Source: Cladosporium sp. IMV 00045 (Eukaryota; Ascomycota; Dothideomycetes; Cladosporiales; Cladosporiaceae). Taken from it: a stretch of 64,000 bases of DNA. The notes under the pieces were generated by a model, which worked only from the letters and a program-made list of their open reading frames with translations, had not been told where the DNA came from and did not search any database. The translations under genes and the position numbers were made by a program. The stretch lies in contig MSJI02000750.1 in NCBI GenBank assembly GCA_001931905.2, positions 62,001 to 126,000 of the forward strand. Reading direction: 5' to 3'. Positions 1-64,000 of the stretch are shown piece after piece; position 1 is the stretch's first letter, and every line of letters begins with the position of its first letter.

Positions 1-125
1 AGTGCGCTCCAGCGTTCCAACTCCGTCCCTCTATTATTGACCGCGCTTTCATTAATATCGCTCTCCCTATCTCCCAATACCCAATCCCGCCCATCACTCG
101 TTGCGACCAAAACAAATCCCACACA

Positions 126-1793
126 ATGTCGAGGAGACCCGCCGACAGGCAGGCGCAAAACCAGGCCACTCTCAAACAGCTCGTCAAACTAGAGTACAAC
201 AAGACTTGCGCTGACTGTAAGCGCAACAAGCACCCAAGATGGGCTTCCTGGAACATCGGCGTCTTTGTGTGCATTCGATGCTCCGGCATTCACCGTTCCA
301 TGGGCGTTCACATCTCTCGTGTCAAATCAGTCGATCTCGATAGCTGGACCGATGAGCAAATGGCTTCGATGCTGCGTTGGGGCAACGGGAGGGCGAACAA
401 GTACTGGGAGCACAAGTTGGCACCCGGCCACGTGCCCAACGAGGCGAAGATTGAGAACTTTATCAGAACCAAGTATGACAGCAAGAGATGGGTTATGGAC
501 GGGCCAATGCCGGATCCAAGTACTTTGGAAGATGGGTCAGCGGACGATGACGTGCCATTGAATGTGGTGCGGGAAAAGGCGACGATGGGAAGGGCAGGCA
601 GTCTCAGGAACGGCTCTGCGGGTGCTGGTCCATTGCCGCAGCCTCCTAGGAAACCGCCGGTTGACTTGTTCGGGGATATGGAGGAGGCTGCGCCGGCGAG
701 GCCTAGCACCACTGAGCCAGCTGTCAGAGCTGCTCCTGCGAAGGCACCTGCCGCTCCGCCTAAACAGACAAGGCCTGGAGAGTCTCTACTTGGAATGGAC
801 TTCTTCGGCCCCTCACAATCTGCACCACCGAGGCCGTCCTCTGCCACTTCTGGCTTGAGCACGCCTGCCGCCACCGGCAGAGCCGACCTCAAGAACTCAA
901 TTCTCTCCCTGTATGCCTCGGCACCGAAGCCAGCAGCACCAGCACCGCAGCCTCAGCACACAAGGCAGGCTTCTTCAAACATGGACTTCTTTGGAGGCAT
1001 GCAGTCGCCACCACCCCAGACGCAGCCAGCAGTCAAGGCTGATCCTTTTGCTGGCATGACTTCAGCCAGTGCCGCTCCCCCAAAGCCTCAATCATCTAAT
1101 ATGGATCTTTTTGGTGGCATGCAATCGCCGCCCCTCACATCTCCGGTACAGCAACAATCAAACAACAACCTTTTTGGGGGCATGCAATCTCCCCCACCCG
1201 TCACAGCTGCCCCAAAGCAGCAACCCCCTGCTCAGAAACCAGCATCGAACATGGATTTCTTCGGCGGCATGCAGTCACCTCCTATGCCAACCGCATCATC
1301 TTTCTCAAGCCTCACATCACCAGCCGGCCACACCGCGCAGAAGAGCTCGCTCAGTGGCGGGAGCTTCTTCGACAGCAAACCCGCACCTCCACCCAAAGAT
1401 TTCTCCCCTCCCCGACAGCAAACCATGCCTACCGCCGCTCCCGCCCCAGCACCTGCGAAGAGCAGCTCTTTCGGCATGGAATCCCTCTCGATCTCCGGGG
1501 CGAACAGCAACCCCTGGGGCTCGGACAACGCCTGGGCCCAGCCCGACCCACCAGCAAAGGAACAGCCCAAGCCTGCAATGCCACAAGCGCCGCAACCTGT
1601 GCAGGATGACGATGACTTTGGCGGCTGGAGTCACGCGAGCCCAGTCGCCACCCCGGCCGCGGCACAGCCACAGGACGATTTTGGTGGGTGGAGCCAGGCT
1701 AGCCCTGCCAGAACTACGGCTGCTCCTGCTGCTGCTCCGAAGCAGAACTTTGGTGGAGGACAGGATGATTTGTTCGGAAATGTGTGGGGTTGA
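126..1793 (+). CDS. ArfGAP-domain protein (Age2/SMAP-like)
   Basis: A 555-residue single-exon protein that should stimulate GTP hydrolysis on Arf GTPases in Golgi or endosomal coat traffic. The ArfGAP zinc finger is at about residues 15-130. It has the CADC...CIRC cysteine pairs (residues 28-51) followed by GIHRSMGVHISRVKS, whose first arginine is the family's catalytic arginine finger. The remaining ~420 residues are Pro/Ala/Gln-rich and look disordered. They carry four near-identical copies of a [DN]xFGGMQSPP motif (near residues 285, 325, 347, 375) and two copies of DDFGGWS near the C-terminus (about 496 and 519), ending in DDLFGNVWG. The DFGGW motifs resemble gamma-ear/GAE adaptor ligands; that is inference. 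The start is the first ATG after an in-frame CT-rich leader. The family is clear; assignment to Age2 rather than another fungal ArfGAP is less so. Confidence 0.9.
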   Translation: MSRRPADRQAQNQATLKQLVKLEYNKTCADCKRNKHPRWASWNIGVFVCIRCSGIHRSMGVHISRVKSVDLDSWTDEQMASMLRWGNGRANKYWEHKLAPGHVPNEAKIENFIRTKYDSKRWVMDGPMPDPSTLEDGSADDDVPLNVVREKATMGRAGSLRNGSAGAGPLPQPPRKPPVDLFGDMEEAAPARPSTTEPAVRAAPAKAPAAPPKQTRPGESLLGMDFFGPSQSAPPRPSSATSGLSTPAATGRADLKNSILSLYASAPKPAAPAPQPQHTRQASSNMDFFGGMQSPPPQTQPAVKADPFAGMTSASAAPPKPQSSNMDLFGGMQSPPLTSPVQQQSNNNLFGGMQSPPPVTAAPKQQPPAQKPASNMDFFGGMQSPPMPTASSFSSLTSPAGHTAQKSSLSGGSFFDSKPAPPPKDFSPPRQQTMPTAAPAPAPAKSSSFGMESLSISGANSNPWGSDNAWAQPDPPAKEQPKPAMPQAPQPVQDDDDFGGWSHASPVATPAAAQPQDDFGGWSQASPARTTAAPAAAPKQNFGGGQDDLFGNVWG

Positions 1794-2241
1794 TGGGAGG
1801 TTTTGTCGTGTTTTGTTGAGAGATCTCGAGTTTGATTATGCGTGCATTAGCGTGGAAAGGGGGCATGAATGAAGAACATATATTGACGAAAGCTATCTTG
1901 TCTGCTTTGATGTTGTCACACGTCTTACCAAATTGTGATGTCTTCGCGATCGAGATTCACGATGTACCGACGTGCGCAAGAGGAGCCTTACAATAGTATA
2001 ATAATCTCAACTGCTGTACAGATAGCTGCCTGTGTGAACATACCCACGAGTGCAGAAACCCATAGATGGTACACCATTTGCCTCGAAGGCGTAAAACCTG
2101 CAAAACAACGCCCATGCCCTATGCACTCCCAGACTCTTTTGAAAACCAATGAATATAGCAATCTTAAACCCCAATAGCGCCCTGCTCAAAAAACAAAACC
2201 CATCAACCCCAAAAAGGACGAACATCAGCACGCCCTCTTCT
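1794..2241. other. intergenic, convergent 3' ends
   Basis: This holds the 3' flanks of the ArfGAP gene (plus strand) and the SNARE gene (minus strand). I see no further gene or clear signal in it. Confidence 0.6.
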
Positions 2242-2591
2242 TCACCAAAACCAACTCAATATCCACCAAACCAACACCAAAACCCCGACAATCATTCCCG
2301 CCAATTTCAGCACGGCGACTTTGTTCCCCTGGCTCGCCATCACGCCCAGCCTGCGCGCGCTGCTCTTCATGCTCGTCGTCATGTTGCTGAAGGTCTCGGA
2401 CGTGTTGTCAATCACGTGCTGGTCGCGCGCATTATCGTAGATGTCTACGGTTACGGAGCGGAGTTGGGAGACTTTCGCTTGAAGGGAGGCGAGGGAGTCG
2501 TTGTTTTGTCTGGAGAGGAGGTGTCAGTGAGGGAAGTTCGGTGAGATTCGATGGGCAAGGCTTACCTTTCACGCTCGTAGGCTTCGGACAT
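2242..2591 (-). CDS. SFT1: small Qc-SNARE, Sft1/Bet1-like
   Basis: A 97-residue tail-anchored SNARE in two exons (2566-2591 and 2242-2509, intron 2510-2565 with gtaagc...ctccag). The protein starts MSEAYERERQNND. It has one SNARE helix at about residues 10-72 (DIYDNARDQHVIDNTSETF in the middle) and ends with a hydrophobic anchor at about 77-96 (LKLAGMIVGVLVLVWWILSW). Length and layout match yeast Sft1, which acts in retrograde and intra-Golgi fusion with Sed5. Bet1 is the main alternative, but the very short N-terminus and the sequence around the centre fit Sft1 better. Its ATG lies 530 bp from that of the divergent Ysc84-like gene. Confidence 0.82.
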
Positions 2592-3120
2592 TTTTGCGGT
2601 GTTGTTGGTGGTTGTATGGCTGGGAGATTGGTGCTTGCGCTCGGGTTAAGGAGAGTGTGTCGCAGGCGGTATGGTGGTGGTCTAGACCAGGGTTTGGAGG
2701 TTGCGAAGCTTGAAAGGGTAGATTTCTTTGTTCTTGTATAGACTTTGTTTCGACCAGAAGATATCTCAGCACATCAATGGAAATGGCATAGGATGTCAAG
2801 AGGTAGCGCAATAATGTCAGCCTTAAGGTACATGTATCTCTCCCCCCTCGGCGTTTGGAGAAGTTCGGGGCTGCTGGGCTGTGCTGCTGACAAGTGCGTC
2901 ACCGGCAGCGGAGAGGCCTTGACACCAGTCGACCACCACCAAACGCTCATGCTGATGACTTGATCTTGACTTCGCCCGTTTGCTTGCTGATTTAAGTACT
3001 ATCACCGCCCGACATCCACTACTTCCTTGGCAATCCGCCGCCTCTCACTCGCCCTCACCGTCCTCTCTTTCTCTTCTGAATTACACCACACATCCGACCG
3101 AGGCGAAACATCCACCCAAC
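2592..3120. other. divergent promoter region (SFT1 / YSC84-like)
   Basis: This is a shared upstream region of about 530 bp. A pyrimidine-rich tract (about 3055-3080) precedes the plus-strand ATG, as in many fungal promoters. No defined regulatory site was recognised. Confidence 0.5.
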
Positions 3121-4673
3121 ATGCCGCCTTTCATTAACAACCCGTTGCCGGCGTCGATGCGAAGTGAGTGCCGTCCCGTGGCTTTCCTGGATCGACAGGC
3201 GTCCTTGGCGTGAGAAGGCAGCGATCAGCTTCTGGTATACGTGGCTACGTCGAGCTTGAGGTTGTTTGAGGATAATACACACTCTCGTGGTATACGGATC
3301 TCGGTCGCAATACCGTGATCGTTTGGCTGTATACCACCATCCATCCGAAACAACCCGCGCTTTGCCGAGGTCATCTATGCGACAGGCAGCACTTTGTTGC
3401 TCTTTAGATCAAGTAGAATGTGCACGAAAATAGACAACTTGGCTAACAACACCTCCCAGGTGAATGCAAGAAATGTGGCCGCATCCTCGCATCCTTCGTC
3501 GACCCCAAGCAGGCTTTCGGTCCCGATAAAGTCATCCCGCCTCAAATCTTGGCCAACGCCAAAGGCCTTGCGATCCTCACAGTCTTCAAAGCTGGTTTCC
3601 TGGGCAGCGGTCGATTCGGAAGTGGTGTCGTGGTCGCAAGATTAGCTGACGGAACTTGGTCGGCCCCCACCGCCATTGGCACCGTGGGAGGTGGATTCGG
3701 CGGACAGATCGGCTTCGAGCTTACGGACTTTGTCTTCATTCTCAACGATGCCAACGCAGTCAAGACATTCGCGCAGGTCGGCTCGCTGACTTTGGGCGGC
3801 AATGTTTCGATCGCTGCGGGTCCCGTCGGTAGAAACGCCGAGGCTGCCGGCGCTGCTTCCCTCAAATCCGTCTCTGGCATTTTCGCATACTCGAAAACCA
3901 AGGGTCTCTTTGCCGGTGTCTCTCTGGAGGGCAGCGTGCTGATCGAGCGAAGAGATGCGAACGAAAAAATGTACAACAGACGAGTCACCGCCCGCGCATG
4001 TCTGGAGGGTGCCGTGCCCGTACCACCACAAGCCGAACCTCTCATGCGCGTGCTCAACTCCCGCGTATTCGCCGGCCGTGGCGCCACGGCATCAGGCATG
4101 GACAGCGCCATGTACAACGACGTACCCGTCTACAACGACAGCCAAGACGACGTAGTCTGGCAAGGCCGCACCGGCAGCGCATACGGCGAAGGCGTGCGCT
4201 CAGATCGCACAGGCTCCATGGCAGGAACACCCACAGGCGCGCGCGCCAACGACAGCGACTACGTCAACCCACCGCAGCGCGCATCAACATGGGCCGACGA
4301 CCCGTACGACCGCGCAAGCAACCGCTACTCCCGCGCCAACCCCAGCGAGACCTTCGACCGCTTAGAGACCGGCCGCGGCCGCTCCTCCACCTTCGGCGAC
4401 CAGAGCGACTACGTCTACTCCGACTCCAAGGGTCCCGCGCCCACACGGCCGAGCGCACCCAAGCCCGTTTTCGGCTCAAAAACGGGCTCGGCGGGGCCCG
4501 GCCAGGCGGTTGCGAAGTTCACTTTTGACGCGGACCAGCCGGGCGATTTGGGCTTCAAGAAGGGCGAGATCATCACGATTGTCAAGCGTACGGAGTCCGA
4601 GGCCGATTGGTGGACGGGCAGGATTGGGAATAGGGAGGGGATCTTCCCTTCGAATTATGTGCAGACTGTGTAG
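3121..4673 (+). CDS. LSB3: Ysc84/Lsb3-like actin-patch protein with SH3 domain
   Basis: A 418-residue protein in two exons (3121-3163 and 3460-4673; intron 3164-3459, 296 nt and long for this window). The N-terminal SYLF/Ysc84 domain (about residues 10-225) is well preserved: SECKKCGRILASFVDPKQ, then GLAILTVFKAGFLGSGRFGSG, then GTVGGGFGGQIGFELTD. This domain binds phosphoinositides and actin. A disordered linker rich in Ser, Arg and Tyr follows. A C-terminal SH3 domain (about 362-418) has the ALYDF-equivalent KFTFDADQPGDLGF, the WW pair in ADWWTGR and the closing GIFPSNYV. Yeast Lsb3 and Ysc84 bind Las17 at endocytic sites. The splice join restores the conserved SECKKCG motif, which fixes the exon limits. 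Confidence 0.93.
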
Positions 4674-5324
4674 AATTGGTTTGTTGTTGGGTTGGGGGGT
4701 TTGATTGACGTTTGATGTTTGAGATTGGTTGGAGATACCTTTTACCGGATTTGCTTTCACTTTGTTAGCATGGCGCTGTTTTCTTTCTAGTTTCCTTTGT
4801 TGATTATTATATGGGGTTTGGGTTACGAAATGCACTTGCACTTGCTCCTTGTTGATGTTGAAGCGGATAACGAAAATGCGTGCATTGTTACTGTTCTTCG
4901 AACGATCGAGGTGCGTGGGGATAGTCGTCAGAGCATTCAAGGTTGTAGCCCTTCGAACAATGGCATTGTTTATGCTTCAATGGCGGTATCTCGTCCTGGT
5001 CCACTTGCAGTCACCATTCCCGCCTAGCGATACGCGATGCGCGGCGGCAGGAGAAGAACATGTGTAGAACTTGCGGCCACTTCCCTAGGGAATCACTTTT
5101 AACATTGATATATCTACTGTATATCAATATTTTAGGTATGGCAGGTGTGGTGCATAAATCCTCGAATAAAGTGGGTCTCGACAAATGCAGTTTAGCGCCT
5201 CTTGTGAACTTCACTTCACGAGCGTCACGACCATTGGCTGCATCACCGGTTTCCCATTTTCCATTTTTTCCATAAGTCCACCTTGGACGTATGGTGTGCT
5301 TTCACTGACCATCAGTCACTGTTA
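4674..5324. other. intergenic, contains a short perfect hairpin
   Basis: This holds the 3' flank of the Ysc84-like gene and the upstream region of the exonuclease-like gene. The only clear structure is the inverted repeat at 5104-5128, listed separately. Confidence 0.5.
5104..5128. repeat. 9-bp perfect inverted repeat
   Basis: ATTGATATA and TATATCAAT are separated by seven bases. The element is AT-rich and sits about 200 bp upstream of the next ATG. It could be a regulator site or a transcript hairpin, or chance. Confidence 0.5.
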
Positions 5325-6527
5325 ATGTCATGGCGACTCTGCACTCGAGCCGCTCGCTTATTTGTCCCCGCCTTCACGCTGCGACTTGAGTGGCAATTGC
5401 CACGTTCCAGACGACACTTCCAATCACTCGCCACGGACCCATCAATTGGCGCTCCTGCTCGCCCGCCCGTCTCTACAGATCCCAGCAACGAAGCAGCAAG
5501 TCTTTCGCCAACTTTCGACGAGCTGATATACATGGCGGCTATCAAAGGTGAAGTCTTGCAACTCCAGAAATTGCTGGGGTTGGTGCCGCCGGACGACAAA
5601 CAGAGTCTGTCGCTCAAGGAATTGAAGGGTTTGGTTCCGAGCAAAAGAGGATATCTGAAGGATGTCGTGTTCGTCTGCATCGATTGCGAAGCGCATGAGT
5701 TTGCTCAATCTAAGATCACTGAAATCGGTTTGTCTTGCTCGAGCCTTTGTCTGAAAGATCTTCCAATGCTAACCGCGTGACAAGGTGTTTCAATACTCGA
5801 TACTCGCTCCATCAAAGACGTCGATCCAGGCGAGGACGGCTCAGCCTGGTTCAAACTCATGCAACACATCCACATCCGCCCAATCGAGTACAAGAAACTC
5901 GTCAACAAGAAATACATCAAAGGCTGTCCCGAAGCTTTCAACTTCGGCAAAAGCAAACTTGTCCGTCTCAGTACAGTCGGCAAAATCCTTACCCGCATCT
6001 ACAACGACCCAACCCGCATCAAGAAATCGACCGATTTCGCAACCAAGATGCCGCTGAACAAGGACGTCGACATCATCCTCGTCGGCCACGACCTCAGCAA
6101 TGACACGAAGTACATGCAACAGCTGGGTTTCCGCCCGAACCGCGACGCAGCCTGTTCCTTCGACACGCAGCGGCTGGCGCGGCTTTCTAAGAAAGAGTCC
6201 CCGGGGCTCAAAAAGTTGCTTGCTGCTCTCTCCATCGACGCGGAGAACTTGCACAACGCCGGTAATGACGCGGCGTACACGCTGCAGGCTCTTGTGGGGC
6301 TCGCTGTGCAGGAGCATCGCAGGCCGGGGGCGCTGAGGGAGGCGCTGATTAAGGTCAATGCGGAGGTTGCTGCGGAAAAGCAGGCGAGGAAGGTGAAGAG
6401 GCCTGCGGCTGAGGAGCCGGAGAGAGTTGGCGAAGTGGCGGGTGGAAATGATGGTGGGCCTGCAAATGATTTAGTGGATGGCGAGCCTGCGTCGAAGAAA
6501 CGAAAGGTTGAATCAGAGCCAGAATAA
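5325..6527 (+). CDS. GFD2: Gfd2-like DEDD exonuclease-fold protein
   Basis: A 381-residue protein in two exons (5325-5727 and 5785-6527; intron 5728-5784). The join gives ...KITEIGVSILDTR, which continues the first strand of an RNase H-like fold. The three exonuclease blocks can be seen: FVCIDCEAHEF (D-x-E), ILVGHDLSNDTKYM, and HNAGNDAAYTL (H....D). This is the same residue pattern as in Pan2 in this window, so the active site looks intact. Fungal relatives include yeast Gfd2 and YDR514C, linked genetically to mRNA export factor Dbp5. The N-terminal ~60 residues are rich in Arg and Ser and could be a mitochondrial leader; a later Met at 5532 is the alternative start. The C-terminus ends with a lysine-rich, nuclear-signal-like stretch (SKKRKVESE). 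Confidence 0.75.
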
Positions 6528-7179
6528 GACTCGCCGAGGACGTGCAAAATAGCATGAATGGTAGAAAGAGAGAATCAGGTCGGAGAGCAGTTGGTTCTGT
6601 CGCGACCGCCCGGTTCTTCAATTCGCAGCCCGCGCATTAGCATGCAGCGGTGAAATTTCCAGTCACTTTCTTCAAGAGAAAACAATGAGGATTGAGTGGA
6701 AACGTCTGCCGACGGCTAAAGTCGTGGGCCACAACGGTGTTGAGACCGAACACGTGCCCTACCTACCAGCTATATCAATTCTTCAAGGACCGAAAGGCGA
6801 GAGGCTTTCCCCCTCAATCAGCCGATTTGAGCTCACCAAAGCATACCACTTATGTTTGTTATTTTTCTTTGTCTACCATGAGTCTTTCTTTGACTTTTAG
6901 TCTCTGCGTTCACTTACGTTCAGCAGTCACTTACATCTGCCAGTCACTTGATCGAGATCTGACGTCGGGCGGAGTCTGCCTAACGCTTCTTCGTGTCAGG
7001 TGTGCTGAACACAATGTTATTCGACACTCGACACTCGATTTCACGTAACACCAAATGCAACTCTTCCTTTATTTAAAGGCCTCAAGCTGCTTCTTCCTTT
7101 TCCTCCTTTCCTCCGAACATGAGGGACAACGAACATCTCTGTTACGCAAATTACCTTCCCGCACAACTCACGAGCCATC
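6528..7179. other. intergenic
   Basis: No gene was recognised here. It is the 3' flank of the exonuclease-like gene and the promoter of the 2EXR protein gene. Confidence 0.5.
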
Positions 7180-8219
7180 ATGGCGTTGCCTGCGGATCTG
7201 GCTGTGCTTCTGGCATCTGAACTACCTCCTGAAGTCTTCACTCCCATGCTCCCCAACTCTTCTGACTCCTCTGACGACAAGGCTCCAGGTGCAGACTCAC
7301 ACGACAAATCCCCCCCAAAGATGTAAGTTCCCAGTCCATACGCATTCTTCTTCAGTACTGATACTAACTTGATCACAGCTTCCGCTTCAGCGATCTCCCT
7401 CCGGAGATTAGAAACAAAATCTATGAGCACTGTGTTGTGCCGAGTGGTCTTTCCAACAAAGACAACGCGATCACAGATCATCGCCAAGGCAACACTGTCA
7501 ACCAGACTGCCACGATCAATAATCAACCGTCTCAAGCCAATGAAACCCCAACTGGCATCTCATCCCCGGAGCGCAACATCTTCGTAGTGACGAACAAGCT
7601 CCCACATCGATCATTCCCATTCCCCTCATCAATCTCCATGGCATACCATACTCTCAACCCCATCCTCTCAACCTCCCACCAACTCCGCAACGAAGCCCTC
7701 CCAATCTTCTACCAAACCAACACCTTCGCCTTCCCCAACCTCTTCGCCGTCTTCCCCTGGCTCCTCGAAGTCTGCACGTGGCAGCACCTCAAACACATCC
7801 GCAGCCTGCACGTCGAGTACACCTTCCCCTTACACGCCCCGCAAATCGGCATCCTGTGCGCTCTCCTCCTCCTCATGGAAATCGGCGTGCTCAGATGCGA
7901 ACTCCGTCTCGTTTCGCAGTCTTCTACTACTCTTCTCTCGCACGATACGGAGATTGATGTGCATTTCGGATGTAAGTTGCAGAAGGACGTGGCGCGGTTC
8001 GTCGCTTCGAGGAGGGTTACGAAGGAGAATGTTCCGAGGGACTCGATCGGGCTGGTGAGGTTGGTTCAGCCGCTTGTGGGGTTTTTGTGGCCGGTTAGAG
8101 GTTTGGGGGAGGTTTGTGAGGTGTGCGAGGAGGGTGAGCCGGGGGAGAGGGATGTGGTGTTGAAGTCGGGGTTGTTTGGGGTGTGGGATGGGGAGGGAGA
8201 GGGGAACATGAATACGTGA
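7180..8219 (+). CDS. 2EXR/F-box-like domain protein
   Basis: A 327-residue protein in two exons (7180-7322 and 7379-8219; intron 7323-7378). Right after the splice is FRFSDLPPEIRNKIYEHCVV, the signature of the large fungal 2EXR/F-box-like family (LPxEIRxxIY). Further on, STSHQLRNEALPIFYQTNTF is the second typical block of these proteins. The 48-residue leader is acidic and Ser-rich. The C-terminal part is rich in Gly, Glu and Val. No biochemical role is established for most members; a ubiquitin-ligase adaptor role is often assumed for the F-box-like motif, but it is not shown by this sequence. Confidence 0.75.
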
Positions 8220-8583
8220 GGTGGTGATAGTGAGTTGATTTCTACGTTTTGTCCGTTGGAGTGTGACTATGGGGCGATGAGAGATGCGAATCGAGCTGAC
8301 AATACGATGGGAACTGCAGTGGTGGGAACGAGACTTGGAGGCCCTAGAATGGACTAAGGTTCATGCATTTTCTCCTTCGCCATTCGATTGCTAGAAGTCA
8401 GAGCTACCGATTGGGATTGAACATGGGTTGAACGTTCAAAATGAACTAGTCAAAAAGGTGTGTGTCAGCTTGCTGTAGAAAAAACAATCGAATCTTTCTC
8501 TGATGCCTATCACTTTAACTTAGATGACGAATTTCTGAATTCTCCAAACTGTCTCCCGATAGATGTAGCCCAACCAACACCTC
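8220..8583. other. intergenic, convergent 3' ends
   Basis: This holds the 3' flanks of the 2EXR gene and the MFS gene. I see nothing else in it. Confidence 0.5.
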
Positions 8584-10503
8584 TCAAATCGTATACCTAA
8601 AATTCGGATCCCCCTCCAACACCTTCTCCCCCCTATCAGCCTTCCTATTCTCCCGCCTAAAGTAAATACAATTAATCGTAACAATAACCATAATAAGCAC
8701 ATTACAAGCCAACGTAGCATAAATGCCCGGTCTGTAATGTGGACGATCCTGTGAGCGGAAGATGAGAGAACCGGCGATTCCGCCGATGCCTCCGAAACCT
8801 ACCAGCGTCGCGGAGCAGAAGGCTCGTTTCCAGTGGCCGCGGATGTTGTTTGCTTGGTAGGCCATGCAGGTTGGGATACCGCCTTGGGCTGAGGCGCAGA
8901 TTAGGAAGGTCCCGAAGTAGCGGACGCCGGGTTGGGGGGCCCAGCCCTGTGAGGTTTTGGGTTAGCTGAATGGGTGGTGAGTGGATGTAAGGTGAAAGAA
9001 TATACTCACGAGGAGAGGGGCACCGATTATGCCGCAGGCGCAGTTGAAGAATAGCAGAGGACCTCGAATGCGCTGTTGATTGTCAGTATCCGCAGGTATC
9101 GACACGCATATTGATCGACTCACCCATCGGTCACCAACCCATGCCAAACACCACATTGATATACAAGCAAGTACGTAAGGCGGTGCTGACCTGTTGACAA
9201 GGATTATCAGTGGAATCAAGGACTTGAGCAATGTGTTCTCACTTACAAATACTGCGACTCTCCTCTCGTGAACCCCATATTCTCCGAAAGAATGATTGGA
9301 AGGAAGAACGAGATCGCGTAGGCCGACGTGCAGAGAGCACTATAATGTGTCAGCTTCTCTGCCTCATATATCCGAACAGCTGGCTTCTCAGGAGATATTC
9401 ATCAGCGTTCGAGGTCAGGTCAGACTTACAAGAAGATCAAAGCAAAGCCCCAAATCTTTGGGTCATTAGCAGAAGCAGCCCATTTCTTGATGCTGAACTC
9501 TTCCGCCTCAGCATCATTCCGGTCACGGTTGATTCTTCGAAGTAGGAAGTCAATTTCGTTGGGCTTCAAAAAGCCCCAGACTGGGTTCGTCTTCAGTTGG
9601 TCGGGGAAGTTGACGACGAAAACGTAGCCGAACAGTCCGACGATGACCGTGAGGATGCCCTCAATAATGAAGATCCATCTCCAGCCACCGTAGCCCGCTA
9701 TGCCTTCCTGTTGTCAAGTCAATCGTCGCTCGACCTTGAGGTTTTATGCTGGGAGATTAACCATTTGTTGGAGCCCATACGCGAGCACACCAGACAGCCC
9801 GTTGCAGAGCGTGCCAATCAAGTAGAAGAAAGCATAGCGCTTCTGCATGTCGAAGCGCGAGTAGTATGTCGAGATAAGATAAACGCATCCGGGAAAGTAT
9901 CCTGCCTCGAACAGCCCGAGCAGTAGGCGGAGCGGAAGTAGAATGGTCCAATCGTTGACAAATCCGAACCCGATCTAGTAAAGTCAGCTACTGTGTTCGT
10001 TCAATCAGCGGGCGACTCGTCTTACCATGACAGCACCCCATGCACAGCAGATCGAGGGTAGAAAAAGTCTTGGTCCCAGTTTGCGAGTGATGACCGTTGC
10101 GGGCGGTTGGAAGATCGTGTACGTGATGAAGAACACAAGCGTTGCGATCGACTGATGTTGTCAAGATCAGCATTTAGGAAGTACATTTTCCGATGAACAT
10201 CGTTTCACTCACGTATCGGTATCCCTCGTTCGTCTGCAGATCGTCGTGCATACCCGCAACCGCAGCGTTAGGCATGTTACCACGATCAATGAGGCTGACG
10301 CAGTACATCAATCCCGTGATAACGAGCATTCGTCGGTCGATTCGATGAACGATCTGCCTCTGCTCAGCATAGCTGAATTCTTCGTCCTCATCGGTGTTGT
10401 CGACATGGCTGGGTTTTCCATCTTCGAGATGAGATGCTGCGGGACTGATCGCTTGTGGGAATTCGCTCTGAGAATCCGGTTTGGGGTTCTTGGGTTCTGC
10501 CAT
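8584..10503 (-). CDS. MFS transporter, anion:cation symporter (Dal5/allantoate permease type)
   Basis: A 497-residue plasma-membrane transporter assembled from eight exons (10213-10503, 10026-10151, 9762-9974, 9430-9707, 9247-9339, 9124-9190, 9010-9072, 8584-8946). The seven introns are 51-90 nt and all junctions keep frame. After a hydrophilic ~55-residue N-terminus come RRMLVITGLMYCVSLIDRGN (TM1 with the family D-R-x-N motif), GLFEAGYFPGCVYLISTYYS (TM4 region), GWRWIFIIEGILTVIVG and, near the end, FCSATLVGFGGIGGIAGS. These are the hallmarks of the ACS family, which imports allantoate, nicotinate, pantothenate, biotin precursors or similar organic anions. The substrate cannot be read from the sequence. 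GATA-factor sites lie upstream. An in-frame TTG-initiated extension upstream was not used. Confidence 0.88.
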
Positions 10504-11854
10504 GGTCTTGCAGGAGTTGAGCTGAACCTCATGGCTAAACACGGATCGGCGACAGTCTTCTCTTATACTGCTCGACAGGCGCAGCAGCCACAATGTGTCC
10601 CAAGGCTTGGAACTTGATGTTTCCCCTCATGCCGGCTGTTGATAAGATACATAATGTGATAGCACCGAGGTTGCAACTCGCCTCGATGGCCTATCAAGGA
10701 TGTCTAGCTTCGATAGCTTATTGCTAAGATCGACTTTTGAAGCATGGCAGTTGCGGGAATAGGAATAGTCGCAATTTCAGGCCACTCAGCGGAGAGCATC
10801 GCAAGCTGCAGCGGCTCAGATAGCTTCAGACAGGCCTTGATGCAGATGACATCTAATTTGTGCGGCAGGTTATCACCGTCGAAGTAATATAGCAGCTTGC
10901 TCAGCTTCGATACGCCATGGCGGTCACCTTGTCGTCCTCTGTTGCCGGTTTGCAGCATTGTCTCAAAGCGAATGCACTCGGACCTGTGAGTCATCTCCAT
11001 GAAAGCCAGCACGACTATCCATCATGACCGGCAATAGTGAAATGGACCAGGAGCAAAGTGGATCACTCCTCCGCACCTCCACAATACTGGCCTTGGTATT
11101 CATCTTAGCCATCAGCAGGAACGTGGGGTAGTTGTATAGCATCGATGACAACCGTATGTCGGAACAAAGAAGAGCGATTAGTCACAGCCACAACTTGGCA
11201 GACTTCGATATATAGCCGTGGCAAGGTATTTGCCTGCCGAAGCTGGACCAATGTTCTCGGACAAAGAGAATATGTTTTCTCAGGCAAGAGATGTTTGATC
11301 AAGACTGTCTGTTCGCAAGAAATACTATGCGAGAGCTGTTCCAGGCAGAAATATTCACGGCAGTGATATATCCTTGTCGAACGCGTGAGTAAAGATTTGG
11401 AAGTTCCATCCGGTGACAATCGACCTTGAATGACAATGCCTAGAAAGGACGTCATCTAAAGTTCGAACAGACAATGTATACATGTACCTATCCGACCTTT
11501 AGCCCGCGCTTGGTCGGTCTATCTTTTGAGCGAATGAGGAGGTAGCTCATATCCAGCGCCAGCATACCACTTTGCGAGTCGGCCTTCTCCGCGGATCCCT
11601 GATCTGGGAGTGCGGAATGTTGCCTGTGGCTTGCCATACGTGCACGCATGGGAGTATGGGCAACGAGACCACACCGGGTTCACTCAGCTGATCTTATCTT
11701 GATACTTTACTGTCATATTGCGCGACTTTTGAGAACACAGCCATGTGAAAAAATGTTTCTCAGTAATAGAATATGGTATCGAACTTCTGCTCTAACAAAA
11801 AACACCTCACCTCAGCAAGTGACGTCTAATCGTACAACTCTAATCTCCTCCCAT
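10504..11854. other. long intergenic region upstream of the MFS gene
   Basis: These 1.35 kb lie between the 3' end of RSC9 and the ATG of the transporter. Only short frames without family features are present, so I call no gene. GATA motifs near 10641 are listed separately. Confidence 0.5.
10641..10649 (+). promoter_or_regulatory. overlapping GATA sites
   Basis: GATAAGATA contains two GATA cores about 140 bp upstream of the transporter ATG; another GATA core is at about 10657. GATA factors of the AreA/Nit2 class bind HGATAR and control nitrogen-source permeases such as Dal5, so nitrogen control is plausible but inferred. Confidence 0.4.
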
Positions 11855-14800
11855 TCAAGCGAACCCCCTACGAACGTTCCTCAAAATGACGCCGACATAG
11901 TCTTTGAGCGTTTTATTGTGGCTCAGAGCATCGAACAAGCCGCGTCTCACCTCTTCGTTGAAGAACATTGCGATCATGCCTGCGTCTTCCAGGCCATCGG
12001 TGCTCTTCTCCGTCTCCCCTCCCATAGCGGCCCTTACGCTGTCAGTGGAATTGCTCAGGCTCTTTGGCATGAAGCGTGCGATGTTGCGCAGTACAAGGGC
12101 AGCTCCAAGAGGAAGTCCAGCAGCGTCGCCAGTCTCGTCTTGGAGGGTGGAGACAAGATTCGTCTTCACAGTGAGGTCTTGGGCGGCGCGGTCTGATGGC
12201 TTGATGTTGTGCTTGTTGACGATGTGCGAGGGCAGGTGTGTTTGGATGTGACGTGCAAGCATGGCCGTGGCTGATCCGTGACCACCAGATTTGTAGTCGT
12301 CGGATGTTCGCGTGCAGTCTGCCCAGCGACACTGATGGGTTTGACCATCACCAGCGGCGAAGTCGAAGCCATCGGCCAGAGTCGTGTCGCCGCTCGCACC
12401 ATTTGTCAATCCGTTTGGTAGTGGTTTCGGGTCAATGTCCATTTCGTCGGAGTCCGGTGCGGGTGAAGCTTTCTTCTTCGGTGCAAGTTGCAGGTGCTGA
12501 CCACAGATGTGCTTTAGCATGCTCTCAGAATCACGGAACCACTCGCCGCAAGGAACCTCTCTTTTGGTAGGCGCAGTGACCACACCAGTGACGGGGTCGC
12601 GATGGCCCTCGATTGAAATTGAAGTCTTCCAACAGCACCGAAGCAGTTCTTTCCCTTTGTCCGTTGCTCTACTGCCAGGGCTCATGCCAGTCTCGACGGG
12701 AATCTTGCGCGCCCGTATGCCTCTTATGACATACTTGTTTCCGTGCGCGACTTGTGCAGTCGCACCTGTAAAGACGGCGGATACATTCTTGATAAACTCG
12801 CCGGCGATAAGGTGAGGGTGTGTTGCGCTGAACGGAGCGAAAGTACCTTGGTAGGCTTGCCAAAGACTGATCTGAGTCATCTCCGACTTGACGTCCGGCA
12901 TAAAGCACATGCGCAGCCACTCGGATGAGCGTTCGGGCTCGTCAAGCTTCAGCAATGGCTCCACAACACTTCGTGAAAGGCGCGGCACTGGAGGAATCGT
13001 TGACTCGTCCTCTTTGGAGTCGCTCTTGGCTTCTTGCTTCTGCTCCTTTGCATCGAAGAGGAGAAGGCGTGTCAGCTGCTGCGCAAGATTTTCGGGGTCG
13101 ATTTGCTGCAGAAGGTTGTCGACATTGTCGGAGAAAGATGTGTATTGCATGAGAAAGTCCAAGCAGGCGCCACGCAACTCTTCATCTTCAATGAGGAGCC
13201 ACGTTTGTACGTCGCGAAGAGTCTCTGACGGAATATTCTCCAATCGCTTCGGAGGTGGGAGTGTCATGCCCAGGCGGGCGACAGTTCTCAGCGCGGTGAC
13301 GAGAGTTCCACGATCAGAGCTCTTCAGCTGTGCTATGAGACTTGAGTAAAGGTCGTCTTGAGTGTTGACATCGCAGTGCCTTAAGACTTGCTCGGCAATT
13401 TCAAGTGCGTAATGGCGTAGTTCCACGGTCGAAGGGTGATCGGGCAAGTTCAGGACGACCGTGATCATATCCTGGACCAAAGGCATAGCAGCAACATACT
13501 TCGCGTTGTCATCCAACATGCACATGTTGCGTATCGCAAGAGCTGCCTCGAGGATACGGTTTAGCTCACTAAGAAACTTCGCATCTTCCACGGTATCGTT
13601 TTGAAGTAGACACGGGCGAGTCTTGAGCTTTGCGATGATATTCGATGTCCCAGTAAGACCGTTCAGCGTCTCTTCATCCATAGGAAAGGTATCGTCGTCG
13701 AAGTTGATGTCCCACTTGATATCGTAGAACAGGCTGCTGACTTGTAGAACCTTTTGTACGAGCGCATCGGCGAGGCCAGGAAACTGGATGAATTTGTACT
13801 TGTCACCACGCTCATGGCTGATTTTGACAAGGTGGTGCAACGCATACTCTTCCTCTTCTGCGATGCCAGATTGCAGAGCCATCTGCGCTCGCACATAGAT
13901 GTTCGGCCCAATGAAGCCAGTTCCCGGTAGCATGATGTTCCTATATTTCCGAGCCAAGGGTCCTGCGTAAGACTCGGCTTTGCGTTTCCTCTCGTTCCGG
14001 TAGTAGTCGGGGTTATTCGAGGGAGTCACCACAGGCTTGAGGGTCAGAGGGTAAGATTGTGAGGGTTCGTATGAAGCAAGGGTGGATGTCGCGCCGTTTG
14101 TCAGGGAGCCCGCGTTCATGATGCCGTTTGTGGTCGCGCCAGGAGTCGGGGAAGCTTGGACAGTGTTCGAGTGGCCTCGCGTCTGACGTGAAGCAGTCAG
14201 GTCGGGTTGAAAGAGCACCCGCTGAGGTGGCTGATGTCGCAGACCTCGACTTGAACGTCCCGCTGCGCTGCCAGGATCTTCGGAAATGTCCGGCTTTTCC
14301 TCCTTGGGCGTGCTTTGCCCAGGGCTCGTGTCACTCGCGTCCGCAGCCTCCGCCAGCTTCTCTTCTCTTGTCGGTGGCTTTGAAAAGTTCTCGAGGGTCC
14401 TACCCATGACGTTTCCTCCTTTGGCAGTAACTTCCTCCAGGATCTCCTTGGGTGGAGGCTCCTTTTGCCAATGATTTGTGATTTCGTATGCGACCAAGTT
14501 CTTGTAGTAGATCTGTTTAACCTGAAAGGCTTGCGCGGCTGTGTACTGATTCTTTCCGATGAATTCCTCGGCGAACTTCCGCCACATCAATGGTTTGGCC
14601 TTTGTATCGGAGCACAAGTCGTATCCGCCCTCTTCTACGACACGTTGGTAAAGTTTGTGGAGGTCGACATGACGGACGCCGACTTTTGGCTCGAGGTCGA
14701 GGCGGGTGCTGCAAGTGTACTTGTTAGCACGATGTGCCCGCAATCACATGATAATGTATGACGTACCCGCGCTTCTCATGGTATTCTTGCAATTCTTTCA

Positions 14801-14855
14801 TAAACTCCTCATGTTCCGTCGTCTTCTCAATGGACTGCCCTCGTTTGGGAGCCAT
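11855..14855 (-). CDS. RSC9: ARID-domain chromatin remodelling subunit Rsc9
   Basis: A 980-residue nuclear protein in two exons (14767-14855 and 11855-14708; intron 14709-14766). The split falls inside the ARID DNA-binding domain (about residues 12-115). Exon 1 encodes EEFMKELQEYHEKRG and exon 2 continues with VDLHKLYQRVVEEGGYD and KPLMWRKFAEEF. The middle is a helical repeat-like region. The C-terminal third has zinc-finger-like Cys/His blocks (RCCWKT...CGEWFRDSESMLKHICGQH and CRWADCT...LARHIQTHLP), as in ARID2/Rsc9 proteins. Rsc9 is a subunit of the RSC (PBAF-like) SWI/SNF remodeller that slides nucleosomes at promoters. It is transcribed divergently from the Rec114-like gene. Confidence 0.88.
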
Positions 14856-15330
14856 GGTGATTGTCTGATTGCGCGCGAAGTAAAACGGCTGCTTGCAGTT
14901 GCGCTGGCTTCGGAAGTTGTCTAGCAGTAGCTCAAGGAGAACACTGGCGCATAACGTGCGCTCTCTCAAAATGTGAAGAGAGCTTTAAAGGATGAGGCGT
15001 GGCAAGTTGAAGTGAATGAGTGAATGCGATCACTTTCTCGCGATGTCGCGCGTTTGGCTCTCTGGAGGCTGTCGCAACTTGCTGCCCTGGCGCGCGGCTC
15101 GGCCGGCTCGCGCCGCTCGTGCCGCTGTGGAGCCTGCGATCGTCTGAAGGGCAGAAGATATACCAAGCTTGTTCAACCTCACTTCAACATAAACCCAGTT
15201 GACGCTTCAACCAGTCGACGATATCTTCTGGCCGGATCCAACATCTTGCCACCACTGCTCATCGAATTTTCGCATTTCGACTGGACATAGAAGCGGGTGC
15301 GACGGTGTCGCTGAGGCGAAGCTCTCAACA
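14856..15330. other. divergent promoter region (RSC9 / Rec114-like)
   Basis: This is a 475-bp shared region, GC-rich between about 15040 and 15140. It contains the palindrome at 15039-15050. No other motif was recognised. Confidence 0.5.
15039..15050. repeat. CGCGA/TCGCG palindrome
   Basis: CGCGA-TG-TCGCG is perfect over five base pairs. It lies about 290 bp from the Rec114-like ATG and 180 bp from the RSC9 ATG. It may be a factor site; it is short enough to be chance. Confidence 0.4.
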
Positions 15331-17210
15331 ATGGCTGCCGACATATGTGTCGCTGTAACAAAATACTCCCATGCTACTGGTGTGAGACCGGACAATACAA
15401 TACCATGGACTCATGTCGTTGCTTCGAATATCTACCTTGTGCTAAAAAGCGAGAATAGCGGCTTTCAGGTCGGCGATCTATGTTTGCTAGTTGTTCAGGC
15501 TAACACGACACTTGTATGGACATATTGACGCACACCGAAGGAACAAGGCCTCTCACTGACATGATCCAGGAGACCATTCGATGCAGCGACCTCATTGATA
15601 AAGCAATGGAGACCCGACGCCTGCTGCAGCAAGCAGGGTCGACTCCGCACATTGAGCAACTCCCGATATTTGGCATCTGCAAGGACATGTTTCTGGCGAT
15701 CAGATACCGCCTATCTGATGGCCAGGTACACCTCTTTCGATTCAACTCTCGGGATGACTTGACTAATTGTCCTACCTAGGCTCGCCGAGTACAATTTCGC
15801 CTCCAGTCGACGCACGAATGTAACCGCGTCGTGAGCATTCTCCAGCAGCGAGGCATGGAGTTTCAGCAACAACGTCCACGTACCGGTCGCCCCTCCAGTG
15901 GTCGACCGAGTACTACTGAATCAGAAGCGAGGCCTTTGACGATGCAGACATCTTCGCCAGCTCAAAGAGAGCCTGCAGCGTCCGATAACAACTCCAAGCC
16001 GAGCCCGTTTCGCCTCCCAGACCTGGAGGCAGGTGGCCTTTCATCTCATTTTCCGAGCTCAGATTCTGGTCCATTGACTCGACAAACGCATTCACGGCAG
16101 CTTTCGCACGCAGCATCGGCTCATGCTGGAACACTTGGCAGCTTCAACCACTCTACTGCTAGCAACCAACCAGGGCACAGCAAGCTTCACTCATTGCCGG
16201 TCTTGGGTTTCTCGACACCTCTAGAACTGATACATGGCTCCGAAATTTCGCGGCGAGGCATGAGCATCACAAATCAGCCGGCATCAGATGCTGCAAGCCC
16301 TCTTCCGACATCTAGCAACTTGACAGCTTCTGACAGTTCGGGGCGCTCAACCTACCACAACTTTTCTGATTCTTCTCTAGGTCTGTCGAGCGACGGCCGG
16401 GCATCACTTGATAACCGCCTTAATATCTTGCGGCCCTCTATACCAATGCCAGAAACATTAGAGCACGAAATACCGCCTCGACGCGAGCTCCCCTTCAAGC
16501 GACCAAGCAGTCATTCAAGTGCAAGCTCAAGGCTGAGCACTGCATCGAAAGCTGCCCATCGTTCAACCACAGTCGAAATCAGCTCCGAGTCCGCTGGAGC
16601 AACCACTTTTCATCGCCCGACTTCTCGCCCTGTGACTGCTTCACCACTCAAGCGAGCCATCACGCCTATCGACGACAGACCGGAAAAGAAGGCTACTGCT
16701 GTTGTTCGACCTCAAACCTCAACACTATCGAGCGGTACGTTACCCATGAATTCGTCTACATCCACCCGACTGCTTGCTCCTCGAACCACAAGCCGTCGCC
16801 CAAGCGACTTAGGCGAGCTACTTCGCAGAAGCAAACCACTCACAGACCGCTCTGCAAACAGCAACAAGATCGGTCGTCTTGACAGTCTAGCCGATGCTGA
16901 GTACGAACTCGAGACTCCGCCTAGCACTTCTGCCGGGCCTGATAAGCTTGGCGAGAAGACTGCAGGGACAAGTCATGTGCAGCAAAACAGAGGAATCGAG
17001 AATGAGCCAGTATCAACTGCAGGCATAGCAGCAACCGGTATCAACGACGGCGTAGACACCAATGCACTGGCTGGGTATGCATCACGAAGCCGGGAAGATA
17101 GGCAAGCTGCCCTCGACGAATTCATGATTTCCAAGCTTTCAGATCCGAATTTCGCGGTGCTGTGTGAAGATCTTGACAATTGCTGGAGGAGGATCGCTCT
17201 GGGTCTTTGA
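15331..17210 (+). CDS. REC114: Rec114-like meiotic recombination protein
   Basis: A 589-residue protein from three exons (15331-15513, 15570-15725, 15780-17210; introns of 56 and 54 nt). The first ~135 residues form an alternating beta-strand region ending in one helix (FLAIRYRLSDGQARRVQFRL, then ECNRVVSILQQRGMEF), like the PH-type domain of Rec114. A ~400-residue Ser/Thr/Pro/Arg-rich disordered region follows. The last ~35 residues (ALDEFMISKLSDPNFAVLCEDL...CWRRIAL) form a conserved-looking amphipathic helix pair; in Rec114 this end binds Mei4. Rec114 with Mei4 and Mer2 activates Spo11 double-strand breaks. The family evolves fast and identification rests on architecture and memory of fungal members, so a different PH-like protein remains possible. 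Confidence 0.6.
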
Positions 17211-17478
17211 TGTCTTCTTCGGCTTTTTTTCTCTTGTTGTGGGTCTGTGTTTGTGAGCATATACAGCGACAATATCCCATGGGAACTGCGGAATGTAGAG
17301 CAGCCGTCTGCTTCGAAGGAGGGGTTGAGATGATCCATCTGTCCCGTCTAGCTATGTACTCAATTATGAAATGACAACGTGTCGTTACGCATTAAGCCCA
17401 GAGAAATCTACCACTTCGGGCCACGCCCTCTTCTTTCAAAACCCCAAGCCAGAAAAGAAACATCGAACCCTCTTTCCC

Positions 17479-18522
17479 TCACCCCTCATCACTCCCCGAA
17501 ATACTAGGACTAGGCAACTCCAACCTCTCAACCTCCACTTTCACCTTCTTCGTTTCCACAACCTTCACCTCCCGCTGGTGACTAATCCCAATCGCGCCAC
17601 CGGGATGATTCCGTCTGAAAACCTCCCTCTTTCCCCCACCTCCACCACCGCTACTATGCACTCGCTCCGCCAACGTCAGCGCCAGCATGTCCGCCACCGC
17701 GAGCGCGACGGTAGTGCTCGTCGTGGGCGCGCTGACGCCGAAAGTGCTCTCTTCGCTCAGCGGGATGGGGGCGGGGAGGAGGATTTTGGTTGAAGAAGGA
17801 GGGCGGGATGTGAGGATTGGGCAGGTTGAGGGCGTGGTGTGGGAGGAGAGTGCGAGGATGGGAATTGTGCTGGGGATGTGGGGGAGGAGGTTGAGCAGTT
17901 CGGGCGTTGCGCCGCTGTAAGTTATGAAGAGAAGTGTGTCACCCTATCCCGAGATGTTAGCTTAAACGAACTTTTCTGTTGCGGTGCCGATGGCAATATG
18001 AGAAAGAAGAAAACTTACATCTCTCACATCCCCCAAGTCTCCATGCGCCGCTTCGCACGCGTGCATGAAACTCGCCGCGACGCCCAGAGATTTGCACGTC
18101 GCCACCAGTTTCTGCCCGATGTAGGCCGATTTGCCCACGCCGGTGACGATGAGTTTGCCGCGGTCTCGCTGGCTCGCTGTGATGGTTTTGACGGCTTGGG
18201 AGAAATTCTGCCGCGCGGTTGCATTTGTTCGGTAGAGTTCTGTTACGGAGGCTAGAGCTGCTGCTTCGGTTGCGAGGACGTGGGCAGCGTGGTTGAGGAG
18301 GGAGTTGTCGTCGTCATCATTGTCGTCAAGGGACGTGTCCTCGGTGGTGGGTGGTGTGAAAAGCGTGTCTTCGGTTTCTTGCGGTGGTGTCAAGAGGTCT
18401 GCTTCCAGGCTGGCGGTTCTTCGCCGTTTGGCTGGCCGTGGTGACTCGTCTCTATGCATTATGGGAGATTTGCTTTCTGCGGGCTCCGGATTGGTCCGAT
18501 TTTGAGATGTGTATGTTAACAT
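17479..18522 (-). CDS. SIS-domain sugar-phosphate isomerase (KpsF/GutQ-like)
   Basis: A 322-residue protein in two exons (18019-18522 and 17479-17943; intron 17944-18018). After an acidic Ser/Thr-rich leader, the SIS domain starts near residue 80. It shows GKLIVTGVGKSAYIGQKLVAT, HACEAAHGDLGDV and, across the splice, DGDTLLFITYSGATPELL. It ends with the family FRRNHPGGAIG. These are the motifs of arabinose-5-phosphate isomerases, which interconvert ribulose-5-phosphate and arabinose-5-phosphate. The bacterial CBS domains are absent. Fungi do not make KDO, so the real substrate is uncertain. The start is the first ATG; an in-frame TTG upstream (18585) was not used. Confidence 0.82.
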
Positions 18523-19288
18523 TGTATTTTCTTTGTATCCAGTATATATGCCGTCCGTGGTAGTAATAGATCCAGAATCAGGCAAAGGAAGATGACGAGC
18601 TCTCAGGAAATAGGTCTATCAATCCTCGGGGAAAGGAACATTGACAATCGAACACACCGATGTTGACGATATCCATGTAGTTATCAGGCCAGCGCTATCG
18701 CAAGACTCAAGCGGCCCGCCTATGGCGCCATTTCACTTTCACACCACGATCGATCGCGGAGGGTTCCGGACTAAGGTGATAGTTGGCAGGCGGTAGTAGT
18801 AGAAGAGCACAATTAACAAATCATGCCTTAACCCCGAGTCCTAATTCCAAGCGCTGACATGCAGAAATCAGAGCATCAGCAACTTCCCGATCCGCGTGAA
18901 GCAGTCGACCCGTCATAGATGGGGACGGCGGATTTTCGCGTGGGTGCATCGCGTTCCTCCCCAGCCCCATACCACATGTGGACGAGGTACGCTTAGATCA
19001 GCGGCGTAGCTGAGCTGGAGTTCGCTTTACCTTTGCCAGTTAGGCTGGAAGAGTGTTGAGGGAGTTTGGCTTCTGGAGCTTTCCAACTTGTGGGAAATTT
19101 GGCTTCTTTGGCGCGATCGTGGGATTTGGGAGATCGCGAGATCTGGCTGCGATTGGTGCTTTGTCGCTTCGTGAAGAACAACAACGCTAGCAGTTTCACG
19201 ATCATTGGTTTCGGCGATGGGAAAATAAATACTTGTGTGCAATTCGTCTCGTTCACTCATTGATTTGCATTATCCTCTTTATCGACGT
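18523..19288. other. intergenic
   Basis: This lies between the SIS gene start and the 3' end of the E1-alpha gene. No gene or tRNA was recognised. Confidence 0.5.
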
Positions 19289-20716
19289 TCATCTTTTCAA
19301 GGCTTTCAAGCTGTCCAGCCCACCCTCGAACGCAGTAACATCATACTCATTCGGGTACTTCTCGATAATTCCGCTCAGCTTCTGCGACTGCTCTCGCTGC
19401 TCGTCAGTCAACTCCTCATACACATCCTCCATCATAGCACTGAGCGGCGGCCGTTTCTCTTTCTCCGCCTTGCGGTACGCATCTAACACACTCTTGCGAG
19501 CATCGCTACGCAGCTCTTTCTCTTTCTCCTCATTCCACAGCCCTTTGCCCTCTAACCACTTGCGGAGTCGCGTGATGGGATTGTCCCGTCGCTTCCAGTC
19601 TTCGACCTCCACTTTGGCGCGGTACGCGAAGCTGTCGTCCGAAGTGCTGTGATGCGATACGCGGTAGGACATTGCTTCGATCAGCACAGGCTTGCCTCCG
19701 TCTGAAAGTGCAAGTTCTCTTGCCCGTTTGGTGGCCTCACGAACGGCGAGAATGTCGTTGCCGTCGACGCGGATCGTGTCGATGCCGTATCCCACGCCTC
19801 TACTTGCGATACCATCACCCCGGTACTGTTCCAGCGTGGGCGTGCTGATCGCGTACCCATTGTTCCTGCAGATGAACAAGATCGGACATGACCTCGTCGC
19901 TGCGATGTTCAATCCAGCATGGAAGTCGCCCTCGCTCGCTGCTCCTTCGCCGAAATAGCAAGCCACGACCCGTGGTTCCGCAGTAGGGTCCAAACGATCT
20001 TGAGTCTTGACTGCGTACGCAGCGCCGCTCGCTTGAGGGATCTGCGTCGCCAGCGGTGACGAGATGGTATGCACCTTGAACTTGGTGGAGCCGTAGTGGA
20101 CAGGCATATTCCTACCCCTGCCCGGATCATTCTTCGTCGCAAACAACTGCGCCATGAAATCATCCATGGTAAACCCACGATACTGAAAGATGCCCGTCTC
20201 ACGATATTGCGCAAAGATAGGATCTTCCGAGCTCAAAGCCGAGGCGGAGCCCACAGCGATGCCCTCCTCGCCCGCGCTGACCATGTAGAAGCTGACGCGA
20301 CCCTGGCGCTGCGCGTCGAACATGATCACGTCCATGACGGACACGGTCACCATGTCTTTGTAGAGTCTGATCGCTTCCTCGTCCGAGATATCCGGGCTGT
20401 GGGCCGCTTTGTCGACAACGTTGCCGTCTTGGTCCAGCACGCGGTACGTGGGCATGGCGTCGTCTTCGGTTGCGCGGGAGAAGGAGAGGTTGGTGGTGAA
20501 CTTGCTGTTGACCGCGCCGGGGAAGTGGACGCTGGGTGGATGTTAGACATTGGTGTGATATCCTCTACGAAATGATTTATCTTACCGGTCAGAGCCTGGT
20601 CGTTGCGAGACCTTGGATTGCCATCGTCGCTGTTGGCGAAGGCATATGCTGGCGTTCGAACGCAATGTCTGGGCCTTTGCCCTTTGCAATGGCCGTAGAA
20701 ACTGCTTGGATGCCAT
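19289..20716 (-). CDS. branched-chain 2-oxoacid dehydrogenase E1 subunit alpha, mitochondrial
   Basis: A 457-residue protein in two exons (20586-20716 and 19289-20531; intron 20532-20585). Exon 1 encodes an Arg/Gln/Ser-rich mitochondrial presequence (FLRPLQRAKAQTLRS...QQRRWQS). The body has the thiamin-diphosphate/Mg motif GEGAASEGDFHAGLNIAAT...CRNN and the regulatory phosphorylation loop YRVSHHSTSDDSFAYR typical of BCKDHA. With E1-beta it decarboxylates the 2-oxoacids of Leu, Ile and Val as part of the BCKDH complex. Length and motifs match the family throughout, so I see no damage. Confidence 0.95.
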
Positions 20717-21242
20717 TCTGGCTGTCCGGTGGATTGACAGAATCACATTTCGCGTGACAATGGATGATAAATACCTAGGTGGGTAGAGAGGAGTTGTGTT
20801 GTGTCGGCTTAACAGTAGCCCGATAGTATGCGATGGCGGCTCAGGGACAGGAAGGCGCGTTCTGGGGTAAGTGGGAATCTGGAGCCGAGGTCCAATGTTA
20901 AATGAAATGTGACGTATACTCCTGATGAATTGAATACATGTTGGTTCCACAGAACTCTAGAATGATATGAGAAATACGTATATCGCCGTGAACACACTCT
21001 GTTCATGGCCAATGCGAGGCTTGAGGCCAAGTCATTTTTTTTTTCCTTTTTCATTGCTCCCTTGTATAACGAAGCAGTCATTACGGCTTTCAAGATTGCC
21101 CTTCGTCTGCCTAACCAAGATTGAAATGCCATATCCAGCCTAAAGAGCGAAATGTAGCTTTTGGTACCAGTCCTTCAGGCAAGGCCAACGTACTACCGGC
21201 ATGACATCTCAAAATGCTCAGCATCTCACTAAATGATCCTAT
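20717..21242. other. intergenic
   Basis: This is the promoter of the E1-alpha gene and the 3' flank of the four-TM gene. No gene was recognised. Confidence 0.5.
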
Positions 21243-22068
21243 CTAAGTTGATGAAACACTTTTTCTGCTCTCCTCCAGTTCTACCTGATCGACTTCTTTT
21301 GCGGGACTGGATCTGGATTTCACCGCTGACATACCAAGACCGGTCAAGCAAAAGAGAAACAAGAATAGTGGAATCATAAGCCATCTTCCAGCTTGCTATG
21401 AATTCGAACGTCAGTATCAATCACAAGGCCCGAGAATGCAATATTTCAACACTCACCGCTTCGGTACACTTGTCACCGCACCAAGGCTCTCCGACAAGAA
21501 TCCTGGACATCTGGCAAACCCACGACTCTGTCGTGAACTTCTGCCCACTCGACGTCTCATCGGTATGTTTCCAGGTCGAGCTGGCGTTCAATTTGACGTT
21601 GGCATCTATCAAGGCTGCCAGGGCCACGATGGTAGACACAGCCGAAGCCGCGAGGGAAACGAGATTGGATCGCTTCGTGATACGGTCCTGGTGCCGAATC
21701 AGCACTGGCATGTCAAGCTAGGTCGAGGATCTGTTCCATACCTTCTCTTCGGCGGACCTTGACCTGCATCAATAAGGAATCACGAAAGTACTGTCAATCG
21801 AAAATATCGCCGCGATAATCGCAATGGCTCCTGCGGCGACGAGCAGTCTCGAAACTCTGTGATCTAGCCCGCTCGGGACAAGGTTGAAGTAATCGCATTT
21901 GATTTGGGAGCCTGGAGGCCAGTACTGCATCCATGGGTAAGCTTTCTCCTTCAAAGCACGCGCGACGCTATTCTCGAGAGCTGTTGTGCTGCAGCCCAGA
22001 GCGAAAATCAGCACCGACAGTGTCAGACAGGCCGTTTGGCGAGGGTCTTTGAGTGTTGCAGGTGTCAT
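21243..22068 (-). CDS. four-transmembrane fungal membrane protein, unknown function
   Basis: About 222 residues from three exons (21784-22068, 21457-21687, 21243-21395). TM1 is near residues 10-30 (TACLTLSVLIFALGCSTTAL), TM2 at 73-94 (LLVAAGAIAIIAAIF), TM3 just after the first splice (LVSLAASAVSTIVALAALI) and TM4 in the last exon (WLMIPLFLFLFCLTGLGMSAV). The TM3-TM4 loop has CQMSRILVGEPWCGDKC, so disulfides are possible. This layout is common in unnamed ascomycete tetraspan proteins. The first intron (21688-21783, donor gtgatt) is the weakest call; the second (21396-21456) is clear. An upstream in-frame ATG at 22218 would add 50 residues. Confidence 0.6.
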
Positions 22069-23056
22069 GTTCAAGTTAATGGGGTTGGTGATATCATGAG
22101 TCTCAATGACACAGAAACAGAAGACGATGTAGGTGAGTATTGTACGACATGTAGGTACGTGGAGGAACATGCTCTGTACTTGTCCATCAACATTGTAGTA
22201 CGGCGCCATCTGCGGCATTTGGATATCGCTACAGTGCAGTGATGCGGCGTTGGCATATATTTATCAAGCGAGAGTCTTGAACTCTTGATATCGTCGCCGC
22301 GGTCCTGCCGCGTTGGTCAGAGAATGTTGGGTGGCGTCTGGAAGCGCGCGCTTGCGAGACTTGGCCTACAAACTCCTTTGCGTCGATACAGCACCTCAAC
22401 ATACCCAACATATGGAGGCGCAATACTGTGCTTTGATTAATTCATCATGCTCGTGAGCTCCCACCCACAACAATCGGCCGTCCAGCGTTGCGATTTGCTG
22501 ACTTCGAGAGGCTAGGGTTTTGCTTCTGTGGCTCAGAGCCTATCCTGTGATATGGACACGATGACGTTGTATCCGCTGTGTGATGGTAATATCCAGGCCA
22601 GATGCTTTGATCTCGAGTGTTAGGAAGTACAAGAACATCAGTTGTTAGGACTGATGAGATGTGACAGAGGTCGACTGCCGTTAGTGGCGTGTGTGAATTG
22701 ATGGTACTGGATCATTCATCGCGTGTTCAACAGTTTCCTGGGCCCTAAAGCAAAAGTTCGGTGAAGACTTCGTCTGTCGAATCGAAGTAATCAACGCACA
22801 GCCAACGAATTTCCTCCTTGAGGATATCGGTGTCTCGGATGATGTTTGTGAAGAAGAAGACTTGGAGACGTAAAGTCCCAGCGTAAGGGTTGTGGCTGAA
22901 GTGGTAGATGACGTTGAAGTCCGCGAGGCTGTGCTAGCACCACTTGACCCCAAACCCAAACACCAAGGCAGCTCTCCCAAGGCGGCAGCAAACTTGAACT
23001 CTCTCCCCTCCCACAACTATACTGAACTCTTCTGCCTGCTGCTGTCAGGAAGTATC
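22069..23056. other. intergenic, divergent
   Basis: About 990 bp between the four-TM gene and HSE1. If the 22218 start is used, part of this is coding. I see no other gene. Confidence 0.45.
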
Positions 23057-25169
23057 ATGTTTCGCACACAGCAGAACCCCATGGAGGAAGCCGTTGGTAT
23101 GCCACATCGCCACTTGTCGCCAGCAAAACACACTTCACTAACATACTCCACCCTCCAGTCAAAGCAACCGCAGACGACCTCGTCAACGAGGACTGGTCGC
23201 TGATTCTAGACGTTTGCGACCGCGTCGCCGCCTCACCCTCCGGCCCTGCACAGGCAGTTTCATCCCTTATCAAGCGTCTTGCCCACCGAAACGCCAATGT
23301 CCAACTCTACGCTCTCGAGCTCGCGAATGCGCTGAGCCAAAACTGCGGACCCGAACTGCACAGAGAGCTTGCTTCGAAAGCATTTACCGATGCACTGCTG
23401 CGCCTTGCTGCAGACCGCAACACTCATGGTCAGGTGAAGCAGAAGGTACTGGAAAGGATGGGCTCGTGGTCGGAGATGTTCAAGGGCAGTCATGAGCTAG
23501 GCATTATGGACCAGGCATACCACAAGCTACGGCAAACGCAGCCAGGACTCATGCCCCCGAGCAAACCTGGGAAGAGCGCGATCAGCTCGGAGGATCGTAG
23601 GAAAGAGGACGAGGAATTGCAGATGGCTCTCGCGTTGAGTGTCCAGGACTCAAAAACCACCGCGGCACCAGCTCAGGCGAATGGATCAGTGGGCGATGAT
23701 AGCGAGCCACAGCCTGCGCAAGCGGGACCTGGCGCGCAGGCTTCGGCTCCTGGGACAACTGCTGCGACTGTGAGCCGCGTCAGGGCACTTTACGACTTTA
23801 CACCATCGGAGCCTGGAGAGCTGGCGTTCAAGAAGAACGATATCATTGCGGTGCTGGAGAGTGTCTACAAAGATTGGTGGAAGGGTAGCCTGCGAGGACA
23901 GACTGGCATTTTCCCGTTAAACTACGTGGAGAAGCTGCAGGATGCGACCAAGGAAGAGCTAGAACGCGACGCTCAAATGGAGTCGGAAGTATTTGGTGAG
24001 GTGCGCAGTGTTGAGAAGTTGCTTGCACTTCTCAGTGTTGAAGGTGGAAGTGGCAGGAGGGGCGAGCGTGAGGAAGATGAGATCGCAGAGTTGTACCAGC
24101 GTACTTTGAGCATCCGACCGAAGTTGGTGGAGTTGATTGGGAAGTATTCGCAGAAGAAGGGTATGTTTATGCCGATGGTCTTGACAAGGCTGAATCAGGT
24201 TTCACTAACATGCATGCAGACGACTTCACCCAGCTGAACGAGAAATTCATCAAGGCCAGGAGAGACTATGAGGCGCTCCTTGAATCCTCCATGTCACAGC
24301 CGCAGCAATACCAACAGTATCCCATGCGACACCACCAGTCGTCCTACCAACTCCCCCAACAGCAACAGCAACCCCCGTACGGCGGCCAAATACCACCCGC
24401 CGGCTACCCACCACAAGGACCACAATCCGCTGGATACCAACCTTACTCAGCGCCAAATGCTCCGCAACAGCAAGATCCTCAACGCTACTTCTCTCCCGGC
24501 CCGTCTTCCGAGCAACCTGGCCAGCCCGGTCCTGGATACTCCAGCCCATACCCTTCCAACACAGCCCCATCCAACGGACCAGCACCCTTCCACTTCATCC
24601 CAGGCGGCGTGCAAGACCAACCGGCACCCACCCAACCCGCCGTAGTAGGCCGCAAACCCACACCCCAGCAAGCGGCCTCAGACCCCTACGCCACTCCCAG
24701 CGCACCACCGCCACCCGCCGTCGGCAACCCAGGTGGCTTCCAGGGCCAAATCCGCCCCAACAGCATCCACACGCTGAATTCCGGCAACCCGCAAGAACTC
24801 GCCGGCGGCGGCTACGAATCGCCCATCGACAACAGACACTCCATGGCAGGCATGCCGCCACCCCAGCAGGGGCAGCCCGGTGGCTACGAGCCTTATTCCC
24901 AGCCACCACCGCCCCATCTCCAGCAACAGCAGAGAACAGACCTCCCCCACCAAATGCAAGGCATGTCCCTCGACAGCCCCAGCAGCGTCTACTCTCCTCA
25001 ACACCCGCAAGTCCCTGACGGAAGTGCCCCTCCGCCTCCCCACCCCCAGCAGCAGCCTCCGCAGGCGCCGGTGCAGAGCTCTTACCAGGCTTATCAGCCT
25101 TACCAGGCACCGCAGCCGCATGCGCCCCAGGGGACGGCGGGTGGCGATCCAGGTGATTTTTATCGGTAG
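23057..25169 (+). CDS. HSE1: ESCRT-0 subunit Hse1 (STAM homologue)
   Basis: A 663-residue protein in three exons (23057-23096, 23159-24160, 24220-25169; introns of 62 and 59 nt). Domains in order: VHS at about residues 8-140 (TADDLVNEDWSLILDVCDRV...RNANVQLYALELANAL), ubiquitin-interacting motif at about 164-179 (EDEELQMALALSVQD), SH3 at about 221-275 (VRALYDFTPSEPGELAF...GIFPLNYVE), a helical GAT-like segment to about 380, and a long Pro/Gln/Tyr-rich tail. Hse1 pairs with Vps27 to gather ubiquitinated cargo on endosomes. The tail is longer and richer in PQ than in yeast, as in other filamentous ascomycetes. Confidence 0.95.
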
Positions 25170-26163
25170 ATGGATGTTGTGAAAGGTAGAGAAGGTCAGG
25201 TGGGGCGGGTTTTGAATTCGTTTGGCTGTAGGTTTATGGCAGTCTAGCGTGGAACAGTAGTGGGATGGAGGCGTGGTGGTGGATTTGTACATAGGTATAT
25301 GCACGCATGCGTTTATTCTAGGCTAGGCTAGGCTTTGTGTTTGGCTTGCAATACCCGATGGTGGATGTATTCAGATCAGACATCTTGACCATTTTGCGGC
25401 AAAATCAAGTCCCCGCTTGTGTTCCCAGTCATCAACATGTACTGCCTTCTTGATCGGTCCCTTCTCATCATCTCGTGTGTCCTTGGTTCACGAGCCTTGT
25501 CAGGGCATAGGTAAGCTGAACAAAAGAAGACGAAAATACCGTAAGAGGAAGATCAAAATAATTTGCGGATCAGTTCTTTCACCATTGGCTCCCCCAGTAG
25601 TCTTATGCATCCCAAAGCACCGAGATCTCCTACCTGGAAAACCGAGAACTAGGTCTCACGTAAGCATGGTGCTCGTCCAAGTTCGTGCGCATGGACACAT
25701 ATCATTCATCGTGCACCGATCAAGCAACATAATTTGCTGTGTTGCAGCTCTGCCTTCCCTGAAGGTGCTGGTGATGTGAGATAGAACAAAACGAACATCT
25801 GATTCTTTCCCTGAAAATACTTCGTAAATCTCGTTCTCCATACAACGCAAATGCGACTTTCTTTCTGTTGCTCGAATGCCCAGTCCCTTGCTGACCCTTT
25901 TCGATGCTCGACTCTTCTCTTCTTCTCTCCTCCTCCCGCCTCCCGCCACAAATTCATGTGCGCTATGTCAAGAAAACTGGGTGTGTGTGGTGTATGGAAT
26001 CGTGTGGAACTTTCTTATCTTTTCTTTCCTTATTTTTCACTTCTCTTTCTTCTTCTTTACAACTGTAACTTATAAAATAGAAAATTCGTCCTCGTTAGAA
26101 TAAAAACCACACACCAAGGAACCGCACAACACCCAAACAAAACGATGTATTCCTTTTCCTTTT
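25170..26163. other. intergenic, convergent 3' ends
   Basis: About 1 kb between HSE1 and the cytochrome b5 gene. It contains a short pentamer repeat (25318-25334) and pyrimidine-rich stretches near 25910 and 26030. No gene was recognised. Confidence 0.5.
25318..25334 (+). repeat. short CTAGG tandem repeat
   Basis: CTAGGCTAGGCTAGGCT is three and a bit copies of a five-base unit in the HSE1 3' flank. It is a minor microsatellite. Confidence 0.7.
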
Positions 26164-26967
26164 CTATGCCTTCTGCAGGTACTGGAAAGCCAAGAAAGCA
26201 AGCACGCCGCCAACGAGGATGATGGCGTAAAGGCCAACGCCCATGTTGGCCTGGCCGGCGCCGCTGGAGCCGGTTTGGGAGGAAGCTGCGGGGGCGGAGG
26301 TCTTTGCGGGGGGGTCGTTGGCCTGTTTCGTTGCACAGTGTCAGCGTTTGTATTTCGCCAGAAGTTGGGTGGATTTGTTGGAGGGAATGGCTGGCTAGCT
26401 GGCTGGCAAAACTTACACCACGCTTGAGAGTGCCGACGAGCAGGCCCTCGAGGATCTCGCGGGCCTCGTCGCTGTGGCCGACGTCTTCGAAGGCTTCGGT
26501 CGAGTCTTGCCCGCCGACGTCGAGGAGTACTTCTTCACCGCCGGGGTGTTCGTCTACGAAGCCTGGATGCGCGAGAAGTGGTTAGCTGGTTGTTTTCTTG
26601 CTGTTCTGATTGAGTGGTTTGGTTTGTGTTGTGGTTTGCTCTTGCGCGCGCAATTTTTCCTTTGGGTAGGCTCGGCTATATGATCTTCTCTTCCTTTTTC
26701 ACGGGTGGGGTTTTAGATTGTCTCGTTTGGTGGGGAGAGCGGTGGGCGCGGCGCAGGCGGAGATGAACGACAAGAGCTGAGGAGAGGATTGTCACATACT
26801 GGTACAGTCGTAGACCTTGTCGTGGATGACCATGTAGAGGTCTTTCTTTAGCAGGGGTTAGCGTTTTCTCTTGGGTGAGATTGGTATGGTTTGTCGGATT
26901 GGCTGAAGTGTTTACTTACCTTGGAAGTGTGCTCGGACACATCGCTGAAGGTGAACTCCTTAGACAT
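26164..26967 (-). CDS. CYB5: cytochrome b5
   Basis: A 132-residue tail-anchored haem protein from four exons (26920-26967, 26800-26845, 26417-26562, 26164-26322). The introns are 74, 237 and 94 nt. The sequence reads MSKEFTFSDVSEHTSK, then [30 protein letters not shown] with the haem-ligand HPGG, and DVGHSDEAREIL with the second axial histidine. A Ser/Ala linker leads to a C-terminal anchor (VGLYAIILVGGVLAFLAFQYL). It donates electrons to ER desaturases, sphingolipid hydroxylases and sterol enzymes. All four splice joins preserve frame and motif order. Confidence 0.93.
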
Positions 26968-27844
26968 GTTTGCTGGGATTGAAAGAGGTGATGTATTGAG
27001 AAAGTGTTGTGGTGAGAAGTGCTCGCTCTTCGCAAAAATAGGTATGTGGTGGTATGGGAAAGACTGGAGAAAGACGTTGGCGGGCAGCAGGTCAGGTAAG
27101 TGAAGTGAAATGGCGCCAGATAGCCGCAAGTATATCAGATCACAGTCAGGGCTTCGCTCTCACTCTTCGGTCAGCAGTTCGGTGATAGGCTCAGGATGAA
27201 TTTGGTGGGGGAGAGCGAAAGAAGCGGGTACTGGCTTCGGCTGAGGGACTGGGAGGAGCGCATGAATTATTCCCACATTTTTATTCTTACGCCAGACTAC
27301 GGGCAGGTCGGCATTCTTGAGCTGTTTCTGGAAGTAGACTCCGAGTGTGAGATACTTCTTGTCCTGTTACTACTGCTGGATCTTACCCCATCCATCCATC
27401 CACCAATACTACCTCACTGTCAGATAGCGGCTGAGAGAGGTGTCACGTTGCCCACTTGCACAAACAGTAATAGTCATTTCTAACAACATCATCAGGGTAA
27501 GTGCTACTTGTACTTTCCGCACTCTTTGCATAACTCCCCCTCTATACACCGCGGAGGCCATTCCATGTCTCGGAAAGGCAATTGACTTCGGTTGCAGACC
27601 CTTCCGCTTTCCATCAACCCTCTCGCTCACCCACTTCCACATCCCACATCTCATCAACGTTCCCTGCCTCAGGTACTCAGGCTGCCATCAACACGTGAGC
27701 TGCTGCTGCAACCACACCCTGCCGCCGGTGATCCATCATTGCCTGCAGAAACAAGCAATTTGTCGCCGCCTTCACTTCCCTGTCCCTGCTATTGCTGCTA
27801 CTGCTGCCATGCATCATCTCCCCGCCTCCAGATAACCGCGTGAC
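26968..27844. other. divergent promoter region (CYB5 / PAN2)
   Basis: About 880 bp upstream of both genes. I found no coding features; CT-rich tracts precede the PAN2 ATG. Confidence 0.5.
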
Positions 27845-30800
27845 ATGGAGGCGGATTGGAATGAGGTATGCTCCACCTCCTCCACTATTCGCGTACCATA
27901 TCCCACTTGTCACTACTGCTGTTTACCATCCATCACTCCTCTTCCACATGTTCTTCCCTAGCTCGTCATGTTCATGCTGACAATCCTCCTCCGTCTCCTG
28001 TAGGCCGCGAGGATTCCTTTGCCTGGTCCCTCGCCAAATGCACCATCAACTCTTGTGACAACCTTTGCTTTTGACCCTCAGGAGGAGCTGCTGTGGGCAG
28101 GTAACGAATATGTAAGTTTTGTGTCTTTTTCGTGGCCTCTTACCTGGAAGGCTTCCCCTTGAAGACGCGTCCTCTTTCATCTTCTCTTCACTTTCTCATA
28201 CTCGCCTAGGGACGCGTCACCTCATTCTACGGCTCCGAATTACAAAAGTACACATCCTATCGCGGGCACACCACCCGCGATACTCGTACTTCCTCCAACA
28301 ATGCACCGGTAAAGCAGCTTCTCTTCTGCGATCGAGGTGTCATCTCCGTGTCCCTCGAGAGCGTTCACCTGTCCTCGCGGCGAGGTCTTACACAATGGCA
28401 TATAAGTTTGCCAGACATGGAGAACCTCCGCTGCATGAGCTTCACTGGAAAGGGAACAGATGAGCTCGTTGTTGCCGGCTGCCAAAAGCAGCTATACCGA
28501 ATCGATGTCGAAAAGGGCACTGTCACCGAGACGCTCACGCCAACGACGCCAGTCCCATACACCATGATGAAACGCGCTGGCAATTGCATCTGTGCTGCTG
28601 CTCATGACGGATCAATTTATCTACTCGATCTCCGGACGCTGGCTGTCTTGCACAGCTGGAAAGCGTATGCCGGGTCTATCAACGACATGGACGCCAGAGG
28701 CGACTACCTTCTCACCTGTGGTTGGGCTCCCAGGCATTACCAGGGTCTGGCGCTTGAGCAACTGGTTCGAGTGTACGATCTCAAAGTTCAGAAACCCGCC
28801 CCTCCAATATCCTTTCCTCCTGGAGCTGCTTTCGTCCGCATGCACCCAAAGCTGTCGACAACATGCACGGTTCTTTCCCAGGCTGGTGCCATCTACTCTA
28901 TCGACATTCTCAATCCTGACGTTCCGATGATGCGCTTCGCCCAGACCTTCGATGCTCAGCTTCGCGGATTGGATGTCATGCCCTCAGGCAAAGGCTTTGC
29001 GATGGCCGACAGCCATTGCCAGCTTGTCTTGTGGGGATCAACCTCGAAGATGCAGTTCGTCGAGTACGGCAGACCTACTGAGTTTGCCGACCCGCAATTA
29101 CCGGCTAGACAATTAGATTGGTCGCCTGACACCGCATTGAACTTGATCGGAATGCCTTATTACCGCGACATGCTGTTGTCCGTCTGGCCGAACAACCTAG
29201 TACACGAGGTCGGAGCGCCACCACCCAAGGTTGACCCTGCCGTTCTAGCCTCACTTCAAAAATTCCAAGCTGGTGTCATATCGGGCGAGGTTGGCGTCAA
29301 CCCGCGCAAAGGAAGACGCTATCACAAAGAAGACACTCGTGCGACGCAGAAAAGTCGACGACCTCTGGCGCCGCCGAAGTTCCTGAGTGAAAAGCCTCGT
29401 GACGAAACACCAGAACCTGAGTCCCAGAGGAGAATGAGCGAAGATGTCGCCAAAACCTTCGCGGACCTCACTGTCAGCGGGTCGACTGTTGCCTCACATG
29501 TTCCGGTCTGGTATCAGCCTGTCGAGATCAAATACAGCAAATTCGGCATTGAGGACTTTGACTTTGGGTACTACAACTACACCAAGTACTCTGGGCTCGA
29601 GACGCACATTGTCAACTCGTACGCCAATGCTCTCCTGCAACTGTATCGTTTCACACCAGTCGTGCGTAACCTAGCCTTGCATCACACTGCCAGAGATTGC
29701 GGTTACGACAATTGCATACTGTGTGAGCTTGGGTTTCTGATTGACATGCTTGAGAAAGCGAGGGGCAAGAGCTGTCAGGCGACGAATTTCTTCAAGTCAC
29801 TAAGCAAACTGTCCAGCGCGACTGCACTTGCGGTGCTGGAAGAGCACACGGTCAACACACCCATGACCGTCATGATTCAGAACCTCAATCGATTCCTTCT
29901 GAACACAATGGAAGAAAACAATCGCCTAATCACAGGCAGCTCAGAACAGACGCAGTTTGCGTTTGGCACCACTGGGTACGCCTTGAGCCAATGCGGACAT
30001 TGCAATTACGAAGCCTCCCAGCCGAAGATATCGTATTGCCATGATCTGGTGTATCCACCCAAGATGCCGCCCAAGCAATCTCCCCGTGCAATGCGACAGT
30101 ACTTCTCCCAGGTACTGAAAGCATCTATTGAACGATGTGACATACAACGCGGCTGGTGTTCAAGATGTCAAGGCTATAAGCCCATCACTTCACGCAGGGT
30201 TGTACACTCTGTGCCTGCGGTATTGATGTTGAACACTGCCATACACACACCCGAAGCAAAACAGCTCTGGGCCATGCCAGGATTCCTACCCAAAGAAGTG
30301 GGCGTCATCGTGAAGGACGGTTTGCTCTACTGCTATGAAGGTCAAGACCTGCGCACGCACCTCCAGCGCCGAGCCTTCGACATCACGGTGTATGAGCTGG
30401 TGGGTACGGTTGCCGATATTGCAGCCGGCGACACGAAGAAATCACACATTGTGTCGACCATCGATACGAACATATCCGAGACTGACGTTCAACACGCCGA
30501 AGACTGGCATCTGTTCAACGACTTCATGGTCCGCAAGATCGGGCCCGAGGATGGACTTGGATTCGACGCGCGCTGGAAGCTGCCGGCTGTAATCACATAC
30601 CAGGTCAAATCGATGTCCCACGCGATCGACAACAGCTGGAAGTCCCAAATCGATCCGAGAGCGTTGTATCGTAGCGTCGCTCAGCCTGGTCTTGAAACGC
30701 CCGCCCAATTCCGCCCTTTCTTTGCGAGCGACTCTCTCCCGAATACGACAACCCACTGCGCGATCGATGCCGAGTTCGTACGCTTGCTGCGTGAGGAGAT

Positions 30801-31572
30801 CGACGTCGGAGCCGACGGAGCGCGAACCATCACTCGACCTCACAGATCCGGCCTCGCTCGTGTATCTGTGCTGCGAGGCGACGAGCCAGAACTCGGCGTC
30901 CCTTTCATTGACGATTACATATCAATAGACGACCCCATCGAAGACTACCTCACCGAATTCTCCGGCCTTCGACCCGGCGACTTGACCCTCGGATCGAGTC
31001 GCTACGTCCTCGTCAACCTCAAAGCAGTCTACAAGAAACTCTGGGTCCTGCTCAACCTCGGCTGCAAATTCATCGGCCACGGCCTGAAGAGCGATTTCCG
31101 CACCATCAACATCCACGTCCCGGAATCGCAAGTCATCGACACGCAGGAGCTTTTCTCACTAGGCTCGCGCGCCAGACGCAAGCTCTCCCTGCGCTTCCTC
31201 GCCTGGCTGCTGCTGCGCGAGGATATTCAGTCATCTGGCCCGGAGGCTGGACACAATTCGATCGAAGACGCGGCTACGGCCCTGAAGTTGTGGCGGAAGT
31301 ATCTCGAGTTCGTCGATGCGGGGATTCTGGAGAGCATGATTGACGAAATTTGGGTCAAGGGCAAGGCGTGCGATTTCAAAGTGCCGGCGGAGCGGCATGG
31401 GAAGGGAAATGGTGGATTGGAGGTCAATAATGGCAGTAGTGCGCCTGGCACTCCGAAGAGACGCTTGAGTGGTAGTTCGAGGGCGGGAACACCTGGTGGG
31501 TTCGTGGGCGGCGGTGGTGGTGGAGTCCACAGTAATGGTGGAAGAGAGATTTTTGGAAGCCCGCTGAGGTGA
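27845..31572 (+). CDS. PAN2: Pan2, catalytic subunit of the Pan2-Pan3 poly(A) nuclease
   Basis: A 1163-residue protein from three exons (27845-27865, 28004-28111, 28210-31572; introns of 138 and 98 nt). The short first exon encodes MEADWNE, as in other filamentous ascomycetes, and exon 2 ends in LLWAGNEY. Domains are: N-terminal WD40-like propeller (to about 360), linker, an inactive ubiquitin-hydrolase-like domain (YSGLETHIVNSYANALLQLY, with Asn where the catalytic Cys would be), and a C-terminal DEDDh exonuclease. The nuclease blocks are IDAEFV (about 895), HGLKSDFR (about 1000) and HNSIEDA (about 1058). The protein trims mRNA poly(A) tails in the cytoplasm together with Pan3. A Gly/Ser-rich tail follows the nuclease. 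Confidence 0.96.
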
Positions 31573-32133
31573 GTGGCACTGGAAGTGTGGAGTAGCTTTT
31601 TGCTTTGTTCTGTTTTGGCTTTCCTTGTTCAGGGGGTGTGTTTGCGGGGATGTGGTCTGAGTGCATAGAAGACGTGGTGTACGCATGGTATAGAGTTCAT
31701 TGCAGTCACTTTTTCTTGTTATTATCGGCGCCTCTCTTGATCACGAGACACCGAGGAAGCTCTCTCACATACATATAGCACCTAGTAATATTGTGGCTGG
31801 TGGCTTATCTGCAAGGTGACGTCCCCGCTGCGAACAGCTTCTCACCATCAACCTCTTCCTTTCCTTAGCGCGTGCATTGTGCAGATGCGATCACCGCTGC
31901 TTGCGATCTCCACCCAGGATTGACCGTTAGCCTCGCTCGCTTGCCTTGTTTCCCTTCTCGCTTCCTCACCTTACCTTAACTTGTCTCCGTTTTTGTCTTG
32001 TCTTGGATTGTCAATTTCCAACATCAACCATTCCTACTACGCACACTTACCAAACCATTGGATACTGATGATTGACTGGAAATAACCGGAAAATACTTAA
32101 GGAACACTTCATATCATACATGCAGACGGAATC
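31573..32133. other. intergenic
   Basis: This holds the 3' flank of PAN2 and the promoter of the giant coiled-coil gene. A CT-rich block lies at about 31930-32010. No gene was recognised. Confidence 0.5.
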
Positions 32134-35100
32134 ATGGACAAGAAGCAGCAGCAAGCTGCCCTTGCTGCGCGCCTCAGTGCGCCTAGGAGGCCTTCTTCGC
32201 GTCTTTCCACCGGCGGTGCTGCTGCATCGCCTTCGGCGAAGGATAAGGAAAGCAACTCTACCACCACTAACAAAGACTCCAGCAACACCACAACTCCAGA
32301 CAAACCCACCTCAACCCCCAAGAGCGCTCCGAAATCCGCCTCTTCAAGCACCGCCGCCCGACCCAGCACGCCTGCGAAATCCACCACCACCCCATCCGCC
32401 ACAGGCCGAAGAACAAGCACCATCACCCCCTCCAGACCAGCCAGCAGCAGCACCACCACCACGCCCGCCCGACCGCCCACGCGCTCATCCGCCTCTTCTT
32501 CAACCACCAAATCGCCCACCTCCCCCGCGAAATCCGCCACCGGCACCGGCTCCCCCTCGCACGTAGCTTCCATTAAAGAATCCCACGAAGCGGAAATCAA
32601 ACAGCTCAAAGCCGCGCACCACGCGGAACTCGCGCGCGTGCGCGAGGAATCCGCCTCCTCTCAATCGGGAGGAAGCCACGAACGACGCTCCTCCCAACTC
32701 GACAGTGTCGAGGAGAAAATCGCCACCGTGCAAGCCGCTCTGCAAGCGAGCAAATCGCAGTCCTCCGCCACGGAAGAGCAGATGAAAGCGCAGATCGAGG
32801 AGAAAGAGGCGGATCGCCTGGAGTTGGGAAGGGTGGTCAAGGAGTTGCAGGAGGAGATCGATCGGTGTCAGTTGAAATTGGATCGAGAGGCGAAGGTTCA
32901 GGCGGAAGAGAAGAAGGTCGCTCTCGCTAGGGCGGAGGCGCTGGAGGGGAAGTTGAGGGCTAAGGAGGGGGAGGTTGAGGATTTGAAGATGGCAAGGGAA
33001 GAGGTGGAGGGTTTGCGGGGAGAGCTGGAGGTTTTGAAGCAGAGTGCCGCTGCAAGGGATGAGGAGATCGAGCGCTTGAAGCAGGCTGCGCAAGACCATG
33101 CGGACTTGCAGACGGAACTGGACAAGCAGCGCCGCGTGGCGCAGACGCGCTACGACGAACTCCGCGTTATCAAAGAGGCCAACCACGTCTTGCAGAGGGA
33201 GATCAAAGACGTCCGCGCCGACCATGGCATTCCGGAAATCGAGACGCCCATGACTGAAACTTCAGAACGGGAATTGGGCGCCGCTGCTTCTGCCACTCCT
33301 ACTGCTAAGGGTGGTGAGGGTGTGGAAGAAGCGACTTCGATCGAACCCCAATCCGACGCTTTGAAACTTCTGGGTTTGCAGCTGGAGCACCAGAAGAGGG
33401 AAGCGGATGAGTTGCGCGACACTATTGCCGAGTTGAAGGAGAGGGCGGAGGGTTCTGAGAGGGAACTTGACGATGAGAAGAAGAGGGGTGTGGAGTCGAA
33501 GGGGGAGTTGGAGGGTGTTAGGAAGGTTCTTGAGGAGCAGAAAGAGGCTGGTGGGGATGTGGAGAGGGAGCGTGAGGAGTTGCTGGGGAAAGTTGAGGGG
33601 TTGGAGGGGGAGTTGAAGCTGGCGAAAGAGCAAGCTGAAGAGCTGGAAAGGGTCAAGAAGCTGCTTGAGGAGCAGCGAGAGGCTAATTCCGTCTTTGAAG
33701 ACGAGCGTTCTGAGTTGCAGACGAAGATTGACGGAATGGAGAAGGATCTGAAGCAAGCTACAGCGCAAGCTGAGGAGCTCGAACAAGTCAAGAAGCAGCT
33801 TAATGAACAGCAGGAGGCTAGTTCTGGCTTTGAAGACGAGCGTTCTGAGTTGCAGAAGAAGGTTGAAGGGTTGGAGAAAGACCTCAAACAAGCAACACAA
33901 TCGCACGATGAAGCCACCCAGAAAACCTCAGAGGAGCACACCAGCCGCATCAACGACCTGACCAAAGAGAACTCCTCTCTCACCACGCAACTCTCCGAGC
34001 TACAAACCTCACTCACATCCGCCCAAAGTGCGCGATCAACATTAGAAGAAGACCTCACCGCCCAACTCGAAACCCTCAAGAAAGACCACCACCTCGCCCT
34101 CACAGCGAAAGAAAGCGAAGCCGCTGAAAAAGCCAACGACGCCACGCGCGAGTACGCCGAGAAAATCAGCAGCACGAACGAAGAGCACCATGCGGCGCTC
34201 GAGGAGCTTAAGAAGGCGCATGCTACTAAGCTCGCGGAGCTGAGTGAGGATCAGGAAGGCGCTGAGGAGTTGAAGAGGGGACATGCGCGATCTATGGGTG
34301 AGCTGAAGGATGAGCATGAGAATGCGCTTGAGGAGTTGAGGAAGGAGCTTGGTGAGAGTAAAGACGCGGCTGAGAAGGTGAGAGAGGAGATGCAGGGGAA
34401 TATTGCCGATCTCACGACTGAGCATGAGCGGGCTGTCGAGTCTCTCAAGTCTGAACATAATGAGGAGAAGGAGAAATTGTCGAGTGGTGGGTCGGAGGAG
34501 GTTGAGGCGCTGAAGAAGAGGCATGTTGATGAGATTGAAGAGATGAAGAGTCAGCATGTTAGTGCGCTGGAGGGGTTGAAGAAGGAGCTCGAGGCGGAGA
34601 AGCAGAGCTTCGCTTCTAGTCAAGAGGAAGTTGAGGAGTTCAAGAAGAAACACGCTGCTGAGATTAAGGAAGTGCGGGGCGAGCATACTTCTAAAATCGA
34701 GGCGGTTCAGAGTGAACACTCGGATGCTTTGGAAGCTTTGAGGAAGGAGCATGCTGCTGAGAAAGAGAGCCTGGTTTCCGGTCAAGAGGATGTCGAAGAG
34801 CTCAAGAAGCAGCACGCTGCTGAGATTGAGAAACTGCAGAGTGAGCACGACACTGCTTTGGAGACCCTCAAATCAGAGCACACCAAGAGCATCGGCGATC
34901 TCGAAGGTGAGCATGAGAAAGCGGACACTCTCAAGCAGGAGCACGCACAGAGTCTTGAACAGCTCAAGAGCGAACACGACGCTGCTCTTGAGAGTCTCAA
35001 GACCGAACACGCTGATGCCATCTCGTCTGAGCGTGAGAAGGCTAGCTCTCTTGAAAAAGAGCATGTCGAGCAGCTGGAGGAGCTTCGCAAGGAACATGTC

Positions 35101-37662
35101 GAAGCTCTTGAAAGCCTCAAGAACCGTCATGCTGAGGAGACTAGCGAGCACACTGCTGTTGTTGAACGTCTTAACGGCGAGCATGCTGAGAAGATCGCTG
35201 AGATCACGAAGGGTCACGAAGATGTGTCTGCCCTCAAAGAAGACCAAGCAAAGAAACTTGAGGAGCTCAAGAAAGAGCATACCGATATGCTCGAGAACCT
35301 CAAGACTGAGCACGCCGCGAAGATCGAAGAACTCACCAAGGGCTCGGAAGAGATCGACGCCGTCAGGAAGGAACACTCCGACCGCATCTCCGAACTTACA
35401 AGCGAGCACGAAGCGGCGTTGCAGACGCTGAAAGAGCGACACGAGAAGCAAATCATCGACCTCGGCCAAGGTCAAACAGACGCTGAAGAGCTCAAGAAAT
35501 CCCACGCGGAAATGATCGACAACCTCACCAAATCCCACAGCGACGCTTTCGAGTCTCTCCAAAAGGACCACGGCGAGAGAACCGAGGAACTCAGCGCAGC
35601 GCAGAAATCTCTCCAGGAAGCCGAGAAGGCGCACGAAGAAAAGATCGCCGAGCTCCTCAACTCTCACTCCGAATCTCTCGAGCAGCTTAAGAAGAAGCAC
35701 GCTGATGAGACCAGCGAGGCGTCTTCCGAGAGCGAGAGTGCCGCCGAGGTGCTGCGCAAGGAGCACGATGAGATTCTTAGTAGCTCTAATGCCGCGCACG
35801 CTGAGGCGCTGAAGAGGCTTAAGATTGAGCACGCGGATGCTACGAGGTCGTTGACGGAAGAGCATGAGCGTGCTTTTGCGGTGCTGAAAGATGAACATGA
35901 TGCGAAACTCGGTGAGGTGATGAAGGGTAGTGAAGATGTTGATGCGCTTAAGCGCGGGCATTCTGAGGCTTTGGAGAAGGCTAGGCGGGATCTTGACGCT
36001 GAATTGGAGAAGGCGTCTACTGCGAACGAGGCTCAGGTGGCTGAGCTGAGGAAGCAGCATGCTGGCGAGCTTGAGAGGCGTGCTGCTGAGGTCGCGGAGT
36101 TGCGCAGTCAGATCGATGCTGCGGGTGTGGACTCCGCTCAGGTTGGAGAGAAGCGTGCTGCTGAGGTTGCTGAGCTTCAGAAGAAGCTTGGTGATGCTGA
36201 GGCTAACGTTAAGCAACTTGAGGAGAGGCACAGCACGGAAGTCTCTGCATTGAAGAGTCAAATCGACGACGCGAATGGCAAGACCAAGCAGCTTCAAGAC
36301 AACGACGCCGCCGAGGTCGGTGATCTGAAGTCTCAGATCGATGCCGCCTACGGCGAAATCAAGCGACTCCAAGAAACCCACAGCGCGCAAGTCGATGAGC
36401 TTCAGAAGGAAATCGACGCAGCCAACGGCGACATCAAGCAGGAGCTTCAGGTCCAGCACAACCGCGAGCTGGAAGAGCAAGCTCGCCACCACGATGTCGC
36501 CATGAAAGACGCACAGGCTCTGTACGCTCAGCGCTATGAGAATTTCGAGAAGCAGGTCGAGACCTCGCTTGCGCGCCAGCGCTCGGAGTTGCAGGCTCAA
36601 CACAAGAGCGCTTTCAGAGAGGAGCAGGAACGTCACCGGGAAATTTTGCACGAGGAGATTGGCGAGCTTTCGAGACAGCTCGAGGCGGCCAATGACCAGG
36701 AGAGCGCTCTTCTCGAGCAGATTGAGAAGCTCAACGCGGAGAAGGAAGCGGCTGAGCAAGAGCGCATCAAAGAGCAGGACAACCAGCTTCAAATGGCTAT
36801 TGCGGCCGAGAAAGAGAAGTACGAGCTGCACGTGCAACAGCTCAGAGATGAGCTTGCCCAGCTCAAGAGCAGCCAAGAAGACATCCTTAAGGCAGCCAGG
36901 GACGAGGTCGCAGAAAGCCACGAAGCAGAGAAGAAGTTGCTCGAGGACTCTCTCGCCAAACAGACGGCTGGACAAGGAGATGCCATGCAACAGGCCCTAG
37001 ACGAGCTGGTGCAGAAACACAATGCCGAGAAGGAGTCCCTGGACGCAACCTTATCCCAGCTCAAGGAGTCCCACGAAAAGCAATTGCAGCACGCAGAGCG
37101 CCACACCGCCGAGCGCCAATCTCTCGAACAAGCCCTCTCCCAGCGCGAGAGCGAGCACGCCGATGCCCTGCAAGCCGCACTGGAGAAGCAACGTCTCGAG
37201 CTCGCAGAGAAATACCGCGCAGACCTCATCCGGCACCGCGCTCTCGCGCAGGAGTATCCCCAAGCAGATTACGAAGAAGGAAGCTCCCTCGCCTCAATCC
37301 AAGAAGACGCTTCCACCGCTACGCCCACTTCTCCCGTCCAGGACGGGCAGCGCGCGCGGCACCTCAGCCCTAGCGCTACTTTCAACACCAGCAAACAGGA
37401 GGATGCCGGTGCTTCCTCCTCGTCTTTCCACGCAGGCGGTCTCACGCTCGAAGGAACCCTGGAGAGCATCCGCATTCAAACCGAGCAATTGCTCGAACTG
37501 AATGACGATTTCATCGCAGAGCGCAGACGCTGGAGTAGCAGGCTTAGTGGTGCGAGGAGCAGTAGTGGCACTGCTAGTGTGGCTGGTAATGGTAACGGTG
37601 GGGTTAATGGTGTTGTTGGAGAGCAGGCGGGTGCTGGTGCTGTCAGCGCGGCGGCTTCTTAG
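32134..37662 (+). CDS. giant coiled-coil protein with 11-residue histidine repeats
   Basis: A single 5.5-kb exon encodes 1842 residues. Residues 1-145 are Ser/Thr/Pro/Lys-rich and basic. From about 148 to 1710 the protein is almost unbroken coiled coil rich in Glu, Lys, Leu and Ala. Between about 690 and 1270 the pattern is xEHxxxLExLKxEH, with histidines 11 residues apart (for example SEHDTALETLKSEH and KEHVEQLEELRKEHVEAL) and occasional 18-residue steps. That is a hendecad rather than the usual heptad. The C-terminal ~130 residues are disordered apart from a short helix (GTLESIRIQTEQLLELNDDF). No catalytic domain is visible. It is probably a structural or tethering protein (cytoskeleton, spindle pole, septum or Golgi), but no role can be assigned. 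Long antisense frames here are shadows of the biased codons. Confidence 0.85.
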   Translation: MDKKQQQAALAARLSAPRRPSSRLSTGGAAASPSAKDKESNSTTTNKDSSNTTTPDKPTSTPKSAPKSASSSTAARPSTPAKSTTTPSATGRRTSTITPSRPASSSTTTTPARPPTRSSASSSTTKSPTSPAKSATGTGSPSHVASIKESHEAEIKQLKAAHHAELARVREESASSQSGGSHERRSSQLDSVEEKIATVQAALQASKSQSSATEEQMKAQIEEKEADRLELGRVVKELQEEIDRCQLKLDREAKVQAEEKKVALARAEALEGKLRAKEGEVEDLKMAREEVEGLRGELEVLKQSAAARDEEIERLKQAAQDHADLQTELDKQRRVAQTRYDELRVIKEANHVLQREIKDVRADHGIPEIETPMTETSERELGAAASATPTAKGGEGVEEATSIEPQSDALKLLGLQLEHQKREADELRDTIAELKERAEGSERELDDEKKRGVESKGELEGVRKVLEEQKEAGGDVEREREELLGKVEGLEGELKLAKEQAEELERVKKLLEEQREANSVFEDERSELQTKIDGMEKDLKQATAQAEELEQVKKQLNEQQEASSGFEDERSELQKKVEGLEKDLKQATQSHDEATQKTSEEHTSRINDLTKENSSLTTQLSELQTSLTSAQSARSTLEEDLTAQLETLKKDHHLALTAKESEAAEKANDATREYAEKISSTNEEHHAALEELKKAHATKLAELSEDQEGAEELKRGHARSMGELKDEHENALEELRKELGESKDAAEKVREEMQGNIADLTTEHERAVESLKSEHNEEKEKLSSGGSEEVEALKKRHVDEIEEMKSQHVSALEGLKKELEAEKQSFASSQEEVEEFKKKHAAEIKEVRGEHTSKIEAVQSEHSDALEALRKEHAAEKESLVSGQEDVEELKKQHAAEIEKLQSEHDTALETLKSEHTKSIGDLEGEHEKADTLKQEHAQSLEQLKSEHDAALESLKTEHADAISSEREKASSLEKEHVEQLEELRKEHVEALESLKNRHAEETSEHTAVVERLNGEHAEKIAEITKGHEDVSALKEDQAKKLEELKKEHTDMLENLKTEHAAKIEELTKGSEEIDAVRKEHSDRISELTSEHEAALQTLKERHEKQIIDLGQGQTDAEELKKSHAEMIDNLTKSHSDAFESLQKDHGERTEELSAAQKSLQEAEKAHEEKIAELLNSHSESLEQLKKKHADETSEASSESESAAEVLRKEHDEILSSSNAAHAEALKRLKIEHADATRSLTEEHERAFAVLKDEHDAKLGEVMKGSEDVDALKRGHSEALEKARRDLDAELEKASTANEAQVAELRKQHAGELERRAAEVAELRSQIDAAGVDSAQVGEKRAAEVAELQKKLGDAEANVKQLEERHSTEVSALKSQIDDANGKTKQLQDNDAAEVGDLKSQIDAAYGEIKRLQETHSAQVDELQKEIDAANGDIKQELQVQHNRELEEQARHHDVAMKDAQALYAQRYENFEKQVETSLARQRSELQAQHKSAFREEQERHREILHEEIGELSRQLEAANDQESALLEQIEKLNAEKEAAEQERIKEQDNQLQMAIAAEKEKYELHVQQLRDELAQLKSSQEDILKAARDEVAESHEAEKKLLEDSLAKQTAGQGDAMQQALDELVQKHNAEKESLDATLSQLKESHEKQLQHAERHTAERQSLEQALSQRESEHADALQAALEKQRLELAEKYRADLIRHRALAQEYPQADYEEGSSLASIQEDASTATPTSPVQDGQRARHLSPSATFNTSKQEDAGASSSSFHAGGLTLEGTLESIRIQTEQLLELNDDFIAERRRWSSRLSGARSSSGTASVAGNGNGGVNGVVGEQAGAGAVSAAAS

Positions 37663-38387
37663 AGTGATGCCGTGCGGTCTACCTCGCTCATGGGCTCATA
37701 TACATGCTGGTGTCTTTGCAATTCGGGGAATGGTGGTGTGATAGATCGTTGGAGGGGATGTCGGTGTTTGGATATCGGCCCCTCGGCCGGTCTATTTTTA
37801 TTCGATTCTTTGGCAGCGTTATAGCGTTATCGCGTTGTTGTCATTATTATTGTTATTTATTCTTGGACAGAGAAGGCACATAGGTATAGATTTACGAACT
37901 CTGTATTTTATCGTCATTATTGTAGTTATTATCATCGCCCATGATCATGCGGTTCAATTATCGCTGCTTTTACATGGCGCGCGTATGGGCTTCCAGCTCT
38001 CTCTTCACTCTTCTGCTTTATTTTGGTACTCTTTTCTCAACTGATTAGTCTCCTGAGAGGGATGTCTTGACGGATAACTGTCAGATCAGTCTCTCGTTTT
38101 CTTCTTTCCTATCTTCCGCTGACGTTCTTGTCGCCGTATCTTAGCATTTGTGTCAAACTTTTTCGGAAGATAGGTGAATTGTGGCAAGTATTTGCAGCAG
38201 TCCTGGATGAGACTTGCAACCTGTCACTGAGTGTGTGCCTACCTACATGTAGCTAGTTGATTCTAATTATCAATGATGATCGTGCTTTCATATGAGCGAA
38301 TTGCGAACAGCTACTTCTCCATGATTCGAGCTAAGAGTCTCTATCGAGCATGTGCTCCTTCGAAAATGCACCATCACATTTGAGCTG
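37663..38387. other. intergenic, convergent 3' ends
   Basis: The first half is AT-rich and runs of ATT/TTA are visible near 37840-37940. No gene was recognised. Confidence 0.5.
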
Positions 38388-40339
38388 TCATCCTCCCGAC
38401 ATCTTCTCCGGCACAGAATTGGTGTAGATTCCCGCGACATGCTCAACATCCTCCCAATCAGCCTGCCAAATACTCAAAATCTCCAACCGCCACTTCGTCC
38501 CATCCCGCTTCATCTTCGCGATCATCCGACACATCACACCCTCCGCTCCAGCTCTGAGAAAAGCCCTACCATCCCCCTCCCACAGCACACTCTGATCCCA
38601 CAGCTCAAACACACCATTCAGGAAAGGCGGCCTATCATGATACAAATCGTGAATGACGAAATGCTGTTTCCGACTCGGCTTCGCTTCACGCCAGGAGTGC
38701 GTCACGCGCGCGTATAGCTCGAGAATCACGTTCTGGTTGCTCCGCGCTGCTTGGCTGCCGGTGTTGAGGGCTTCGCCTACGCGGAAGCAGGTGCGTAGGA
38801 CGGTGTGGTTGGACAAGCCGATGAGGGAGGTGCGGTCTTGGATTAGGGTGGGGAAGGGGGAGCGGGCGATTGGTTTGGGGTGGGTGGGTGGTTTGAGGGT
38901 TTCTGGGTTAGGTTAGTTTTTGGGTTGAGGGGTTGAGGGGTTTGGGAGGCGGACTTAGCAGGTTTCTTTCTTCTTTGCTGAATAAGGCGCCGCCGTAATC
39001 TTCGTTTTGGTGGACTTGGCGGACGTTCAGTTTCCAGTCTCGTGAAGTTGGTGGTTTTCTTGGCCGTGTGGACTCTTCCACTATTTTGGTCAGCTCGATC
39101 ATTTCGTCTTCGTCGATGTAATCGTCAGATATAGCCCGGGATAGCTCTCGGTGCTTGCTTAGATTATTCCGCCGATCGTGCTGTGGTTCTTGTGGGTTTT
39201 GTCGAGCTCCGTATCCACCTCCACTGTTGGTGGGCGTGGACGGTGCATGCATCAAAGTGGCGGAGGATGCTGGGTCAGGGTTACTGCAATGCAGCGCGGT
39301 GTCTCTCGCTGGATGTACCAATGGATCTGAGTTGGCAGGTGTCGGGGTCTGGGCGAGTGGTCTCAATGGCATCTCAATTCTTGCCTTGACTTTCTTGGGA
39401 AGGGCCGGTGAGCTCAGGGGTGGCTGGCCGATTCCGACGACATTGCCAGGGTCTGGTAAAGTTGTTGAGCTTGAATAGAGAAGTGACCTTCCCTGTGATG
39501 ATTGTGCCACAGCCTTCATGGTTGTTTGAAGTTGCGATTGCTGAGACTAGTGAATTCTCTCGTCAGTGTCAAATCATTCTTCGAGAGCAATTCAATTATG
39601 GCATTGTCCGAACGTGTTAGCATGGCTCCAGAAGCTAGCCTCCGGAACAGTTTTTGAGAAATCGATTGACTATTGAACGACTTACTATGCTCATTTGAGT
39701 CTGAGATGTGTACACTGGTAGTGCCTGGGTCCATTCTGCCCGGGCATCTTGGCCCATTGCGACCGGTTTTGCATTGTAACGAAATCCATCAAGCTTAGCT
39801 TTGGAAGTCGCAGATAAGCCGCCAGTAAGTGTTGAAGAACTGAACGGCCCATCCGCGTTGGGAGTCGGGTTTTCATCTGGTCTCGCGGTTGTGTTGACAC
39901 CAGGTTTAGATGTAGACATGCCCGATCGAACCCTTCCATGCTTGCGACGTTTTGGCTCTGTGTTGCCATTTGAGGGGGTCTTGCGCTTCCTACCTTCACC
40001 GCTGATACGATTGCGATTGTTGACTCCAGTGGGCACCGTATCATGAACTTCATTGGGATCGTTCGGTGGCTCGGCAGTTTTCCGAGCAGGTTGTCGGCGC
40101 TTGGGCTTCTGTTGGCCAGTTTTGGGATTCTTGACTGCTGATGGTTCACCTGCTGCACCACCCGAGCGGGCATTGATGGCCGTAAAGCCCGGCATCTCCA
40201 TAGACAAGGGTGTTGTAGCAAGCGTCGGATTTTCTGTCACTCGGTCTTGCAGCTTCACTGCGCCAGAACAGCGGTCAGAACATCGCTAATTCGTCACCGA
40301 TTCGCGTCAACACAACGATCTCCGCGGGGAAGTTGTCAT
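38388..40339 (-). CDS. conserved fungal protein of unknown function
   Basis: A 566-residue model in four exons (40312-40339, 39686-40257, 38955-39540, 38388-38902). The introns are 54, 145 and 52 nt. The first ~375 residues are disordered, with basic clusters that look like nuclear signals (RKRKTPSNGNTEPKRRKHGR). The last ~175 residues look folded and conserved: PTLIQDRTSLIGLSNHTVLR, FRVGEALNTGSQAARSNQNV, LELYARVTHSWREAKPSRKQ and WRLEILSIWQADWEDVEHVAG. I do not recognise the family. The third intron uses a weak donor (gtccgc), chosen because it alone keeps frame with a 52-nt intron. The first exon is the least certain; 40201 is the fallback ATG. Confidence 0.65.
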
Positions 40340-41014
40340 GATGAATTGCACGAATGTTGATGACTTGTCAGTGCAAACATGTGAAGTAGGGAGGAAGTGA
40401 GGTTGACAGAATGCTTGGCGTAGGAGCTTCCTTCCATTGGTGAAAGCCGACAGATGGAGGGGTAGAGGGGCAGGCAGATGTCACGCATCCATCTATACAA
40501 AACATACCACACACTTCATAAACAGGTTCTTAAACAGCACGTGCTTCCTCTTATCGCGAGCATTCTCCGTGCAAGTGCCAAGACGCCGTCGACGACGACA
40601 TCTGGCTCGCTGGCAGCTAAAGGGAGCCTCCACAGCCTGATCCGGCGCAGCGCAGTTCAAGTTCCCACCAGCCCCCAACCACGTCATCACGCGACCCCCC
40701 AGTCTTCTGAGAAACAAACACCAGCTTGCTGCCTCTCGCAAACCTTGGAGCCGATATTCCCCATATCACCCACCTGCTACTGCAAAAGCTATCTCGACCG
40801 TGTCAGCTCTTCCGCAACTTTTCTTTCCTGCGCGAAGGATTCCCCTTGGCGGATCAACAGATCGACATCTTCTCCAGTCTCTTGCTGCGGCCCGGTCTCG
40901 TCACGGTATCCCACGCGCAGGCAAGCGGAATATAGGGTATTTCGTATAGCCTAGCTTTTTTCCGAAGCATCCTCTGGATATCGTATCTTTCCCTGAGCCG
41001 AGCAACCAATCGTC
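40340..41014. other. divergent promoter region
   Basis: 675 bp between the unknown gene and LSB5. Nothing else was recognised. Confidence 0.5.
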
Positions 41015-42475
41015 ATGTTCAGCAGCTCGGTAAGTCACTGCCCATGCAGCATCGTGGCTTTCGAGCAGGCTACATCTCTGGCCTCGTAGAGCTGCGACAG
41101 CCTGATCGGAGCCCTGCGTTGTCTTGAGACTGCATTTTCTTTGGGCGATAGTTCCTTGTTGTCAAGTCGATGATAGTTGCTAACACTGTTACAGAGAAAG
41201 CCGTATTCGGCCATCACGGTCCAGATTGACCGCTTGACAAGCGAGCAATTCGAAGAAGATGACTTCAGTGGCATTATTGATCTCATAGAAGTCATCCGTA
41301 TCCAGGCCTCGGGTCCGACTGAGGCAGCGAGAGCCATTCGCAAGAAACTGTATGTCCTGAGTTTGAAGCACTGCAAACGACGAATACTTACCAGGTCTAG
41401 CAAATATGGCAACCCGCACCGTCAAATCCGAGCCCTCGTCATCTTGGATGGTTTGATACAAAATGCTGGATCTCGCTTCCAACGTGCTTTCGCTGATGAG
41501 CCACTGCTTGAGAGACTACGCATTCTCGCCCGTGACGATGTTGCTGATGCCCAAGTTCGTCAAAAATGCAAAGTCCTCTTCATTCAATGGGCAAATGCAT
41601 ACAAGAACACGCCTGGCCTTGAGCGTATAGCTGTTCTGTACAAAGAGCTGCCCAAATCCTCACGCCCAGTGGCTGCAAGACAGAAGGTCCTCCAAGACGA
41701 CACAGCCCACGATTCTGATGGTGACAACGCCCCATCTCCAGCCCAGGGTCGATCTCGTGCTTCTTCCAGCGTAACCCCAGCAGCTCCGCCACACCGTCCA
41801 GTAACTCTCACGCCGACCTCGTCTACCGGCTTCTCATCTAAGCTCTCGAAGAGCAAGAATAAGGAACGAAACAAGGGACCTTTCAATCTAGCCAAGGAGA
41901 AAGACAACATGACCAGCGCGATTGCCAAGTCTTCGATGGCATCTACCAACCTTCTCAATGGATTGCAGCTTGTCAACCGTGAGTCAGAACGCGTCTCTGA
42001 GAACGAAGAGGTGCAGCGTCGTTTCCAGGCTTGCAAGAAACTGCGGAGAGAAATCCTTCGCTACATCCAGCACGTCGAGTCGGATGAGTGGATCGGCAGC
42101 TTGGTCAATGCCAACGATGAGCTCGTGAAAGCACTCACAGCGTATGAGATCATGGACCGCAGTGTAGACGACGACAGCGACAGCGATGCATGGGAGCATG
42201 CACCTCCAGAGGCCATGCGCCCACAAACTTCTGCCGGACCAGGCGCGAGTTCTGACGGAGCTGACGATCTTCGAAACCTCTCCCTGAACGAGGCTCCTCC
42301 ATCCAAGCCTCCACGTCCAGGCGCCATGGCTATGCCACCTCCGCCGACGTTTTCTAACAAGCAAGCTGCGGAGACGCCTGCAGAGGAGGAAGATGAGGAC
42401 GATCCCTTCGGAGATAGCAACGCGGTTGCCACGCCTGCTAACGAGCGTTCTGGTATGACTTGGAGAGAAGTGTGA
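41015..42475 (+). CDS. LSB5: Lsb5-like VHS/GAT protein
   Basis: A 414-residue protein in three exons (41015-41029, 41195-41349, 41401-42475). The first exon encodes only MFSSS. The VHS domain (about residues 5-150) shows AITVQIDRLTSEQFEEDD, then RAIRKKLKYGNPHRQIRAL, then ILDGLIQNAG. A GAT-like three-helix region lies at about 245-320 (LLNGLQLVNRESERVSENEE...IQHVESDEWIGSLVNAND). The C-terminus is Pro/Asp-rich and ends DDPFGDSNAV...MTWREV. Yeast Lsb5 binds Las17, Sla1 and Arf3 in endocytosis. The 51-nt second intron is free of stops in frame; the acceptor used (gtctag) restores the conserved KKLKYGN, while the upstream ttaccag would insert two Ser. Confidence 0.9.
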
Positions 42476-43013
42476 GTTGTGTGAGTTGTTGAAGGGCAAG
42501 TAAGTCGCAGAAGGGTTGAGAGCTAGCAATTACGATTGATGCTTGGACTATGCGGACTTCATTTACTCGATATCAATGGCAATTTCGGACGTCATATCAT
42601 TTTACAATGCCACAGACTTCTTACGATCAAGACGTTCAGACAGTCGATTCCATCCGTCAACCATAGGTCGAAAGATAACCAGTGACTTCCGACCAAGCAA
42701 AGAAGCCAATGCAGTCACCTTACCTGCTTCCCTCTTAAACAAACCACCCATGAAAGAATATGCGTCAATGTCTGGCACAACGACATCAGCACGTACCATT
42801 CACTACTTCAATCCACTTGACTTCACCTCCCTACCTCTTTAACATTCAAGCCTAGCATCGTCAAAAGTGAACACCTGTACCTCACCTCCGCCACAGTCTC
42901 CAGGCCGCACCAGCACTATAAATCACCTCCTCCACCCACTACAATGTCTAAATTCAACTCTCAACAACTCTCCCTCCCGCCAAACTTACCTCTCCCCCCA
43001 CGCCTGCTACAAC
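42476..43013. other. intergenic
   Basis: This holds the 3' flank of LSB5 and the upstream region of the next gene. A frame open upstream of 43014 starts only with GTG and is proline-rich translation of leader sequence, so I do not count it as coding. Confidence 0.45.
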
Positions 43014-44449
43014 ATGCTACCTCCCAGACCTGCCACACCAGAGGAGCCTATGCCTAAAGTCTACTACGATCCTTCTCTCGGAAAGGGTTCCGTCGTCGAT
43101 GTGGGGTTGAGAGAGTCTGGCCATCTGCGAGATGATATCTCAATCAAGGTTTCCTTGAACGCCGCTGCGGGTGCGGGTGCAGTGGGAGTTGCAAAGGAGA
43201 AGATGACGGGTGTGAGGAGTCAGACCGTGGTCTCCTCGTCAGTTGACTTTCAGAGCACTCGTCCGGTCAAGACTTTCGAGTTTGGGAGGAACGCTGTGGT
43301 CAGTTCCTCTGGAGACTCGAACAAGGTCAGTCAGGAGGGATCTGCGACGGAGGACAAGACTACGGGTAAGAAGATTCAGACTGCGGTCTCTTCGCCGTCT
43401 GATTTCCAGGGCGCTCAGAACGCTCAACGCAAGACTTTTGAGTTCAAGCGGGATGCTTTGATCAAGTCTGATGGAGGCTTGAAGAATGTCGCTCAGGAGG
43501 ATCAGCGCCTGGCAAACCCAAAGAATTTACAAAACTCCTCCACCACGCAAAAAGGCGACGGTTCAGGCGCAAAACCACTCTCAGAAGAAATGGCTTTCTT
43601 GTCCACGAATGCTACTGCCACAACCCCGAAATCCACGACTCCAAATACCACCAATGAACCCCCACTTGGTGCCGCTGATTTGACTACCTCTACCAAAACT
43701 GCTGGTTCTGACGAGTCAAAAAGCACGAATGATCCCAACGAAGTCGGCGAGAAATCCACCATCGACTCGAGCGGAAGAAAAGTCCTCGGGCCCGTTTCCC
43801 GCCGCTCCGCCAACACTTCCATCGACCCAGCACATACCGCACAAGGCTACTTCGCTCCCAAGAAAGTTCCTTCCTCAACACACATCACCGCCGCATCGCC
43901 CTCTTCCACAACCTCCAAAGCCCACTCAACCAGCGCCTTCAAACCCCCAGTCACAGAAAAGCAAGTCGCGTCCACACCAAATCCCACCACGCAAACCAAC
44001 CCCTTTTACGCCACCAACACGACCCTCCCATCGCCGCCGGAAACATCATCGCCTACTTCCGCGAAGCATCGCAATGGCTCGCTTTCTGGCGCGACACACC
44101 CTCCACATCCGAGCTCGCCGACCTGCTCCGCGCCAAATGGGACCCGAAAATGAAGCAGATTACATGGCATTTCGCTTGCACGGTCGAGTTTTTGGAGAAA
44201 GGTAGGGATGATCGGAAGTTGACGCGTTTGCCGGAGGAGTTTTTTAAGGATGCTTTGGGGTTGGTTGAGGGTGTGGAGGGTTTGGTCAGGGAGATGGAGG
44301 AGAGGAAGCGGTGTCAGGGGGTTTTGGAGGGGGTCAGGGGGAATGTTGAGAGGGTGGGGAGGTTGTTGGTGGGGATTAGGGAGGCGAGGTGGGAGGAGGG
44401 GAGGGCGAGGTGCGAGGCTAACTTGAAGGCGAAGGGGGAGTCTGGTTGA
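43014..44449 (+). CDS. unknown protein; N- and C-terminal parts in different frames
   Basis: The first part (ATG 43014, frame open to 44153) encodes a Ser/Thr/Lys-rich disordered protein starting MLPPRPATPEEPMPKVYYD. It contains two copies of a block with KTFEF[GK]R[ND]A (near residues 84 and 142). A second, folded-looking part lies one frame away and ends at 44449: IIAYFREASQWLAFWRDTPS, then TWHFACTVEFLEKG, then a helical segment. The frame must change between about 43860 and 44040. Two explanations fit: a weak intron (43866-43933, donor gttcct), or a one-base indel near 44025. The sequence around 44025 favours a base difference, because the first frame keeps its S/T/P composition up to that point. 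I do not recognise the family. Confidence 0.55.
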
Positions 44450-45156
44450 TCGTCTGAAGGATGAAAATGGTCGACAGGTCGAGTGGGGAGAGTATTTGTG
44501 GAGGCTTTTGCACCTTTGGGAGATTGGTTCGGTTGCTGGACTGTAGTGGATTGTTTGCTGTTCAGGATGGAGGATGTTGCTGGCTTTGTTTGATTCGGTC
44601 GCACGCAATGATAAGTTCATACGGTTTTGCCATTATGTTCGTCTCACGCCAGTCAGTCACTTGTGTCGGTTGTGTCTCAAGCTTCTTCTGGTCTTGCATA
44701 CCATTCGGCTTAGACTGTCTGTGCAACGACTTCTCCCCTCTGTCATTCACTTACCCAATGCATCGACTTCCAACTTTGCGCGAGAAGTGCCTAGACCGTC
44801 TAATACCGCTTGACACAGGAGTGAGGTCAAGATCATGGAGATTTACTAGACAACACTGGTCGCAGTCGTGCCGCTCCCGCGACGACTTCACTTCATCGAA
44901 CGGGCCTTTGCCGCTCCCGCCACCACTTCTTTGTCTTGGATAAGACCCACGTCCACGAGCTTTCACACGAACACCTACAAACAATCTCGACACCGCCAAA
45001 CCGCCAGACTCGAGGTCCGAACGAAGACGATATTGCTCCATCGTTGACGAGCACGCCGCCAGCTTGACACTGCTCGAGCGACAAGATCTTTCACGCCGTC
45101 GAGTCTATACCACCAGAACCTCCTTCTTCTTCGTCTTCTTCTCCTCCAACACCACC
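44450..45156. other. intergenic
   Basis: About 700 bp with no recognised gene. The last ~40 bases before the next ATG are CT-rich. Confidence 0.5.
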
Positions 45157-46340
45157 ATGGTCTCGCGCATCACCAAGCACCGTCGCCGTCTGGGCCTCGG
45201 CCAGTACATGCTCAAGGGAAAAGCAGAAAGCACTTCGCCGTCCAAAGTACTTCCTCCCCACGAGAGCCCAAGTCATACTCGACCACAATCTAACCTCGAA
45301 CCCAATAGCTCAAACTCTCTCGCAGCGGCAGCAACATCTCCGCTCTGACGCCTTCAGCCTTCGCTCCGGCGAGGAAGATCCCATCTCCGTCTCGCCGCTA
45401 CGCTTCTCGTGCGTTTAAGCGTGCCAGGGCGCTGAGCTTGTATTCGTCCGCTCACGTGGCGAGTGAGAGGTTCATGCGCAAGTACAATCTGGCTTACAGG
45501 ATTGACGAGATTGTCGAGTCGGAGTATGTTGTTTGGAGCGGACTTGATGAGATGGAGGCGACCATTGTTGAGGGCGAAGTTGCTGCTCTATCTCTTGAGG
45601 ATGAGGACATGGCGCTCATGGATGTTGATGGTGGGGTTGCTGAGGGAGAAGGCCAGGATGGTGACAACCTGGCTTCATCGGTCGGAGAGGGAGCAGAGTC
45701 AATGGACGTCGATGGGATGGTTGAGGAGGATGACGGCCAGGAAGAAGAGCAAATGGTCAAGATCAAGATCGAGCCTGCCACTGAGATGGATACCAGCACC
45801 GGCGGATCCGACGACGATCTCATCTTCATGGAAGTGAAGCCTGTCCGCGCTGACGCATCTGGGGACGATGTCATCGTCGTGTCAGAGAGCCGTGTCCGTC
45901 TCGACGCATCTGTCGACGAAGTTATCATGTCAGACGCTCCGACCAGTATTGACGCATCTGAGGACGCCGAGATGTCCGGAACCGAGCCAGAGGAGACCAC
46001 CTTCGCAATCCCATCCCCACAAGATCTCGCCACCCTCTTCGAGCCGCGCGTCGAAAAGGGCGTCCGCTACACCAAGCCCATCACCAGGAACCGCGCCCTC
46101 GAGCGTTCTCCCCTCAACGAAGAGCGTGACAGCAAGATCCCTCGCCTCAACAACTACCTCCCGCCGACACAACAGCACTTGAACATCGCGAGCACCGTCC
46201 CCGCTTGGATTTCGCTGGCGAGTTCGATGATCGAGCCGATGCGTGACATCGTTGAGTTCGCTTTCTCCACGGTCTTGACCCAGCATGTCATGCCGATTTT
46301 CTCTGCGCTCTCTTTCCCGCCTGGGGCTTGGGAGATGTAG
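45157..46340 (+). CDS. acidic protein of unknown function
   Basis: A 373-residue protein in two exons (45157-45246 and 45309-46340; intron 45247-45308). It begins with a basic stretch (MVSRITKHRRRLGLGQYMLK), has a Ser/Arg-rich segment (RKIPSPSRRYASRAFKRAR), then a short folded-looking block (SERFMRKYNLAYRIDEIVES). A long Asp/Glu-rich region follows that includes three DAS-x-[DE] repeats. The end is moderately hydrophobic (VPAWISLASSMIEPMRDIVE). I do not recognise a family. The splice is supported by the first frame closing soon after the donor while the second frame is open from the acceptor on. Confidence 0.65.
45852..45960 (+). repeat. three direct repeats inside the acidic-protein gene
   Basis: GACGCATCTG occurs at 45852, 45903 and 45951 (steps of 51 and 48 bases). 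It encodes DAS in the same frame each time, within blocks resembling R-x-DAS-x-D-[DE]-V-I. This looks like an internal duplication of about 16-17 codons. Confidence 0.7.
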
Positions 46341-46573
46341 GCGACTTTCTTTGGATGCATCCGCGGAGGATGTTGGGTGTCGGGAGGGAGGGAAAGGACG
46401 ACATCGGTGGAGTGAACTGGACTTTTCGAACTGGATTTGCCGCATTGAAGAAATTTCGACTCATGCTGTTTTCGAAGGAGCAATACATCGCAAGGGAGTT
46501 TGGAGGGGATTCTGATCAGGGAATAACGCTGCATACGGCACATGCCGGCGCGTTGGAGGAAGCTCGAGAACCC

Positions 46574-46895
46574 GGAAGGACGACTGAACCAGAGGACAAC
46601 ACGCGCACGATAGCGCTGTGAGGGAGGTATGGGACAAACTGGAAGGACGACCGGATCTAGGCTCAACACGCGCACGACACCCAAGAGCGCGACAGAGCAG
46701 ATTTCGAGAACCGCGAAGAATACCTTAACGAAGTAGCAACACGCGAGCAACCACCCAGAGCGCTCTACAGCAGATTTCGAGAACTGCGAAGAACGACTGG
46801 ACCGAAGCTCAACACGCGCATGAGCGCTGTAGAGACTTCGAAACACCGGAATAGCAAGTGTACCAGGCTACAACATGCGCACGATAGCGCTGTGA
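46574..46895 (+). repeat. degenerate dispersed/tandem repeats
   Basis: Three sub-motifs recur: GGAAGGACGAC or GAAGAACGAC, AACACGCGCACGA (46599, 46665, 46810, with variant AACATGCGCACGA at 46872) and TAGCGCTGTGA or GAGCGCTGTAGAG. CAGATTTCGAGAAC also appears twice (about 46700 and 46773). The units are imperfect and unevenly spaced, as if an ancestral repeat of about 65-110 bases has decayed. Confidence 0.65.
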
Positions 46896-47582
46896 AGGGG
46901 AAATCGAGGCACTGGGAGAGTTTATCAGGGAGGACACTGTTTGTCGGAGGGAGCTTTCGCAGGCTGGGGGATCATGACATGGACATCGCCAGGGGTCAGG
47001 GACGCGGAACCACTGGCTGGAGGATTTCTTTTTCTTGCTGGTTTTCTTTTTCTGGTCGGTCTTCTTCTCTCCATTCTTTCTTTCTTGATTTCATTTCCTT
47101 TTTCGTATGGGCTCTTGATGGCGTTAATCCGGTGTAGCATTAAAACTATTCAAAATCAGCTTCCATTCTCGCTCATTTGACAACGTTGACATGTCTGATT
47201 GCATTGCTGCAACATTCTCTGCGAAGTGGACGAGCACGGGGGTGGCTTCATCGCATTTCAAGCAATTTGGCTTTCTCATGGAGCTTCCGCCTGTCTGTGG
47301 CAATGATCTTTAATGTCGAATGTACGATCTTTTCGTTGACGAGCAGGTTGTGACATCGTGATGAACGACGTTTGACCATTCTTGGGACAGACTCTCAGGC
47401 TGACTGAACGAAAAAACTTGACCTTTGCACAAGAGCACTGTAAAGTACATAAGAGGGCGTGGAACAGTAGCGGCATGCAACACAGGCAAATACTTCAGTA
47501 CATGTATACGAGCGCTTGGAATTGAGGAAGTGAGGTTGCCCGGCTGTGATGCCCATTTATGCAGGCGCAATTTCGAAGCGAC

Positions 47583-47595
47583 TAGGGTTAGGGTT
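47583..47595 (+). repeat. telomere-like (TTAGGG) motif
   Basis: TAGGGTTAGGGTT is two telomere-type units in the gene-free region. A similar motif lies at 48761. It could be a telobox-type factor site for an undetected gene, or chance. Confidence 0.55.
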
Positions 47596-48201
47596 GGAGT
47601 TAGCCTTCCTGACTCGGCGTGTGGTGCTGTTCAATCATGGCATGTTGCAGCATGATAATATCTTGATAATTCGACACAAGGGCCGATAGAACATACCCAT
47701 CATACGCAAATCATATCACGCCATCCTCTCACCGCGCATGTTCGTTCGCGCTCTTCACTGCTGTACTCGATACTTTCCTAAGTCTTGCGATCTTATGCTC
47801 ATCAACGATTACCAAAGACCTAGACGTACGGTCTCGAAGCTCTCTGACGAGCTTTTCCGTCCTGTCTATCAACTCAACAGTCCTGCGAAGTGAAGCAAGT
47901 ATTCAGAATCCACTCGTCATGTCGAGCAAGACAAGCATCCGTCTTCACACAAACTGAAAACCAGACTTGTTGCAGATATGTCCATGAAACTTTTTGATTG
48001 CAATACCATGCATTCTTAAACCCCGATATCCCTTTTGATCTTTTCCCCATCTAGTAAGACAAACAGCAAAGTATTTTTTTCTCTCCTTCCAATTTTTCCA
48101 TCCTTCACTGTCGCAATTCGAACGCCAGACTCCATCGCTAAATGCCAAATCGGTAGGCGGGCAATTGGTTATTCTTCACATTGCGCCTTTCTTTTCTTCG
48201 T

Positions 48202-48529
48202 CTAGGAAGAGCCAAGGGGCTTCTGGTCCTCTGTTGCGAATTTGTTAGCCAGACCGCATCGGTGGGCGCAAAGCTAGTGATGATGCTTACTCTTCAGCTG
48301 GGTGAGGAGGAGACCGTAGCGCTTCTTGATGGTGACGCGCTGCCTGTTAGACTGTCAGTGATTTTGCTCCTTGTATTTTGTCTTGCAGTGTCTATGCGCC
48401 TTACCTGGAGTACTTGTCGTCGGGGGAGAAGCGCGCAGGGTGGGCGGACTTGGTGACCTCGCCGTGGTTGACCTTCTTGAGGGTGTAGATGCGCTCGCCG
48501 GAGGGCGACATGGTGTACATCAAATGCAT
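48202..48529 (-). CDS. NOP10: Nop10, H/ACA snoRNP subunit
   Basis: A 68-residue protein from three exons (48405-48529, 48291-48343, 48202-48230; introns of 61 and 60 nt). It is too small and split to stand out as one frame. The spliced protein starts [19 protein letters not shown], continues [18 protein letters not shown] and [18 protein letters not shown], and ends KDQKPLGSS. This matches eukaryotic Nop10 along its full length. It works with Cbf5/dyskerin, Gar1 and Nhp2 in the nucleolus to pseudouridylate rRNA. It is divergent from LCL2, and a telomere-like motif lies in the shared promoter. Confidence 0.95.
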
Positions 48530-48888
48530 GGTGGCGGTGGAAAATGTGGTATTGTTGTTGGATTATGGAGTTGTAGCGAGTGCGTGGGTCGGGAATGTTC
48601 TGTCGTCGTTGTCGAGTTCAATTTGCGATTCTTTCTTTCACATGAACCTTGCGCAAGCTTCAAAGTCGGAGTGAAAGTCAGAAAATGCGGCGAGATGCCG
48701 GGGATGCCAAGACATCCGACAGCCTGTGAGACTCGACTCGAGGGAGACTCGGGATGCGCTTTAGGGTTAGGGTTGACATTTGGGCCAGCTGGACTACTAC
48801 GACATCACTGCCAGGAAGCAATTCACAGGTCGCGAACTGCAATATACCAAAGATCGCAACACCAACAATCCCGAGAAAACCAGCGACC
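48530..48888. other. divergent promoter region (NOP10 / LCL2)
   Basis: A 359-bp shared upstream region with the telomere-like motif at 48761-48774. Nothing else was recognised. Confidence 0.6.
48761..48774 (+). promoter_or_regulatory. telobox-like motif in the NOP10/LCL2 promoter
   Basis: TTAGGGTTAGGGTT is located 230 bp from the NOP10 ATG and 115 bp from the LCL2 ATG. Tbf1-type factors bind TAGGG repeats and regulate snoRNA and ribosomal-protein genes in several yeasts. A similar role for NOP10 here is inferred. Confidence 0.55.
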
Positions 48889-49321
48889 ATGCTCCTCCAA
48901 TCGCTCCTCAGCGCCCTGCTGCTTTTCATTCTCCCCGCCTCAGCACAATTCCAATTCTTCGAACAAATGTTCAACCAAGGCGGCCAGCAACAACAACGAC
49001 CACAGAACGCCGCGTCCGACTCTTCCTGGTATCAGCAGCGATACGAAGATGGTAAGACAACACCTCTGCCTTCAATCCACAAACATACATAGGAAGTACA
49101 ATCGTACTAACCAATCCCCAATCCCAGCCCACTGCGACAAATACCTCTGCCCCCATACCCTCAGCTGCGTGCACTTCCCGCACCACTGCCCTTGCGCTTT
49201 CCCTGATGTCGAGGATAAGGTCGAGTTTGGAGATGGGAGCATGGCGTGCGTGAGCAAAGGCGGGTTCAAAGCTGGCGAGGCGGCCAGGAAGGTTGAGCTT
49301 GCTAGGAAGGGATTGTTATAG
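48889..49321 (+). CDS. LCL2: Lcl2, long chronological lifespan protein 2
   Basis: A 118-residue secretory-pathway protein in two exons (48889-49051 and 49128-49321; intron 49052-49127). It starts with a signal peptide ([19 protein letters not shown], cut after about residue 19), then a Gln-rich stretch ([14 protein letters not shown]). A cysteine-rich core follows: [21 protein letters not shown], written here to 21 minus the first residue as DKYLC...[16 protein letters not shown]. The Cys pattern and [10 protein letters not shown] are typical of fungal Lcl2. Yeast Lcl2 is linked to ER-associated degradation and lifespan; the mechanism is not known. The intron join restores the conserved AHCDKYLCP motif. 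Confidence 0.9.
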
Positions 49322-49818
49322 AGCATGGGAGAGTTGGAAGCTATGTGTCTGGGGATGGAGGGGATGAGAATAATGAATGTTTCCTTACATTTGCTTGAAG
49401 ATGTGCTTCTCAGTGACTGGCCAATGGTGTGCGATTCTCGTTATGATATGAGACTATGTGATCGCTAGAACACGGCCTGACAGTTCCCACGGGACCTACG
49501 CATGGCACAAAGGAAAACAACGATCAACAATCCAGGTAACGTTCATGATGCATACAAGACTCGTAATAATTCGTAAAGGCGCCACCGCAATGCCGCTCAT
49601 ATCATCCAATTTTCCCGAGCTTTTTCATGACCGAATCCCAGACCCCCAGCTCAACCCGTCCTGGAGAGCATGTATGCAAGTCTGATTCCCAAAGAGAAAC
49701 CCAAACCAAAGACCCAGAAGAACGCCACGCTCGTCCCATAGAAACCAGCTCTGGCGAGCAAAACAATCCCCAAACCCTCTCATGTGCAAGAATAGAATCA
49801 AAAAAGGCAATCAAGTCC
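49322..49818. other. intergenic, convergent 3' ends
   Basis: This holds the 3' flanks of LCL2 and the coiled-coil gene. No gene was recognised. Confidence 0.5.
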
Positions 49819-51270
49819 TCACGCCGCCACTTCCGCCTTAGCATACTTATAGCGATATTTCTGCTTGGCTCCAGTGTCGCCAAACTCCTCCCGTCCCCAG
49901 GCTCTCATGAGCTCGTTGCCCAGGTTGCGATTCCTCTTTTCCAGACTTTCGATCTTGCTCCGAAGTTCCTGAATCTCCGCGTCTCTGTCCGCGAGTTTCG
50001 CGTCCCTGGCTGCGATCTTTTCTTTGTAGCGCGTTTCTCTCATGCGGACTTTTTCGGTTATTGCTGCGTCCGTTGAGGCGTTCGCGGACTTGTGCTCGGC
50101 AATCATGTTTTGCATCTCTTCGTCGTGCGCTAGCTCTAGAGCGCGTGTGGCCTCTCGCGTGGCTTGCATCTCATCGGCGTGCTGTTGTCTCAGCTGGGCT
50201 ATCTCAGCGTCGCGGGAATTACTGCGTGTTCCAGCAGCTGTCGCAGCTCTCAATTCCGATCTGAGCTGTTCGATCTCGGTGGCGTGGCTAGACCTCAGAT
50301 TGTTGATGGTTTTTGTGGCATTCTGCTTCTCCTGAGCGTGCTCTGTGTGCAATCGCGCCATTTCAGAAGCATGCGCAACATTGTGCGTATTCGAGGTGTT
50401 GACGGCGGCTCGTAGTTGCTCGGCGTGTTGTGCTTTGAGTTCGTTGATTTCGGTATGATGTGTTGCACTGTCTTGCGACTGATCGACGACCTTGAGAGCT
50501 TCTTTGTGCTGCGACTTGAGGTGCTCCATCTCTGCGGCGTGAGATGCTTTGAGGCTTTCAGTATCGCGGGCAGCAGTTTCGAAAGTCGCCTTGAGCTGCT
50601 GCGAGTACTCCACAGTCATGCGACGGATCTCATTGGTGTGCGCCTCCATTGTTGCGCGAAGCTCGTTGGCAGCCGCCTGGAGTTCCTTCGCATGCTGTGT
50701 ACCGAGTCGCTCGATTTCCGCCGCATGCGACGCCTTCTCTGCAGCCCGTCCCTCCTTTTCTGCTGCCAGCTCTGAGCGCAAACGCTCAATCTGGCTCATC
50801 AAATATTGTGACGCTCCTCCGTGCGGCTGTACTGGCGAAAGCATGGCGGAGTGGTTGGCGGTGCCGCGAGGGCTGCGCTCACTATTAGGAGTGCGGCCGC
50901 CAAGTGGTGTAGGGTTGCTAGGACGAGCAGGGGAGCTGTAGTCTTCCACAGTAGGCTGCCTGTCCATTTCGTTCTTGCGGAAGATCGAAGGAGTGCCAGT
51001 GGTAATTGCTGCGCCGCCGTCCGTGTTGTTGCGCCGAAGTGCGCGGCGGCCTTTCATCCAGTCCATCATATTGATTGTGAAATCAATCGGGCCGTCGATA
51101 TCTTCGCTCATGATGCGCGGTATTGAGCGTTCGGCTACAGGTGAGGATGCGTTGCTGGAAGGTCCAAAGGCATCTAAATCTAGAGAATATCTCGATTCCG
51201 CCGGTGATGAAGGTAATGGTCTAGGAAACGCGCTACGCGGCGGAGACGACTGTATCCTGCTGGAGTCCAT
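49819..51270 (-). CDS. coiled-coil protein, possibly SnaD-like spindle-pole protein
   Basis: A 483-residue single-exon protein. The first ~150 residues are Ser/Pro-rich with a short conserved-looking block (PIDFTINMMDWMKGRRALRR). From about 155 to 455 it is coiled coil, in which histidines again recur every 11 residues (SHAAEIERLGTQHAKEL, SHAAEMEHLKSQH, HASEMARLHTEH). It ends with a conserved-looking block (LGNELMRAWGREEFGDTG then QKYRYKYAKA). That C-terminal block reminds me of Aspergillus SnaD, a spindle-pole-body-associated protein; this is from memory and not certain. A general structural coiled-coil protein is the alternative. Confidence 0.6.
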   Translation of the reverse strand: MDSSRIQSSPPRSAFPRPLPSSPAESRYSLDLDAFGPSSNASSPVAERSIPRIMSEDIDGPIDFTINMMDWMKGRRALRRNNTDGGAAITTGTPSIFRKNEMDRQPTVEDYSSPARPSNPTPLGGRTPNSERSPRGTANHSAMLSPVQPHGGASQYLMSQIERLRSELAAEKEGRAAEKASHAAEIERLGTQHAKELQAAANELRATMEAHTNEIRRMTVEYSQQLKATFETAARDTESLKASHAAEMEHLKSQHKEALKVVDQSQDSATHHTEINELKAQHAEQLRAAVNTSNTHNVAHASEMARLHTEHAQEKQNATKTINNLRSSHATEIEQLRSELRAATAAGTRSNSRDAEIAQLRQQHADEMQATREATRALELAHDEEMQNMIAEHKSANASTDAAITEKVRMRETRYKEKIAARDAKLADRDAEIQELRSKIESLEKRNRNLGNELMRAWGREEFGDTGAKQKYRYKYAKAEVAA

Positions 51271-51736
51271 TTCGCGTAGTCTGGTGATCGTTTGCGCAAT
51301 GCTGTCTGTGCGCTGGTATCCTGGTCCACAGTGGGTTGTTCTTAATATATTCGCTCGATTCGATGCTCGGCTGTAGTAATGGTTGTTTTTGTTGCTACGC
51401 GCTGCCTGAATGCGATTGCACTGTTACGTACATTCGTGGCCGAGATCAGAGTGAGTTGGTAATGCGAATGCACCCAATGATCATACTGGTGCTTACGCGC
51501 AAGAAGACCATGAATCGTAGAAGTTCGCGTGTGTATGTTAGTCGAGGGAAACGAGCCAGCGAGCGGTGTGTGTGCTTGTGTTTACGGCTTTGTTGACATT
51601 CGCGATAGTCAGCCGATAAGTCCGAGGATCTAATTCCGCACTCTGCCAGCCCAAACGAGACATCTTTCAAGAATAATAAGGTAGACAGAATCTCCGCCAA
51701 GACTCATCAGGAGAGGCGACATAGCAGGATAACCGC
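51271..51736. other. divergent promoter region
   Basis: 466 bp between the coiled-coil gene and the ceramide glucosyltransferase gene. No site was recognised. Confidence 0.5.
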
Positions 51737-53411
51737 ATGACAGACGGAAGCATTGCTGCCGAGGCATTCGGCTCGAACACGGATGTTCAGAGAGGTTCGC
51801 AGATCGTGTTACTGCTGGCCACAGTCTGCCTGGTGTGGTATGTCGCTGTGACCCTCGTCTCGACGTTGGGTTATGTCCAAATGTAAGCTTTTGCTGGTGT
51901 CTACGAGAAATGGAAAATATCACTGACAGACATATAGACGACGCTATTTTTCCAGCACGCCGCAAGATGTCACCTGGTTAGCGGATGCGCCTCATGTAAA
52001 TATCATTCGACCCATCAAAGGCCTGGAGCCTTCACTCTACGACTGCTTGGCCTCGACTTTCCGGCAGAATTATCCCAAGGACAAACTCCACATTCGGTTC
52101 TGCATATCAGATTGTGGTGATCCTGCTCTCCCGGTTCTGGACCGCTTGATCAAGGACTTTCCATCCTTCGACGCACAGATCCTGGTCGAAGATGAGGACG
52201 TGGCACTTCAGGATGGGAAGGTGCCACTTGGCCCAAATCCTAAGATCCGCAATATGAGTCGTGCTTACAGGGAAGCTGTTGGCGACTTCATCTGGATTAT
52301 TGATTGCAATGTATGGGTTGCCAAAGGAGTCTGTGGTCGCCTTGTTGCCAAATTGGAAGGCCGGGGCGAAAAGCGCAAGAACAAATTCGTCCACCAGTTG
52401 CCACTTGTTGTCGACACGATGGGGACAACCACTCAAGAGGAGACTCGTGGTTTACTGGACGACTCGAACCGCCAGATCCGCACTACGAGCTCTGCAAGCC
52501 ACGCGCTTCTGACCGGAGATGGCAACCAGCGTACAGCCTCTTCTATCGGTGGTGGCAGACTCGAAGAGCTTTTCCTGTCATCCGCGCACGCGAAGTTCTA
52601 CACTGCAATCAATACAGTCCTCATCGCACCCTGCATCGTCGGCAAGAGCACCATGTTCCGCCGCCGCCACCTTGACAGTCTGACAGACAATGCCGGCATC
52701 AACTACTTTAGCGAGAACATTTGCGAAGACCACTTGATTGGAGACATGCTTTGGAGAAAATCAGTGCCAGAGGAAATTGACGGCGAGAGCTGGGGCAAGC
52801 ATGCATGCTGCTTCGGCGATCTGGCCGTCCAACCGATGGCAAACATGAGTGTCGTGGAATACTGGCGCCGAAGAGTACGTTGGTTGCGGGTGCGCAAGTA
52901 TACAGTCACACTGGCCACACTTGTCGAGCCTGGAACGGAGAGTTTCTTGTGCTCATTGTACGGTGCTTTTGCCGTGACTACTCTGCCGTTTTTCCAATCC
53001 CGTTTCGGCATTCCGCCTACTTGGTCGACATTTGCGATTTTCTGGCTCTGCAGCGTCTCAGCCTGGTGCATGCTCGATTGGACTCTCTACCTGCTTCTTC
53101 ACTCTGGCAGATCAATCGATGTCGACGACGACACTCCCGCTTTTGCAAGACCACCAAAAAACGGCCAAAGGCGTCCTTTCGCGGAGTGGCTGTTTGCCTG
53201 GATCGGTAGGGAGTCTCTGGCATTCCCGATCTGGTTCTGGGCTATTTACGGCGGTGCTAGAGTGGAGTGGCGGGGCAAAGAGTTCTGGGTGGGAATGGAT
53301 ATGAAGGTTCACGAGCTCAAGAGGAATGATGAAGATGCACTCCATGGCGAGGCGAGTCAGAATGGTGACATCTCTCGCTCTTCTTCAAGGGGAAAAGATC
53401 GGTTGGACTGA
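51737..53411 (+). CDS. ceramide glucosyltransferase (GT21)
   Basis: A 539-residue membrane enzyme in two exons (51737-51882 and 51938-53411; intron 51883-51937). An N-terminal TM ([20 protein letters not shown]) precedes the cytosolic catalytic domain. Motifs in order are [37 protein letters not shown] (D-x-N in place of the usual D-x-D), [14 protein letters not shown] and the (R/Q)xxRW-type [11 protein letters not shown]-terminal membrane segments follow near residues 310-360 and 425-445. It transfers glucose from UDP-glucose to ceramide in the Golgi, the first step to fungal glucosylceramide. Motif order and length match the fungal family, and the splice join (YVQIRRYF) keeps frame. Confidence 0.92.
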
Positions 53412-54214
53412 GTACATAAATGATGTTAGATGCATCGAATACGAGTTTCTGTATTCTAACATTGGGATGACGCAGATAATCTGCTCTCCGCGGATTGAGA
53501 TGTCCCTCCGGTTGAGGCTGTGCTGTTCTTTCGGCGATCTTTCGTGTGATCCATATGTGCATCATTTGTGACTGATCTCAAAATATATCAAATCTACTCT
53601 CTGAGATGCATACCCACTCCACTTCTACTGGTCCACCATGCGTGCGCGTAATGGTTCAACACACTTAAGCTCGATGGGCCGTTCCCGCTAGCCTTCAACC
53701 TAATTCCTACTCCGACTCCTTCGTATCCACATATCACGCACATTCAGGCGAGTTCGGGAACAAGAGCATACGAGCATTTGAACATCAGTCAACTTTCGCT
53801 GACGAATGGTAATTGATTGTCTTGAAGAAGAGATGATAACTGCTCTGACGCTGCGCTATGAGCGGCACATAATTGCGAGGTCTCAGATCTATCAACGGCC
53901 AACGTTGGACGAAGGAACATGTGATTCGCCCACGGCACCATCCCCGATTCCCCCATCACAAAAGCCGATGAACATCCAGCAGGATTGCCTCCATTTGTGC
54001 GTATGCGGCTAGGCGTCCTGTCTTATACGAAAGCACATCCGTCAGTACTAGTGCCATCAACCGTTCCTCTGAATGATGATCGACCCGCACACCTCCACAT
54101 ATCACTCTGCAACCGTTCCGTCAACATCCCATGGAGAAGTACAATTAGATTCGATGCCGTCTACCTGGATCTTGCCTTTCCATTCCTTGGTTCCCACGCC
54201 TATCACACGCAATC
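53412..54214. other. intergenic
   Basis: About 800 bp between two plus-strand genes, with no recognised gene or repeat. Confidence 0.5.
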
Positions 54215-55398
54215 ATGGCTATTCTTTCGGGTCTCTTTCTCTCTTTGCTATCCGTCTCCTGGGCACAGCAGTTTCAAGGTGATGTTGTCAGCGGCACCCT
54301 TCCATCACAGGATGGCTCTGAGGTAGCGTACTTCAAGATCGACGACCCGTCTGGAGCCAATGACCACCTGACTCTCGTCAACTACCAATCTCTCGGGAGC
54401 GACGGTCAGCGATTGAACAACCAGAACGTCGAGAGAGCTGTCATCATGATGGCTGGTCTCTTCAGAGATGCTGGAGATTACATGAACCACACGCTCTCTG
54501 CTCTGTACAAAGTCCCTGCCGGAGCCGGACCAAGCCGTGACAATGTCGCAATCATCACACCAGTCTTCCCGAACGAGCAGGACGAGGGAGTCGCGTGGAC
54601 CCAGGGTTCAAACGTCCTCGTATGGCACGAGAATGACTGGGCGTACGGCCGCAACAACATTTATCCTTCGTCGAGCACCAACACCTCCAGCTTCTCCGTC
54701 TTGGACCAGCTCGTTGCATACTACAATGATCAAAACACTTTCCCGAACGTCAAGGAGATCGTTGTCGCCGGACACAGCATGGGATCTCAGGTATGGGCAC
54801 CTCAAAACAATACTCAATTCAAATAACTAACGATTCCCAGATGGTCCAGCGATATGCCACTCTGACCACCGTCAAATCCGGCCGCATCCCCATCACCTTC
54901 TGGCCCGCCGACCCTAACTCCATGGTATGGCTCAGCACCTACAGGCCCATCGACTACCCCAACTGCCCGGGATACGACGACTGGCCCGAAGGCTTCGCCA
55001 ACTACGCCTCTGACAACCAGCAATACGGTCAAGCCATGGTCGCCCGTGGCCGCGAGGCTCTCCTCGAGAACTACCAGAGCAAGCAAGTCTCGTACCTCCG
55101 CGCCATCCAGGACCACGGCGACTACACCGTGACCGGCTGCGGCGCGTACACCACTGGCGCCGACCGCGATGCGCGTTTCTTGAACTTCATCGATTGGTTT
55201 CGTCCTACCTGCGAGTCTCCTTCCAACGGTAACTGCGATACTGTCGATTACGTTGACTTGTCGCACGATGCTGCGGCTGCCTTTGGGAGTGCCGCTGGAC
55301 TGTCGCGTTTGTTTTATGACAACTTCGACGGTCAGGGTGGCAGGGCTCCTGACTATGGAGCCAGGAGACAGGAGGCTGATGACCCCTACCCTCGTTAG
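54215..55398 (+). CDS. secreted alpha/beta hydrolase
   Basis: A 377-residue protein in two exons (54215-54790 and 54841-55398; intron 54791-54840). It opens with a signal peptide (MAILSGLFLSLLSVSWAQQ). The nucleophile elbow GHSMGSQ falls exactly at the end of exon 1 (about residues 186-192), preceded by EIVVAGH. An N-glycosylation-type NHT lies near residue 90, and paired cysteines occur in exon 2 (GCGAYT, RPTCES). Such proteins are common in plant-associated and saprobic ascomycetes; the substrate (ester, peptide or lipid) cannot be told. The acid and histidine of the triad were not assigned with confidence; SHDAA near residue 341 may hold the histidine. Confidence 0.8.
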
Positions 55399-55828
55399 AG
55401 GATGAGGCTTCATCTTTTCTTCTTTCTTTTCTCTTATTCTTTCTAATTAATCTTTCGTAGAATTCTTCTTTTCTTTAGGTAATACAGAACATAGTCATTT
55501 ACACTCATGAGACCCTTGAATTTTTGACCTGTCATTTGAATTGCAAGTACCGATACTGATTTTACTGTCCTTAATCTAAAGCCAACTCTGGGGCCAACTC
55601 CGTTCTCGGTTTGTACTCGACAGGCATGTAACCCTTTGCAATCGCGCTTTCATCGCTATGAGAGGAGCTTTCTCCATTCCGTTACAACACGTACAATCAT
55701 GATGCTTCCAATCGTGACAAAATTCCAGAACACTGTGTTCCCTTCCCACGTGCTTTGAAAAAGAGCCTGAGGTCCACCAAAGTTATGCGCCCATGCAACA
55801 GCCACTGTATGCTCACGTTAACGCCATA
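55399..55828. other. intergenic, convergent 3' ends
   Basis: T-rich 3' flank of the hydrolase gene (about 55411-55480), then the 3' flank of the zinc-finger gene. No gene was recognised. Confidence 0.5.
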
Positions 55829-57502
55829 TCAGCCCTTGAGCAACTTGACGCTAGCACCAAGCTTAGCCTGGATCTGCTTCTCGAAAACCCCAATGATGAA
55901 CTGCAAAGCCTCATTACCTCCCTTGCACGACCCAGCCTCGACGTGCTGGGCCAGACCGCTCAGAGTCTTGAAACAAAGAGTCGGCTTGCGAGAACCAGAA
56001 AGACCCGGCAAGTCGGTTGGGCAGCGGAAGATCTTGGGCGAGTGAACGATCGAATTGATGTGCTGGACGAGGTCGTGTTTCTTGCGGAAGGTCTCCGAGC
56101 AGGTGGGGCAGGGCCAGCTCTGAGAGTCTTCGTCGTAGCAGATGGTGTCGGTGGAGGAACCGTCGAGGGATGACGGGGCGGGCGTGAGCTTGCGAGAGGA
56201 GTTGAGGAATGACCAGCCGCTTAGAGCTGAACTGTCCTCGGAGGCAGACGGGCTGAGGATGATGCCGCCGTCGCTTATGGTGGTAGAAGTCGGGATCAGG
56301 AGGCTTTCGGTGGTGGAAGAATCGTCTGAGTCAAGGGACAGACCGCCAATGTCAAGAGCGCTGGAGACGTCGTCATCTGCGGAGGTGATGATGACAGTGC
56401 TGGTCGAGGACTCGGTATCCGAGTCGTGCATGGTGGACGTATTACTGTCTTCGGGAGTCAGGATGACCCCAGACTCGACACCGAGGGTGCTCGTTGCATC
56501 CGTAGCTTTGGCGGCGGAAGCTGACGGGGTGCCTCCAGTGTGGCTGGTGGTGCCGAAGTCCACTGGCATGGAGGGATCATAGTTCGAAGCCGAGTCATTC
56601 GGAACGATAGATGGACAAGACTTGTCAGGCATGGCGGCATCTAGAACACGCTGCGAGTGCTCAGACATGGTGATGTGGCGGGCAGTGTCGTGCTGATAGA
56701 CAACGGCATTCAAATTGTTGCGCGTCATTCCGCCTTTGCATTTACCACTCTCGAGGTGGAAGAGAAGGGCAGAGGGAGAAGAGAAGGTGCCATTGCACTC
56801 CTTGGACAGAGGACACTTCAACTCGCTCAAGGGGTTGTGCTTGGGAGAGCTCTTGTGTTGACTGAACGCTTTCAGAGTATTGAACTTCTGGTTGCAGGCA
56901 TTGCAGTAGAGATTGGTCTCTTCAAGCTCTTCAAGCTTCTTAGCTGCCATATCGCCGAAGAATTTCTTGTCCGCTGCTGCAGCGGCTACGTGGCCGTGGC
57001 CTCTGCTGTTCAAGTGGTCTTTGAGGGCTTGATCGGTACGGAAGCTTCGCTGACAATCTGTGCATTCAAATGTGCCGATGTGGGCGATCGTGCGTCTGTG
57101 GACTCTGACATCGTCCTTAGACACGAAAAACTCGTCGTGCTGGGCACAGTAGTAGTGTTCGGTGGACTTCCGATGAGCAACGCAGTGCTCTTTAACGTTG
57201 AAAACTTGGTTGCAAGCTGGACAGGAATAATGCTTCTTAGAGACGTGCTGCTGAAGCGAGCGAAGATCATCGAACTCCCTGTCGCAGAAGACGCACTCGA
57301 CTGGTCCATCTTCATGGACCAAGTCCTGCTCCTCATGCTCGAGCTTGACGTGATCTGAGTCACGCCAATGGTTGTAGAGGTCCTGGGGGTGACCGAATAG
57401 CGAGCCACAAGAACACTGGATCGAGTGACCTTGCGAGAGGACGTGCTTGTCGAAGGCATACGGCGTGCCAAAGACCACACCGCAGAAACAACGTGAAGAC
57501 AT
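55829..57502 (-). CDS. multi-C2H2 zinc-finger protein
   Basis: A 557-residue single-exon protein. At least seven C2H2-type fingers run through the first ~260 residues, such as CVFCDREFDDLRSLQQHVSK, CPACNQVFNVKEHCVAHRKS and CTDCQRSFRTDQALKDHLNS. A Ser/Thr/Asp-rich spacer follows, then two fingers near the C-terminus (CPTCSETFRKKHDLVQHINS and a variant ending LSGLAQHVEAGSC). The multi-finger array recalls unnamed fungal C2H2 proteins with C-x2-C fingers and long His spacing that may bind RNA or DNA. I chose the ATG at 57502 (MSSRCFCG); the open frame upstream of it starts only with TTG. Confidence 0.85.
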   Translation of the reverse strand: MSSRCFCGVVFGTPYAFDKHVLSQGHSIQCSCGSLFGHPQDLYNHWRDSDHVKLEHEEQDLVHEDGPVECVFCDREFDDLRSLQQHVSKKHYSCPACNQVFNVKEHCVAHRKSTEHYYCAQHDEFFVSKDDVRVHRRTIAHIGTFECTDCQRSFRTDQALKDHLNSRGHGHVAAAAADKKFFGDMAAKKLEELEETNLYCNACNQKFNTLKAFSQHKSSPKHNPLSELKCPLSKECNGTFSSPSALLFHLESGKCKGGMTRNNLNAVVYQHDTARHITMSEHSQRVLDAAMPDKSCPSIVPNDSASNYDPSMPVDFGTTSHTGGTPSASAAKATDATSTLGVESGVILTPEDSNTSTMHDSDTESSTSTVIITSADDDVSSALDIGGLSLDSDDSSTTESLLIPTSTTISDGGIILSPSASEDSSALSGWSFLNSSRKLTPAPSSLDGSSTDTICYDEDSQSWPCPTCSETFRKKHDLVQHINSIVHSPKIFRCPTDLPGLSGSRKPTLCFKTLSGLAQHVEAGSCKGGNEALQFIIGVFEKQIQAKLGASVKLLKG

Positions 57503-57973
57503 GGTGGACACGCTGCGCTGAAGAGGATCAAGTGTGAGCGAATGTGGAGATGGCGGTTTGTAAGGGTGGAGGTGTCGAAGAAGATCTTGTGTTGTTGCTA
57601 GATCTCGTAGAAGAAAAGGCAAGCCGTGGAAGGCAGCTTTGCAAATAAGCTAGTGGGTTGCTTAGCCGACCGTGCGCTGGAAGTGAAGTGAATGCGAGTG
57701 CCAGCTGCGAGCTACTCTGCGATGCGTCAATCAACGAGCGGACATCTTCGATTTCCATTGGCTGGTACCGACATTCTCTGACCGCATCGTCTACAACTCA
57801 GTCACTGCATCCTCATAGTTGTAGAATGTAAAAAGTCGTCTTGCCCCGCCTGACGCAATTGTTCCTGAGAAGACTCGAGAAGTGAACATGAGGGTAATGG
57901 CCCTTCAATTCCGTCCCATCGTCCAACAGTCATCCTGAAATTCAATGATCCACGCCATCGAACTTGACATCCC
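57503..57973. other. intergenic
   Basis: This holds the promoter of the zinc-finger gene (right-hand neighbour on the minus strand ends at 57974). Nothing else was recognised. Confidence 0.5.
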
Positions 57974-59821
57974 TCAATCACTAAGCAGATTCGCCTTCAC
58001 AGCCACAATGACCTCCTCGCTCAGCTCCAAGTGATCCCTCAAGTACGCAAATACGCCTCCAAACTCCCTCTCCACCATCTCCAAAGTGGCAAGCATATAC
58101 TCGCCTCGAGCGCGCACGACATTCGTAACCGATTGCACGTTTCCATTCAGACCAGGTTGGGCCAGCAGACGCTGGACGGCACCAGCACGCCAGTCGGCGT
58201 CAAGATCGTTGAGCGCGTATTCGTAGGCGATTGTGGCTGCGTTGCAGCCGGCGAGCGCGAGGAGAAGCATGCTGATGACGCCGGTTCGATCTTTACCCGC
58301 GGAACAGTGGACGAGTATGGGTCCTGGTTTGGGTTGAGCGAGGTGTTGGAAGATCAACCGGTATGCGCACGCTCCTTGGATGAGGGTCTTTTTGTATGCT
58401 TCAGCGTAGCCCTGTATAGAATGTTAGATATCTTGATCAACATGAACAGAGCATGGTAACCTTACCTCAGCGGCGCTTGCATATTTTTTCAACCGATCGT
58501 CTCGCTGTTGAGGCAGCCACTCGCTCTCCTCGAAGACAGGACACAGGATCTTCTCGATTCCCGAGGTCTTGAACATACCGTCGACCTCATCGAGTCGCTT
58601 TGGTGTCGCCACGCCACTGTCAACATCCTTGCCGTGAAAGCCTCCATTGATCTCAATGTGGCTGCGCAAGTCGAAAACCTTCTTCACACCAAGGTGCAGG
58701 AACTTTTGCTGTCCAGCGCCCGTCATCTGGGAAGGCTCTCCGCTGCGGAAAACAAGGCCGCAGCGCACCGAACGGCCATCCTCGGCCTGGTAGCCACCAA
58801 TGTCGCGGAACATGCGTACACCTTCGATGTTGACAAATGGCGCGCCGGGATTGGGTCCGATCTCGGGGCTCTTGGTGTTGGCGATTCGTCCGTTCTTCCA
58901 CTCGCGGACTGGAGGTCTCTCAGTGCACGCAATGTCATGGTAGCCCTCGGTCCAGGGCAAGAATATGCGCATCATGCTCAGCGTAGCTTTCCCTGAACGG
59001 CGCATCGCCGTACACATGATCTCTTGCGCCATGACTGTCAGCTTCCTCAGCTCCTGGTGATTATTTTGTCGTGAGCCCACATCAACTTGGGCGATGCCGC
59101 CGAGTCCGATCAGGTTGTATGTATCGACAAGAGTGCCAATATCAATACCGTAGCTCACCGGAAAGGAAAGCTGCTCGAGAAGTCCGCGGCGAGCAGCGAA
59201 CTCGCCTGCAAGAGGCTGACTGAAGCCAGCAAGGTCAGGCCAGAAACTGTTGAGGAGTGGCCGTGCCAGGATTTCGGTGACTCGGCCTCCATTGTGGCAA
59301 ATCATCTCTCCGTTGGCAGTTTTGAAAGGACGATCGAAGCACGCGCGAACCATTTGGATCTCTTCGTTGAGAAGTAGCGGTCCAAGGATGCCGATGAGAT
59401 GTGCCGGGGATGGATCCTCCGTATCGCCGTCCAAGAAAGCGACGATATCGCCGTCAGTGACAAGGAGAGCACGCCACAAGGCATCTCCTTTACCGCAACT
59501 CGGACCCAATTCTGCGGCTATGGTCTTGCGTTGGATCACCTCTGCGCCATGTTCGGCGGCAATCCTGCCTGTGCCATCTTCTGATGCTGCATCGATGACG
59601 ATCAGTCGAGAAACAATTCCAGCGTCGATGAGCGGTTGGACGGTATTGGCAATTACGCCAGCGATCGAAGATGCGACCTCTCTGCCTGGGATGATGACTG
59701 TGACTTTTGTTCCACTGCGATCGACGGCATCGCGAAGGTGCTGAATGGGGAACTGGTGATGTGAGAAGCGACGGTGTTCGAGCCAAGTAGGTAATGCATA
59801 AGGCGCCTTGGACGAGGCCAT
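57974..59821 (-). CDS. glucosyl-3-phosphoglycerate synthase-like glycosyltransferase fused to a tyrosine-phosphatase-like domain
   Basis: A 597-residue protein in two exons (58466-59821 and 57974-58411; intron 58412-58465). Residues ~35-300 match GpgS (GT81): TKVTVIIPGRE, LIVIDAASEDGT, GKGDALWRALLVTDGDIVAF, the metal-binding D-x-D (DGD, 131-133), NGGRVTEILARPLL (178 on) and SYGIDIGTLVDTY. In bacteria GpgS joins UDP- or NDP-glucose to 3-phosphoglycerate. Residues ~328-590 are a Y_phosphatase3-type fold. They open with VNIEGVRMFRDIGGY and carry the full P-loop HCSAGKDRTG (nucleophile Cys488, Arg494). No stop or frame break separates the two domains, and the splice falls inside the phosphatase part. 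Inference: one protein makes glucosyl-3-phosphoglycerate and removes its phosphate, giving glucosylglycerate. Whether the phosphatase acts on that product is untested by sequence alone. Confidence 0.88.
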
Positions 59822-60387
59822 TTCGTATGTACCGGGCGAGAGGCTGTGTTCCCTCGATATCGTGGAAGCTTTTTTTTTTCTCGTTGAAATGTTTGATCTG
59901 TCAAAGGAGCAGCGATGTATAATGATGGGTGTTATTGATCACTAGGCCAAATGCAGTGAATCCACCTGTATGCGCTGTTCGACAAGTGCTTGCTGATCAA
60001 CGGTGAAACTCACACGTGAATGAACAGTCTCCTTGACTGAAGCTGTCAACACAACTTGAGTGTTGCACATGTTGCCTCGACATGGTCGATTTGGCATACC
60101 TGAGGAGCGCAGGCACAAGCCTGAGGGCCCAGGCTGCCGCCGATAAGACTTCACTTATCTCTCGCATTCCATACCTCACCTGAGTTGCTATACTGGCTCG
60201 AGCGGACCCCTTGCAGTATGCATATGCATGCTGTAACACGTGGCAACCTTGTCTTTCATCGTGCAGTCAGTAGCCCAATTGGGATGTCGCAAAATCAAGT
60301 ACATTCGCTGGGGTATCATAATACTGGTAAAAACCGAGAATCAACAGAATCTCAAACTTCCGGAGTTCGAGAGCCTCAACTCACGCA
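59822..60387. other. intergenic
   Basis: This holds the promoter of the fusion gene and the 3' flank of the AT-hook gene. No gene was recognised. A T10 run lies near 59870. Confidence 0.5.
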
Positions 60388-62904
60388 TCATACCTCGATA
60401 GCATCTTCCGCCGAATTAACCCTTCTTGGCCCTACCCACCGTGGGATCCTCTCGAGCCATAGCTCAATATCCTCATCTCTCTCTAGGCGCATGCTTATGA
60501 AATTATCCTTCATCTCGTTGGCAGTGATCACAATCTCCAGCACATTTCTGTCTGCCAGTGCCCCACCAGGCCGACATGCTTTGTCAATGATCGTTTCGAA
60601 GACCTTGCTTTGACATGGCGGCACGCTGTCACTGTCCGGGAAATTCTTCAGGCAGTTTTGAAGCGCCGCCAGTTCGGGCATAGTCCATTGAGCTTGTTGA
60701 ACATGCGCTTCGTCTCGCAGGTATGGCATGCCATCTTCCATAGTTTCGACAAGGCTCGCAGGGCAAGATCTCAGATGCAGCAACTTTTGTCGGTTGAAGG
60801 TATTCGCGACGCGGACGCGCATAAGGTTGAGATGGTTCCAGTGGCTGTGATTGGCATCGGAGAGCTTTCTGTGACGCGCACGACGTTCCATCTCCCGGGT
60901 TTGTGCTTCCATGTCACGAACAGCCTCCTCCCTGGCGGCTCGCGCTTGTCGTTCCGCGATTTCTGTCCTGTGAACTCTTCTAAGGGAGTCCAGAATTGCG
61001 CGTACTGGAATCGCGATTCCTTCATGGATTTTTCGTTTGTTGGCCCTCTCACTCAACTTCAGGAATCCGTCATGCGCAGATTTTTCGCTGTCTCCGATGG
61101 CAACCATGATGTCGAGGACCGTGCGAAGATGCTCCGGAGAAATTTGTTGGTTGTCTGTAGTTCCAACGTCCAAAACCTCAAAGCCTCTTACGATCGCATA
61201 CAGAAGCAATGCGAGCGCCGGGATCAAGTGTTTGAAGATATGAAAACCAAGCTTCTTGTCTGAGAAGTCAACTTGAGAGTCGCCGTGACCACAGATCTTT
61301 CGGGACCGCTTGAGAATTGATGTGCATCTGCTGACAAACTGGTTGAGTTCCTCTGCGCCGACGACCGAGGCAGTAGCGCGGATTGAGCTGGTCAACATCT
61401 CACAATCCTCCAACAGCTTCTTGAATCCTGGGTTCTTGGTGCGCACCTTTGCACCGTTATATTTTTTGGCGACAGTAAAAATTTTGCGGAATCTGGCCCA
61501 GTGGCCGTATAACCGATGTTGATCAGTTTCGTCGGATAGTGCTTCGGCATCGTCTTCGTCGCTCTCGGGCATTTCTCCATGCACTGTGACTATCTCTTCC
61601 TCACCATCATCGCCATCCTCATCAGCCTCTTCCTCCTCCACATTTTCCTCATCCTCGTTGTGTTGCGACGAAATGTTCGCGGGTTGAGGATCATCATCCA
61701 TCAGTTCGGTGGCATGAATCTCCTGCTGAGAGCCAGCAACAGCCTGCCCCTCCGCGGTCCTATCAGGGGACTTCAGAGCTGCTTGTGAGCGCACAGAAGA
61801 TTGTTTTTGTCGCTTCGAGGGTGGTGGAGCTTCTTCACGATCGCCATTGCCACCTCTGGATTCCGCAGAAGATTTTGGCGCGTGTCGTGTACTCCTACGA
61901 CGAAGCTCACCTTCCTCATTTGCATTGAGAGCAGTAGAACCACTCTCCGTCGCTCGAGCATTTTCCGCTTGCTTGACGGCGTTCTTTGACGGACGTCCAC
62001 GCTTCCTCTTCTCACCTGTAGGTGGCCTCTTCTCATCTCCGGTAGCAGCTTTGGATGGTCTGCCTCGCTTCCTCTTGACCACAAGTTGGGGTTCGTCTTT
62101 GGACCGATCCTGATGTACATTTGCGTCCTGTCCCTCAGCATTGGCGGAATGATCCAGTGTGACATCGTTGTCGGTGATTTGGTCTGGTGGTTGGGCGCTG
62201 GATCCACGGACCTCAATTGTGTCGTCTTGATCAGCCTCGGCCTGGTCATCCTGTGCCGTTTCTATTCTTTCCGCACTCATACGCATTCTACGCGACTCCT
62301 TTCGCGCGCGAATCTTTGCTCCGGCAGAACAATTATCTTCGGCAATGTCCTCCACCTGCTGCATAAACTGTTGATACTGACCCAGCTGCGCATCCGCCAG
62401 CCGCTGATCTTCTCTGGCTGCTTCTTCAAGGGTTCGAGACGTCTGCCTGGCATGTCTCTTTAGCGGAGAGAATGGTCGGGCACTCGAAGTATGTCTCCTT
62501 CTCCGTGGTAGTTCGTCGTCAGAAGGAACATCGTAGACATTGGGCCTAGATAAGGGATTCGGTGCCAGTCTCCGCTGTCCAGAACTGGTCTGCGGTTTGC
62601 GGGCGGAATAGCTTGGAAGGGTGCCTCGCTTTTTGCTATTCGATTGCGTGGCCATTTGTGAGGCGGCGCGGATTGTGGCACTGCGCTCTTGACGTGATTC
62701 TATCGATTCGCCTTGGCCCATTGCGTTGTTGGGGTTGTCGCCCGTCGCGTCATTTGAGTGTTGTGTGGTCTGTCGGTGCTTGTCGGTGCTCTTGCGCCCA
62801 GAGTCGATAAACGAGCCTTCCTCGTTCGTGACTGCTTCGCTCTCAGCTCCCTCCGGCGTGCGCTCTGGAGTCACCGGCGCTCCCATGCCAGAGAGGCGCG
62901 CCAT
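60388..62904 (-). CDS. AT-hook nuclear protein of unknown function
   Basis: An 838-residue single-exon protein. Two AT-hook motifs (KRKRGRPSK, twice, about 20 residues apart, near residues 280-310) suggest binding to the minor groove of AT-rich DNA. Disordered, highly charged sequence surrounds them, with an acidic block (EENVEEEEADEDGDDGEEE). The C-terminal ~400 residues look helical and folded: HWARFRKIFTVAKKYNGAKV, GFHIFKHLIPALALLLYAIV, RAILDSLRRVHRTEIAERQA and QWTMPELAALQNCLKNFPDS. The last of these resembles a Myb/SANT-like helix start. I do not recognise the family. The ATG at 62904 (in the context GCCATGG) is preferred over 63075, because the extra N-terminus reads like leader sequence. 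Confidence 0.75.
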   Translation of the reverse strand: MARLSGMGAPVTPERTPEGAESEAVTNEEGSFIDSGRKSTDKHRQTTQHSNDATGDNPNNAMGQGESIESRQERSATIRAASQMATQSNSKKRGTLPSYSARKPQTSSGQRRLAPNPLSRPNVYDVPSDDELPRRRRHTSSARPFSPLKRHARQTSRTLEEAAREDQRLADAQLGQYQQFMQQVEDIAEDNCSAGAKIRARKESRRMRMSAERIETAQDDQAEADQDDTIEVRGSSAQPPDQITDNDVTLDHSANAEGQDANVHQDRSKDEPQLVVKRKRGRPSKAATGDEKRPPTGEKRKRGRPSKNAVKQAENARATESGSTALNANEEGELRRRSTRHAPKSSAESRGGNGDREEAPPPSKRQKQSSVRSQAALKSPDRTAEGQAVAGSQQEIHATELMDDDPQPANISSQHNEDEENVEEEEADEDGDDGEEEIVTVHGEMPESDEDDAEALSDETDQHRLYGHWARFRKIFTVAKKYNGAKVRTKNPGFKKLLEDCEMLTSSIRATASVVGAEELNQFVSRCTSILKRSRKICGHGDSQVDFSDKKLGFHIFKHLIPALALLLYAIVRGFEVLDVGTTDNQQISPEHLRTVLDIMVAIGDSEKSAHDGFLKLSERANKRKIHEGIAIPVRAILDSLRRVHRTEIAERQARAAREEAVRDMEAQTREMERRARHRKLSDANHSHWNHLNLMRVRVANTFNRQKLLHLRSCPASLVETMEDGMPYLRDEAHVQQAQWTMPELAALQNCLKNFPDSDSVPPCQSKVFETIIDKACRPGGALADRNVLEIVITANEMKDNFISMRLERDEDIELWLERIPRWVGPRRVNSAEDAIEV

Positions 62905-63241
62905 GGCCGCTGGGATCGCACAATCGTCGTGTATCAAACTGTATTGAGCAGTCGAGGCAGGCGCGTCATAACAAATCGCATCTCGTCGGCGCAGGGCGAA
63001 GTGTGGGGAAGTCAAACGGTGGAAGCCAAAATCTCTTGAACGTTGCACAACACGATACAATGCAGCGCGTGACATAGAAAATAGAGAAACAGCCACTTCT
63101 CAAAGAAAATCGAGAAAACAAGAGCGTCAACAATAAGGACGTTCGTGGAAAGCATATCGACATCAGACACCGCCGGCAGCTGACCTGATCGACCACCTCC
63201 CGAGGAGCACATCTCAACAAGATCAGTATAGCTCGTTTGCT
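62905..63241. other. divergent promoter region
   Basis: 337 bp between the AT-hook gene and the PTPA gene. Nothing was recognised apart from the frame extension discussed for the AT-hook gene. Confidence 0.5.
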
Positions 63242-64000
63242 ATGGCCAGCTACAATACTACCGACTCGGCGGAGCCTGTCAAACGCATCAACGATGGCGA
63301 CGATTTGAACTTCTTCCACTCTTCCACGGCCTACAGAGACATCAAAATCTGGATTCTGCGACTCAACAGAGCCGTATTTCCCACCAAATCATCCGACGGC
63401 CAAATATCACTATGCGCGCTCGACTCTCCACCGTCATACTCTCCTGTCATCATTAGCTTGCGATCGCTCATCCAAGATCTTGCAGATCTGATCTCACAAG
63501 CGCCTCCGGACACCGGACCCCGTCGATTCGGCAATGTGGCGTTCAGAGAATGGTATCGACTGGCCGAGGAAGCCACCGACACACTGCTCGATCGCCACCT
63601 TGGTTCAATACTTCATAAGAATGTAGAAGATCCAGCCGTGCGTGCAGATGTGAAGGCTTATCTGCTTGGGAGTTTCGGCAGTGCTCAGCGTCTCGACAAC
63701 GGCACCGGACATGAACTCAGCTTTTTGGCTTTCCTGTGCTGTTTGTCCAGGTTGGATGCGTTTGCTGGGGGTGAGGAGAGGGCTATTGTTGTTGGCGTCA
63801 TCCAACCGTAAGTTCACCGCCGAGACTTCTACTACCGATCAGAATCTAATGTGTCAACAGATACCTTGAGCTGGTCCGCAAACTTATCCTCACATACACT
63901 CTCGAACCAGCCGGATCCCACGGTGTCTGGGGCCTCGACGATCATTCCTTCATACCCTACATCTTCGGCTCCGCACAATTGGGCCCGCCGATCGAATCCC
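63242..64000 (+). CDS. PP2A activator PTPA (Rrd-type), 3' end beyond the window
   Basis: The 5' part of a peptidyl-prolyl isomerase-like phosphatase activator. Exon 1 is 63242-63807, the intron is 63808-63860, and exon 2 runs off the right edge. Visible residues (about 235) include [60 protein letters not shown] and, after the splice, [20 protein letters not shown] and [17 protein letters not shown]. These are signature blocks of PTPA, which binds PP2A catalytic subunits and helps load metal into the active site. Yeast has two paralogues, Rrd1 and Rrd2; the visible part does not tell which this is. Confidence 0.95.

Follow-up and report, generated by a model that had tools for sequence, protein, structure and literature searches.

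A candidate one-protein route to glucosylglycerate or mannosylglycerate in fungi: a GT81 glycosyltransferase fused to a tyrosine-phosphatase-like domain

In bacteria, the product of glucosyl-3-phosphoglycerate synthase (GpgS) is dephosphorylated by a second protein, the phosphatase GpgP, which has a different fold (the histidine-phosphatase fold). A gene of Cladosporium sp. IMV 00045 raises the question of whether a fungus may place both steps in a single protein. It lies near the end of the window (the whole stretch of 64,000 nucleotides analysed here) and joins a GT81 glycosyltransferase (GT) domain to a Y_phosphatase3 domain, with the following features.

59821..57974, minus strand: whole gene, ATG at 59821, stop at 57976-57974, spliced product of 597 aa
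58466..59821, minus strand: exon 1, aa 1-452, with the entire GT81 domain, the linker, and the first half of the phosphatase domain
58465..58412, minus strand: intron of 54 nt, GTAAGG...TACAG, with an in-frame stop inside
57974..58411, minus strand: exon 2, aa 453-597 and the stop, with the catalytic half of the phosphatase domain
58898..59788, minus strand: GT81 glycosyltransferase domain, aa 12-308
57983..58831, minus strand: Y_phosphatase3 (PF13350) domain, aa 331-595, split by the intron
59423..59431, minus strand: DxD metal/donor motif DGD, aa 131-133
59273..59290, minus strand: acceptor loop GGRVTE, aa 178-183
59141..59143, minus strand: codon of Asp227, a position held by Glu in every other fungal-type record that spans it, the homeolog included
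58280..58309, minus strand: phosphatase P-loop HCSAGKDRTG, aa 487-496, with the nucleophile Cys488

The original prediction, made from the letters of the window, had the span 57974-59821 and the two domains right, according to the ORF translation, Pfam, and NCBIfam. The motifs it named in the GT domain (DGD, GGRVTEILARPLL, and YGIDIGTLVDTY) are present, and the complete HCxxGxxR loop with Cys488 is found in the spliced protein as HCSAGKDRTG. It went wrong in calling the protein uninterrupted, since the 54-nt intron (58465..58412) splits the frame, and it omitted the strand, which is minus. The unspliced open frame meets a stop within the intron, and removal of the latter gives the protein of 597 aa. 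The intron call comes from sequence comparison, in which the homeolog and metagenomic relatives agree: the homeolog carries a 54-nt intron of different sequence in the identical place, and several unspliced metagenomic relatives depart from the coding sequence at the same point.

Regarding the domains, aa 12-308 score 317 bits against the NCBIfam GpgS model NF010496 (cut-off 262), and aa 331-595 score 187.4 bits against Pfam PF13350 versus a gathering score of 22.2. A weak PF00535 match covers aa 56-137; neither a HAD domain nor a phosphoglycerate-mutase-like (GpgP-type) domain is found among the Pfam matches of the protein. The predicted structure has a pTM of 0.61, at which the arrangement of the domains is uncertain. 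The flanking ORFs encode a multi-C2H2 zinc-finger protein (window 55829-57622) and an AT-hook protein (60388-63096), and no metabolic cluster is obvious within the window.

The scanned genome (49.9 Mb, 954 contigs), in which the window belongs to contig C747, contains a second copy on contig C262, which differs from the window copy in 40 of 597 residues. For this homeolog pair dN is 0.034 and dS is 0.405 (dN/dS about 0.08), the respective values being 0.027 and 0.494 for the GT part and 0.040 and 0.349 for the phosphatase part. Since dN is low relative to dS in each part, purifying selection seems to act on both halves. Judging by the profile scores, the homologous fusions in other fungi, and the dN/dS of the homeologs, the fusion is real and not due to chance.

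Other genes of the genome were considered as well. A further Y_phosphatase3 gene (L014 1498-2609, reverse) is 63–66% identical to a Cladosporium protein and 46–48% to one from Salinomyces, suggesting a host closer to Cladosporium than to Hortaea. A second synthase of the GT55 type was ruled out, as no PF09488 match was found in this genome while the Thermus control was positive. A PF22422 protein, present in two genome copies with about 260 bits (one at L099 1471-3222), was tried as mannosylglycerate hydrolase-like support for the pathway and rejected; because the best solved relative of one copy is a beta-L-arabinobiosidase (4.4e-64) and there is a weak F5/8-type match, the gene gives no evidence for the pathway.

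The same fusion was sought in other fungi and found in 11 named ones among the matches listed. In the protein search (730 matches), PF13350 is carried by 35 of the 120 homologues listed, and all 11 named records among these 35 are fungal: Cladosporium fusiforme (82% identity to the window protein), Neodothiora populina, Aspergillus nanangensis, A. lucknowensis, A. heteromorphus, Penicillium sp. IBT 18751x, P. atrosanguineum, P. maclennaniae, and the lichen fungi Pseudevernia consocians, Lecanora helva, and Psora crenata, with two records in this last group being MAGs. The hosts span Dothideomycetes, Eurotiomycetes, and Lecanoromycetes, with two lineages looked up and the remaining named fungi presumably belonging to these classes. 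A profile search with ten fusions yielded no further PF13350 record among the 120 listed of 427 rows, and no Sordariomycete name occurs among the 120 listed relatives of the protein search or the 120 listed rows of the profile search.

In the alignment of the window protein with its counterparts from the 11 named fungi, Asp131, Asp133, and the donor-network residue Lys111 are invariant in 12 of 12 fusions, as is the loop Cys488-x-Ala490-Gly-Lys-Asp-Arg-Thr-Gly496. Six residues (D131, D133, K111, R180, V181, and T182) align with those of mycobacterial GpgS; the M. tuberculosis residue numbers, taken from the available part of PMC2581804, were transferred to the fusion via the M. hassiacum sequence. 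The DGD motif is the equivalent of Asp134/Asp136 and the GGRVTE loop that of Gly184-Arg185-Val186-Thr187, which touches 3-phosphoglycerate in the M. tuberculosis enzyme; the acceptor carboxylate is held there by Thr187 and Val186 (PMC2581804, available part), corresponding to Thr182 and Val181 in the fungal fusion. Among 40 fungal-type records with the GRVxE pattern, 37 have GRVTE and 3 have GRVNE, and two metagenomic records are off-pattern (GRITE in P0013 and GRVTK in P0015). The loss of 3-phosphoglycerate-binding residues, which would have counted against the original prediction, is thus not what the alignment gives: the GRVTE loop and Arg180/Val181/Thr182 are retained.

As for the P-loop, a pattern search that itself selects for matches detected it in 14 of 49 fungal-type records, with the residue preceding the Cys being Asn in three records and Tyr in one. 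Several metagenomic records lack the loop because their coding sequence is left at the intron position; other records of this kind stop earlier, and P0024 ends just past that position.

The two halves were placed in separate trees. The GT tree comprises 80 domains, taken from the window protein, 27 proteins labelled fungal, 18 further proteins, 32 of the best 80 bacterial loci, and two enzymes of solved structure; its drawing is midpoint-rooted, and most labels of unnamed records are inferred. It contains a 31-row clade (100/99) formed by 28 labelled rows plus P0040, P0042, and P0043. Six of the 31 rows (P0032, P0036, P0038, P0040, P0042, and P0043) have no PF13350 in the homologue listing, some being visibly cut. 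Within Thermoleophilia, a node of 100/99 unites this fungal clade with eight Patulibacter-type rows, which have a node of their own (94/66); Rubrobacter MpgS and M. hassiacum GpgS fall in other clades. In the phosphatase tree (55 domains), the fusions and P0123 belong to a 37-row clade (100/99) in which all named rows are fungi and outside which all named bacteria lie; fungal stand-alone phosphatases group with the phosphatase half of the fusion. Profiles, alignment, and trees bear out the original prediction across fungi, in that a GT81 synthase is joined to a phosphatase with an unrelated fold, and the halves differ in origin in these phylogenies: a Patulibacter-type actinobacterial GT and a fungal phosphatase.

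Both trees also separate the fusions by class. The GT tree sets the Lecanoromycete-type rows (99/95) apart from the Dothideomycete/Eurotiomycete-type rows (99/91) and leaves P0035 and P0042 unplaced, and in the phosphatase tree the Lecanoromycete-type rows (99/91, with P0123) and the Dothideomycete/Eurotiomycete-type rows (100/100) are separate too. The pairwise distances measured on the GT half are correlated with those of the phosphatase half (r 0.72 for 11 rows, with 0 of 2000 permutations as high), which is expected for any two vertically inherited genes and is uninformative on function. P0123, which is without the GT half, groups with Lecanoromycete fusions in the phosphatase tree, and P0042, which has the GT only, sits in the fungal GT clade; fission, an unfused stage, and cut gene models are all possible for these two. 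The simplest history appears to be a single acquisition of the GT from an actinobacterium, followed by one fusion with a fungal phosphatase and by vertical descent with losses. The GT half would descend from a Patulibacter-like actinobacterial gene and the phosphatase half from a fungal phosphatase, with a single joining that would predate the split of Lecanoromycetes from Dothideomycetes/Eurotiomycetes and a chimera probably kept under purifying selection since.

The bacterial relatives were taken from a scan of bacterial and archaeal genomes as the best 80 of 276, all titled Actinomycetota or groups within. A bacterial Y_phosphatase3 neighbour or fusion was rejected as the source of the fungal fusion: none of these 80 loci has such a neighbour, their 8155 ORFs giving 0 matches with E values of up to 10, and the positive control of five proteins scored 237–259 bits, one of them being among the profile's own sequences. 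A HAD-family ORF occurs near the GT in 9 of the 80 loci, directly downstream in 8 and about 3 kb upstream in 1. In Patulibacter minatonensis, whose GT ranks first among the 80 with 55% identity, the start codon of the HAD gene overlaps the GT stop codon, the two genes sharing four bases (ATGA); the HAD protein is HAD-IIB-like and has sub-cut-off matches to the phosphoglycolate and mannosyl-3-phosphoglycerate phosphatase models. According to Pfam, HAD Hydrolase_3 is the commonest family among the downstream ORFs of 59 loci, yet it is found in only 4 of the 59; these ORFs were chosen by length, and some of them are probably not genes. The association of HAD and GT is not general among the bacterial loci.

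The Patulibacter/Solirubrobacterales GT81 proteins, annotated as GpgS, are the closest sequences (about 50–55% identity over the GT half) and form the neighbouring clade. Unlike the fusion, many of them have a second, GT2-type domain N-terminal to GT81 (e.g., L019 6161-7975), and the phosphatase, where seen, is a separate gene of the HAD type. A different neighbour was observed at 10 loci (L057, L061, L062, L070, L071, L085, L086, L087, L093, and L097), 8 of which are titled Rubrobacter or Rubrobacteraceae: a gene named SurE-like from its sequence lies on the opposite strand, no more than about 2 kb from the GT81 gene, and might act as a phosphatase in the same pathway. One GT81 locus (L074 5906-6673) comes from a MAG titled Bifidobacterium breve, a title that is probably wrong.

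The reading preferred here, with modest confidence, is that of a bifunctional enzyme that would make hexosyl-3-phosphoglycerate and then dephosphorylate it. The GT81 domain would use a nucleotide sugar to place a hexose (glucose or mannose) on 3-phosphoglycerate, and the Y_phosphatase3 domain would remove the phosphate via a Cys488 phosphoenzyme, giving glucosylglycerate or mannosylglycerate, which would probably be an internal solute. The first step is proposed because of the family membership and the conserved acceptor residues, and 3-phosphoglycerate is likely the acceptor. The second is proposed because the two domains are fused, because the pathway requires a phosphatase, and because of the Patulibacter gene pair, and it is reasonably probable that the phosphatase half acts on the GT product. 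Whether the product serves as a solute appears evenly balanced, and a role in osmotic or drying stress would be suggested only by likeness to bacteria. The claim that the fungal protein does both steps is upheld as the best reading by the fusion and the kept acceptor residues.

The phosphatase half could also be of a signalling or phosphoinositide type, regulating the enzyme or some other target, with the GT making a phosphorylated intermediate and the fusion serving localisation or control. Y_phosphatase3 domains resemble M. tuberculosis PtpB (1ywf/2oz5) and the C. difficile PTP (8dhi/8dhj), which have the fold and the AGKDRTG P-loop in common with the fusion but are stand-alone and described as tyrosine phosphatases, as are the solved relatives of this half in general; the further Y_phosphatase3 loci in the genome fit such a role as well. 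It is unlikely, however, given that the same GT partner is found in 11 named fungi of three classes among the matches listed, that the step still lacking after the GT reaction is precisely one for a phosphatase, and that a phosphatase gene of another fold overlaps the Patulibacter GT gene. A switch of acceptor in the GT half, leading to a product other than glycosyl-phosphoglycerate, is suggested by the three records with Asn in place of the Thr that contacts 3-phosphoglycerate. With GRVTE kept in 37 of the 40 GRVxE records and a fused phosphatase that suits a phosphorylated acceptor, such a switch seems very improbable.

Within the bifunctional reading, the enzyme might specifically be a GT81 mannosyl-3-phosphoglycerate synthase (MpgS) that makes mannosylglycerate, which is a version of that reading and not exclusive of it. 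Among the matches listed, the best solved structure by both sequence and fold is Rubrobacter xylanophilus MpgS, whose solved chain of 387 residues is without a phosphatase domain. Mycobacterial GpgS (M. tuberculosis, M. hassiacum), which also has no fused phosphatase, is like the fusion in fold, DxD motif, Lys111, Arg98 (Arg101 there), GGRVTE, and the NF010496 match, but has other residues at three donor-site positions where the fusion agrees with Rubrobacter MpgS. Glu54 is replaced by Val49 (Cys in three Solirubrobacterales rows), Ser81 by Ala78 (Asn in P0016 and Val in P0042), and the RAHRNR loop with His258/Asn260 by RQNxH, His258 becoming Asn253. Ser81 is described as blocking the guanine amino group in the available part of PMC2581804, and an Ala at this position suggests that the fungal donor site may admit GDP-sugars. 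In contrast, the Arg101 position is Arg in the fungal rows, as in mycobacterial GpgS, while it is Glu in Rubrobacter and Gln in the bacterial Thermoleophilia rows tried; in addition, the NF010496 GpgS cut-off is exceeded, the fungal clade is outside the Rubrobacter MpgS clade in the GT-domain tree, and the Rubrobacter enzyme itself is described in the title of its paper as having dual substrate specificity. A specifically mannosyl-transferring enzyme therefore remains a tentative idea and a somewhat doubtful one. That the sugar is glucose, as the original prediction has it, is likewise uncertain: the GpgS match and Arg98 speak for it, whereas the closest solved structure is Rubrobacter MpgS and the other three donor-site positions agree with that enzyme.

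It might further be argued that the window copy has lost some or all of its GT activity and that the second copy does the work. At residue 227 the window copy has Asp, but the homeolog and 46 of 46 further records spanning this position (45 by pattern and P0012 by eye) have Glu. The residue corresponds to Glu232 of M. tuberculosis GpgS, which belongs to the donor network; the related enzyme MgS, however, has Asp at this place (both from the available part of PMC2581804), and the window frame is otherwise intact. Asp227 may mark strain variation or weakened activity, and an inactive window copy is judged quite unlikely.

The idea of a fused synthase/phosphatase has precedents in other families, for mannosylglycerate and for glucosylglycerol. 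The mannosylglycerate enzyme, which is presumably MgsD (GT55 plus HAD), follows the same one-chain logic as the fusion, both of its halves being from other families. The available parts of the sources describe it as a bifunctional mannosylglycerate synthase/phosphatase (PMC6240254) and report a fused glucosylglycerol-phosphate enzyme in Marinobacter (PMC10873239). A fungal gene of this pathway type is Sordaria macrospora SMAC_02065, called a mannosyl-3-phosphoglycerate synthase, for which an origin from thermophilic Actinomycetales is speculated; its family is unstated in the available part of PMC6794485, and the likeness is one of description only. Among the titles and abstract openings covered by a partial literature search, no paper on fungal GT81, this fusion, or fungal glucosylglycerate was found.

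In the available part of a 2020 survey of GT-A enzymes (PMC7185993), GT81 is cited to illustrate families found only in prokaryotes, and the fungal GT81 clade therefore changes that picture. The wider proposal is a one-protein eukaryotic route to glucosylglycerate or mannosylglycerate, in which an acquired actinobacterial GT81 and a native tyrosine-phosphatase fold, acting as a sugar-phosphate phosphatase in place of the bacterial HAD, would make up an overlooked compatible-solute pathway spread across lichen fungi, Aspergillus/Penicillium, and dothideomycetes; the chances that it holds as a whole are about equal to those that it does not. If true, glucosyl- or mannosylglycerate, a type of solute best known from bacteria and archaea, would join the solutes that fungi make, with lichen fungi, Aspergillus, and Penicillium among the producers. 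A tyrosine-phosphatase fold would apparently have been recruited for a step handled elsewhere by other folds, and the gene would exemplify how a native domain can complete a bacterial enzyme gained by transfer.
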